This document shows positions 1 to 43,466 of a stretch of 43,466 nt of DNA, one piece after another. Origin of the DNA: an uncultured Methylococcaceae bacterium. GTDB taxonomy: Bacteria; Pseudomonadota; Gammaproteobacteria; Methylococcales; Methylomonadaceae. Under the pieces are notes generated by a model. That model ran no database searches. It saw only the letters and a program-made list of their open reading frames with translations, and was not told where the DNA came from. The stretch is from NCBI GenBank assembly GCA_903863905.1, contig CAIPDT010000036.1:1-43466 (forward strand), read 5' to 3'. The translations under genes and the position numbers were made by a program. Each line of letters starts with the position of its first letter. Within the stretch, counting starts at the first letter, position 1.

Positions 1-467
1 ATCCAGGCTCTATTGATTTTTTAAGCAGCAATTAAGTTGGCTGTTTTATTTTTTCTGCGATTGATTGACAGGAAGTCTTTTTGCCAGAGCAAGGAGCACT
101 CCCCGCCCAACTGCTAAGAGGGAGCAGCAATAAGCAAAAAACGACCTTACAATAGTTGTAAATTTTACAGGAAAATGATTTGAGTTTAAATTTTAGAATT
201 AAATCCGGATTGATTGTTCGTCAAGATTTATGGCTCTATGTGAATTGTAGTGGGTAATGCAATAATATAGCCATGAACAGTGAAATATTATTTAGTGCCT
301 GAAAGAAAACTCCAATAAACACAAGCCTTAATCGACTCATAAAGCCAATTATCAAGCATCACATAGCAAGATTTATTAAGGCTTATATCGCAACCTCGAA
401 GGCAAAATTCAACTTTTAAAACAGGGGTTATAATACCGCTAACAGAAACGGTTTACGGTATAAAAAA
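1..467. other. Gene-free stretch before an IS66 relic
   Basis: I see no open frame with a recognisable product here. The only structures are a weak 10-bp inverted repeat (AAGCCTTAAT at 323-332 against ATTAAGGCTT at 375-384) and a short hairpin near 112-128. It is AT-rich and borders a decayed transposase, so it is probably insertion-sequence debris or neutral intergenic DNA. Confidence 0.5.
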
Positions 468-725
468 TTGACAGTTGATAGCATTGACATTGAAGCCACT
501 ATTAAAAAGGTACGGCAACTTTTAGCTGAAGAAGCACAGTTGTCTGTTGCCCTACGGGCTGCATTGGAAGTACTGCTGAAACTTGTTCAGTTATTGGCGA
601 ACCGTTTAAATCCTAATAGCCGAAACAGTAGTAAACCACCCTCTTCAGATCGTTTAAAAAAAAACAAGAACGAAAAAGATCTTTTGTCGCGTCCGGAGTT
701 ATCTATCGACCTGTGGAAAAAATAA
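468..725 (+). pseudogene. IS66-type transposase TnpC, N-terminal fragment
   Basis: The 85-codon frame opens with TTG and carries the hallmark N-terminal motif of one group of IS66 TnpC transposases, NSRNSSKPPSSD (around residues 50-61), followed by a lysine-rich stretch. The zinc-finger-like region, the DDE catalytic domain and the C-terminal domain expected in a protein of about 450-520 aa are all absent, and the frame ends in unrelated sequence. A closely similar stretch lies in inverted orientation near 42986-43047, so this is one of several IS66 remnants at the edges of the window. It is not functional. Confidence 0.75.
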
Positions 726-961
726 CGTCTCTGCCAGCGAAGCTTTGACTTTATTGTTTGACGGTAAATTACCCAAACTGTCACTACTGCCGTTATCATA
801 CTGCTTAAATCATCTGTATACCCTATACTGGGCGTAATATCAGAGATTGAATCAATAGGTTAATACACTATAAATTATAGTCTTCGCTTATATATGGAGG
901 TCTCAGGTAGCTTAACCTTGCTCATTTTATTTGCTCAACTTTTTATTAATAGGCTAACTTG

Positions 962-1270
962 ATGCGTTTATCAGATTTTCAAAAACACAGTATTTGTGAA
1001 AGTGCCAAACATAATTTTGGTCAAGATACCCACGTCTGGTTATTTGGCTCTAGGGTAAACGATCTTGCCAAGGGCGGTGATATTGATCTTTATATTGAAC
1101 CGCAAACACAAAAACCTGCTGATTTAATCACTGCTAAGTTGCAATTTCTCAGAGATTTACATAAAAAAATAGGACAGCAAAAAATTGATGTCGTTTTGCA
1201 TAGGGCGGATAGTAAGGTTGAACTACCTATCTACCGTATTGCAAAAGAAACGGGGGTGTTATTGCAATGA
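962..1270 (+). CDS. MNT-domain nucleotidyltransferase (antitoxin-type)
   Basis: This 102-aa protein is a minimal nucleotidyltransferase. It shows GSRVND (G29-S30) followed by GGDIDLYI, which supplies the metal-binding pair D40 and D42, and a third acidic candidate D76 in KIDVVL. In the MNT/HEPN family such proteins act as antitoxins that modify (AMPylate) a HEPN ribonuclease toxin encoded next door. A partner start codon overlaps this stop codon (ATGA at 1267-1270), as in intact pairs, but that partner is truncated. I chose the ATG at 962 over the TTG at 959 as the ordinary start. The gene itself looks complete. Family assignment is firm; whether it still has a target in this cell is unknown. 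Confidence 0.8.
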   Translation: MRLSDFQKHSICESAKHNFGQDTHVWLFGSRVNDLAKGGDIDLYIEPQTQKPADLITAKLQFLRDLHKKIGQQKIDVVLHRADSKVELPIYRIAKETGVLLQ

Positions 1271-1365
1271 AAGAATCTATCACTGAAATCATCAAAACTT
1301 GCGATCGTCATGCAGATCGTTTGCATTGGGCTATGACACAGTTGCTCAATGGAAAAAGGAATTGA
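1267..1365 (+). pseudogene. Truncated HEPN-domain toxin partner
   Basis: The ATG overlaps the stop of the MNT gene. It opens 32 codons that read like the first helix of a HepT/HEPN protein (KESITEIIKTCDRHADRLHW), then stops at TGA. HEPN partners are normally about 120-150 aa and carry the catalytic R-x4-6-H motif in the C-terminal half, which is missing here. The 78 bases that follow, before the eutC stop, hold no clear continuation in any frame, although a degenerate stretch at about 1382-1440 could be a frameshifted remainder. I infer a disrupted toxin gene. Confidence 0.55.
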
Positions 1366-1443
1366 TGGATAATGTCGGTAGCCTATTCAATTTACCAGTG
1401 ATGCTTTTACTGGCGTATTGATCTTTGTCATATTTCTAGACTG

Positions 1444-2244
1444 TTAATTCAACAGAAAATTAGCCGATCCTGATAGTTCAAGCCCTGTATCAGTCGTTTC
1501 ATCTTTTAACTCCACTCCTGATAACTTTAATTGTTCAGCCCCTGCAATCAAGTAGCATAACTTCTTTAACGCCTGCTCATAAGTTAAGCCATTAGCGTGT
1601 ATATTCGAGATACAGTTACGATCTGCATCGGTACTCACACCGGCTTTAGCTTGATAGGTGAAGTAAATCCCCATGCTGTCAGGTGAACTTAAACCCGGAC
1701 GCTCACCAATTAAAGTGATACATAATCGCGCCTTATAGTGGTCGGCTATAGCATCACCAATAGCCACTCGACCGTGCTTCACTAAAGCAATTGGTGCTAA
1801 TTGATAGCCCGCCTTAGTTAAAACCGGCACTAATAATTGTAAAAAACCGAGCGCATGGTTTTCAATTGCTGTGGAGGATAAACCATCTGCGACCACAATA
1901 ACCGCATCAACGGGGTGGATGTCTGATGTGGCCAAGGCTTGATAAGAGTGTTCATTTAAACAACGGCCTAAATCAGGACGTTGTAAATAATGCCGTTGAT
2001 TCTCAGCTTGGCTTTGTAATCGTTGATAGTGATAGCCCAATTGTTCCAGTGCTTGAGCCAGTTTAGAGAAGTCTAAAGGAATATGCACCGCATCTCTGGC
2101 TAAGGCATGCGCTAATTGAAAGTCTAAGTTGGCCCGAGTCGGTAAACTCATGCCGGCACGACCTAAGCCAATTCTGGCCGAGGTTAATTGATTAAGCGCA
2201 TGCCAAGGATCATAGGCAATGATGGGGTTTTTATCGTGACTCAT
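1444..2244 (-). CDS. eutC: Ethanolamine ammonia-lyase, small subunit
   Basis: This 266-aa protein is the light chain of adenosylcobalamin-dependent ethanolamine ammonia-lyase, which splits ethanolamine into acetaldehyde and ammonia. Family features include the N-terminal DPWHALNQLTSARIGLGRAG segment, VIVVADGLSSTAIENHA in the middle, and the GERPGLSSPDSMGIYFTY block, which takes part in cobalamin and subunit contacts. Length fits the family (about 270-300 aa). Its start lies inside the end of eutB (14-nt overlap), so the two subunits are translationally coupled. No eutA reactivase, microcompartment shell or eutR regulator is present beside it, so this is the short stand-alone version seen in many proteobacteria. 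Assignment is secure. Confidence 0.93.
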   Translation of the reverse strand: MSHDKNPIIAYDPWHALNQLTSARIGLGRAGMSLPTRANLDFQLAHALARDAVHIPLDFSKLAQALEQLGYHYQRLQSQAENQRHYLQRPDLGRCLNEHSYQALATSDIHPVDAVIVVADGLSSTAIENHALGFLQLLVPVLTKAGYQLAPIALVKHGRVAIGDAIADHYKARLCITLIGERPGLSSPDSMGIYFTYQAKAGVSTDADRNCISNIHANGLTYEQALKKLCYLIAGAEQLKLSGVELKDETTDTGLELSGSANFLLN

Positions 2245-3637
2245 CTGTAGACCCCAGTACTTTTTGTAGGGAGGATTTAAACAACGCAGGCATTTCAGTT
2301 AAGGGCTTTAATTGATTAGAGGCGTTAAATATTTGATGTTCTATTAGCCATTGTTCAAATTCGGGGGCAGGTCGTAAGCCTAACACCTGCCGGATATATA
2401 GGGCATCATGAAAAGAGGTCGATTGATAATTAAGCATCACATCATCAGCGCCAGGGATACCCATAATAAAACTACCACCGGCCATGGCAAAGGAACTCAG
2501 TAATAAATCCATGTCATCTTGATCGGCTTCGGCATGGTTGGTGTAACAAATATCACAGCCCATCGGTAAGCCTAGTAACTTGCCACAAAAATGATCTTCT
2601 AAACCGGCCCGAATGATTTGTTTGCCGTCATATAAATATTCAGGGCCAATAAAGCCCACCACCGTGTTGACTAATAAGGGTTTAAACTTTCTAGCCACCG
2701 CGTAGGCGCGGGCTTCACAGGTTTGTTGATCTAAACCATGATGCGCATTAGCCGACAGGGCGCTGCCTTGTCCGGTTTCAAAGTACATGCAATCATTGCC
2801 CACCGTACCGCGTTTTAAACCTAAGGCGGCTTGGTGTGCTTCTTCAAGTATGTTCAGATTAATCCCAAAACTCTCATTGGCTTTTTGAGTACCCGCAATT
2901 GATTGAAATACTAAATCGACGGGGACGTTTTGTTCAATGGCTTTTAAGGTGGTGGTAACATGCGCTAAGATACAGGCTTGGGTTGGGATTTTATAGCGCT
3001 CAATCACATCACTGAGTAAGTGTAATAAACGTGCGGTCGCTTCTAAGTTATCAGAGGCGGGGTTGATGCCAATGACTGCGTCGCCACTGCCATAGAGTAA
3101 GCCATCTAAAATACTGGCCGCCACGCCCGTTGCATTATCAGTCGGATGATTCGGCTGTAAACGGGTAGACAGGCGGTTTTCTAGGCCAATGGTATTTCTA
3201 AATTGGCTGATGACACGACACTTTTTAGCGACTAAGATTAAATCTTGCAGACGCATAATTTTGGACACCGCAGCAACCATTTCGGGGGTTAAGCCGGGGG
3301 CTAAAGCCGTCAGTTTTTCAGTGCTGGCATCTTCTGATAGTAACCAATTACGAAAATCTCCGACCGTAAAGTGGCTAATGGGGGCAAAGGCGGTCTGATC
3401 ATGTTCATCTATGATGAGGCGGGTGACTTCATCCGTTTCGTAAGGCACTAAGGCTTCGGTTAAGAATTGTTTTAACGGCACGTCTGCTAAGGCATATTGA
3501 GCGGCCACGCGCTCTAGGTGATTGCTGGCTGCCACACCGGCTAAATAATCACCGGATCGGGCTGGCGTGGCTTTAGCCATGACATTCGCTAAAGTTTTAA
3601 AATCGTAACTTAAATGCTGTGCAGTGGTTTTATACAT
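2231..3637 (-). CDS. eutB: Ethanolamine ammonia-lyase, large subunit
   Basis: This 468-aa protein is the heavy, catalytic (TIM-barrel) chain of ethanolamine ammonia-lyase. Recognisable blocks are the central INPASDNLEA segment, FQSIAGTQKANESFGINL, MYFETGQGSALSANAHHG, the FIGPEYLYDGKQIIRAGLEDHF region and the C-terminal LLGLPMGCDICYTNHAEAD block. The catalytic glutamate is expected in the FETGQGS motif, which is intact. It is the first gene of a two-gene operon with eutC and is divergent from rmuC across about 135 bp. The cell must supply B12 and an acetaldehyde sink from elsewhere. Length is normal for the family (about 450-470 aa). Confidence 0.94.
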   Translation of the reverse strand: MYKTTAQHLSYDFKTLANVMAKATPARSGDYLAGVAASNHLERVAAQYALADVPLKQFLTEALVPYETDEVTRLIIDEHDQTAFAPISHFTVGDFRNWLLSEDASTEKLTALAPGLTPEMVAAVSKIMRLQDLILVAKKCRVISQFRNTIGLENRLSTRLQPNHPTDNATGVAASILDGLLYGSGDAVIGINPASDNLEATARLLHLLSDVIERYKIPTQACILAHVTTTLKAIEQNVPVDLVFQSIAGTQKANESFGINLNILEEAHQAALGLKRGTVGNDCMYFETGQGSALSANAHHGLDQQTCEARAYAVARKFKPLLVNTVVGFIGPEYLYDGKQIIRAGLEDHFCGKLLGLPMGCDICYTNHAEADQDDMDLLLSSFAMAGGSFIMGIPGADDVMLNYQSTSFHDALYIRQVLGLRPAPEFEQWLIEHQIFNASNQLKPLTEMPALFKSSLQKVLGSTDESR

Positions 3638-3772
3638 GAAACATCTCTAAAATCTGTATTCATTAGGATAACATGGGCATATTACATTTTTACGTCTATT
3701 AATGACATCGTTTTCAACCCGATAGGGTATCCTGAATCGGTGTTTTACTTATCAAGTGCATGGAAAATAATA

Positions 3773-5122
3773 ATGACTGACTCTTTAGTAATAGTATTAG
3801 GTATCGCTGGGCTAATTTTATTCGGCTTGTTTGTAATGTCTGTTTTAGTGTTTATACGAGTGAAGGATTTACTTAAGGCTCAGTTAGAAACGGGTGCAAC
3901 TGAACTCATTAAGTTACATCAACAGCATGAACTGAGTTTAAAGAATGGGATTAGTGAGATTCGTAAAGAACTGCGAGAGGTGAGTTTTGAGAATCGACGT
4001 GAACTACAAGAGTCCTTTAAAGCCTTTCAGGATACGGTGTTAAATCGGATCAGTGAAAATAACGCGGTGCAAGCACGGCAATTGAATGGTTTTGAAGTCA
4101 CGATCAAGACCGATGCGAAAGCCAATCGCCAAGAATTGGCGGAGGGTTTAAAGTCTTTTGAAACCCGCTTTATTGAAGTAAAAGATACCATCGATAAGCA
4201 ACTTAAAGCGATTCGAGAAGACAATACCCAGCAGTTATCTGAGATGCGTAAAACCGTGGATGAGAAACTGCAAAGTACCTTAGAAAAGCGTTTAGGTGAA
4301 TCTTTTAAACAAGTCAGTGACCGGTTAGAACAAGTTCATAAAGGCTTGGGTGAAATGCAAACCTTGGCGATTGGGGTGGGGGATTTAAAGAAAGTCTTAT
4401 CGAATGTGAAGACGCGCGGTATTTTGGGTGAATATCAATTAGGCAATATCTTGGAACAGATTTTAACGCCGGATCAATATTCAATGAATGTGGCCACTAA
4501 GCAAGGCAGTCAAGCGAATGTGGAGTTTGCGGTTAAGTTACCCGGTAAAGGAGATGAAAAAACGGTGTGGTTACCGATGGACTCTAAATTTCCGCTAGAG
4601 AGTTATCAGGTGTTATTACAGGCTTATGAAGAGGGTGAACCGGCTAAAATCGAACTCGCTCAAAAGGGGCTATTAAAAGTAGTGGAGAGTTTTGCTAAAG
4701 ATATTAGCACTAAATATATTGATCCGCCGCACACGACCGATTTTGCGATTATGTTTTTGCCCATTGAAAGTTTGTTTGCTGAAGTGTTGAGACATCCGCA
4801 CATGTTTGAACTGTTACAACGTAAGTATCGCATTACGATTACAGGGCCTACAACGTTGTCTGCGTTATTGAATAGTCTACACATGGGCTTTAGAACCTTA
4901 GCGGTACAAAAACGCAGCAGTGAAGTTTGGAAGGTGTTAGCTGAAGTGAAGACCGAATTCGCGACCTATTCGGACCAATTGGCCTTGGTGCATAAACAAT
5001 TAACCACCGCATCGGGGTCTTTAGAGAAACTAAAGGATACGAGGGCAAGGGCAATGACCAAAAAATTACAGGATGTATCGACCTTAGAGGTGCTTGAAGA
5101 GGTAGAACTGGTAATACGTTGA
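3773..5122 (+). CDS. rmuC: DNA recombination protein RmuC
   Basis: RmuC limits inversions and rearrangements at short inverted repeats; it has a PD-(D/E)XK-like nuclease fold. The 449-aa product starts with one membrane helix (about residues 5-27), continues with a long charged coiled coil (about 30-230) and ends with the conserved RmuC domain. The signature GILGEYQLGNIL, LPMDSKFPLESY, and FLPIESLFAEVL blocks are all visible. The open frame extends upstream to 3614, but the extra 53 residues overlap the eutB 5' end and the eutB-rmuC promoter region and are not family-like, so I use the ATG at 3773 (MTDSLVIVLG). Monocistronic in appearance. Confidence 0.93.
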   Translation: MTDSLVIVLGIAGLILFGLFVMSVLVFIRVKDLLKAQLETGATELIKLHQQHELSLKNGISEIRKELREVSFENRRELQESFKAFQDTVLNRISENNAVQARQLNGFEVTIKTDAKANRQELAEGLKSFETRFIEVKDTIDKQLKAIREDNTQQLSEMRKTVDEKLQSTLEKRLGESFKQVSDRLEQVHKGLGEMQTLAIGVGDLKKVLSNVKTRGILGEYQLGNILEQILTPDQYSMNVATKQGSQANVEFAVKLPGKGDEKTVWLPMDSKFPLESYQVLLQAYEEGEPAKIELAQKGLLKVVESFAKDISTKYIDPPHTTDFAIMFLPIESLFAEVLRHPHMFELLQRKYRITITGPTTLSALLNSLHMGFRTLAVQKRSSEVWKVLAEVKTEFATYSDQLALVHKQLTTASGSLEKLKDTRARAMTKKLQDVSTLEVLEEVELVIR

Positions 5123-5207
5123 AGAAATTGCTTTTATTGAAAATCCTTGTATAACTTTAAAACCACAATCGGTGTGGTCATTTCGTTTATATAAAGGGGT
5201 ATTTATC

Positions 5208-5372
5208 ATGAGAATATTAGCCGCGTTGGGTGCATTAATTGTTTTCTTTTTACTGATGCTAACCAATTGTAACAAAGGCTGTTCACCGGCTATGTTTACG
5301 GTGACATTGTTTCCCATTATCCTTATTTTCGGGTTTATCTGGTATAAATTGTCGGCCAAAAAATCGACTTAA
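5208..5372 (+). CDS. Small two-helix membrane protein, unknown
   Basis: I do not recognise this 54-aa protein. It has two hydrophobic stretches (about residues 3-19 and 29-47), a short cysteine-containing loop between them (NCNKGC) and a basic tail, so it should sit in the inner membrane. An AAGGGG ribosome site lies about 10 nt before the ATG at 5208, which supports translation. The frame could extend to 5172, but that adds a non-family polar segment and loses the ribosome site. It sits alone between rmuC and the nuclease-fusion gene. Confidence 0.5.
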   Translation: MRILAALGALIVFFLLMLTNCNKGCSPAMFTVTLFPIILIFGFIWYKLSAKKST

Positions 5373-5451
5373 CCATATCGGCTAGATAGGCACATAGAGT
5401 GCTTGGTTGTTGTCATTAATTTAATATAAAGCAGGAATTATTATCATAACC

Positions 5452-6837
5452 GTGCGAAAACGTATTGCATTTGTTGATCTTGAAACGACCGGTGGTAATG
5501 CCTTGGTGGATCGTATTACCGAGATTGGTGTGGTCTTTGTTGATGAAAACGGGGTCAGGGAATGGAGTCAATTACTGCAACCCGATACCCGAATCCCCGT
5601 ATTTATAGAACGCTTAACTGGCATTACCAATCAGATGGTCATTACTGCCCCACGTTTTGTCGATATCGCTCATGAACTGTGTCAATTGCTGAAGGGCTAC
5701 TTATTTATTGCGCATAATGCCCGCTTTGATTATAGCTTTTTAAAAAATGAGTTTAAACGGGTTGAACTCGATTTTAGACCCGATATTTTATGCAGTGTCA
5801 AACTTTCAAGAGCCTTATTTCCAGAACATAAACATCATAATTTGGATAGTGTTATCGAGCGGCATGGCTTAACTGTTTCCGCCAGACATAGAGCTTTAGG
5901 GGATGCTCAAGTCATCTATCAGTTTTGGCAAGACATTCAACAAACCCAAGATTCAACGTTGCTTGCGAGCACCATAAAAAAATTGGTCGGTCGGCCGAGT
6001 TTACCTTCCCAAGTTGATACACATTTAATCGAAGATTTGCCAGATACGCCCGGTGTTTATTTGTTTTATGGTGAAAATGAACTGCCCCTGTATGTTGGAA
6101 AAAGTACGCATATAAAACAACGGGTATTAGCTCATTTTTCTGCGGATCATCGGCAGAGTAAAGAGATGAGTTTATCTCAGCAGTTGCGACGGATTGAAAC
6201 TATTGAAACTGCCGGTGAGGTGGGGGCGCTATTATTAGAAGTGCAACTGATTAAAACCTTGCAACCTATTCATAACCAACGTTTAAGACGAAGTCATGAT
6301 TTATGTACCTGGCAATTATTACAAAACGCTGAGGTTTTGAGTCCGGTGTTAACCTGGGCGGATGATTTAGATTTTGGAGTTCAAGAGAATCTTTATGGGT
6401 TGTATCGTAATCAAAAAGATGCCCAAAAGGCCCTCCGAAATATCGCCCAAGAGCATCAACTGTGTTTAGGTGTGCTCGGTTTAGAGAAAGTATCCAAGGG
6501 CCGGCCTTGTTTTGCAAGACAGTTACATAAATGCAAAGGTGTTTGTGTCGGAGAAGAAGCGATGTTGTCTCATGCCTTACGTTTTCAACAGGCCATGACA
6601 AAATTAAAAGTCAGTCAATGGCCCTACAAGGGCGCGATAGGACTTAAAGAGGGCGCTGATATTCATTTGATAGATCATTGGTGTTATTTAGGTACCGCTA
6701 AAACCAAGGCCGAAATTATTGAATTATTAAATAATGGCCGCCCCGCGTTTGATAAAGATACCTATATGATATTGAACAAAGCCCTGAAAAACTCACCGGA
6801 AGTGATTGATCCTTTACATGCTTGGGTAAAAGCGTGA
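5452..6837 (+). CDS. DEDDh exonuclease fused to GIY-YIG endonuclease domain
   Basis: This 461-aa protein joins two nuclease modules. The N-terminal 165 residues are a DnaQ/PolC-type 3'-5' exonuclease with FVDLETTGG (D9, E11), the HNARFDYSFL block and HRALGDAQVIYQ, completing the DEDDh set. At about residues 200-285 follows a GIY-YIG domain like that of UvrC and Cho (GVYLFYG ... LYVGKS), ending in LLEVQLIKTLQPIHNQRLR. The remaining 175 residues contain a cysteine cluster (RPCFARQLHKCKGVCVG) similar to UvrC/Cho. The fusion is a known proteobacterial architecture thought to act in DNA repair. Translation starts at GTG 5452 with an AGGA some 15 nt upstream. The downstream gene is convergent. Confidence 0.88.
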   Translation: MRKRIAFVDLETTGGNALVDRITEIGVVFVDENGVREWSQLLQPDTRIPVFIERLTGITNQMVITAPRFVDIAHELCQLLKGYLFIAHNARFDYSFLKNEFKRVELDFRPDILCSVKLSRALFPEHKHHNLDSVIERHGLTVSARHRALGDAQVIYQFWQDIQQTQDSTLLASTIKKLVGRPSLPSQVDTHLIEDLPDTPGVYLFYGENELPLYVGKSTHIKQRVLAHFSADHRQSKEMSLSQQLRRIETIETAGEVGALLLEVQLIKTLQPIHNQRLRRSHDLCTWQLLQNAEVLSPVLTWADDLDFGVQENLYGLYRNQKDAQKALRNIAQEHQLCLGVLGLEKVSKGRPCFARQLHKCKGVCVGEEAMLSHALRFQQAMTKLKVSQWPYKGAIGLKEGADIHLIDHWCYLGTAKTKAEIIELLNNGRPAFDKDTYMILNKALKNSPEVIDPLHAWVKA

Positions 6838-6882
6838 TTCAAGAAAGTAATTGATGCTGATTTGATAGATATTTATGGCTGA

Positions 6883-9800
6883 TCAAGCAGCCTTTAAAAT
6901 GGAGAAATGTCTAAATAATTCAATGGGCATGGCATTAATTAATTGCCAGGTGATTGAAATAGGTTTTTCCCCCTCGGCTTTTACTAATACCACCTCTCCT
7001 AATGACGCATAAGCAGTTTCTTGATTTTCACGTACGAAAAGGAAAAATCGCCAGCCATTCGGGTTTGTTTTATTTACGCTTTCCAGATAACGTTGTCCAG
7101 TTGGATTTTTAGCACTGGCTACATTTTGAGATTGCCAATGAAATAAGGTCGGGCTAATGGCATAATCATGATATTGAACACGCTCAGCAAAACCTGTGCT
7201 TTTATCCAAGGTAACAAACATTAATTCTATTTTGTCTTCTGATAACGCTAAACAACCCTCTCTAAAGGCCGGGCGTTTATTAGCATTGGCATAACCGATT
7301 GCCGTAATAATATCCGACCTGGAATAACGATTATGCAGACAGAGTGCCCATGTTGAGGGCGTGTTATCTAAAGGCAATGAAAAATGAAAAGATTGCTCTA
7401 AGCGCCAAGCAATGACTTCAAGTAGTTCGGCTTTAATCGCAGGATGTTGTTCGATCAAGCTAATAAAATCAAGCGGCGTTATCAGTTCAGTTTGCCTCAC
7501 TAAAAAGCTGTGGGCCAGTATTTGTAGTCGAGTTTCATCTATTGTGTTGAACTCTAAAGCCTCACGCCATGCATTTAAAATCGTAATATCATCCACATAT
7601 AAAATACTTCCTATTCGACCTAACAGTTCTGATTCTCTGGGTCCCTCATTGAGCGTAGTAAGTTGAGCACGGCGTTTAAGTTCAGTCCAAGAATATCTGC
7701 CAGTATACACATCACTCATTTCTAAAGTGTTCTCTATTAAAAAATCTTTTAGCGTAATTTGGTGTTTGTTTTTAGTGTTTGCCCAAGCAATTAGTTCTGC
7801 TTTGAGTCGCGTGACATTGAGTCTTAATGCGGCTTTAAGGCTGTCTAAAACGCGCTGTCTAGCCACCCGATCAAATTGAACATGGCAACCGGTAGGTAAT
7901 AAGCCAAAGCCTTTTTCAACGGACTCTTTGAGAGCCAATCTTGTTTGTCCGGTTAATGTTCTGAGTAAAATATCAAATCTAAATTCTTTAGAATAACTGC
8001 CGACAAAATCTAAGACTAAACAACTGGATTTGTCTTGGGCTAAGCGAAGTCCGCGGCCTATTTGTTGTTGAAAGATAACGGCACTTTGCGTTGGGCGTAA
8101 TAAAAGCAAGGTGTTAACATCCGGTATATCGACGCCTTCGTTAAATAAATCACAGGTAAAAATAACTTTAATTGTCCCTTGTTTAAGTTGGCTAATGGCT
8201 TGGTCGCGTTCTTTCTGAGTATGTTTTCCTGTTATCGCCAGTGCAGGTAGCTTATGTTTATTAAAATAATCAGCCATAAATTCAGCATGATTCACACTGA
8301 TACAGAAACCAATCGCTTTTAATTTATTGATGTCACTGACATAGGTGCTTATTGCTACCAATGCTGAGCGGGCACGAATGTCACTGGCTGAAATGATATT
8401 ATCCAGTTGCCTATCTACATTGGCTTGCTTCCAATGAATACTAGATAAATCAATCTCATCATGGCTGGCATAATATTCAAATGGGGCGAGTAATTCTTGA
8501 TCTAAGGCATCCCATAAGCGTAAGGTGACCGCGGGTGAACCGTCTGGTCGTGGATCAAAATAGTGATTTAAACTTTTGCCATCTGTTCTTTCTGGGGTTG
8601 CTGTGAGGCCTAACAGTATTTTTGGTTTTATAGTTGTAGCAACTTTATGGAAAGAGCTGGCTGGTAAATGATGCGCCTCATCAATAATGACCATACTCCA
8701 ATAATTTGCACCATATTTTGAAATTAAATCACGACTGTGGACAGTATTGATGGTGGCAAATAAATGATCATATTGATTGGGTTGATTGTTACCATCTAAT
8801 AAATCGGCAAAATTCGTATCGCGTAAAACCTGTCTAAAGGTGTTAATCGCCTGTTGTAAGATTTGTATCCGGTGGGCAATAAATAATAAACGGGGTTGAC
8901 CGCCTTGTTCTTTAGCTAAACGGGCATAATCAAAGGCCGCTACAACAGTTTTACCTGTACCTGTCGCGGCAACTACCAAATTTCGATAACGTTGATGAGA
9001 TCTTTCTGTCGCTAAGCGCTCTAGCATTTCTTGTTGGTAAGGTTTTGGACTTAAATCGAACCATGTTTGGATGGCAATGGGTTCGAGATTATTGTTGCCG
9101 ATATTCCCTCGATATCTTTCAACCTGCAAAGCTTTCTCTAAGGCGTTACGGTGTTCTTGATTGTTAGGGTCATAAGGTTGAAATTCACCATCATTCCAGA
9201 GTGTTTCAAAATGGGCTTGGGCATTTTTAAAAATAGCGGCATTTGAAACTTGGGTCAGTTTAACGGTCCATTCGATACCGCTTATTAAGGCCGATTCTGA
9301 AAGGTTTGCGCTTCCTATAAACGCGGAACCGAAACCACTTTGGCGATGAAATATCCAGGCTTTTGCATGTAAGCGAGTCCGGCGTCCATCTAAGGATATT
9401 TTTAAATCCACATTAGGTAGTTCCGCTAATGCATTAACGGCTCTAGCTTCCGTGGCGCCAATATAAGTAGTGGTTAAAATTCTGAACCGTGTTCTAGATT
9501 GTCCTTTAGCATCCACGGCTGTGGCTTGTTTTAAAATATCGATAATCTTTCTAACGCCGCTCCAAGTGATAAAGCTCACTAAAATATCGACACTATCAAC
9601 CGCTTGTAATTCGGCAATCAGTTCTTGTAGTAACGAGGGTTCGCTTCGAGAAGAACTAAATAACCAAGGGGTCCGTAAACCGGTGATTGGATAAACACCC
9701 GGCATATCTTTGTCGTGGATGGATTTTAAAACTTGTGGCGGATTAGCGATGAGGTCAGTTTCTGTGCCAATTTTCGTTTCAAGACGGGCGGTTTTTAACA

Positions 9801-10038
9801 GCGTTGAAATAAGTTGTAATTCTGTTTGAGAATGCTCAAGGTCAGTACCAGTGGCCGAGGATATTTTATCTAATAATTCAGGTAAACGGTTAATGAGTTC
9901 ATTAAGAAGATATTCTCTGGTTTCATGAGCGGAAAGTGGTCGAACAGTGGCTTGATTGTCTGAGACTAATTGATTAATATCATCTAATTCGTCTGCACGA
10001 ATCAGTCGATCATAGAGTCCCTTGGGTAATTGAGTCAT
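6883..10038 (-). CDS. PLD nuclease-SF2 helicase-DUF3427 protein
   Basis: This 1051-aa protein has a phospholipase-D-type nuclease motif (LHAKAWIFH near residue 223, then FIGSANLSESAL). A superfamily 2 helicase core follows, with Walker A ATGTGKT near 361, DEAHH near 454, LTATPERTDG, and motif VI QQIGRGLRLA near 663. The C-terminal 280 residues are a DUF3427-like domain. Proteins of this build are probably DNA-acting and often sit near mobile or defence genes; the exact role is not established. The open frame begins at 10140, but I choose the ATG at 10038 (MTQLPKGLYDRL). An AGGA lies at ideal spacing before it (10045-10048), and the 34 extra residues do not look conserved. It stands alone with no methylase or partner gene. 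Confidence 0.85.
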   Translation of the reverse strand: MTQLPKGLYDRLIRADELDDINQLVSDNQATVRPLSAHETREYLLNELINRLPELLDKISSATGTDLEHSQTELQLISTLLKTARLETKIGTETDLIANPPQVLKSIHDKDMPGVYPITGLRTPWLFSSSRSEPSLLQELIAELQAVDSVDILVSFITWSGVRKIIDILKQATAVDAKGQSRTRFRILTTTYIGATEARAVNALAELPNVDLKISLDGRRTRLHAKAWIFHRQSGFGSAFIGSANLSESALISGIEWTVKLTQVSNAAIFKNAQAHFETLWNDGEFQPYDPNNQEHRNALEKALQVERYRGNIGNNNLEPIAIQTWFDLSPKPYQQEMLERLATERSHQRYRNLVVAATGTGKTVVAAFDYARLAKEQGGQPRLLFIAHRIQILQQAINTFRQVLRDTNFADLLDGNNQPNQYDHLFATINTVHSRDLISKYGANYWSMVIIDEAHHLPASSFHKVATTIKPKILLGLTATPERTDGKSLNHYFDPRPDGSPAVTLRLWDALDQELLAPFEYYASHDEIDLSSIHWKQANVDRQLDNIISASDIRARSALVAISTYVSDINKLKAIGFCISVNHAEFMADYFNKHKLPALAITGKHTQKERDQAISQLKQGTIKVIFTCDLFNEGVDIPDVNTLLLLRPTQSAVIFQQQIGRGLRLAQDKSSCLVLDFVGSYSKEFRFDILLRTLTGQTRLALKESVEKGFGLLPTGCHVQFDRVARQRVLDSLKAALRLNVTRLKAELIAWANTKNKHQITLKDFLIENTLEMSDVYTGRYSWTELKRRAQLTTLNEGPRESELLGRIGSILYVDDITILNAWREALEFNTIDETRLQILAHSFLVRQTELITPLDFISLIEQHPAIKAELLEVIAWRLEQSFHFSLPLDNTPSTWALCLHNRYSRSDIITAIGYANANKRPAFREGCLALSEDKIELMFVTLDKSTGFAERVQYHDYAISPTLFHWQSQNVASAKNPTGQRYLESVNKTNPNGWRFFLFVRENQETAYASLGEVVLVKAEGEKPISITWQLINAMPIELFRHFSILKAA

Positions 10039-10231
10039 TAGAAATCCTGTTGTTCGATGGGCTAATAAAAATTGAGTTACTTGCTGCAAATGATATATTC
10101 GTGATTCAATGCATCTGCTTTTTCCGTAACCGATAGACATTTTTGATGTCGTGCGTTATCGAGTACTTTTATAAGGTTAAATGAATTAAATAGGGTGCAA
10201 ATAACAGCAGATTATGATAGTTTTAGTTGGG

Positions 10232-10804
10232 TTAAGTTAGTTTCTGAATCGTAAAAAGTTTAGGTGCAGAGGGTTTATCGGCTTCACTGAGGGTTAATTG
10301 ATAATTAAAGTAGAGTGGGGCTAATTGTGAGCACCATTGCGCTACTTTCAGGGCTTCATCATCACCACCCGGGTGCCCTGGGTATGCCATGATAGTTAGT
10401 AATCCGTCTTTAGCTAGGAGTTTTCCGGCGCTTTGTAAAGCAACAAGCGTGCTTTCAGTTTGGGTGATAAGGTGTTTATCTCCGCCCGGTAAATAGCCCA
10501 AATTAAACATAATAGTGCGGACTTTGCCGTGATACTGTTCAGGTATTTTTTCACTCATTAACGCGTGACTAGCGAGTATTAAGGTGGGTGACTCTAGTTT
10601 GGCTAACCGAAATCTTTCACGCGTGTTTTCAATGGCCGAGGCTTGTATATCAAAGCCAAAGACTAACCCTGTAGGCCCCACTAATTCGGTCAAAAATAAG
10701 GCATCATGGCCATTGCCTAACGTGGCATCGATGGCAATATCACCGTGTTGAAGCGTATCTTTAATAAGGCTGTGCGCCTGTTTAACCAGTGAAATGCGTT
10801 GCAT
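10232..10804 (-). CDS. mnmM: tRNA nm5s2U methyltransferase MnmM-like (YtqB family)
   Basis: This 190-aa class I SAM-dependent methyltransferase has the SAM-binding motif DATLGNGHDALFL (about residues 26-38) and the FNLGYLPGGDK block (about 100-110) that marks the YtqB/MnmM family. Known members methylate nm5s2U34 to mnm5s2U34 at the wobble base of certain tRNAs. Its first 23 nt overlap the end of the upstream FAD oxidoreductase gene, a strong sign of coupled production. In Escherichia coli the same methyl step is done by the unrelated methyltransferase half of MnmC. No MnmC-type methyltransferase is visible in the window. Family assignment is firm; the substrate is by homology. Confidence 0.85.
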   Translation of the reverse strand: MQRISLVKQAHSLIKDTLQHGDIAIDATLGNGHDALFLTELVGPTGLVFGFDIQASAIENTRERFRLAKLESPTLILASHALMSEKIPEQYHGKVRTIMFNLGYLPGGDKHLITQTESTLVALQSAGKLLAKDGLLTIMAYPGHPGGDDEALKVAQWCSQLAPLYFNYQLTLSEADKPSAPKLFTIQKLT

Positions 10805-11849
10805 AATAACGTTGAATGTTTGAAGGGGAGGGTGAGTTAGAAGCTAAAGCCGCGGCAAATTGTTGGGCATAGATAGGAATCTGCAAACTTCCTTTAGCGC
10901 CAAAGCCGTTGAAAATACTCAGCTGAGAATACTGAGGGTGATGACCGATAAAAGGCAGTTTATCTAAGGTACAGGGACGAATATTAGCTTGATGACTCAC
11001 TAAATGGGTGGGTGGAAGGTCAGGTAATATCTGCGCCAGACTATTTAAGAGTGCGCCTTTAGCCGTTTCTGTGGGTTGGGTATCTACGTTTTCTCGATCA
11101 AACGTAGCTCCTAAACGCAGATGACGTTCGTTTAAAGGGATTAACCAATCCCCAAAGTTAAGGATTTTATCGGGTAAGTGACCTTGGTATTCAAGTGTTA
11201 AAATTTCACCTTTAACCAATTGAAATGGTAACCAAGAAAATAACGGATTATGCTGGGCCTGATGACCGTCGCAAAATATAATCTGCTTGGGATAGACACC
11301 CTGCCAGTGTAATTCAGGCTGAAACTGCAGTTCATCAAGGCTGACAGATCCTTGGCGATAACTGGCTTGAGCGATAAAAAACGCTTTTAAACAGCTTAAT
11401 AAATTCCGGGTTAATAAATAACCAGTTTGTTTTTGTTCCAAGGACCCTAACTGGGTTACGGGAGTATTGAAGAACGCATCACTTGGATTGATGCGTTCTA
11501 TAAAAGCCTGATAGGACGGCTCTTGTAAGCGTTTAAGTCCATAGTTGACTTCGGCTTGAGATTTAAAAATCCTGAGCATCGGTTTTTCAATATAAAATGG
11601 TTGCTTAAAAAATGTGCTTAAATGTTGATAGTAGCGTTTAGCCATGCTTAATTGTTGATCGACTTCTGCCGCTTTAACCAAACGCATCCCCGTGATTGGA
11701 TTAATTAACCCGGCTGCCACTTGAGAGGCACTCTCTTGGCCATTATCGACCACAAGAACTTTATAGCCCCGTTGCATTAATTCCCAAGCCAAGAGACTAC
11801 CCGCTAAACCTTGGCCAATAATTAAGTAATCCAGCGATATTTGTGTCAT
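10782..11849 (-). CDS. FAD-dependent oxidoreductase, MnmC(o)-like
   Basis: This 355-aa DAO-family flavoprotein starts with a Rossmann FAD motif (LIIGQGLAGSLLAWEL, about residues 8-23) and has ASQVAAGLINPITGMRLVK. It ends with the NGFGAKGSLQIP segment that closes the FAD site in this family. The fold and length match the oxidoreductase half of MnmC, which turns cmnm5(s2)U into nm5(s2)U in tRNA. The downstream gene, overlapping by 23 nt, is an MnmM methyltransferase that would use that product, so I infer a split cmnm5-to-mnm5 pathway. The start is taken at ATG 11849, five nt after the ybdD stop, rather than TTG 11861. An alternative is another DAO enzyme (an amino-acid oxidase), which context makes less likely. 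Confidence 0.72.
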   Translation of the reverse strand: MTQISLDYLIIGQGLAGSLLAWELMQRGYKVLVVDNGQESASQVAAGLINPITGMRLVKAAEVDQQLSMAKRYYQHLSTFFKQPFYIEKPMLRIFKSQAEVNYGLKRLQEPSYQAFIERINPSDAFFNTPVTQLGSLEQKQTGYLLTRNLLSCLKAFFIAQASYRQGSVSLDELQFQPELHWQGVYPKQIIFCDGHQAQHNPLFSWLPFQLVKGEILTLEYQGHLPDKILNFGDWLIPLNERHLRLGATFDRENVDTQPTETAKGALLNSLAQILPDLPPTHLVSHQANIRPCTLDKLPFIGHHPQYSQLSIFNGFGAKGSLQIPIYAQQFAAALASNSPSPSNIQRYYATHFTG

Positions 11850-11854
11850 CTTAT

Positions 11855-12067
11855 TTAACAACAGCGTTTAATGCCGTTCCATTTTTCATCTTGCCATTGT
11901 TTAAAAAAGGCAGCTTTACTTAAAGGCCCCGCACAGTGTGAGGGCGCATCTGATTGATGAGTTTCTTGATGATGATAGTGCGCATAGTTTTTTAGGTAGC
12001 GCTCATAGGCATCATCACCCGACAATCTGCGGATGATTTGCCAGATTTTATTGAGTGTAGAGTGCAT
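11855..12067 (-). CDS. YbdD/YjiX-family small protein
   Basis: This 70-aa protein belongs to the YbdD/YjiX (DUF466) family, which is almost always encoded directly after CstA/BtsT-type transporters and is thought to assist them. Family residues include W-x-x-IRRLSGDDAYERYL near the N terminus and the H-rich middle. The ATG at 12065-12067 overlaps the cstA stop as TAATG; a longer start at 12082 is possible but lies inside cstA. Translation is probably coupled to cstA. The cluster continues without a gap into the FAD oxidoreductase gene. Confidence 0.85.
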   Translation of the reverse strand: MHSTLNKIWQIIRRLSGDDAYERYLKNYAHYHHQETHQSDAPSHCAGPLSKAAFFKQWQDEKWNGIKRCC

Positions 12068-14136
12068 TAATCTCTGATCCATTCTTCAACTAACCGACTC
12101 GGAATATGGGCGGATTCAGTTAAAGGTGGGACCACTTGCCCGGCGAGGTGTTTGTAACATACGCGTACCATGTCGAGCACAATAACCCACAGTAAGCTAA
12201 CAAAACACAAGGTAATCCAACCATCAATTTGTAAATTGAGGATTAATTGGGGGGCAATGGCGGCCTTGGCGGCGGGTAAAGAGCCATTGGCTAGCTTTTC
12301 AGTTAAATCATTGGCGGCAGAAAAAAAGCCTAAACGGATATTGTCACTGGTAATTTTTTGCCATGCGGCGGTTGAAGTAATCGTGATCAGCCATAACAGC
12401 GGTAAGCCGGTAATCCATGCATAATGAAGTTTATCGGATTTAACTAAAATACCTGTAGCTACAGACAGCGCGATGGCCGCTAACATTTGATTGGCGATCC
12501 CAAATAGTGGCCATAAAATATTAACGCCACCATTTGGATCAATAACACCAATATAAAGAAAATAGCCCCAACCTGACACCACAATAGCACTGGTTAAAAT
12601 AACTGAGGGCGTCCAAGAGGTTTCACCCATTTTAGGCCAGATATTACTGAGAATATCCTGCAACATAAAGCGTCCTACACGGGTACCCGCATCTAAGGTC
12701 GTTAAGATAAAAATCGCTTCAAACATGATAGCAAAGTGATACCACAAGGCGAGTAAATGTTCACCAAAGGCACTGCCAAACAGACTGGCCATACCGACTG
12801 CCAAAGAAGGTGCGCCACCGGTACGCGCAAATAAAGTAGTTTCACCCATTTGATGGGCCAACGTTTGCATTTGTTCGACAGTCACGGGATAACCCCAAGA
12901 GGAAATCTTAGCCACTGCGTCGACAGCTTCAGCACCTACCACCCCCGCCGAACTATTAATAGCAAAGTACACGCCGGGATCTAATACGGTTGCCGCGATC
13001 ATGGCCATAATAGCGACAAATGATTCTAGTAACATGCCACCATAACCAATGAGACGAATATCGGTTTCATTACTCAGTAGTTTAGGTGTAGTACCTGAAG
13101 CAATTAAAGCATGAAAGCCAGAAATAGCCCCACAAGCGATGGTGATAAAAACGAAAGGAAAAAGTTTTCCGCTAAAAATGGGCCCAGTTCCGTCAATAAA
13201 TTGAGTTAACGCCGGCATTTTAATAGCAGGTTGTAAGCAGATAATGGCGATAGCCAATAAAGTGATGGTGCCTATTTTCATATAGGTTGATAAATAATCA
13301 CGTGGTGCTAATAACAACCAAACGGGCAATATAGCGGCTGCAAAACCGTAGGCCATAATAGACCATGCTAAGGTCAAACCCTCATGATCAAACAGATGAC
13401 GTAATGTTTCGTTTTCATCAACAAAGCGTCCGCCAAGGACTGACAATAATAGTAAAACCACCCCTAAGATAGACGCCTCTAAGACTTGTCCAGGGCGAAA
13501 GTGACGCATATAAAACCCAACAAGCATCGCAATGGGAATAGTCGCAGATACGGTAAAGGTAGCCCAGGGGCTGTGTTTCATCGCATTAACGACCACTAAA
13601 CCTAAGACAGCAATCAGGATAATCATAATCGCAAAGGTCGCGGTTAACGCGGCTGTTCCTCCTAGGGGGCCTAATTCATCTTTTGCCATTTGGCCAAGGC
13701 TTTTGGCATCACGACGGCTTGATAAAAATAGGGTGACCATGTCCTGAACGCATCCGCCCAAGACCGCGCCGAATAATATCCAGAGCGTACCCGGCAAATA
13801 GCCAAATTGAGCCGCCAGCGTGGGCCCTATTAAAGGACCAGGGCCGGCAATAGCCGCGAAATGATGACCAAAAACAACCCATTTATGGGTTGGCATAAAA
13901 TCACGGCCATTATCTAAGCGTTCTGCGGGTGTGGCACGGGTTTTATCGACCACTAAAACGCTTGTTGCAATCCATGAAGCATAAAAACGGTAGCTAATCG
14001 CATAAATACAGAGCGCCGCCGTAATGAACCACAGTGAATTAATCGATTCACCCCGATTAATCGCAATACCTCCCACCGCAGACGCGCCTAACATGGCAAT
14101 GAAGAGCCAAATAAAAATATTTAAGAATTTATGCAT
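12067..14136 (-). CDS. cstA: CstA/BtsT-family pyruvate or peptide transporter
   Basis: This 689-aa inner-membrane protein is full length for the carbon starvation protein family (about 690-720 aa). It has many hydrophobic helices and the diagnostic segments RFYASWIATSVLVVD, PTHKWVVFGHHFAAIAGPGPLIGPTLAA near residues 80-108, FGAVLGGCVQDMV, and FILTTLDAGTRVGRFMLQD. Relatives CstA and BtsT of Escherichia coli take up pyruvate (and CstA was linked to peptides). It is the first gene of a four-gene minus-strand run with ybdD, the FAD oxidoreductase and mnmM. No BtsS/BtsR-like sensor is present nearby, so its control cannot be read from the window. Confidence 0.92.
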   Translation of the reverse strand: MHKFLNIFIWLFIAMLGASAVGGIAINRGESINSLWFITAALCIYAISYRFYASWIATSVLVVDKTRATPAERLDNGRDFMPTHKWVVFGHHFAAIAGPGPLIGPTLAAQFGYLPGTLWILFGAVLGGCVQDMVTLFLSSRRDAKSLGQMAKDELGPLGGTAALTATFAIMIILIAVLGLVVVNAMKHSPWATFTVSATIPIAMLVGFYMRHFRPGQVLEASILGVVLLLLSVLGGRFVDENETLRHLFDHEGLTLAWSIMAYGFAAAILPVWLLLAPRDYLSTYMKIGTITLLAIAIICLQPAIKMPALTQFIDGTGPIFSGKLFPFVFITIACGAISGFHALIASGTTPKLLSNETDIRLIGYGGMLLESFVAIMAMIAATVLDPGVYFAINSSAGVVGAEAVDAVAKISSWGYPVTVEQMQTLAHQMGETTLFARTGGAPSLAVGMASLFGSAFGEHLLALWYHFAIMFEAIFILTTLDAGTRVGRFMLQDILSNIWPKMGETSWTPSVILTSAIVVSGWGYFLYIGVIDPNGGVNILWPLFGIANQMLAAIALSVATGILVKSDKLHYAWITGLPLLWLITITSTAAWQKITSDNIRLGFFSAANDLTEKLANGSLPAAKAAIAPQLILNLQIDGWITLCFVSLLWVIVLDMVRVCYKHLAGQVVPPLTESAHIPSRLVEEWIRD

Positions 14137-14377
14137 CTGTGACTCGTTTAGTAAAATAATTTGGTTTTTAACTGAGGTTAGGTATACGTTATTGTATATC
14201 AGTTCCTATGTCACGTTAAATGAGACTTGCTGTTAACTCACTTCTTAAGCCACTTATAAAGATAAAACCATTATAATTACCTTATTCAAGTACAAAACAT
14301 GAAGAAACTATCTGTTTGTCGGAGTCGATCTTTAAAATTTTTAGGTAGAATGCGTGTGTTAAGAGGAAGCGGTCAAG

Positions 14378-15553
14378 ATGGAAGTTGATGTATTGATTAT
14401 TGGAGCGGGTGCTTCTGGTTTAATGTGCGCGATTGAGGCGGGTAAGCGGGGTAAGCGAGTCTTAGTGCTTGATCACGCGAATAAGGCCGGTAAAAAAATT
14501 TTAATGTCAGGGGGAGGGCGGTGTAATTTTACTAATTACACGATTGAACCTCTTAACTATCTGTCTAACAATCTCCATTTTTGTAAATCGGCGTTAAGTC
14601 GCTATACCCAATGGGATTTTTTAGCTTTAATCGCTCACTATAAGATCCCTTTTCATGAGCGCGCTCATGGACAATTATTTTGTGATGACAGTGCAAAGGA
14701 TATTTTAGAGCTGTTATTACAGGAATGTGCCAAGGTTGGTGTGATTCTTCAGCTTAATACGGATATTAACGAGATTACTCGACTGGAATCTCAGTTTACC
14801 CTGAAGACTTCTCAAGGGGTTTTTAAGGGACTGTCATTGGTGGTGGCAACGGGCGGCTTGTCTATTCCTAAAATGGGTGCTTCGCCTTTAGGTTATAAAA
14901 TCGCTGAACAGTTTGATATTCCTGTGATTCCTACTCGTGCGGGTTTGGTTCCTTTAACCTTACAACCGAATGATAAAGAGCTGTTTTCACCTTTATCAGG
15001 GATTGCTATACCTTGTGTTGTGAGCAATACTCGACAATATTTTAAAGAAAATATTTTATTTACCCATCGTGGCTTAAGTGGCCCCGCTATTTTACAAATA
15101 TCATCTTATTGGTTAGCAGGCGAGGCGATTAAGATTAATTTATTACCTGATCTGGAGGTAGTTCAGTATCTTAAAGAATTACGTCAACAAAAAACAAAAA
15201 GTCATGTAAAAACGATCTTAGATCAGTATTTACCGAAGCGTTTATTGGGCTGTTTACTGCCAGAAGAATTACTCAATAAGGCATTGCCTGATTTATCTGA
15301 TTTTCAAATTGAGCAGATAGCTCAGCAATTACAGCAATGGCAAATTAAGCCGAATGGAACTGAAGGTTATCGGACTGCAGAAGTCACGATTGGGGGCGTT
15401 GATTGTAATGCCTTATCCTCTAAAACCATGGAAAGTAAACAGGTGCCCGGACTCTATTTTATTGGAGAAGTGGTTGATGTCACCGGTTGGTTAGGCGGTT
15501 ATAATTTTCAATGGGCTTGGTCATCCGCTTGGTGTGCAGGACAATACGTGTGA
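14378..15553 (+). CDS. BaiN/YhiN (HI0933)-family NAD(P)/FAD oxidoreductase
   Basis: This 391-aa flavoprotein has the dinucleotide-binding motif LIIGAGASGLMCAIEAGKRG (about residues 5-24), GKKILMSGGGRCNFTN (about 39-54) and the C-terminal FIGEVVDVTGWLGGYNFQWA block. These three together define the HI0933/YhiN family. The gut enzyme BaiN of this family reduces bile-acid intermediates, but in proteobacteria the substrate is unknown. An AAGAGG ribosome site precedes the ATG at 14378. The upstream 240 bp is shared with the divergent cstA operon and must hold both promoters; I could not place them with confidence. Confidence 0.85.
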   Translation: MEVDVLIIGAGASGLMCAIEAGKRGKRVLVLDHANKAGKKILMSGGGRCNFTNYTIEPLNYLSNNLHFCKSALSRYTQWDFLALIAHYKIPFHERAHGQLFCDDSAKDILELLLQECAKVGVILQLNTDINEITRLESQFTLKTSQGVFKGLSLVVATGGLSIPKMGASPLGYKIAEQFDIPVIPTRAGLVPLTLQPNDKELFSPLSGIAIPCVVSNTRQYFKENILFTHRGLSGPAILQISSYWLAGEAIKINLLPDLEVVQYLKELRQQKTKSHVKTILDQYLPKRLLGCLLPEELLNKALPDLSDFQIEQIAQQLQQWQIKPNGTEGYRTAEVTIGGVDCNALSSKTMESKQVPGLYFIGEVVDVTGWLGGYNFQWAWSSAWCAGQYV

Positions 15554-15706
15554 GAATGTTAAATTTTAATCTGTTTGGAAATAGGAGTCGTTAATATTGA
15601 ATAAGTAGCCTTAATGATTCATATACACCTTCTTCTATAGCTGAAACTTTGGGTTTACAGCTACTTTAATTAATTAAACTTTGACTGTCTTTTTATATAA
15701 AAAACA

Positions 15707-16432
15707 ATGAATAAACCTTTAAATAAAAGCCTTACGACTAACCTTGCTGCCGTTGGCATTATTATTCTTGGATCTATCAGCCCTGTGCTGGAAGATTTAA
15801 TTAAATCAATTGGATTTTTTGCCTTATCGGGTGCAATTACAAACTGGTTGGCCATTTATATGCTCTTTGAGAAGGTGCCCTATCTCTATGGCTCTGGGGT
15901 GATACCGGAACGTTTTGAGGAGTTTAAATTATCGATTAAACAACTAATGATGCAACAATTTTTTACCGCCGCTAATATTGAAGCCTTTATTCAAAAAGAA
16001 GAGCAGGAAGGTAGCAAAATACTTAATTTGGAACCTTTCTTGAATGCGGTTGATTACGATAAGATTTATGAAGGTTTAGTCTCTTCTATTATGGGTTCTT
16101 CCTTTGGCGGTATGTTAATGATGATGGGGGGTGAAGAAGCGTTAGTACCCTTAAAGGAACCCTTCACTGAAAAAATGAAGCAAACCTTAGTGGATATGAT
16201 TGAGTCAGATCGTTTTAAAACAGCGATTAAAGAAGGTCTTGATGCGCATAAAATTGGTGTTGATATTACCGATAAAATTGAAAATGTGATTGATAAAAGA
16301 TTGAATGAATTAACGCCGCAATTAGTTAAAGAAATGGTTGAAGCGATTATCCATGAACACTTAGGTTGGTTAGTGGTTTGGGGTGGCGTCTTTGGCGGTG
16401 TGATGGGCTTATTGTTTTATATTTTCGTTTAA
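15707..16432 (+). CDS. DUF445-family membrane protein
   Basis: This 241-aa protein resembles the DUF445 family. A hydrophobic N-terminal helix (about residues 13-35) with the conserved GAITNWLAIYMLFEKVPYLY block is followed by GSGVIPERFEEFK. A long soluble helical middle comes next, and a C-terminal membrane helix (about 222-240). It is shorter than the classic family members, as expected for the compact version. Function is unknown; the topology suggests a membrane-anchored periplasmic or cytoplasmic helical domain. Its stop overlaps the start of the following esterase (TAATG), so the two are probably co-translated. Confidence 0.78.
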   Translation: MNKPLNKSLTTNLAAVGIIILGSISPVLEDLIKSIGFFALSGAITNWLAIYMLFEKVPYLYGSGVIPERFEEFKLSIKQLMMQQFFTAANIEAFIQKEEQEGSKILNLEPFLNAVDYDKIYEGLVSSIMGSSFGGMLMMMGGEEALVPLKEPFTEKMKQTLVDMIESDRFKTAIKEGLDAHKIGVDITDKIENVIDKRLNELTPQLVKEMVEAIIHEHLGWLVVWGGVFGGVMGLLFYIFV

Positions 16433-17205
16433 TGAATACTGTTGTTTGTGCTTTTGAAGAATTTGGTGACATTGAGTCAAAACCTTTAATTATCTTACAT
16501 GGTTTTTTTGCCTCTTCTCGTAACTGGAGACAAGTCGCTGAAAAGTTATCGGTTACTTATCATGTTTACGTTTTAGATGTGCGTAATCACGGTGAGTCAC
16601 CACATCATCCTGTGATGAATTATGCGGCTATGGCTGCGGATGTGGTGCATTTTATGGATGTTCATGGCTTGTCTGAGTCTCATCTATTGGGACATAGTAT
16701 GGGCGGAAAAATAGCGATGTGGTTAGCGTTAAATAATCCTGATCGTGTTGATAAATTGATTGTCGCTGATATTTCGCCAACGTGTTATACGCATAGTTTT
16801 GATCCCTTAATTACCGCGTTAAAGGCTTTGCCCTTAAGTGAAATAACGAATCGTAAACAAGCTGAACAATGGTTGGCGCCTTATATTCCTGAATTAAGTT
16901 ATCGGCAATTTTTATTGCAGAATTTAGTTTTAAAAGAAGGGGCTTATTATTGGCGTGTTGATTTGGATATTTTTTATAGCCAAGGCCACCATATTATTGA
17001 ATTTCCGCGGGTAGAACACGTAGAGCCTTATTTAGGTAGTGCTTTATTTTTGGCGGGTGGAGATTCTAACTATGTTAAAACGGATGATATTGAGCCTTTG
17101 TTTCCCAAAGCCAATTTAAAGGTGATTGCTAAGGCGGGGCATTGGTTGCATGTACAACAACCGATTGAATTTTTAACGCAAGTTGAGACGTATTTAACGG
17201 CTTAG
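16432..17205 (+). CDS. Alpha/beta hydrolase, YbfF-like esterase
   Basis: This 257-aa alpha/beta hydrolase shows the oxyanion segment ILHGFFASSRNWR (about residues 19-31), VRNHGESPHH, the nucleophile elbow GHSMGG (serine about 89) and a C-terminal GHWLH histidine (about 237). The pattern and length match the YbfF acyl-ester hydrolase subfamily. The ATG at 16432 is chosen over the in-frame extension to 16366 because the extension runs inside the DUF445 gene and the TAATG overlap is typical of coupling. The natural substrate is unknown. It converges on ampG with a 4-nt overlap. Confidence 0.85.
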   Translation: MNTVVCAFEEFGDIESKPLIILHGFFASSRNWRQVAEKLSVTYHVYVLDVRNHGESPHHPVMNYAAMAADVVHFMDVHGLSESHLLGHSMGGKIAMWLALNNPDRVDKLIVADISPTCYTHSFDPLITALKALPLSEITNRKQAEQWLAPYIPELSYRQFLLQNLVLKEGAYYWRVDLDIFYSQGHHIIEFPRVEHVEPYLGSALFLAGGDSNYVKTDDIEPLFPKANLKVIAKAGHWLHVQQPIEFLTQVETYLTA

Positions 17206-18455
17206 TTTTTGTCTGTAACGATGTAAGCACTATTCCACGGTGCGATTTTGATTAAGAGTAACATTCCCGGCACTGCACATATAAAACACACTAAAAAGAA
17301 CATTTGCCAGCCAAAATAATCCACTAAATACCCGGTGATTGAGTTGGCAAATGTTCGTGGAATGGCTGCCAGACTGGTAAACAAAGCAAATTGAGTGGCC
17401 GTGTACAAGGGATGGGTGGTGTGTGCAATAAAGGCTACAAAAGCCGCCGTGCCTAGACCCACGCCCAACGCTTCTATACTGATGGCAATCGCTAAGCCTG
17501 GCAAGCTGTGACCTAATACGGCTAACTCATAGAAGCCGAGTATCGCCAGCATCTGTATTAAGCCAAAAAGCCATAACGCCCGATTGATACCTAATTTAAT
17601 CATCCATATTCCACCGAGTAATCCACCTATCACACTCGGCCACAAGCCCGCATTTTTTGCGACGAGGCCAATTTCTGTTTTACTAAAGCCTAAATCAAGA
17701 TAAAAAGGGGTCGCAAGGGCTGTCGCCATGCTATCACCTAATTTATATAGAAAAATAAATGCCAAGATAAACAGCGCTGATTTTAAACCGTTACGATTAA
17801 TAAACTCTTGAAAAGGTTCTGTGACGGCCGCTCTTAATGTTTTGGGTGTGCCTTGTATTAGTTGAGGTTCGCTGACACAGAGTGTCATTGCAATACCGGG
17901 CAACATAAATAAGGCGGTTACGATAAAGACCTGATGCCACGGTAAATGATCCGCTAAGATCAGGGATAAAGAACCGGGTATGAGCCCTGCAATTTTATAC
18001 GCATTGACATGAATAGAATTACCTAGGCCTAGTTCTGTGTCTAACAGAAGTTCTCGCCGATAAGCATCTAACACAATATCTTGAGAGGCACTAAAAAAAG
18101 CCACGACACTGGCTAAGGCAGCAATCGTTAATAAATCAAGGGTTGGATGTAAAAAGCCAAAGGTAGGAATGGTTAGCAGTAAGGCTATTTGTGAAAGAAT
18201 CAACCAACCTCGACGACGACCGAGAGGTAGTGTATATCGATCAAATATTGGGGCCCAGAGAAACTTCCAGGTAAAGGGCAATTGAATAAGGGCGAACAAC
18301 CCAATGGCTTTTAGATCAACGTTATTGGATCGTAACCAAGCGGGTAGAAGAGCAATGAGAATATAAAGCGGTAAACCTGAACTAAAGCCCGTTAAAATAC
18401 AAATAAGCATGCGTTTATTGAATAAGACTTGCTTAATATTTGTATTTTCTTTCAC
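17202..18455 (-). CDS. ampG: AmpG-family muropeptide transporter
   Basis: This 417-aa major-facilitator protein has twelve likely helices and AmpG hallmarks. Examples are GFSSGLPLYI (about residues 18-27), the KFLWAPIFDRY loop, and LGRRRGWLILSQ. AmpG imports 1,6-anhydro-muropeptides from the periplasm for peptidoglycan recycling. Length fits the compact AmpG form (about 410-490 aa). It is transcribed alone, separated from nhaD by a terminator hairpin, and overlaps the last 4 nt of the convergent esterase gene. The remaining recycling genes are not in the window. Confidence 0.9.
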   Translation of the reverse strand: MKENTNIKQVLFNKRMLICILTGFSSGLPLYILIALLPAWLRSNNVDLKAIGLFALIQLPFTWKFLWAPIFDRYTLPLGRRRGWLILSQIALLLTIPTFGFLHPTLDLLTIAALASVVAFFSASQDIVLDAYRRELLLDTELGLGNSIHVNAYKIAGLIPGSLSLILADHLPWHQVFIVTALFMLPGIAMTLCVSEPQLIQGTPKTLRAAVTEPFQEFINRNGLKSALFILAFIFLYKLGDSMATALATPFYLDLGFSKTEIGLVAKNAGLWPSVIGGLLGGIWMIKLGINRALWLFGLIQMLAILGFYELAVLGHSLPGLAIAISIEALGVGLGTAAFVAFIAHTTHPLYTATQFALFTSLAAIPRTFANSITGYLVDYFGWQMFFLVCFICAVPGMLLLIKIAPWNSAYIVTDKN

Positions 18456-18494
18456 GGTTACCTTTTAAAAAGAATCCTTTAGCAACTAACAAAT

Positions 18495-18519
18495 GGCGTC
18501 GCACAACCTGTGCGACGCC
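18495..18519 (-). terminator. Intrinsic terminator of nhaD
   Basis: A perfect 11-bp stem (GGCGTCGCACA / TGTGCGACGCC) with a 3-nt loop lies 15 nt past the nhaD stop. Read on the minus strand it is followed by ATTTGTTA, a modest U-rich tail. It separates nhaD from ampG. Confidence 0.75.
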
Positions 18520-18534
18520 TTAGCTACGATTTAA

Positions 18535-19893
18535 TTAGCCGTTAATCAAGTAATGTACAAAAATACTTGCTGCATAACCCGCTGCGATAGCAGGTGTCCA
18601 TTTTAAGTGACTAAAGAAAGTGTATTTATGGTTCGATTGACCCATTAAAGCAACACCTGCTGCAGAACCGACTGATAATAAAGATCCACCTACGCCAGCA
18701 GTCAAGGTGACTAATAACCATTGGTATAAATCCATATCCAGATTCATGTTCAATACCGCAAACATCACAGGAATGTTATCAACGATAGCCGAAATAACAC
18801 CCACTAAAATGTTAGCTGTTGTTGCGCCTAGACCGTCATACATGGCGCCTGATAATAATTCAAGGTAACCGATGTAACCTAAACCACCTACTGCAAAAAC
18901 AACACCGAAGAAGAATAATAAAGTGTCCCATTCTGCTTCTTTAACTTTGTTAAAGATATCAAAACCAGCTTCACCTTCTTCACGATGATTCTTTTTAAGA
19001 TAAAAACCGTACAACATTAATACAGAAAGACCGACCATCATACCCATGAAAGGTGGTAAATGTAAGCCTTGTTTAAAGCTAACGGCAGTCACGATAGTTA
19101 ATAAGAACAAACCACAGATTTGTAAACCACCATGTTTTAATTGCACGGCTTCTTCATCAGTCACTAAAGGTTGTTCATCTGGTACAGCAAAATACATTAC
19201 CGCCGCTGGAATGGCATAGTTAACAGCTGATGGAATGAATAGTTTGAAGAAATCGAAAAACTCAGCATAACCTGCTTGCCAAACCATTAAAGTAGTGATG
19301 TCGCCGAAAGGACAGAAAGCACCACCCGCATTAGCTGCAACCACTAAGTTAACAAAACCGATGCTAACAAATTTCTCGTTATCAGCACCTACCGCCATAA
19401 CGACCGCACCGACTAATAAGGCAGCAGTTAAATTGTCAGCGACCGCTGATAAAAAGAACGTGATAACACCGGTAATTAAAAACAATTTACGATAGCCAAA
19501 TTGTTTTCTGACCATCCATGAGCGCAATGCTTCAAATACATTACGTTCAGCCATAGAGTTGATAAAAGTCATAGCGACTAATAAAAACAACATTAATTCG
19601 GCATATTCTTTCAAGTTGTATTCAAATGCTTCATGCAAATCTTCAACTGAAACGCCTTTTTGAGATGCCAAAATGGCAGCGTGTGCCCAAATAATACCAG
19701 CCGCAAGAATCACTGGTTTAGATTTACGCATGTGCGTAAACTCTTCGGTCATTACAAAACCATACGCAATTAAGAAGATTAGAACGGTATAAATGCCTCG
19801 TTCAGTCCCCGTCAACCCTAGGCTTTCGAAGCCACTTGCCATTGCCACTTGCGGCATCAGCAACACCGATAACAAAATCAATAAAAATCGCAC
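18535..19893 (-). CDS. nhaD: Na+/H+ antiporter NhaD
   Basis: This 452-aa member of the ion-transporter superfamily has about 12 hydrophobic segments and NhaD-typical blocks. These include MTFINSMAERNVFEALRSW, FFLSAVADNLTAALLVGAVVMAVG and NAGGAFCPFGDITTLMVWQAG. A C-terminal VDNIPVMFAVL motif lies opposite. The paired DN motifs in the discontinuous helices are the expected cation site. NhaD exchanges Na+ (and Li+) for H+ at alkaline pH, common in marine and haloalkaliphilic proteobacteria. The N terminus looks like a signal peptide ending in AMAS. It is followed by a terminator and is transcribed alone. Confidence 0.92.
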   Translation of the reverse strand: MRFLLILLSVLLMPQVAMASGFESLGLTGTERGIYTVLIFLIAYGFVMTEEFTHMRKSKPVILAAGIIWAHAAILASQKGVSVEDLHEAFEYNLKEYAELMLFLLVAMTFINSMAERNVFEALRSWMVRKQFGYRKLFLITGVITFFLSAVADNLTAALLVGAVVMAVGADNEKFVSIGFVNLVVAANAGGAFCPFGDITTLMVWQAGYAEFFDFFKLFIPSAVNYAIPAAVMYFAVPDEQPLVTDEEAVQLKHGGLQICGLFLLTIVTAVSFKQGLHLPPFMGMMVGLSVLMLYGFYLKKNHREEGEAGFDIFNKVKEAEWDTLLFFFGVVFAVGGLGYIGYLELLSGAMYDGLGATTANILVGVISAIVDNIPVMFAVLNMNLDMDLYQWLLVTLTAGVGGSLLSVGSAAGVALMGQSNHKYTFFSHLKWTPAIAAGYAASIFVHYLING

Positions 19894-20028
19894 AAAAATA
19901 TCCCCCTACTTAGATCTATAGTTATTAAATACAATAAATTTTAACTGTTTATAATATCATCTACTAATTTATTTTGTCATTTTATCAATGTTGCCCTAAA
20001 ACACTGATAGTACAGAGAGGTAATAAAG

Positions 20029-20088
20029 ATGACTTTTATTTTAATTGTGCATAATATATACTCGATTAAATTTACAGTATTTTACTAG
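20029..20088 (+). other. Possible 19-codon leader ORF before sulfite reductase
   Basis: An ATG at 20029 follows a strong AGAGAGG ribosome site (20014-20020) and opens 19 codons, ending at TAG 31 nt before the cysI start. By contrast the cysI start at 20120 has no visible Shine-Dalgarno. This could be a leader peptide that delivers ribosomes to cysI, or chance. The peptide is hydrophobic and has no run of one regulatory amino acid. Confidence 0.25.
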
Positions 20089-20119
20089 GTCTTACGACAA
20101 AACCATTTATTGCTTATAT

Positions 20120-21772
20120 ATGTATCAGTATACCGAAAACGATCAAAAACTTGTTGATGAACGGGTGGCCCAATTTAAGCGGCAAACCGAACAATATTTA
20201 AAAGGTGAATTGACTGAGGATCAGTTCCGTGCACTTCGTTTAAGAAACGGAGTTTATGTACAAACTCACGCTCCTTTGTTGCGGGTTGCAGGCCCTTATG
20301 GTTTGCTTAATTCAAAACAAGTTAGAAAACTTGCGCATATCGCCCGTGAATATGACAAAAACTATTGTCATATTACCACACGTCAAAATATCCAATTCAA
20401 TTGGCCTAAGATAGAAAAGGTTCCAGAAATCTTAGCTGAATTAGCCAGTGTTCAAATGCATGCCATTCAAACGAGTGGTAACTGTATGAGAAATACCACC
20501 TCTGATCATTTAGCAGGTGTGTGTATTGATGAGATTGAAGATCCGCGTCCCTATTGTGAAATTATTCGTCAGTGGACCACGTTACATCCTGAATTTGATT
20601 ATTTACCTCGTAAGTTTAAGATTGCAGTCAGCGGTGCTTTACATGATCGTGCTGCCACACAGTTTCATGATATCGGTTTACATTTAGTTAAGAATGACAG
20701 TGGTGAAGTTGGCTTTAGAGTAATTGTAGGCGGTGGCTTAGGTAGAACCCCTATTATTGGACAAGTGATTAAACCTTTCCTTGAAAAGAAACATATCCTG
20801 TCTTATCTTGAAGCTATTTTACGTATCTATAATCTTTTTGGTCGTCGTGACAATAAGTATAAAGCACGTATCAAAATCTTAGTGAAAGAATCTGGCTTGG
20901 CTAAATTCTCTGCAATGGTAGAGAAAGAATGGGCCTTATTAAGAGACGCTAATGAGCTGAGTGCAGAACGTATCGATGCCATGAGAGCAGAGTTTGCACC
21001 GCCTACGTATGAAACTGAGGCTATTGATAATGGTGAGTTTGAGCAGCACTTATCCACTGACAAAGCATTTGCTACTTGGATTAAATACAATACCGCCGAT
21101 CATAAAGTACCGGGCTATAAAGCCGCCTTTATTTCTTTAAAGGCCCCCGCTTCTCCTCCAGGTGATATCACCGATGTTCAGTTAGATGTGGTTGCTGATC
21201 TTGCTGATCAATTTAGTTTTGGTGAAGTTCGAGCCACACATCGTCAAAATTTAATTTTGGCTGATGTTAAAGAAACCGATTTGTTTAGCTTGTGGCAACA
21301 ATTGGATGCTTTGAAACTTGCAACACCTAATATAGGAACTGCAACAGATATGATTTGCTGTCCCGGCTTAGATTTTTGTTCGTTAGCTAATGCAGGCTCT
21401 ATTGGTGTAGCTAAAGAAATTAACGAAGCGTTGGATGATGTAGATTATATTCATGACATTGGTGATTTAAAAATCAATATGTCAGGCTGCATGAATGGTT
21501 GTGCGCATCAAAGCGTAGGTCATATTGGCATTTTAGGTGTTGATAAGAAAGGCGTTGAATGGTATCAGATAACCTTAGGGGGTTCATCTGAAAATAATGC
21601 CGCTATTGGAGAGCGTTTAGGACCTGCAGTAGCCAAAGATAAAATTACTCAAGCGATTGTTGATATTTTAGATGTCTATGTAAAGATTCGTTTAGAAGAC
21701 GAAGCCTTTTTGACTACGGTAAATCGTGTGGGCATTAAACCATTTAAAGAGCAAGTGTATGCAATTAGTTAA
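20120..21772 (+). CDS. cysI: Sulfite reductase hemoprotein (CysI-type)
   Basis: This 550-aa siroheme and 4Fe-4S enzyme reduces sulfite to sulfide in assimilation. It contains the N-terminal ferredoxin-like half with the HITTRQNIQFNW block, and the cluster cysteines in CCPGLDFCSLANAGS (about residues 413-427) and NMSGCMNGCAHQ (about 453-464). These supply the Cx5C...Cx3C ligands. There is no CysJ flavoprotein beside it. As in pseudomonads, the partner is a DUF934 gene overlapping its 3' end, and electrons probably come from ferredoxin or an unlinked reductase. I start at ATG 20120 (MYQYTENDQ); the frame's 25-residue extension is not family-like. A nitrite reductase reading is possible but the DUF934 context favours sulfite. 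Confidence 0.88.
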   Translation: MYQYTENDQKLVDERVAQFKRQTEQYLKGELTEDQFRALRLRNGVYVQTHAPLLRVAGPYGLLNSKQVRKLAHIAREYDKNYCHITTRQNIQFNWPKIEKVPEILAELASVQMHAIQTSGNCMRNTTSDHLAGVCIDEIEDPRPYCEIIRQWTTLHPEFDYLPRKFKIAVSGALHDRAATQFHDIGLHLVKNDSGEVGFRVIVGGGLGRTPIIGQVIKPFLEKKHILSYLEAILRIYNLFGRRDNKYKARIKILVKESGLAKFSAMVEKEWALLRDANELSAERIDAMRAEFAPPTYETEAIDNGEFEQHLSTDKAFATWIKYNTADHKVPGYKAAFISLKAPASPPGDITDVQLDVVADLADQFSFGEVRATHRQNLILADVKETDLFSLWQQLDALKLATPNIGTATDMICCPGLDFCSLANAGSIGVAKEINEALDDVDYIHDIGDLKINMSGCMNGCAHQSVGHIGILGVDKKGVEWYQITLGGSSENNAAIGERLGPAVAKDKITQAIVDILDVYVKIRLEDEAFLTTVNRVGIKPFKEQVYAIS

Positions 21773-22211
21773 AGACAAAGAAATCATCAATAATACGTGG
21801 CGCTTTGTGTCAGACGAAGAGACTTTAGGGGCGGGTGATATCACTGTCACCCTGCAACGTTGGAAAAATGATCAACATAATTTATTAGCTCATCAAGGCA
21901 AAGTCGGCTTGAGACTTTCTGCGGCTGATGTCGTTGATGATATTGCCGGTGATCTAAAAAACATTCATTTAGTTGAATTAGATTTTGCTGATTTTGCGGA
22001 TGGTCGGTTGTTTTCTCATGCGTGGTTACTGAGAAGTCGTTTTGATTATTTAGAAGAAATCAGAGCGATTGGTCATTATTTATTAGATCAAGTGTTTTAT
22101 CTGTCTCGTGTGGGTGTGAATGCTTTTTCAACTGAGAAAGCGACTGATTTAACACAAGTGTTAACTAACTTGAATGACTTTACCGTTCAGTATCAACGAT
22201 CGGTAAACTAA
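21759..22211 (+). CDS. DUF934 protein paired with sulfite reductase
   Basis: This 150-aa protein matches the DUF934 family, typically found directly after CysI-type sulfite reductases in proteobacteria and needed for their function. Family-like blocks are IHLVELDFADFADGRLFSHAWLLRSR, EIRAIGHYLLDQVFYLSRVGVNAF. The start at 21759 overlaps the cysI end by 14 nt, so expression is coupled. No cofactor motif is visible, consistent with a maturation or electron-relay accessory role. The precise activity is not established. Confidence 0.85.
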   Translation: MQLVKDKEIINNTWRFVSDEETLGAGDITVTLQRWKNDQHNLLAHQGKVGLRLSAADVVDDIAGDLKNIHLVELDFADFADGRLFSHAWLLRSRFDYLEEIRAIGHYLLDQVFYLSRVGVNAFSTEKATDLTQVLTNLNDFTVQYQRSVN

Positions 22212-22308
22212 CCCAATAATCAAGCTTATTTCTATCAAACAGGGTGTCTTTATGACTTAAAGATACTCTGTTATCTTCGCTGTTTTTAGAGCATTTACTT
22301 GGAACCTC

Positions 22309-24054
22309 ATGTATTACCAAGGCATAAAAAGAACAATCGTACAGCGTCCACTTAAAAAGAAAAGCGCCCGACTGGGTAATATTCATCCTCTGTTAGAGCG
22401 TTTTTTTCTAGCTCGTGGCATTACCTCAGAATTAGAACTCGATAGAACACTTTCAAAGTTACCGTCTCCTTGGTTATTATCCGGTATGGAAGCGATGGTC
22501 GGTCATTTAATTACGGCCATTAAAGAGCAACAAAGAATCACAATTGTGGCTGACTTTGATGCCGATGGGGCTACCAGTTGTGCAGTGGCCATTAAAGGCT
22601 TACAGTTACTTGGGGCAGGGGCCGTGTCTTTTATTGTCCCTAATCGCTTTGAATACGGTTATGGTTTAACCCCTGAAATTGTTGAGCTGGTAAAGCAACA
22701 ATCTCCAGATGTTATTATCACGGTCGATAATGGTATTTCTAGTATTGAAGGTGTTAAAGCCGCGCTTGATTTGGGTATTAAGGTTTTAGTGACCGATCAT
22801 CATTTACCCGGGTTTGAGTTGCCCGAGGCCCATGCTATTGTTAATCCTAATTTAGTCAATGACGTATTTCCGTGCAAATCTATTGCTGGAGTCGGAGTCA
22901 TATTCTATGTCTTACTAGCTTTAAGAAGTCGGTTAAGAGAATTAAAGTGGTTTGAAGCTCAACAAAAACCTGAACCCAATTTAGCACAATTATTAGATTA
23001 CGTCGCTTTAGGCACAGTAGCTGATGTAGTGGCTCTTGAACACGTTAACCGAATCTTAGTGCATCAAGGTTTGTTAAGAATACGCACAGGGCGGGGACAC
23101 CCAGGCTTAAATGCTCTGATTGACGTAGCAGGCAAACAAGTCGGTAGTATCGTCGCTTCTGATTTGGGTTTTTCAGTCGCACCTAGACTCAATGCAGCCG
23201 GACGAATGGATGATATGTCTTTGGGCATTCAATGCTTATTGACTGATGATTCCGGTACTGCAAAAGTCATTGCGTTGCAACTGGATGCTTTAAATAATGA
23301 ACGTCGTGAAGTAGAAACATCGATGAAGCATGAAGCAATGGCTTTGCTAAGTGAGATGAAGGCCTTAGATAAGCATCATTTACCTGCAGGCGTGTGTTTG
23401 TTTGATGAGGGTTGGCACCAAGGTGTCATTGGTATTTTAGCTTCTCGAATTAAAGATCAAATTCATCGTCCCGTGATTGCCTTTGCTCCGGCCGGAAAAG
23501 ACTTAATAAAAGGCTCTGCCCGGTCTATTCCTGGCATTCATATACGTGATGTATTAAGTGATATTGCCGTTGTACATCCTAAATTACTCTCTAAATTTGG
23601 CGGTCATGCAATGGCGGCTGGTTTAAGTTTAAACATGCATGATTATCCACCTTTTGCTTTAGCTTTTGATGAAGTCGTTTCAAAACGGTTAGCTGATGTC
23701 GATCTAGAACAAAAAATACTGACTGATGGTGAGTTAACAGAAGCAGAAATAACGCTTGAGATGGCGGATTTGATTCAAAATGCGGCGACTTGGGGACAAG
23801 AGTTTCCTGAGCCGATTTTTGAAGGTGTGTTTAATGTCGTTCAAGCTCGTATTGTTGGGCAGCATCATCTTAAATTAATTCTTAAACAACAGGAGGGGCA
23901 GGCATTAATTGATGCGATCGCTTTTTTTGTGGATAAACCTGAGCAATGGTTAGGGATAAGGCAAATAAGGGCGGCTTATAAGCTTGATATTAATGAATTT
24001 AGAGGTGTAAAGAGCGTACAACTGATCTTACAATACCTAGAGAAAATTCAGTAG
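22309..24054 (+). CDS. recJ: Single-strand-specific 5'-3' exonuclease RecJ
   Basis: This 581-aa DHH-superfamily exonuclease degrades 5' single-stranded tails in RecF recombination and mismatch repair. The metal-binding motifs are visible in order: VADFDADGATSCAVA (near residue 80), TVDNGISS, VTDHHLPG (DHH near 160) and LGTVADVV. The DHHA1 block GGHAMAAGLS and an OB-like C-terminal domain follow. The length is the usual 570-580 aa. It is preceded by a GGAA ribosome site and transcribed on its own toward a shared hairpin terminator. Confidence 0.94.
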   Translation: MYYQGIKRTIVQRPLKKKSARLGNIHPLLERFFLARGITSELELDRTLSKLPSPWLLSGMEAMVGHLITAIKEQQRITIVADFDADGATSCAVAIKGLQLLGAGAVSFIVPNRFEYGYGLTPEIVELVKQQSPDVIITVDNGISSIEGVKAALDLGIKVLVTDHHLPGFELPEAHAIVNPNLVNDVFPCKSIAGVGVIFYVLLALRSRLRELKWFEAQQKPEPNLAQLLDYVALGTVADVVALEHVNRILVHQGLLRIRTGRGHPGLNALIDVAGKQVGSIVASDLGFSVAPRLNAAGRMDDMSLGIQCLLTDDSGTAKVIALQLDALNNERREVETSMKHEAMALLSEMKALDKHHLPAGVCLFDEGWHQGVIGILASRIKDQIHRPVIAFAPAGKDLIKGSARSIPGIHIRDVLSDIAVVHPKLLSKFGGHAMAAGLSLNMHDYPPFALAFDEVVSKRLADVDLEQKILTDGELTEAEITLEMADLIQNAATWGQEFPEPIFEGVFNVVQARIVGQHHLKLILKQQEGQALIDAIAFFVDKPEQWLGIRQIRAAYKLDINEFRGVKSVQLILQYLEKIQ

Positions 24055-24089
24055 TCGTCAACGTAAAACGGTAAAAACTGGACAGGTTA

Positions 24090-24114
24090 GAAAGGGCAAT
24101 ATCATTGCCCTTTC
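24090..24114. terminator. Bidirectional hairpin between recJ and parvulin gene
   Basis: GAAAGGGCAAT and ATTGCCCTTTC form an 11-bp perfect stem with a 3-nt loop. It lies between the convergent recJ and parvulin genes. The flanks are AT-rich but lack a long U run on either strand, so efficiency is uncertain. Confidence 0.65.
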
Positions 24115-24133
24115 CATATAACCTAAGTAAAGA

Positions 24134-25153
24134 TTATTTTTTAGCGGGTGCAACTTCTTTTTTGGCGTCAGGTGCTTTTTCTTCAACGACTTCTTCAACA
24201 ATCGTTTCTTTGGCTACCGTTTTACCTGAAGCATCTTTAACTTCTTCTTCAATGACCACTTCTTCAGCCACTGGCTGAGCGCCAGCTTCTGCTGGTTTAG
24301 CGGCATCAGTTGCTGCCTTAGCAGGCTCATCTATTAAAGGCACTAAAATTTCAACCTTAGCTTGTTTACGTAAAGATTCAACCATTGTTTGAACTTTTTT
24401 ACGTTGTAAATAAGGTAGCAATTGTTCTTTAACGGCTTCTAAAGGAGGAGGTGTTTGTGCACGTGAATCTTCTCTTAAGATAATGTGCCAGCCAAATTGA
24501 GTTTGTACAGGTGTTTGTGTGTATTTACCTTTTTCTAATTTAACAACGGCTTCTGAAAAAGGCGCAACCATTTGACCCGCTGCAAACCAACCTAAATCAC
24601 CACCATTTTGTGCATCCTTACCATCTAAAGAATTTTTGTTGGCTAGTTTAATAAAATCACCACCTTTATCTAATTCAGCAATGATTTTCTTAGCTTCATC
24701 TTCAGTTTTAACTAAAATGTGACGTGCTTTGTATTCAGTACCGCTTTCGCCGGCGACTTTACTGTCATATTCTGTTTTAACTTCAGCATCAGTCACTGGA
24801 TTTGCTTTGATAAAGTTTTGAACGTCTGCTTGCGTTAATAAGGTTTTTTTAACGCTATCTAACTGTGCAACAACTTCAGCTGATTTATCTAATTGTTTTT
24901 GTTTTGCATCTTGAACTAATAATTCACGTTGAACTAATTCTTCAATCAATTTCTCTTTTGGAAAAGCTTGACCGTGTCCACGTTCAGAAATTTCTTTTTC
25001 TAAATCAGCTAGTGTTTTTTTAGATATATATTGGCCGTTAACAACGGCAATAGCATCTTCTTTAGAAACAGTCGGTGCTGATGAATCATTATTGCAACAA
25101 GCAGTTAATAATGCAGAACCCGCTACGAGTAGGGGAATAATCATTTTTTTCAT
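24134..25153 (-). CDS. Parvulin-type peptidyl-prolyl isomerase lipoprotein
   Basis: This 339-aa protein starts with a lipoprotein signal (MKKMIIPLLVAGSALLTAC, lipid cysteine C19). A SurA_N-like helical region (about 50-130) is followed by a PpiC parvulin domain (about 140-225: KARHILVKTEDEAKKI, GGDLGWFAAGQMVAPF, FGWHIILRED). It ends in an acidic, Ala/Pro/Lys-rich tail of some 75 residues, which probably extends through the periplasm. Such proteins help fold exported proteins at the membrane. It is the last gene of the yciB-yciI-bolA run, starting one nt after the bolA stop. This linkage is common in gammaproteobacteria. Confidence 0.9.
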   Translation of the reverse strand: MKKMIIPLLVAGSALLTACCNNDSSAPTVSKEDAIAVVNGQYISKKTLADLEKEISERGHGQAFPKEKLIEELVQRELLVQDAKQKQLDKSAEVVAQLDSVKKTLLTQADVQNFIKANPVTDAEVKTEYDSKVAGESGTEYKARHILVKTEDEAKKIIAELDKGGDFIKLANKNSLDGKDAQNGGDLGWFAAGQMVAPFSEAVVKLEKGKYTQTPVQTQFGWHIILREDSRAQTPPPLEAVKEQLLPYLQRKKVQTMVESLRKQAKVEILVPLIDEPAKAATDAAKPAEAGAQPVAEEVVIEEEVKDASGKTVAKETIVEEVVEEKAPDAKKEVAPAKK

Positions 25154-25432
25154 TTATAAACTTCCTTTAGTTTCTTCGGTGGGTGATAGAGCATTAATGC
25201 CTAAGGCATGAATTTGTTGTTTCATTAAATCGCCAAGCGCTTTATAAATTAATTGATGTCTTTGTACTAAAGACTTATCTTCAAAGGCTTCTGAAACGAT
25301 AGTCACATGATAATGACCACCGCCACTTTTAGCACCTGCATGACCTGCATGTGCCGCGCTATTATCTATAATTTCTAATAACTGAGGTTTTAAAGCTTCT
25401 GTTAAATGTTGTTTGATTTGATCAGATATCAT
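25154..25432 (-). CDS. bolA: BolA family protein
   Basis: This 92-aa protein is a BolA/IbaG-type partner of monothiol glutaredoxins in iron-sulfur cluster trafficking. The [31 protein letters not shown] segment carries the family motif and the conserved invariant histidine near RHQ. It has the H-rich stretch [15 protein letters not shown] ahead of it. Its ATG overlaps the yciI stop (ATGA), and it ends one nt before the parvulin gene, so the three genes are one transcript. Which BolA subtype it is cannot be decided by eye. Confidence 0.88.
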
Positions 25433-25731
25433 TGAGGAAAGACCTTTTTAAATGGTTTAATTAAAACATTGGCATAAACACCTGCATCAACATAAGGGTC
25501 GTTATTAGCCCATTGTTGAGCGTCTTGTAGACTATCAAACTCAGCAACAATAAGGCTGCCGGTAAAACCAGCGTCACCCGGATTTTCGCTATCAATTGCA
25601 GGATGGGGGCCGGCTAGTATTAAACGACCTTCATCTTGTAAAGCTTGCAATCTATTAAGGTGTGCAGGACGCACAGATAACCTTTTATATAGGCTTTCTG
25701 CTATGTCTTCACTGATAATGGCATATAGCAC
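25429..25731 (-). CDS. yciI: YciI-like protein
   Basis: This 100-aa YciI-family protein shows the family pattern: [23 protein letters not shown] (His and Asp-type residues), [29 protein letters not shown] and the terminal IKPFKKVF. The fold is a dimeric ferredoxin-like domain of unknown reaction; it resembles muconolactone isomerase-like enzymes. It starts 4 nt after the yciB stop and overlaps bolA by 4 nt. Function is unknown, and the tight yciB linkage is a conserved arrangement in proteobacteria. Confidence 0.88.
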
Positions 25732-25734
25732 GAT

Positions 25735-26274
25735 TTATTTTTCCTCTGTGTCCGGTATATATTTATAGATAAGCGACATTTGTACGATCATAAAAACAAT
25801 CATCAAGCCAGGGGCTACAAATGTTTTAAAAGTAACCCAATCATCTGTGTTGTAATTATACATAACATACACATTGATAAAGCCAACTAACATAAAAAAA
25901 CTGGCCCAACTAAAATTCAAACGCGTCCAAATATTAGCCGGTAAGGTTAAATTATTTGACATCATTCTTTCTATAAATGTTTTTTCACCAATAAAGTGAC
26001 TACTTAAAAAGGCTAGACCAAATAACCATTCAATAATTGAAAACTTCCATTTAAGATATTGCTCATCATGTAAGTAAATTGTAGCACCGCCGAACACAAT
26101 GACCAATCCTAAGGTAATAAGTTGCATTGTTTCAACTTTTTTATGCTTAAAAAATGCATAAGCAACTTGTAAAATAGTGGCTACGATAATAATTGCAGTC
26201 GCAACATAGATATCATAAAGCTTGTAAGCGACAAAAAATAAGATAATGGGGATAAACTCAAGCAGTTGTTTCAT
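25735..26274 (-). CDS. yciB: Inner membrane-spanning protein YciB (septation protein A)
   Basis: This 179-aa membrane protein has about five hydrophobic helices and the YciB blocks FIPIILFFVAYKLYDIYVAT, FGGATIYLHDEQYLKWK, NNLTLPANIWTRLNFSWA and FGLAF. It is linked to envelope integrity and cell division in enterobacteria, acting with DcrB-like proteins; the molecular role is unclear. It is the first gene of the yciB-yciI-bolA-parvulin transcript and is divergent from the DUF1244 gene. Length matches the family (about 175-180 aa). Confidence 0.92.
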   Translation of the reverse strand: MKQLLEFIPIILFFVAYKLYDIYVATAIIIVATILQVAYAFFKHKKVETMQLITLGLVIVFGGATIYLHDEQYLKWKFSIIEWLFGLAFLSSHFIGEKTFIERMMSNNLTLPANIWTRLNFSWASFFMLVGFINVYVMYNYNTDDWVTFKTFVAPGLMIVFMIVQMSLIYKYIPDTEEK

Positions 26275-26483
26275 ATTATAATTATTGAAAAGCGGGTAGG
26301 GGGTATATATGCCTAAAGTTCTCCTTTAGATTAGGCAAATCAATACCAAGAATAAATAACAGTTAAAATAAATATTTGCTAATTCCGAACTTAAATTCTT
26401 CCCATTGTAGATTTTTTCATTGCGAATGTACATGCCTGTTATGATGTTTCTTGTTAGAATGTCATTATTTTCGAGGATTTTCA

Positions 26484-26786
26484 ATGAATAGTACGATACA
26501 AACTGAACTTGAAGCCGCCGCTTTTAGACAATTAATTAGTCATTTGCAAAAGCATACTGACGTACAAAATATTGAGTTAATGGTGCTCGCTGATTTTTGC
26601 AGAAACTGTTTGGCTAAATGGTATGCGTCAGCCGCTAAAGAACGTGATGTAGCTATTGATTATGAACAAGCGAGAGAAATTATCTATGGGATGCCTTATG
26701 CAGAATGGAAAGATCAATTTCAAGTAGACGCTACACCTGAACAATTAGAAGCGTATAACAAAAAGCAACAAGCTAAAGCGAACTAA
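26484..26786 (+). CDS. DUF1244 protein
   Basis: This 100-aa protein matches the DUF1244 family, with AFRQLISHLQKHTDVQNIELMVLADFCRNCLAKWY and EIIYGMPYAEWK. The conserved cysteine pair C-R-N-C lies near residues 49-52. It is small and soluble, and its function is unknown. The ATG at 26484 follows a GAGGA at 26473-26477, so I prefer it to the 33-nt upstream extension. A shared hairpin follows at 26797-26821. Confidence 0.82.
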   Translation: MNSTIQTELEAAAFRQLISHLQKHTDVQNIELMVLADFCRNCLAKWYASAAKERDVAIDYEQAREIIYGMPYAEWKDQFQVDATPEQLEAYNKKQQAKAN

Positions 26787-26796
26787 ATAAACACCT

Positions 26797-26821
26797 AAAG
26801 GGGCGGTATCACTGCCCTTTT
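26797..26821. terminator. Hairpin between DUF1244 and DUF2914 genes
   Basis: AAAGGGGCGGT and ACTGCCCTTTT form an 11-bp stem with two G-T pairs and a 3-nt loop. It ends in a run of four T on the plus strand and lies between two convergent genes, so it can serve both. Confidence 0.7.
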
Positions 26822-26900
26822 ATAGTACTACATAACTTCGTATAATGTATATTATGTTAAATTAAGTTATTATCGAGATCGGTAATTGACCCAAAGGCCT

Positions 26901-27509
26901 TTATTCGTAAATGACTTTAAAAGCAAGTTCATTAACAACTTGGCCGCTTTCATCAACCAAACGGACTTTCCAATGTGTTTTTATACTGTCATTAAAATAC
27001 TGACGACTAAATGTTCGCCATTGATCGCCAGATACTTTAAGTTTTTTACGCGTAATTAATTTATCTTCTAAATACCATTCGTGATAAATAGTTTTACCAT
27101 TTAACGCATTTAATTCAGCAAAATAATAAATATTAGTGGGTTTATGTTTGCTTAACGTAATTGGAAGCGTTAAAGACTCACCCGGTTCGTGATTACTAAT
27201 TTTATAGGTTAATAAGGAACGAATGACTTTATGTGTATCTACATGAGGCGTTTGATTGGTTGCAACCGGCTTAATATTTTGATCTACCGCTTTAGGTACT
27301 TCAAGGACTTTATTTTCTGAAGTATTAACCGGTGCCTCATCCGATTTTAAAGCTAAATAAAGCAATAAACTGATAAACAATAATAAACTCGCCAAAGCGA
27401 TCAAAATACGCTTCACATTCCATGTGGTGATTATATTTGGAGAGGATTCAATTTTTTTACCAGCCGATGGATATTTAACTTTAATAACAAGGTTTTTTTT
27501 GTCAACCAT
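26901..27509 (-). CDS. DUF2914-domain membrane-anchored protein
   Basis: This 202-aa protein has a short basic cytoplasmic start, one membrane helix (about residues 35-54) and an extracytoplasmic DUF2914 domain (about 90-200). The block KTIYHEWYLEDKLITRKKLKVSGDQWRTFS is typical of the domain. The family occurs on bacterial envelope proteins, and its job is not known. It is transcribed alone, between two hairpins. No partner genes are evident. Confidence 0.75.
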   Translation of the reverse strand: MVDKKNLVIKVKYPSAGKKIESSPNIITTWNVKRILIALASLLLFISLLLYLALKSDEAPVNTSENKVLEVPKAVDQNIKPVATNQTPHVDTHKVIRSLLTYKISNHEPGESLTLPITLSKHKPTNIYYFAELNALNGKTIYHEWYLEDKLITRKKLKVSGDQWRTFSRQYFNDSIKTHWKVRLVDESGQVVNELAFKVIYE

Positions 27510-27572
27510 AAATGGACCTGATAAAAATTAATATGAAGATGTATTAAACTTTCAGTTATACAAATAATACAA

Positions 27573-27605
27573 AGGCACTTAACACAAACTAGGTGTTAAG
27601 TGCCT
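27573..27605 (-). terminator. Intrinsic terminator of thiC
   Basis: AGGCACTTAACAC and GTGTTAAGTGCCT form a 13-bp perfect stem with a 7-nt loop, 69 nt past the thiC stop. On the minus strand it is followed by TTTGTATTATTTG. Confidence 0.8.
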
Positions 27606-27673
27606 CGGTGATAAACAGAAATAAAGACTTTGAATTTAAAGTGTTTAAAAATAAAATCGAATTATTTTTATCT

Positions 27674-29694
<2,021 letters not shown>

Positions 29695-29863
29695 TTTACG
29701 GATTTCCGCTTAAGTTAAAGTATTATGGCCATGATTGCAAGTGTAGACGACATATTAAATAAATTTTTTTAGGATATTTAACACATTTTTTATATCATAT
29801 ACGGTCAAGCGAGATTTACTTGATTGATACGCTATAAATATATACTACTGTTTAGGATGGTTT

Positions 29864-30592
29864 GTGAAAATTTCTATTGTTGTTCCCGTACATAACGAAG
29901 CTGAAAATATTATCCCTTTAATTCAAGAAATTGATAAAGCGATGAGCGCAGCAGAAGCCTATGAAATTATTTATGTCGATGACGGTAGTAAAGATGAAAC
30001 CCCCGCCATATTAAAACAGGCACTTCATGATTATAGTGCACTTAGAGTGATTCATCATCAACACAGTTGCGGTCAAAGTACGGCGGTTCATACCGGTGTC
30101 AAAGCGGCTATTTATCCTTGGATTGCCACCTTAGATGGTGATGGCCAAAATGATCCCGCAGATATTCCAAACCTTTATCATGTTTTAATCAGCCAACAAG
30201 AATCTATCCCTAATTTATCGATGGTTGCTGGTTGGAGAAATAAACGTTATGACTCGCAATGGCGGCTTTTTTCATCCAAAATAGCTAACGCCATTCGTTC
30301 AAGTTTATTAGGCGATAAAACACCCGATACTGGCTGTGGTTTAAAAGTATTCTCAAGAGACTGTTTTTTAAGCCTACCCTACTTTAATCACATGCATCGA
30401 TTTTTGCCAGCCTTAGTCCTAAGAGCTGGCGGACAAGTCATTTCAGAACCGGTGAGTCATAGATCTAGAACAAATGGTGTTTCAAATTACGGTACTTTAG
30501 ATAGACTGTGGGCCGGTATTACAGATATAGCGGGCGTTATTTGGTTACAAAGACGCGCGAAATTACCGGTTAGTGAAGAGATTAAACGTTAA
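29864..30592 (+). CDS. Family 2 glycosyltransferase (DPM1/DpgS-like)
   Basis: This 242-aa GT-A glycosyltransferase has ISIVVPVHNEAENI at the N terminus, IYVDDGSKDETP, LDGDGQNDPADIP with the metal site, and GCGLKVFSRD. The pattern resembles polyprenyl-phosphate mannose or glucose synthases, but it has no C-terminal membrane-helix pair like ArnC. It starts at GTG 29864 with an AGGA 6-7 nt upstream. It is a lone plus-strand gene, head to tail with the galU-manC cluster on the opposite strand, so an envelope-sugar role is plausible. The acceptor and donor cannot be read from the sequence. Confidence 0.82.
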   Translation: MKISIVVPVHNEAENIIPLIQEIDKAMSAAEAYEIIYVDDGSKDETPAILKQALHDYSALRVIHHQHSCGQSTAVHTGVKAAIYPWIATLDGDGQNDPADIPNLYHVLISQQESIPNLSMVAGWRNKRYDSQWRLFSSKIANAIRSSLLGDKTPDTGCGLKVFSRDCFLSLPYFNHMHRFLPALVLRAGGQVISEPVSHRSRTNGVSNYGTLDRLWAGITDIAGVIWLQRRAKLPVSEEIKR

Positions 30593-30753
30593 GCAATCAT
30601 GACTTCTTTACTATTTAAATGGTAGTTATCATTTTGATAGCGCTTGCTAAGCTTAAATTATTAGCATAACTCAAGCTTTTAAAACAAACAAAATAAAACC
30701 AATTGGTTCATTGACTCATTTTAATCAAATACTCCTGAGGCAATTAACCATAA

Positions 30754-30789
30754 AAAAAGGCGGATTCTTATTATAGAATTCGCCTTTTT
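30754..30789. terminator. Bidirectional intrinsic terminator (glycosyltransferase / galU)
   Basis: AAAAAGGCGGATTCT and AGAATTCGCCTTTTT form a 15-bp stem with one G-T pair and a 6-nt loop. The A tract on one side and T tract on the other make it functional in both directions, serving the convergent genes. Confidence 0.85.
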
Positions 30790-30829
30790 AATGAATAATG
30801 AAAGGTTAACTATGTATTGGTTAACTTAA

Positions 30830-31711
30830 CTACAGCGTTTTAACCAGTTCTTTAAGGTAAGACTTAAATCCATCTTTTAACTCAGCATTTAATAGCGCCA
30901 TTTCAACGTTCGCAATTAAAAAGCCTAACTTAGCACCACAATCGTAACGAGTTCCTTCAAACTCATACGCTAACACGGTCTCATCTTTCAATAAATCAGC
31001 AATCGCATCCGTTAATTGAATTTCACCACCCGCGCCTCTGCCCGTGTTTTTGATTTTATCAAAAATAGCAGGGGTTAAAATATAACGGCCCACAACCGCT
31101 AAATTTGAAGGAGCAACCTCTGGTTTTGGTTTTTCAACAATCACTTCAATCGGTGCATATTGACCGGTCGTTTCTGGCGTCTTTACAATGCCATAACTTG
31201 CGGTATCGGCAGGGTTAATACGCTCAACACCTAAAATGGACGTTTGCTTTTCTTTGTATAAATCAACCATCTGAGCCATACAACCGCGCGTACCATCTTC
31301 TACCATATCATCAGCTAAAATCACAGCAAAAGGCTCATCACCAATAACGGGTCTTGCGCAATAGACCGCATGCCCCAAACCTAAAGCTTCTGCTTGCCTA
31401 ATAAACACAAAAGATACATTAGGTGGCACAATGTCTTTTAAGATTTTAAGCAACTCTGTTTTGTTTTTAGCTTCTAATTCTGTTTCGAGTTCATACGCTT
31501 TATCGAAATGATCCATGATGGCATTTTTGCTACGCGAGGTAACAAAAATCATCGTATCAATACCCGCAGCCACGGCTTCTTCAACAGCGTATTGAATCAA
31601 CGGCTTATCAACAACCGGTAACATCTCTTTTGCGATCGCTTTTGTAGCAGGTAAAAAGCGAGTACCTAAACCCGCAACAGGAAAAACGGCTTTAGTAATT
31701 TTTTGACTCAT
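30830..31711 (-). CDS. galU: UTP-glucose-1-phosphate uridylyltransferase GalU
   Basis: This 293-aa enzyme makes UDP-glucose for lipopolysaccharide, exopolysaccharide and osmolyte synthesis. It shows FPVAGLGTRFLPATKAIAKEM near the N terminus, LVDKPLIQYAVEEA, GHAVYCARP, the ADD catalytic loop (ILADDMV) and GTRYDCGAKLGFL near the end. It is 35 bp downstream of manC on the same strand, so the two form a nucleotide-sugar operon. Assignment is secure; length is typical (about 290-300 aa). Confidence 0.95.
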   Translation of the reverse strand: MSQKITKAVFPVAGLGTRFLPATKAIAKEMLPVVDKPLIQYAVEEAVAAGIDTMIFVTSRSKNAIMDHFDKAYELETELEAKNKTELLKILKDIVPPNVSFVFIRQAEALGLGHAVYCARPVIGDEPFAVILADDMVEDGTRGCMAQMVDLYKEKQTSILGVERINPADTASYGIVKTPETTGQYAPIEVIVEKPKPEVAPSNLAVVGRYILTPAIFDKIKNTGRGAGGEIQLTDAIADLLKDETVLAYEFEGTRYDCGAKLGFLIANVEMALLNAELKDGFKSYLKELVKTL

Positions 31712-31745
31712 TATGTTTCCTTATCGATTAAATATTTTTTTATAA

Positions 31746-33146
31746 TTATACGCGACCATACTGATCTAAATAACGAACGATGTCATCTTCACCTAAATAA
31801 CTACCCGATTGTACTTCAACAATTTCTAAAGGTATCACACCCGGATTCTCAAGGCAATGCACCACACCTAAAGGAATATAAGTCGATTCATTTTCAGTAA
31901 TTAATATCTTTTCATCGCCTTTGGTAATCAACGCAGTTCCCTTAACAACCACCCAATGCTCGGCACGATGATGGTGTTTTTGTAAAGATAACTTTGCACC
32001 GGGCTTAACAACAATGCGTTTAGTTTGATGACGCTCGCCCGTATCCACTAAATCATAATGACCCCAAGGTCGATAGGCTTTACGATGGATATCAGCTTCA
32101 CTACGACTCTGTGCTTTTAACTGATCAACAATATCCTTAACCTCTTGGACCCGATCTTTAGCGGCAATCATCACAGCGTCAGCTGTTTCAACCACAATCA
32201 CGTCTGATAAACCAATCACGGTCACTAACTTACTGTGCGCATGAATAAATGAATTATGCGTATCTACGGTGAATACATCCCCACTAATGGCGTTGCCTGA
32301 TTCATCTTTATCGGTAACATCCCACAAAGCAGACCAAGAGCCTACATCATTCCACGCAGCATCTAAAGGAATAACCACTGCTTTATCGGTTTTTTCCATG
32401 ACCGCATAGTCGATTGAGTCAGAAGGACATTTTAAAAACTGTTCTTTATCTAAACGGATAAAATCCATATCGACTTTCGCAGTGGCTAACGCATTGCGAC
32501 AACTTTCTAGCATCGCTGGATTATACTTTTCTAGTTCACTTATGAAGGTACTCGCTTTAAAAGCAAACATACCACTATTCCAGTAATAATCCCCACTTTC
32601 TAAATACGACTGAGCAACCTCTAACTTAGGTTTCTCGACAAACGCATCCACATTGTAAGCCGCACCGTGCTGTGATGCTCCACGCTTAATGTACCCATAA
32701 CCTGTTTCAGGTTCAGATGGAACAATACCAAAGGTCACCAAAAAGCCTTCTTTTGCCAAGGCATTGGCATGAGCAATGGCTTCATGAAAAGCCTCAATGT
32801 TAGTAATAACATGGTCTGCGGGTAAAACCAATAAAATATCATCCGCTGAAGCCGCCGTTAAGGCCGCTAACGCCACCGCAGGAGCTGTATTTCTGCCAAC
32901 AGGTTCTAAGATAATAGCAGACGGTTTAGCACCAATCTCCCATAACTGTTCCGCCATCATAAAACGATGATCTTCATTACACACGGCAATAGGCGCTTGT
33001 ACCTCTTGGAGTCCTGACAATCGTCGTACCGTTTCTTGAACCATACTGTAAGTAGACACTAACGGCAAAAATTGTTTTGGATAGTGTCTACGCGAAAGTG
33101 GCCAAAGTCTTGTTCCAGAGCCACCCGATAAAATGACGGGAATCAT
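31746..33146 (-). CDS. manC: Mannose-1-phosphate guanylyltransferase / mannose-6-phosphate isomerase
   Basis: This 466-aa bifunctional protein belongs to the AlgA/CpsB/ManC family. The N-terminal nucleotidyltransferase shows IPVILSGGSGTRLWPLSRR and the KQFLPL block, plus a DYYWNSGMFAF segment (FVEKP before it). The C-terminal cupin isomerase (about residues 340-466) shows the RPWGHYDLVD and KPGAKLSLQKHHHRAEHW blocks. It feeds GDP-mannose to polysaccharide synthesis. It precedes galU in the same transcript. The gene name could also be algA or cpsB; the exact polysaccharide cannot be told. Confidence 0.93.
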   Translation of the reverse strand: MIPVILSGGSGTRLWPLSRRHYPKQFLPLVSTYSMVQETVRRLSGLQEVQAPIAVCNEDHRFMMAEQLWEIGAKPSAIILEPVGRNTAPAVALAALTAASADDILLVLPADHVITNIEAFHEAIAHANALAKEGFLVTFGIVPSEPETGYGYIKRGASQHGAAYNVDAFVEKPKLEVAQSYLESGDYYWNSGMFAFKASTFISELEKYNPAMLESCRNALATAKVDMDFIRLDKEQFLKCPSDSIDYAVMEKTDKAVVIPLDAAWNDVGSWSALWDVTDKDESGNAISGDVFTVDTHNSFIHAHSKLVTVIGLSDVIVVETADAVMIAAKDRVQEVKDIVDQLKAQSRSEADIHRKAYRPWGHYDLVDTGERHQTKRIVVKPGAKLSLQKHHHRAEHWVVVKGTALITKGDEKILITENESTYIPLGVVHCLENPGVIPLEIVEVQSGSYLGEDDIVRYLDQYGRV

Positions 33147-33291
33147 GTTTATATTTCCTTGAGAGAGGGGTTAATTGAAAAACTGATCAAATGTAAACTT
33201 AATTATATAGCTACTACGTTAAAAGTGTCTTACATTTTTAATGAGTCCAATTGTTAGCACAAACAGAATAAAATAATAACTTACCAAAGTC

Positions 33292-33591
33292 TTAACGGCG
33301 GCCACCAAAGCCCCCCCTAAAACCGCCGCCAAAGCCTCCATGATGGCCACCACCAAAACCACCACCGTATCCACCGTGATGACCTCCTCCGAAACCACCG
33401 CCATATCCCCCACGATACCCCCCGCCAAAAGAAGGTCTATAAATCGGATAGGCAGGATACACCCCTAACGTACTATAGCCCCCATAATACGGGGTATAAC
33501 CATAATTATAACCCCCTACATAATTTCCACCATAAGGTGTAATAGCGCAAGATGACAATAACAAAAATAACACTGACAGCAAGAGTTTCAT
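33292..33591 (-). CDS. Glycine/tyrosine/histidine-rich lipoprotein
   Basis: I do not recognise a family. The 99-aa product begins with a signal ending in LSSC (lipid Cys near residue 15), followed by a Tyr-rich region and a tail of GGG-F/Y-GGG and GGHHGG repeats. A repetitive, low-complexity, histidine-paired tail on an anchored lipoprotein suggests an envelope or metal-binding role, but there is no direct evidence. The ATG at 33591 follows an AGG site; a longer TTG start at 33597 is possible. The repeats at about 33308-33425 should be prone to slippage. It lies between manC and mfd without a clear operon partner. Confidence 0.65.
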   Translation of the reverse strand: MKLLLSVLFLLLSSCAITPYGGNYVGGYNYGYTPYYGGYSTLGVYPAYPIYRPSFGGGYRGGYGGGFGGGHHGGYGGGFGGGHHGGFGGGFRGGFGGRR

Positions 33592-33630
33592 GATCAAGGC
33601 CTTTTAAAAGTTAACAGATAGGGTTAAGGT

Positions 33631-36600
33631 TTAACTCAAAGTGGTTAATAAAGTCTCAATAAACTCAATCTTCTGTTCCGTAGAATCAAAAGGTTGGGTA
33701 AATCTTAATTTATCGATACCATCAAATTTATAGCATTGTGCCTGGGTTTGGATTAAATTAATTAATTTCTCGGCATTTATATTAGGTGCCTGAGTAAAGA
33801 TAACACGTCCACCACCACTATTGGCTTCGACCTTTTTAATGCCTAACAGTTCCGCTTGCTGTTTAATTTGAGTGACGCTAAATAAAGTTTTAACCGGTTC
33901 CGGTAAGAGTCCAAAACGATCAATCATTTCCACTTGTAATTCACGTAAATCAGCAGAATCATGGGCACTTGAAATCCGCTTATATAACACTAAGCGCGCA
34001 TGAATATCCGGCAAATAATCTTCTGGAATTAAAGCAGCCGATTGCAAATCAACCTCAGCGCCTTTATCCATCGGTGTATCTAATTCGGGTTGTTTACCCG
34101 ATTTTAAAGCAGCCACCGCCCTATCTAATAATTCAGTGTATAACGTAAAACCAATCTCCTGTATTTGACCGCTTTGATCATCCCCAAGCAACTCACCTGC
34201 CCCACGAATCTCCAAATCATGTGACGACAACATAAAGCCTGCCCCCAAATCACCTGACGCCTCAATAGCTTCTAAGCGTTTTTGCGCATCTTTACTCATC
34301 ACCGCTTTTGGCGGCACAATAAAATACGCATAAGCCCGATGATAAGATCGACCTACACGACCACGTAGTTGATGCAATTGAGCCAAGCCTAATTTATCAG
34401 CCCGATCAATGATAATGGTATTGGCACTCGGAATATCGATACCACTTTCAATAATGGTAGAACACAACAACAGGTTAAAACGTTGGTGATAGAAATCCAA
34501 CATAATCCGTTCCAGTTCACGTTCAGGTAACTGGCCATGCGCAATCTCAATACGCGCTTCAGGAATCAACTCGGATAACACCCGGGCCATTTTATCCATG
34601 GTTTTAACTTCATTATGCAGAAAGAAAACCTGTCCCCCGCGTTTAATTTCCCGCAAACAGGCTTCTTGAATCTGAGAATCAATCCATTCCGTAATAAACG
34701 TTTTAATCGCATGACGATTCGGTGGTGGGCTGGCAATAATAGAAATATCTCTAAGCCCAGACATCGCCATATTCAATGTTCTGGGGATAGGTGTCGCCGT
34801 TAAGGTTAAAAAGTCTAGCTCACTGCGTAACTTTTTAAAATGTTCCTTCTGACGCACCCCAAAGCGATGCTCTTCATCAATGACCACTAAACCTAATTCT
34901 TTAAACTGCAATTCTTTAGAAAATAACGTATGGGTACCAATTACGATATCTACTTTACCTTCGGCCAAATCCTCAGCGATTTGTTTATGTTGTTTGGCAG
35001 AAACAAACCGAGATAACACTTCAACACGCACTGGCCAATCGGCAAAGCGATCTCTAAAGTTTTGATAATGTTGCTGTGCCAATAATGTAGTGGGTACTAA
35101 AACAGCCACTTGCTTACCACTTTGTACCGCAATAAATGCCGCACGCATCGACACTTCTGTTTTACCAAACCCCACATCCCCGCAAATTACTCTATCCATG
35201 GGATGTGGGCTGACCATATCATCAATAATAGCTTCAATCGCTGATTGTTGATCAGGGGTTTCTTCAAAAGGAAACGCATCGGCAAAAGCTTGATAATCGG
35301 TTGGTTCAATAACAAAAGCATGCCCTTGTTTAATCGCCCGTTTGGCATGAATCTCTAATAATTCAGCCGCAACATCTCGAATTCTGGCAATGGCTTTTTG
35401 TTTCAGCTTAGTCCATTGATCACCACCCAGTTTATGTAACGGCGCACTATCAGGACTCGTCCCCGTATAACGACCAATGACATGCAAGGTCGAAACCGGC
35501 ACATACAACTTATCATTATTAGCGTACTCTAAAGTTAAAAACTCAGCATCAATCCCGCCAATTTGTAACGTTTGTAACCCTAAATACCGTCCTACCCCAT
35601 GATCTTGATGTACAACGGGTGAACCAATCGTCAATTCATTGAGATTATTGATAATGTTTTCAAGATCACGCGCACCGGATTGCTTACGTCTACGCCGTTG
35701 TAAAACTTTCTCACCGGACAACTGACTTTCAGTAATAATGGCAATGGCCGGATTATCCAGACATAAACCACTTTCCATCGGTGCCACTAAAATACAAGGT
35801 GATACTTCAGCGTTTAAGAAAGCGTCCCAACTGTCTACTGTTTTAACTGATATCTTATACGATCTAAGGCGATCAAATAGCGCTTCTCTTCGACCCGCTG
35901 ATTCAGACACAAATAACACTTTACCGGCAAAGGTCGCTATAAAATGTTTAAGTGCCTGAGCCGGTTCATGCGCTTTGACATCCAACATGACTGCGGGCAA
36001 AGGTAAGCAGGTAAACGCGCCATGCTCAACGGAAACACGATCCGCTAAGATAATTTGTGAGAATCGATTTAGTTGATCAGTTAAGTCAGTTTCTGATAAA
36101 AATAACTGCTCAGGTTTAAGTAAAGGTCTTTCAATATCGTATTTTCGTTGTTCAAAGCGTTCTTCCGCTTCAGCATAAAATACTTGGGCCGTACTTTTAA
36201 AGGTTTCAGAAACTACGATCGTTGCAGTCTTGGGCAAATAATCAAACAACGTCGCCATCTGCTCAACAAATAACGGCAAGTAATATTCGATACCATTCGG
36301 CGTAATGCCTTTACTGACATCATTATATAAACTGTTTTTTAAAGAGATATTGGGGAAATGCTCTCTAAAGCGCTGTCTAAACAGTTTGATAGAGTCATCG
36401 GTCAGCGGAAACTCTCGGGCTGGAAACAATTGAATCTGCTGGATCTTTTCTAAAGAGCGTTGCGTTTCAGGATCAAAGGTCCGAATCGACTCCACCTCGT
36501 CATCAAATAACTCAATTCGATACGGCACGTTACTGCCCATTGGAAACAAATCAACAATAGCGCCTCTCACCGCAAACTCCGCATGTTGATACACCTGAGA

Positions 36601-37071
36601 CACACATTGATACCCCACGCTTTCTAGCTTAAGTCTATTGAGCTCTAAATTAAATTGATCACTTATTTTAATCGAAAAACTATTCGCTAAAACATGTTCT
36701 CTAGGCGCTAAACGATGCATTAAAGTGGTTACAGAAACTACTAAAGCCCCTCGTTTAACTTCGGCTAATAAAGCCAAGGTTTTAAGCCGTTCTGAAATAA
36801 TTTCAGACAGAGGCGAAAATACATCATAAGGCAAGGTTTCCCAATCAGGAAACTGTAAGATAGGTAGGCTATTTTGCAAGAAAAAGCTTAGCTCATGCTC
36901 CAACCTCGCAGCCGTTTGATTATCAGGCGTCACAATCACAAACAAACGGTTTTCGTTATTAATGGCCGACGCTAAAGCTAAGGCATCACCGCATCCGGTA
37001 AGGCCCTCCCAAATAATAGAAGGTTGTTGGGCGGTCGGAACCGGCGGAGAAAATATAAGCGTGTTAGCCAT
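33631..37071 (-). CDS. mfd: Transcription-repair coupling factor Mfd
   Basis: This 1146-aa protein removes stalled RNA polymerase at DNA lesions and recruits UvrA. Visible parts are the UvrB-homology N-terminal region with LFPMGSNVPYRIELFDDEVESIRTFD, the RNA-polymerase interaction domain (HQDHGVGRYLGLQ near 495), and the translocase core with GDVGFGKTEVSMRAAF near 635, DEEHRFGVRQKE, TATPIPRTLNMAMSG and QLRGRVGRS. A TRCF C-terminal domain follows. Length is normal (about 1140-1160 aa). It starts 18 nt after the queA stop, so the two are probably co-transcribed. Confidence 0.96.
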   Translation of the reverse strand: MANTLIFSPPVPTAQQPSIIWEGLTGCGDALALASAINNENRLFVIVTPDNQTAARLEHELSFFLQNSLPILQFPDWETLPYDVFSPLSEIISERLKTLALLAEVKRGALVVSVTTLMHRLAPREHVLANSFSIKISDQFNLELNRLKLESVGYQCVSQVYQHAEFAVRGAIVDLFPMGSNVPYRIELFDDEVESIRTFDPETQRSLEKIQQIQLFPAREFPLTDDSIKLFRQRFREHFPNISLKNSLYNDVSKGITPNGIEYYLPLFVEQMATLFDYLPKTATIVVSETFKSTAQVFYAEAEERFEQRKYDIERPLLKPEQLFLSETDLTDQLNRFSQIILADRVSVEHGAFTCLPLPAVMLDVKAHEPAQALKHFIATFAGKVLFVSESAGRREALFDRLRSYKISVKTVDSWDAFLNAEVSPCILVAPMESGLCLDNPAIAIITESQLSGEKVLQRRRRKQSGARDLENIINNLNELTIGSPVVHQDHGVGRYLGLQTLQIGGIDAEFLTLEYANNDKLYVPVSTLHVIGRYTGTSPDSAPLHKLGGDQWTKLKQKAIARIRDVAAELLEIHAKRAIKQGHAFVIEPTDYQAFADAFPFEETPDQQSAIEAIIDDMVSPHPMDRVICGDVGFGKTEVSMRAAFIAVQSGKQVAVLVPTTLLAQQHYQNFRDRFADWPVRVEVLSRFVSAKQHKQIAEDLAEGKVDIVIGTHTLFSKELQFKELGLVVIDEEHRFGVRQKEHFKKLRSELDFLTLTATPIPRTLNMAMSGLRDISIIASPPPNRHAIKTFITEWIDSQIQEACLREIKRGGQVFFLHNEVKTMDKMARVLSELIPEARIEIAHGQLPERELERIMLDFYHQRFNLLLCSTIIESGIDIPSANTIIIDRADKLGLAQLHQLRGRVGRSYHRAYAYFIVPPKAVMSKDAQKRLEAIEASGDLGAGFMLSSHDLEIRGAGELLGDDQSGQIQEIGFTLYTELLDRAVAALKSGKQPELDTPMDKGAEVDLQSAALIPEDYLPDIHARLVLYKRISSAHDSADLRELQVEMIDRFGLLPEPVKTLFSVTQIKQQAELLGIKKVEANSGGGRVIFTQAPNINAEKLINLIQTQAQCYKFDGIDKLRFTQPFDSTEQKIEFIETLLTTLS

Positions 37072-37089
37072 AAGATATAGCGAATTTCG

Positions 37090-38106
37090 TTAACTTAAAA
37101 ACATGGCATCGCCATAACTAAAAAATCGATACGATTGATCAATAGCATGATGATAAGCCTTCATAATGGGTTGATAACCTGCAAATGCCGACACTAACAT
37201 TAACAGCGTTGATTCAGGTAAGTGAAAATTAGTGAGCATGGCATCCACAGACTTAAATTGATAACCTGGCGTGATAAATAAATCCGTATCACCAAAGCCT
37301 GCTATTAACTCACCGGATTTTGATGCCGATTCTAAAGCTCTCACCGCCGTCGTGCCAATAGCAATCACTCGACCACCTTTAGCCCTAGTCGCTTTAACAG
37401 CGTCCACTGTAGATTGAGTCACGGCAAAATATTCTTTATGCATTAAATGTTCGGCTAAATTTTCGACACGTACCGGCTGAAACGTACCACTCCCTACATG
37501 TAAGGTTACAAAAGTAGTTTGTATTTGTTTGGCTTTGATTAAATCCATCATGGCCAAATCAAAATGTAAACCCGCTGTAGGCGCGGCCACAGCACCCAAT
37601 TCTTTCGCAAACACCGTTTGATAACGCGTTAAGTCCGATTCATCATCTGCCCTAGTAATATAAGGCGGTAAAGGAATATGTCCAATTTTATCTAATAGAG
37701 ACATTAAAGGTATATCAGCAAATTCTAATTGAAACAAATCATCTATCCGTCCCAGCACCTGACAGATATAGCCATCATTCAGTTCAATCACTGTGCCAGG
37801 CTTTGGTGCTTTGCTCGCTTTAATATGCGCAATAGCATGATGTGGATCTTGCACCCGCTCAATTAAAATCTCTATTTTGCCACCGCTTTGTTTCTTGCCA
37901 TATAAACGCGCCGGAATCACTTTGGTATTATTAAAAACTAATAAGTCATTATCATGAATAAGATTGATGAAATCCGTAAAAGAGTTGTCTTGAATAACGC
38001 CAGTACTTTTATCCATACACAACAGACGACTAGAATCGCGTTGTGCTAAGGGTTTTTGAGCAATAAGGGCGTCGGGTAATTGGTAATTAAAGTCACTTTT
38101 TTTCAT
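37090..38106 (-). CDS. queA: S-adenosylmethionine:tRNA ribosyltransferase-isomerase QueA
   Basis: This 338-aa enzyme transfers and isomerises the ribosyl group of S-adenosylmethionine to make epoxyqueuosine in the wobble position of GUN tRNAs. Conserved blocks are SDFNYQLPDALIAQKPL near the start, HVGSGTFQPVRVENLAEHLMHKEYF (positions about 207-231), FITPGYQFKSVDAMLTNFHLPESTLLML. Length is normal (about 340-350 aa). It is upstream of mfd with an 18-nt gap and divergent from the tRNA-Leu gene. Confidence 0.95.
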   Translation of the reverse strand: MKKSDFNYQLPDALIAQKPLAQRDSSRLLCMDKSTGVIQDNSFTDFINLIHDNDLLVFNNTKVIPARLYGKKQSGGKIEILIERVQDPHHAIAHIKASKAPKPGTVIELNDGYICQVLGRIDDLFQLEFADIPLMSLLDKIGHIPLPPYITRADDESDLTRYQTVFAKELGAVAAPTAGLHFDLAMMDLIKAKQIQTTFVTLHVGSGTFQPVRVENLAEHLMHKEYFAVTQSTVDAVKATRAKGGRVIAIGTTAVRALESASKSGELIAGFGDTDLFITPGYQFKSVDAMLTNFHLPESTLLMLVSAFAGYQPIMKAYHHAIDQSYRFFSYGDAMFLS

Positions 38107-38180
38107 ATCAAGCGATATTATCAGGTTAAGAGGAATTAATACACCCTAAAAATAAACTAGCTTTTTTAAATAACAGCCCT

Positions 38181-38186
38181 TATAAT
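38181..38186 (+). promoter_or_regulatory. -10 element of the tRNA-Leu promoter
   Basis: A perfect TATAAT lies 11 nt before the first tRNA base. The -35 position (38158-38163, TAGCTT) is poor, so I mark only the -10 with moderate confidence. Confidence 0.5.
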
Positions 38187-38197
38187 ATCTATTCTTT

Positions 38198-38284
38198 GCC
38201 GGGATGGCGGAACTGGTAGACGCGCCGGATTCAAAATCCGGTAATGGTGACATTGTGCCGGTTCGATTCCGGCTCTCGGTACCA
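38198..38284 (+). tRNA. tRNA-Leu (anticodon CAA)
   Basis: The 87-nt gene folds as a class II tRNA. The acceptor pairs GCCGGGA with TCTCGGT, the anticodon stem is CCGGA/TCCGG around loop TTCAAAA with anticodon CAA, and there is a long variable arm (TAATGGTGACATTG). The T arm contains GTTCGATTCC and the CCA tail is encoded. It is divergent from queA and marks the left border of the accessory region; tRNA genes are common integration sites, but no duplicated tRNA end was found in the window. Confidence 0.97.
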
Positions 38285-38310
38285 AATTTAGTCCGAGAAT
38301 GGGCAAAGAT

Positions 38311-38346
38311 AATGGCTTAATGAATGTAACAGTTCATTAGGCCATT
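38311..38346 (+). terminator. Intrinsic terminator of tRNA-Leu
   Basis: AATGGCTTAATGAA and TTCATTAGGCCATT form a 14-bp stem with one G-T pair and an 8-nt loop, followed by TTTTA. It begins 27 nt after the tRNA. Confidence 0.85.
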
Positions 38347-38372
38347 TTTATGCGTATTAATCCTCTTTTATG

Positions 38373-38480
38373 TCATCTTAGGCTTTCTATTTCCGCGATG
38401 CTTAATCCGGTGATATCGGCTATGTTTACTGTGCTTTCAACTTTCTGAAGCAGTTTTAAGGCAATTGATTTTGTGGATTG
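38373..38480 (-). pseudogene. C-terminal relic of an Rpn/YhgA-type nuclease
   Basis: A 35-codon frame without a start reads IALKLLQK near its beginning and ends IADITGLSIAEIESLR then stop. This is the characteristic C-terminal tail of Rpn/YhgA-like putative transposases, which typically end in an ALKLL segment followed by a degenerate DNA-binding-like helix. The rest of the gene is gone (a TAA precedes it). It lies upstream of the CRISPR array and on the opposite strand from the rpn gene at 39234, so the area has held more than one Rpn copy. Confidence 0.65.
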
Positions 38481-38869
38481 TTAAAAGCTAATATAGTCGG
38501 TTTATCCCCTTAAGAAAAATGAATATATTCAATCAGATCAGTTTCCAGCGTAACTGATAGCCAATATTGCCCAGTATTGATAGAAGACAATTAAGATATA
38601 CGTATATGTCTCTCACCGTACCACCCCAATAATACATGTCTTACCGTGATACGATATCTGATTACAATGCTGATGGCCATGTAAAAAATCCCACATCATA
38701 TTTTATTATGGCAAAGATCATTAAATAATGTAATAATCCCCACCGCTGTTAAAGAGCAGCGTTAGTTACATTAAGTGCTTTTTAAAAAGATAACTATTTG
38801 AAAATGAAAAATCCTGTCAACCCCCTTTATAACTGATTGATTAATAGGGTCGAAAAGAGGGTGTGCAGA
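38481..38869. other. Region before the CRISPR array, candidate leader
   Basis: No gene is visible here. The last 60-70 bases before the first repeat (about 38800-38869) are AT-rich with a C run and are the likely leader, because the repeat orientation predicts transcription toward higher coordinates. A short CGCTG/CAGCG hairpin occurs near 38743. I cannot place a leader promoter with confidence. Confidence 0.4.
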
Positions 38870-39121
38870 GCAAGAACCACCTCCCTGATTAAGAAGGGAT
38901 TAAGACTACTCGATAATGATTTCATTTTAATTTTCCTTGGAGCAAGAACCACCTCCCTGATTAAGAAGGGATTAAGACGCAGGGGGGTGTATCGTACATA
39001 GAAACCGAACTGAGCAAGAACCACCTCCCTGATTAAGAAGGGATTAAGACGTTTTTGGTTAACCAAGGTCTTAGATCGACTTAAGCAAGAACCACCTCCC
39101 TGATTAAGAAGGGATTAAGAC
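38870..39121 (+). CRISPR. CRISPR array, 4 repeats and 3 spacers
   Basis: Four identical 37-nt repeats start at 38870, 38942, 39014 and 39085. Each begins GCAAGAACCACC and ends GGGATTAAGAC. Spacers are 35, 35 and 34 nt. Within each repeat TCCCT and AGGGA can pair around an 8-nt loop, and ATTAAGAC at the 3' end resembles the 8-nt crRNA handle ATTGAAAC of type I and III systems. This suggests plus-strand transcription. The array is short and undecayed. It lies about 800 bp from the cas genes, with an rpn gene between them. Spacer targets cannot be identified without a search. Confidence 0.96.
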
Positions 39122-39233
39122 CCTCCTATGAAATACACCAACACTAATCCACTTAAAATGTTACTGTGATTAACTTTGCTTTAGCATCCGCTCTTAAGCT
39201 CTTCACATATAACTATTGTAGGCCCCTAAAATT

Positions 39234-39908
39234 ATGACCCACGATAATAGTTATAAGCTGTTATTTACTCACCCTGAAATGGTCACGGATTTACTTAAAG
39301 GTTTCGTTCACGAACCCTGGCTAGAACACTGTGGTTTCTCAACTTTAGAGAAAATGGGCGGCAGTTATATTACAGACGACATCAGAGATCGTGAAGACGA
39401 TATTATTTGGCGCATTCGTTACGGCGAAGAATGGTTATACGTATATTTATTACTTGAGTTTCAATCAGGTATCGATCATTTTATGGCTGTCCGCATTGCC
39501 GGTTATATCTCCTTACTGTATCAAGACCTGATTCGCTCTCAGAAGTTTACCAGTAAAGATTTACTTCCACCGGTGTTACCGATCGTACTTTATAATGGCA
39601 AGTACCGTTGGCACGCACCAATACAACTCAGTCAATTAATTGAGGTACACACCATGCTAGCAGAACGCGTTAAAGAATGGGTCGAAGAATGGAAAGAAGA
39701 AGGACTTCAAGAAGGACTTCAAAAAGGGCTTCAAAAGGGACTTCAAAAAGGGGAAGCTAAACTTTTCGTGCTGTTACTAAAATCTAAATTTGGTTCTGTT
39801 AATCAACAAATTCAAGATAAAGTAAATTCAGCAAGCCCTGAACTGCTTGAATCTTGGGCTGAACAAATTTTTGATGCCACATCACCAGAAGATTTATTGA
39901 ATAGTTAA
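39234..39908 (+). CDS. Rpn-family recombination-promoting nuclease, internally shortened
   Basis: This 224-aa protein matches the Rpn/YhgA-like putative transposase family, PD-(D/E)XK nucleases that promote RecA-independent recombination. The N-terminal half is intact: HDNSYKLLFTHPEMVTDLL, REDDIIWRI (D56), VYLLLEFQS (E75, Q77) and PIVLYNGKYRW. After QLIE (about residue 137) it jumps to a glutamate-rich helix and the GLQKG repeats. The usual middle segment of roughly 70-80 residues is missing, against a full length near 300. It sits between the CRISPR array and the cas operon and ends 8 nt from the convergent cas2. The catalytic residues survive, so it may be active. Confidence 0.8.
   Translation: MTHDNSYKLLFTHPEMVTDLLKGFVHEPWLEHCGFSTLEKMGGSYITDDIRDREDDIIWRIRYGEEWLYVYLLLEFQSGIDHFMAVRIAGYISLLYQDLIRSQKFTSKDLLPPVLPIVLYNGKYRWHAPIQLSQLIEVHTMLAERVKEWVEEWKEEGLQEGLQKGLQKGLQKGEAKLFVLLLKSKFGSVNQQIQDKVNSASPELLESWAEQIFDATSPEDLLNS
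39702..39749 (+). repeat. Four 12-bp tandem repeats in the rpn gene
   Basis: Units of the form GG(A/G)CTTCAA(A/G)A(A/G) encode GLQE or GLQK four times in a row. Such Gly-Leu-Gln repeats are common in Rpn proteins and can change length by slippage. Confidence 0.85.
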
Positions 39909-39916
39909 AAATACTT

Positions 39917-40228
39917 TTAATCGCTCAACAACCGATTAATCCCATCCGTAAATAACATCACATCAGCAGGAAATAATTGCCGACCTAAGGTTTTCATATC
40001 GGTATTATTAGGTAGCCGATAACAACGAATATCATCTTGAGCGGGGTGGATTAACTCCGTTAAATCTTCAAGTAAGCGCAACAGTACCTTACGCTTCATC
40101 ACCACCGTAAAAACAGAATACTGCACCGGCAATCCAGCCCTTTTTAACACCCGATGCACCCTACCCAAACGCTTTGGGTTCGCAATGTCATAAGCCACCA
40201 AATATAAATTCGCCTGATTATCAGCCAT
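39917..40228 (-). CDS. cas2: Cas2, second copy (partner of the degenerate Cas1)
   Basis: This 103-aa protein is a Cas2: ferredoxin-like start YLVAYDIANPKRLGRV with the Asp of YD, and PVQYSVFTVVM where QYSVF is the family motif. Cas2 bridges Cas1 dimers in the spacer-integration complex. It is the last gene of the four-gene cas run, 45 nt after the degenerate cas1, and converges on rpn with 8 nt between. I start at ATG 40228, with an AGAAGG at good spacing, rather than TTG 40231. It shares limited identity with the other Cas2 here, so the two are old paralogues or of separate origin. Confidence 0.88.
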   Translation of the reverse strand: MADNQANLYLVAYDIANPKRLGRVHRVLKRAGLPVQYSVFTVVMKRKVLLRLLEDLTELIHPAQDDIRCYRLPNNTDMKTLGRQLFPADVMLFTDGINRLLSD

Positions 40229-40273
40229 CAATACACCTTCTGCTTATCAGCATAACCCACTCGCCGGTCATCC

Positions 40274-41017
40274 TTAACTCACCGACAACAAGAACTGTTG
40301 CAACTTACTCACGGTACTTTTAAACAACAAATACACATGGTCTTCTCGCTGTTGATATAACAACGCCATGTCGGCAAACGGTTTATCAACATTTGCTTTA
40401 TCCGCTTTTAATAACGACGGATAAAAGTCCCACAGCAACAACTTACTCATATCCGCTGCCAAATCTAATTGCTCTGACAAGATCGCCTCATCATCACAAC
40501 CAAAATCACTGTCGGTTAACAACACCAATAACTCACTATGCACAATACCCAGCATTAATTTAACCTGATACTTACCCGCCACCGATAAATTCGACATCAC
40601 AAACTGCTCCATTTCCTTAATCGGAATCTCCCGCCAGTTGTCAAAATTCAACTTCCTCGCACAACTGCGAACCGCTAGTTTATACATCGATAAATACCAG
40701 TTTTCATAACGCTCTAAACCGTCCGCACGTGCCAACAGATCAATCAAACGTTGAGACAATGATTGCCGAGTAGTGCCCACACTCAACCATCGCGCCCTTA
40801 CATCACCGTTTTTATATAAGAATATTAAATTAATTCCGGCATCCGTACACGCCAACATGGCAGACATTGACCATTCCACCACGCCTTTACACACAATCCT
40901 AGAAATACGTGACAAAGGAAACAACTGATCCGCCTTATCAGGCACCACAATTCTTAACGCTGGCTCATCCAACACCACCCGACAGCCTGGCACCCCATCA
41001 ATATACAGTGGTCGCAT
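40274..41017 (-). CDS. Degenerate Cas1-like protein, likely inactive
   Basis: This 247-aa protein aligns to Cas1 over its N-terminal beta domain (PLYIDGVPGCRVVLDE, then SRISRIVCKG, TDAGINLIFLYKNG at about 58-71) and the start of the helical domain (RLIDLLARADGLERYENWYL). The full Cas1 upstream has about 80 residues between the RRFL segment and VCLSLGY; here about 27 remain. That removes the stretch with the catalytic glutamate. No counterpart of the FFHD histidine is seen. The C-terminal half resembles Cas1 in VKLMLGIVHSEL and a D-rich tail. It lies between two cas2 genes. It could be a structural subunit rather than an integrase. Confidence 0.75.
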   Translation of the reverse strand: MRPLYIDGVPGCRVVLDEPALRIVVPDKADQLFPLSRISRIVCKGVVEWSMSAMLACTDAGINLIFLYKNGDVRARWLSVGTTRQSLSQRLIDLLARADGLERYENWYLSMYKLAVRSCARKLNFDNWREIPIKEMEQFVMSNLSVAGKYQVKLMLGIVHSELLVLLTDSDFGCDDEAILSEQLDLAADMSKLLLWDFYPSLLKADKANVDKPFADMALLYQQREDHVYLLFKSTVSKLQQFLLSVS

Positions 41018-41026
41018 ACTTAGCCC

Positions 41027-41311
41027 CTACCCCACATAAAAAAATGAACCATCTTGCGGCAACACCGCCTTACCCAAGGTTTGAATATGTTTAGCACCCA
41101 CCAACCTCAATAAGATAAACCGATCTTCCAATGGATCAATAATTTCTCGCACCTCTTCCAGCAACAGCACCTTTTCTGCCGGTGTTAAGAAACATTCATA
41201 CGCAGACTTTTGGCCCCCAGACGCATAACCCCGAACCACATACAAGGCACGCCGCAAGCGTCGATTACAAGAAATATCATAAGCCGCAATATACAATTGT
41301 CTCTTCTTCAT
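41027..41311 (-). CDS. cas2: Cas2, first copy
   Basis: This 94-aa protein is a typical Cas2, with QLYIAAYDISCNRRLRRAL (Asp D12) and GGQKSAYECFLTPAEK, where QKS-x-E-C is the family pattern. It follows the full-length cas1 by 23 nt and precedes the degenerate cas1 by 9 nt. With Cas1 it would form the complex that captures and integrates new spacers. It is slightly longer and more basic at the N terminus than the second Cas2. Confidence 0.92.
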   Translation of the reverse strand: MKKRQLYIAAYDISCNRRLRRALYVVRGYASGGQKSAYECFLTPAEKVLLLEEVREIIDPLEDRFILLRLVGAKHIQTLGKAVLPQDGSFFYVG

Positions 41312-41334
41312 AGGGGCACCTTAAGCAAAACGGA

Positions 41335-42288
41335 TTAAAGGTTCATCGCGGTTAAGCGCTTAGACAACGCATAACCATAACGCCTTAATAACCGCCGTGC
41401 CGGCCCTGCTTTAGATTCATAATAGCCATAAAAAACCTGCCGACCGGCTTTGTTCATCTGACAACGCCCACCCACATCATCAGAGAAGTGTTCTGGCCGC
41501 AGGTGCCGATCTTTAAATAATTGCCAAATCCAGGCATCCATTAAGGGTCTTAACGGTTCCATTAAATCGCAGGCTAAAGACTCTCGACCAAAGCTTAAAT
41601 CATGAAAAAACCCTAACATGCTATCTAATCCAACCATCTGGCACGCCCTAACCGCATCATAATGTAATAAGGTATAGCCTAAGGACAAACACACATTAAC
41701 CGGATCAGGGGGTGGGCGTTTCTTTCGACCGGTAAAGTTTAAGGAATCAGCAAAGAGATGTTTATACCCACCAAAATAGGCCGCCGCAGCCGCACCCTCA
41801 TACCCTCGGATGTTTTCTAAAGCCATCACAAGATTGTCAGCCTTTAATTGGCCCATAATGCCAGTGATAGTTTCTATGGCAGACGACAATGGATAACGCA
41901 AATCCGCTCTGGCGCTTAAAGCTTCATTCAAAAAGCGTCTCTGCGCTCGGACTTTAACCAAGATTAACCAACGGGCTAAGAGTTTTCGCTGTTCCTCATC
42001 CAACATTAATTGGTATTGCGCTAAGCGCCGACCCGCATCACTGTGAGATTTAGCCGCCAACATAGCGGTGGCTTCGGTATTTCGACCTGATAAAACGATT
42101 AAGCCGATATTGCGTTCTGTTAAAGCCCCCAACACCCGACTCTCTAACTGCACATTACCTCTTAACACGATACGATCTAATAAATGTAACGGCACCGTGC
42201 CTTTTTTAACGCCTTCTTCATATAACGCTAAGGTTTGTCCATCTAACTTGATGCCCAGATTCTTCCGATCCAAATATAAACTACTCAC
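41335..42288 (-). CDS. cas1: Cas1 integrase, full length
   Basis: This 317-aa Cas1 has an N-terminal beta domain (YLDRKNLGIKLDG, then LLDRIVLRGNVQLES) and a helical catalytic domain. The three metal residues are visible: E164 in RGYEGAAAAAYF, H229 in GFFHDLSFGRESLACD, and E244 in DLMEPLRPLMD. It should be an active spacer integrase. The protein has no reverse-transcriptase or Cas4 fusion. It starts at GTG 42288 with a GAGGGG ribosome site. It is the first gene of the run cas1-cas2-cas1'-cas2', about 2.2 kb from the array, with rpn in between. Subtype cannot be read without effector genes. Confidence 0.94.
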   Translation of the reverse strand: MSSLYLDRKNLGIKLDGQTLALYEEGVKKGTVPLHLLDRIVLRGNVQLESRVLGALTERNIGLIVLSGRNTEATAMLAAKSHSDAGRRLAQYQLMLDEEQRKLLARWLILVKVRAQRRFLNEALSARADLRYPLSSAIETITGIMGQLKADNLVMALENIRGYEGAAAAAYFGGYKHLFADSLNFTGRKKRPPPDPVNVCLSLGYTLLHYDAVRACQMVGLDSMLGFFHDLSFGRESLACDLMEPLRPLMDAWIWQLFKDRHLRPEHFSDDVGGRCQMNKAGRQVFYGYYESKAGPARRLLRRYGYALSKRLTAMNL

Positions 42289-42331
42289 CCATCACCCCTC
42301 TATCACCACGAGTTTAAAAACGTATGAGGCA

Positions 42332-42387
42332 TACCTTATAATGGCAAGTACCGTTGGCACGCACCCATACAACTCAGTCAATTAATT
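42332..42387 (+). repeat. 56-bp direct repeat of part of rpn
   Basis: This stretch matches 39586-39641 inside the rpn gene at 54 of 56 positions, in the same orientation. It continues to about 42411 with codons (QPAPQSLATL) that resemble the middle of full-length Rpn proteins. It is an rpn fragment, not a complete gene, lying between the cas1 start and the lipoprotein gene. Together with the copy in rpn it brackets the cas operon. Confidence 0.85.
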
Positions 42388-42405
42388 CAACCGGCACCAC
42401 AAAGC

Positions 42406-42819
42406 TTAGCAACTTTGGGCGCTACTACTTTTCTTTAAAGTAAGCTCCCAGGTATTTACCTTCATTTTAGGGTCGTAAGTAGCAATCCCTGTACACGTTG
42501 CACTATCAAATAGACTCGATTCTAGTGGATACAAAACAATTTCAGCCAAACCTAGGGTGAAGACGTCTGCGGCTAGGTAAGGTAAAAACCTTACTTTTGT
42601 AGCTTCATGAAGACCCGATCTAAACTCAAAAAAATCTTGCTTATCACCATTGGCCGCAATATCTGTTATTTTTGGAGGCCCCAGACGCTGAATTAATTCT
42701 TGTCGTGAAGAGCCAACACCCAAGCCATTAAGATCAGCTGGGCCGTCTTGAGACAAAACCTTATAAACAGAACAGCCCGATAAACCAAGTATTGCTAAAG
42801 CGATTAATGTTTTTTTCAT
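42406..42819 (-). CDS. Small lipoprotein
   Basis: This 137-aa protein has a lipoprotein signal (LAILGLSGC, lipid Cys near residue 16) and an acidic N-terminal region. GLGVGSSRQELIQRLGPPKI follows, a pattern reminiscent of the BamE/SmpA fold (G-x-S-x-x-E-L-x-x-x-L-G-x-P). A hydrophobic stretch near 80-96 (LAADVFTLGLAEIVLYPL) could be another membrane or beta segment. I do not recognise a specific family. The ATG at 42819 has an AGGG site. It is next to the cas operon but on the same strand upstream, and nothing ties it to CRISPR function. Confidence 0.65.
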   Translation of the reverse strand: MKKTLIALAILGLSGCSVYKVLSQDGPADLNGLGVGSSRQELIQRLGPPKITDIAANGDKQDFFEFRSGLHEATKVRFLPYLAADVFTLGLAEIVLYPLESSLFDSATCTGIATYDPKMKVNTWELTLKKSSSAQSC

Positions 42820-42894
42820 GTTCAACCCTATATATTATAATTATCAATTTTTCTATGCTAAAGCGTAGCAAACGAATTTGTTTTTTATAGAGTT

Positions 42895-43062
42895 GGCAAG
42901 CTTGTCAACTTTTTGCAGTGTCGTGCTGATCCGTCCAAATTGCCCTCCCGGCTCATTTCTTTGGGTCTGCTCTTTGCTGTTATTATCTTTTCGTTCTTGT
43001 TTTTTTTTTAAACGATCTGACGAGGGTGGTTTACTGCTGTTTCGGCTATTACGTAAGCGGTT
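42895..43062 (-). pseudogene. IS66 TnpC, N-terminal fragment
   Basis: Minus-strand reading gives NRLRNSRNSSKPPSSDRLKK and then NEPGGQFGRISTTLQKVDK, corresponding to the linker and zinc-finger start of IS66 TnpC (GGQ-x-G segment). It is followed by unrelated sequence. The NSSKPPSSD part is nearly identical to the fragment at about 613-683, in opposite orientation. No functional transposase. Confidence 0.75.
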
Positions 43063-43081
43063 AATTCTTGATGTACTTGCC

Positions 43082-43325
43082 TTATTCGGCAGAAGCCATT
43101 TTTTTAAAATTCCACGGTAACAAAGCTTCAATTTTTTCAACCGTATCGGCATAAGGCAGTGCTTTGAGTATTTGAGTTAAATAGCCATAGGGTTCTAGGT
43201 TATTCGCTTTAGCAGTTTCGAGTACCTGTATCCGTGTTTCATCAACTTGGATGACAAGGCCCGTATGTTGATGCTCTCGCATGAGATTAATTAAGAGTTG
43301 AAACTGCCTCGCTAGAGCAATGATC
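43082..43325 (-). pseudogene. IS66 TnpC, internal and C-terminal fragments joined
   Basis: The minus strand carries RQFQLLINLMREHQ, then IQVDETRIQVL, which is the first catalytic-Asp region of TnpC. It then jumps directly to ETAKANNLEPYGYLTQIL and LLPWNFKK, the C-terminal end. About 180 residues between these, including the rest of the DDE core, are missing. The frame ends MASAE-stop. It is a deletion derivative, not a working transposase. Confidence 0.8.
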
Positions 43326-43466
43326 CAGAGAACACAAACAGGCCGCCATCGAATGGATTATGTCCTAGTTCGCACTCAACAAGCGCCGATAAGCCTCGAT
43401 AGGATTTACGAAAATCAATCGGTTGCCGATAGAGATAAACCTCTGTTAATAACGGCGACGGGCGCA
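43326..43466 (-). pseudogene. IS66 TnpB (Orf2) fragment, cut by window end
   Basis: The reading includes VYLYRQPIDFRKSYRGLS and ELGHNPFDGGLFVF, the central motif of the IS66 Orf2/TnpB accessory protein. It loses the family continuation after LFVF and stops a few codons later. It runs off the right edge of the window, so upstream sequence is unknown. Confidence 0.8.

What the first reader, a model, noticed from the sequence alone, without database searches (positions are those of the whole stretch)
39917..42288. Tandem double Cas1-Cas2 module in which the second Cas1 is catalytically degenerate
Seen directly: the order is cas1-cas2-cas1'-cas2' on one strand, with gaps of 9-45 nt. Cas1 keeps E164, H229 and E244. 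Cas1' (247 aa versus 317) aligns over the beta domain but has lost about 50 residues, including the region of the glutamate, and has no FFHD-like histidine. Known: Cas1 works as two dimers bridged by Cas2, and in each dimer only one subunit is catalytic. Inference: Cas1' with its own Cas2 could make mixed complexes with active Cas1, serving as a dedicated non-catalytic subunit, a spacer-length or orientation ruler, or a regulator. I do not know a described system with this arrangement.
Basis: partly seen in the sequence, partly recalled or inferred. Interest (0 to 1): 0.88.

Follow-up and report, generated by a model that had tools for sequence, protein, structure and literature searches.

The report
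Conserved inactive Cas1 partner in CRISPR
Many bacteria with type III CRISPR immunity carry, next to the normal enzyme that stores virus memories, a second copy that has lost its active site yet is kept by selection, which suggests that the memory-writing machine there is built with a dedicated helper subunit.

Summary
On the minus strand lie cas1 (intact site), cas2, cas1' (247 aa) and cas2'. Cas1' is no local wreck: its family (PADLOC PDLC01185, "Cas1, diverged variant, second in the loci") is in 20 of 369 sampled genomes of the class. It forms one clade (100/100), is under purifying selection (dN/dS 0.00-0.14, 10 pairs) and has a predicted Cas1 fold. The helix with the catalytic Glu and the RPPxDPxN loop are gone (motif 0 of 36 versus 34 of 35), and no catalytic His is conserved. 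The usual order is cas2-cas1-cas1'-cas2'; the window's order is the exception. One strain pair with 94% identical modules shares no spacer, so such systems acquire spacers. Best reading: Cas1' is a dedicated non-catalytic subunit of the integrase. No interaction was tested. The doubled cas1/cas2 is mentioned in print (Methylobacter KS41, PMC6119699; a cas2-cas1-cas1-RT contig, PMC11742911), but I found no account of an inactive Cas1' or its function.

The parts
41335..42288 (-). cas1, canonical integrase with E164, H229, D241, E244
   Evidence: PF01867 E 4.3e-71; site invariant or nearly so in 35 relatives
41027..41311 (-). cas2 (94 aa)
   Evidence: PF09827 E 1.6e-10; Cas2 side of the Cas2 tree
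40274..41017 (-). cas1' (247 aa), non-catalytic Cas1 paralogue
   Evidence: PDLC01185 E 1.3e-9; Foldseek to solved Cas1 E 7.9e-8; RPPxDPxN 0 of 36 and H-x10-16-D-x2-[ED]P 0 of 36 in the family
39917..40231 (-). cas2' (103-104 aa), the second Cas2 paralogue
   Evidence: PF09827 E 5e-16; Cas2' side of the Cas2 tree
38869..39121 (+). CRISPR array, 4 repeats of 37-38 nt ending GGGATTAAGAC, 3 spacers
   Evidence: like repeats lie beside the module in relatives and at a second array on contig C46
38760..38868 (+). putative leader, partly identical to that of the second array on contig C46
   Evidence: searches compared by eye; extent is a guess
39234..39908 (+). Rpn-family (Transposase_31/DUF4351) gene between array and cas module; context, probably not part of the machinery
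   Evidence: PF04754 E 2.4e-24
42332..42387 (+). 56-nt second copy (96%) of an rpn stretch (39586-39641) beyond the other end of the cas module
   Evidence: continuations printed

Best explanation
This is the adaptation module of a type III-A CRISPR system in which Cas1 was duplicated long ago and one copy, Cas1', became a dedicated non-catalytic subunit. Known (recalled, and in passages of PMC8102632): Cas1-Cas2 integrases are hexamers of two Cas1 dimers joined by a Cas2 dimer, with catalytic and non-catalytic Cas1 positions. Shown here: Cas1' is homologous to Cas1 in sequence and predicted fold, lacks the site, is selected, and is tightly linked to one clade of active Cas1; in one strain pair the arrays beside it have turned over completely. 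Inferred: Cas1' pairs with Cas1 through the beta domain and takes the non-catalytic position; the two Cas2 paralogues form the bridge, possibly as a Cas2-Cas2' heterodimer; the built-in asymmetry helps to bind or orient the prespacer or the leader-repeat.
For: Family in 20 of 369 genomes of the class, 0 of 14 controls. Of 21 genomes with this Cas1 clade (E <= 9.2e-57; next best 9.8e-41), 20 have Cas1' and the 21st a remnant. Cas1' one clade 100/100 and partner Cas1 97/97, with several shared subgroups. Purifying selection on cas1' in all 10 pairs compared, dN/dS 0.00-0.14. Motifs: RPPxDPxN 0 of 36 versus 34 of 35; H-x10-16-D-x2-[ED]P 0 of 36 versus 35 of 35. Model pLDDT 84.6; the listed 50 of 457 PDB matches are Cas1 or casposase, a few under other titles that I recall as Cas1. 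Conservation moved to the beta domain: mean pairwise identity 0.47 beta, 0.29 alpha in Cas1'; 0.48 and 0.55 in Cas1. Two strains with modules 93.6% identical have 18 and 62 spacers, none shared.
Against: No physical evidence of a Cas1-Cas1' or Cas2-Cas2' complex. The Cas1' model has pTM 0.62, and its matches to solved Cas1 are loose (TM 0.29-0.51, rmsd 12-19 A; active Cas1 0.46-0.68), so the domain arrangement is uncertain. A profile of 20 Cas1' finds no significant match among PDB sequences (Cas1 at E 0.7, below an unrelated chain at 0.46). RT-bearing sisters manage with two Cas2 and one Cas1, and G151 has lost Cas1', so Cas1' is dispensable to related modules. The distance correlation of 0.93-0.95 holds for all gene pairs and may show only joint inheritance.
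Confidence: 0.6

Rival explanations
1. Cas1' and Cas2' form their own sub-complex, separate from Cas1-Cas2, that captures, trims or hands over prespacers.
For: cas1' and cas2' are adjacent in all complete loci, the window included, and Cas2' differs clearly from Cas2.
Against: Cas2' occurs without adjacent Cas1' in three RT modules and beside a remnant in G151; Cas1' has no conserved catalytic residues.
Confidence: 0.15
2. Cas1' is a regulator or docking protein: it recognises leader or repeat DNA, or couples the integrase to the type III effector or its CARF partners.
For: Modules lie by type III-A and III-B genes with CARF genes, and 19 of 36 loci show an array whose repeat ends GGGATTAAGAC within the DNA read.
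Against: The module occurs with both Csm and Cmr effectors, so no single effector is the partner; in the window's genome the effector is on another contig.
Confidence: 0.15
3. Cas1' is a decaying duplicate with no function.
For: Site lost; G151 keeps only a remnant.
Against: 36 aligned family members of 243-268 aa, purifying selection in 10 of 10 pairs, one ancient clade.
Confidence: 0.03

Closest known systems
PADLOC-DB PDLC01185 'Cas1, diverged variant, second in the loci'
   Same: Best profile for the window's Cas1'. It matches 20 class genomes; the 19 loci other than the window's all have a normal Cas1 next to it.
   Different: Only a profile name was seen: no statement on site loss, the second Cas2 or function. 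Its origin was not checked.
III-A system with 'two copies of cas1/cas2' in Methylobacter KS41 (PMC6119699)
   Same: KS41 is the organism of L058, which carries the four-gene module; the paper also names Acidithiobacillus ferrivorans YL15 (passages).
   Different: Gene content only; the passages say nothing of an inactive Cas1 or of how the copies work.
Antarctic contig MtG-4_NODE_208, 'cas2-cas1-cas1-RT-csm3gr7...cas10' (PMC11742911)
   Same: Two adjacent cas1 genes in a type III locus, listed in print (passages).
   Different: Given under Acidobacteriota; no second cas2 listed; nothing on activity in the passages seen. Whether its second cas1 is Cas1' was not tested.
Canonical Cas1-Cas2 integrases (E. 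coli 5ds4; I-C Cas4-Cas1-Cas2 8d3l; Synechocystis 7cr6)
   Same: Cas1 and Cas2 folds; the window's active Cas1 matches 8d3l at E 1.3e-33 and 8d3p structurally.
   Different: There one Cas1 and one Cas2 gene make all subunits (recalled); here there are two of each, one Cas1 without a site.
RT-associated type III adaptation (Cas6-RT-Cas1-Cas2, PMC8102632)
   Same: Non-catalytic Cas1b and catalytic Cas1a positions are described there (passages). Sister modules L117, L119, L121 carry cas2-cas2'-cas1-RT.
   Different: In that structure one polypeptide plays both roles; here the non-catalytic copy has its own gene.
Cas1-solo group 1 (PMC9939771)
   Same: A Cas1 clade said to lack the full set of catalytic residues (passages).
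   Different: Stand-alone genes outside CRISPR modules; no sequence comparison with Cas1' was made.

Membership tests
Cas1 (PF01867), fold and homology | Sequence and fold similarity to Cas1 | tested here: met
   PF01867 28.4 bits, cut-off 22.3; Foldseek E 7.9e-8 to TM1797 Cas1; against: profile search of PDB sequences not significant
Cas1 (PF01867), active integrase | Catalytic Glu, His, Asp/Glu | tested here: not met
   Glu stretch absent from the profile alignment; a His somewhere in the 171-185 loop in 6 of 36, at scattered places; E244 position acidic in 1 of 36; D189, aligned with D241, kept in 30 of 36
PDLC01185 diverged second Cas1 | Profile match and position next to a normal Cas1 | tested here: met
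   E 1.3e-9; cas1 in the same gene set, in the window with cas2 between
Type III adaptation module | Linkage to Cas10, Csm or Cmr genes | tested here: met
   Relatives: Csm-type cluster in 6 loci, Cmr4 cluster in 5 loci. Window genome: not linked in the window, but a cas6-CARF-cas10-csm2-5 locus lies on contig C171, Cas10 91% identical to that of L053
RT-Cas1 module | Reverse transcriptase fused or adjacent | tested here: not met
   No RT among the eight window proteins near the module scanned with Pfam; RVT_1 in L119 and L121, and the L117 protein is 58% identical to that of L119
Cas1-Cas2 heterohexamer | Four Cas1 and two Cas2 in one complex | not testable with these tools
   Only single chains could be folded

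The most novel reading that the evidence does not exclude
A CRISPR integrase with asymmetry fixed in its genes: each Cas1 dimer is an obligate catalytic/non-catalytic Cas1-Cas1' pair, and a Cas2-Cas2' heterodimer breaks the two-fold symmetry of the bridge, so that spacers can be inserted in one orientation without a PAM, which type III systems need because their guide must be antisense to transcripts.
Probability: 0.25. Interest if true: 0.92.

Novelty: new variant of a known kind. Interest (0 to 1): 0.68.

Why it matters
In known integrases one Cas1 polypeptide plays both the catalytic and the non-catalytic part (recalled), so the non-catalytic role is hard to study alone. Here nature seems to have given it its own gene, and doubled Cas2 as well. 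That makes it testable which contacts hold the prespacer, set spacer length and fix orientation, above all in type III systems, whose tested members acquire without a PAM (PMC9048733, passage). It also offers a natural split of roles for DNA recorders.

Tried and rejected
Decaying duplicate: rejected. Hidden catalytic residues: sought by profile alignment and by motifs. What was found: two GxEG matches (L030, L059), 12 loose G-x-H matches and 6 loose H...D..[ED] matches in 36 Cas1', scattered; a His in the 171-185 loop in 6 of 36 and an acid at the E244 position in 1 of 36. Natural fusion of Cas1 and Cas1' (for a one-chain fold): the long frames in G429 and G440 look like out-of-frame extensions, not fusions (by eye). 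Plasmids: no match (query from L067). Viral contigs: 28 stretches matched a pattern, none confirmed. Protospacers of the 119-spacer array of L065 in phages: none. The weak third Cas1 hit in the genome (C75, E 0.14) was not pursued.

Papers: ten searches; 13, 14, 16, 21 and 22 matched word starts, so 'Cas1' also caught Cas12 and Cas13. Passages were read in PMC5513706, PMC12669027, PMC9048733, PMC8102632, PMC8211822, PMC11742911, PMC6119699, PMC6998098, PMC5626976, PMC4406477 and PMC9939771; the other papers were judged from the listing only. The second cas1 of Lactobacillus gasseri and Bifidobacterium longum lies in a second CRISPR locus, so is another matter. Subscription journals are mostly not held.

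Rows dropped before counts: L067, L070 and L071 repeat L034, L029 and L036; spacer lengths use 15 loci, leaving out L025, L033, L054, L055, L059, L062 and L067; trees used 21 of the 36 Cas1' plus five; L107 and L109 repeat L117 and L119 and were counted twice, not. L025/L026 and L061/L062 are near-copies kept in the 36.

Full report
What is there. On the minus strand lie cas1 (42288-41335), cas2 (41311-41027), cas1' (41017-40274) and cas2' (40231-39917), with gaps of 23, 9 and 42 nt. Cas1 is ordinary (PF01867, 4.3e-71). Cas1' matches the same profile weakly, over residues 10-82 only; its best PADLOC profile is PDLC01185, 'Cas1, diverged variant, second in the loci'. A 4-repeat array lies at 38869-39121. 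The genome shows no other Cas1 over the cut-off and no other Cas2. It has a second array with a near-identical repeat on contig C46 and a type III-A locus on contig C171: cas6, CARF, cas10, csm2-5. Its Cas10 is 91% identical to that of L053, a Methylococcales contig where array, cas2-cas1-cas1'-cas2', cas6, CARF, cas10 and csm genes follow one another. So in the window the adaptation module is parted from its effector, and its first two genes are swapped.

Recurrence. PDLC01185 matches 20 of 369 genomes of the class at E <= 1e-5 and 0 of 14 control genomes. In the 19 loci other than the window, canonical Cas1 and Cas2 are found in 19 of 19 and Cas2' in 17 of 19. In the other two Cas2' begins after cas1' but is cut by the contig end (L039) or its frame stops after about 50 residues near the contig end (L042). 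A scan of named genomes gave 19 loci, among them Methylobacter KS41, Crenothrix, Methylotuvimicrobium buryatense and a Nitrosomonas MAG. After removing three repeats, 36 loci including the window were compared; 32 have all four genes. The rest are L039 and L042 (above), L063 (starts at a contig edge) and L056 (cas1 lacking its 5' part, no cas2 called). A phylum-wide search matched 29 of 398 genomes at E <= 1e-6; besides the own genome six have strong matches (E <= 1.4e-19). Five of those six were fetched and read cas2-cas1-cas1'-cas2'; G507 was not. The other 22 genomes have weaker matches, mostly to the N-terminal region, and were not examined one by one. In sum 36 distinct loci other than the window hold all four genes (31, five), all in that order.

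Linkage. Searching the same 369 genomes with the window's Cas1 gives 75 with a match at E <= 1e-10; 21 stand apart (E <= 9.2e-57; next 9.8e-41). These are the 20 with Cas1' plus G151. In G151 the order is cas2, cas1, a short stretch beginning like Cas1' and then out of frame (by eye), cas2'.

Site loss. In 35 partner Cas1, E164, H229 and D241 are invariant and 244 is E (33) or D (2). In the profile alignment the stretch with E164 faces a gap in Cas1'. No His, Asp or Glu column reaches 85% in 36 Cas1'; D189, aligned with D241, is D in 30 of 36, and the E244 position is mostly K or R, once E (L029). Six of 36 have a His somewhere in the 171-185 loop, at different places. Motifs: GxEG 35 of 35 in Cas1, 2 of 36 in Cas1' at unrelated places; RPPxDPxN 34 of 35 against 0 of 36; H-x10-16-D-x2-[ED]P 35 of 35 against 0 of 36. 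AlphaFold2: Cas1' pLDDT 84.6, pTM 0.62; Cas1 85.6 and 0.71. Laid side by side by eye, Cas1' lacks the helix 157-178 with E164, the loop after it and the hairpin 268-278, and has a shorter, poorly predicted loop where H229 lies. The 50 PDB matches listed for each (of 457 and 582) are Cas1 or casposase, a few under other titles that I recall as Cas1; Cas1' matches are loose, TM 0.29-0.51 against 0.46-0.68. By sequence profile alone Cas1' finds no significant PDB match.

Selection and history. NG86 dN/dS for cas1' is 0.00-0.14 in 10 pairs; the more distant ones are near saturation. Cas1' forms one clade (100/100), the partner Cas1 another (97/97), with shared subgroups; in a tree of Cas1 alone the partner clade is weak (65/69). 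Cas2 and Cas2' fall on two sides of a split (92/86; 92 columns, bootstrap not settled, midpoint root; Cas2 of three other loci, for which only one Cas2 was seen in the DNA read, also fall on one side or the other). Three further loci, L117, L119 and L121, are cas2-cas2'-cas1-RT, with one Cas2 on each side of that split and a Cas1 sister to the partner clade (99/94). G015 and G056, which hold the first two, have no PDLC01185 match; G366, which holds the third, has Cas1' at another locus. So two Cas2 genes are wider than Cas1', and Cas2' does not belong to Cas1' alone. Whether the RT modules never had Cas1' or lost it is open: the Cas1 tree puts them outside, the Cas2 tree puts their Cas2' inside the Cas2' of the four-gene modules (97/83).

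Setting and activity. Csm-type effector genes were seen in 6 of the loci and Cmr4 genes in 5, CARF genes in more. In 19 of the 36 loci the DNA read holds an array whose repeat ends GGGATTAAGAC; L055 has a partial one and the other 16 none. Arrays reach 120 repeats; 462 spacers in 15 loci average 33.4 nt, SD 1.6. M. buryatense 5G (18 spacers) and Methylomicrobium sp. wino1 (62) have the same repeat, near-identical leaders and modules 93.6% identical over 2299 nt, yet share no spacer. Replacement of an array by recombination is possible, but the spacers had to be acquired with a machinery that serves this repeat.

How it probably works. Known integrases use one Cas1 polypeptide in catalytic and non-catalytic positions (recalled; Cas1a and Cas1b in PMC8102632, passages). 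The simplest reading is that Cas1' has taken the non-catalytic position. In Cas1' the beta domain, which I recall as the dimer interface, is as conserved as in Cas1, whereas the alpha domain is not. The pairing, and any role of Cas2-Cas2' asymmetry in orientation, are inference.

Novelty. The family was known to profile builders. PMC6119699 reports two copies of cas1/cas2 in the III-A system of KS41 and in A. ferrivorans YL15, and PMC11742911 lists a cas2-cas1-cas1-RT contig; neither comments on activity in the passages I saw. Ten searches found no account of an inactive Cas1' or of its role in the library held.

Noticed in passing
L060 about 3930-4720; L061 about 1355-2150; L062 (gap of the same length between cas1 and cas1'): A 260-263 aa histidine kinase (HisKA + HATPase_c) sits between cas1 and cas1' in L060 and L061; L062, a near-copy of L061, has the same gap but was not read there. 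A sensor kinase inside a CRISPR adaptation operon.
   Followed up: partly
L117 1803-4273, L119 6266-8718, L121 1019-3656: Sister modules with two Cas2 paralogues, one Cas1 and an adjacent reverse transcriptase (cas2-cas2'-cas1-RT).
   Followed up: partly
window 39586-39641 and 42332-42387: A 56-nt piece of an rpn gene is present on both sides of the cas module (96%), with different continuations; the module may have moved into or between rpn copies.
   Followed up: no
window 40274-42288: Only in this window is the order cas1-cas2-cas1'-cas2'; the 36 other complete loci read cas2-cas1-cas1'-cas2'.
   Followed up: partly
window 42853-43282: Fragments of an IS66-type element (DUF6444, DDE_Tnp_IS66_C) beside the module.
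   Followed up: no
window 42406-42825: A small putative lipoprotein gene upstream of cas1 has relatives just upstream of cas2 in L054, L057 and L064 (cluster).
   Followed up: no
L116 6467-6667: G151 holds only what looks like a remnant of Cas1' between intact cas1 and cas2'.
   Followed up: partly
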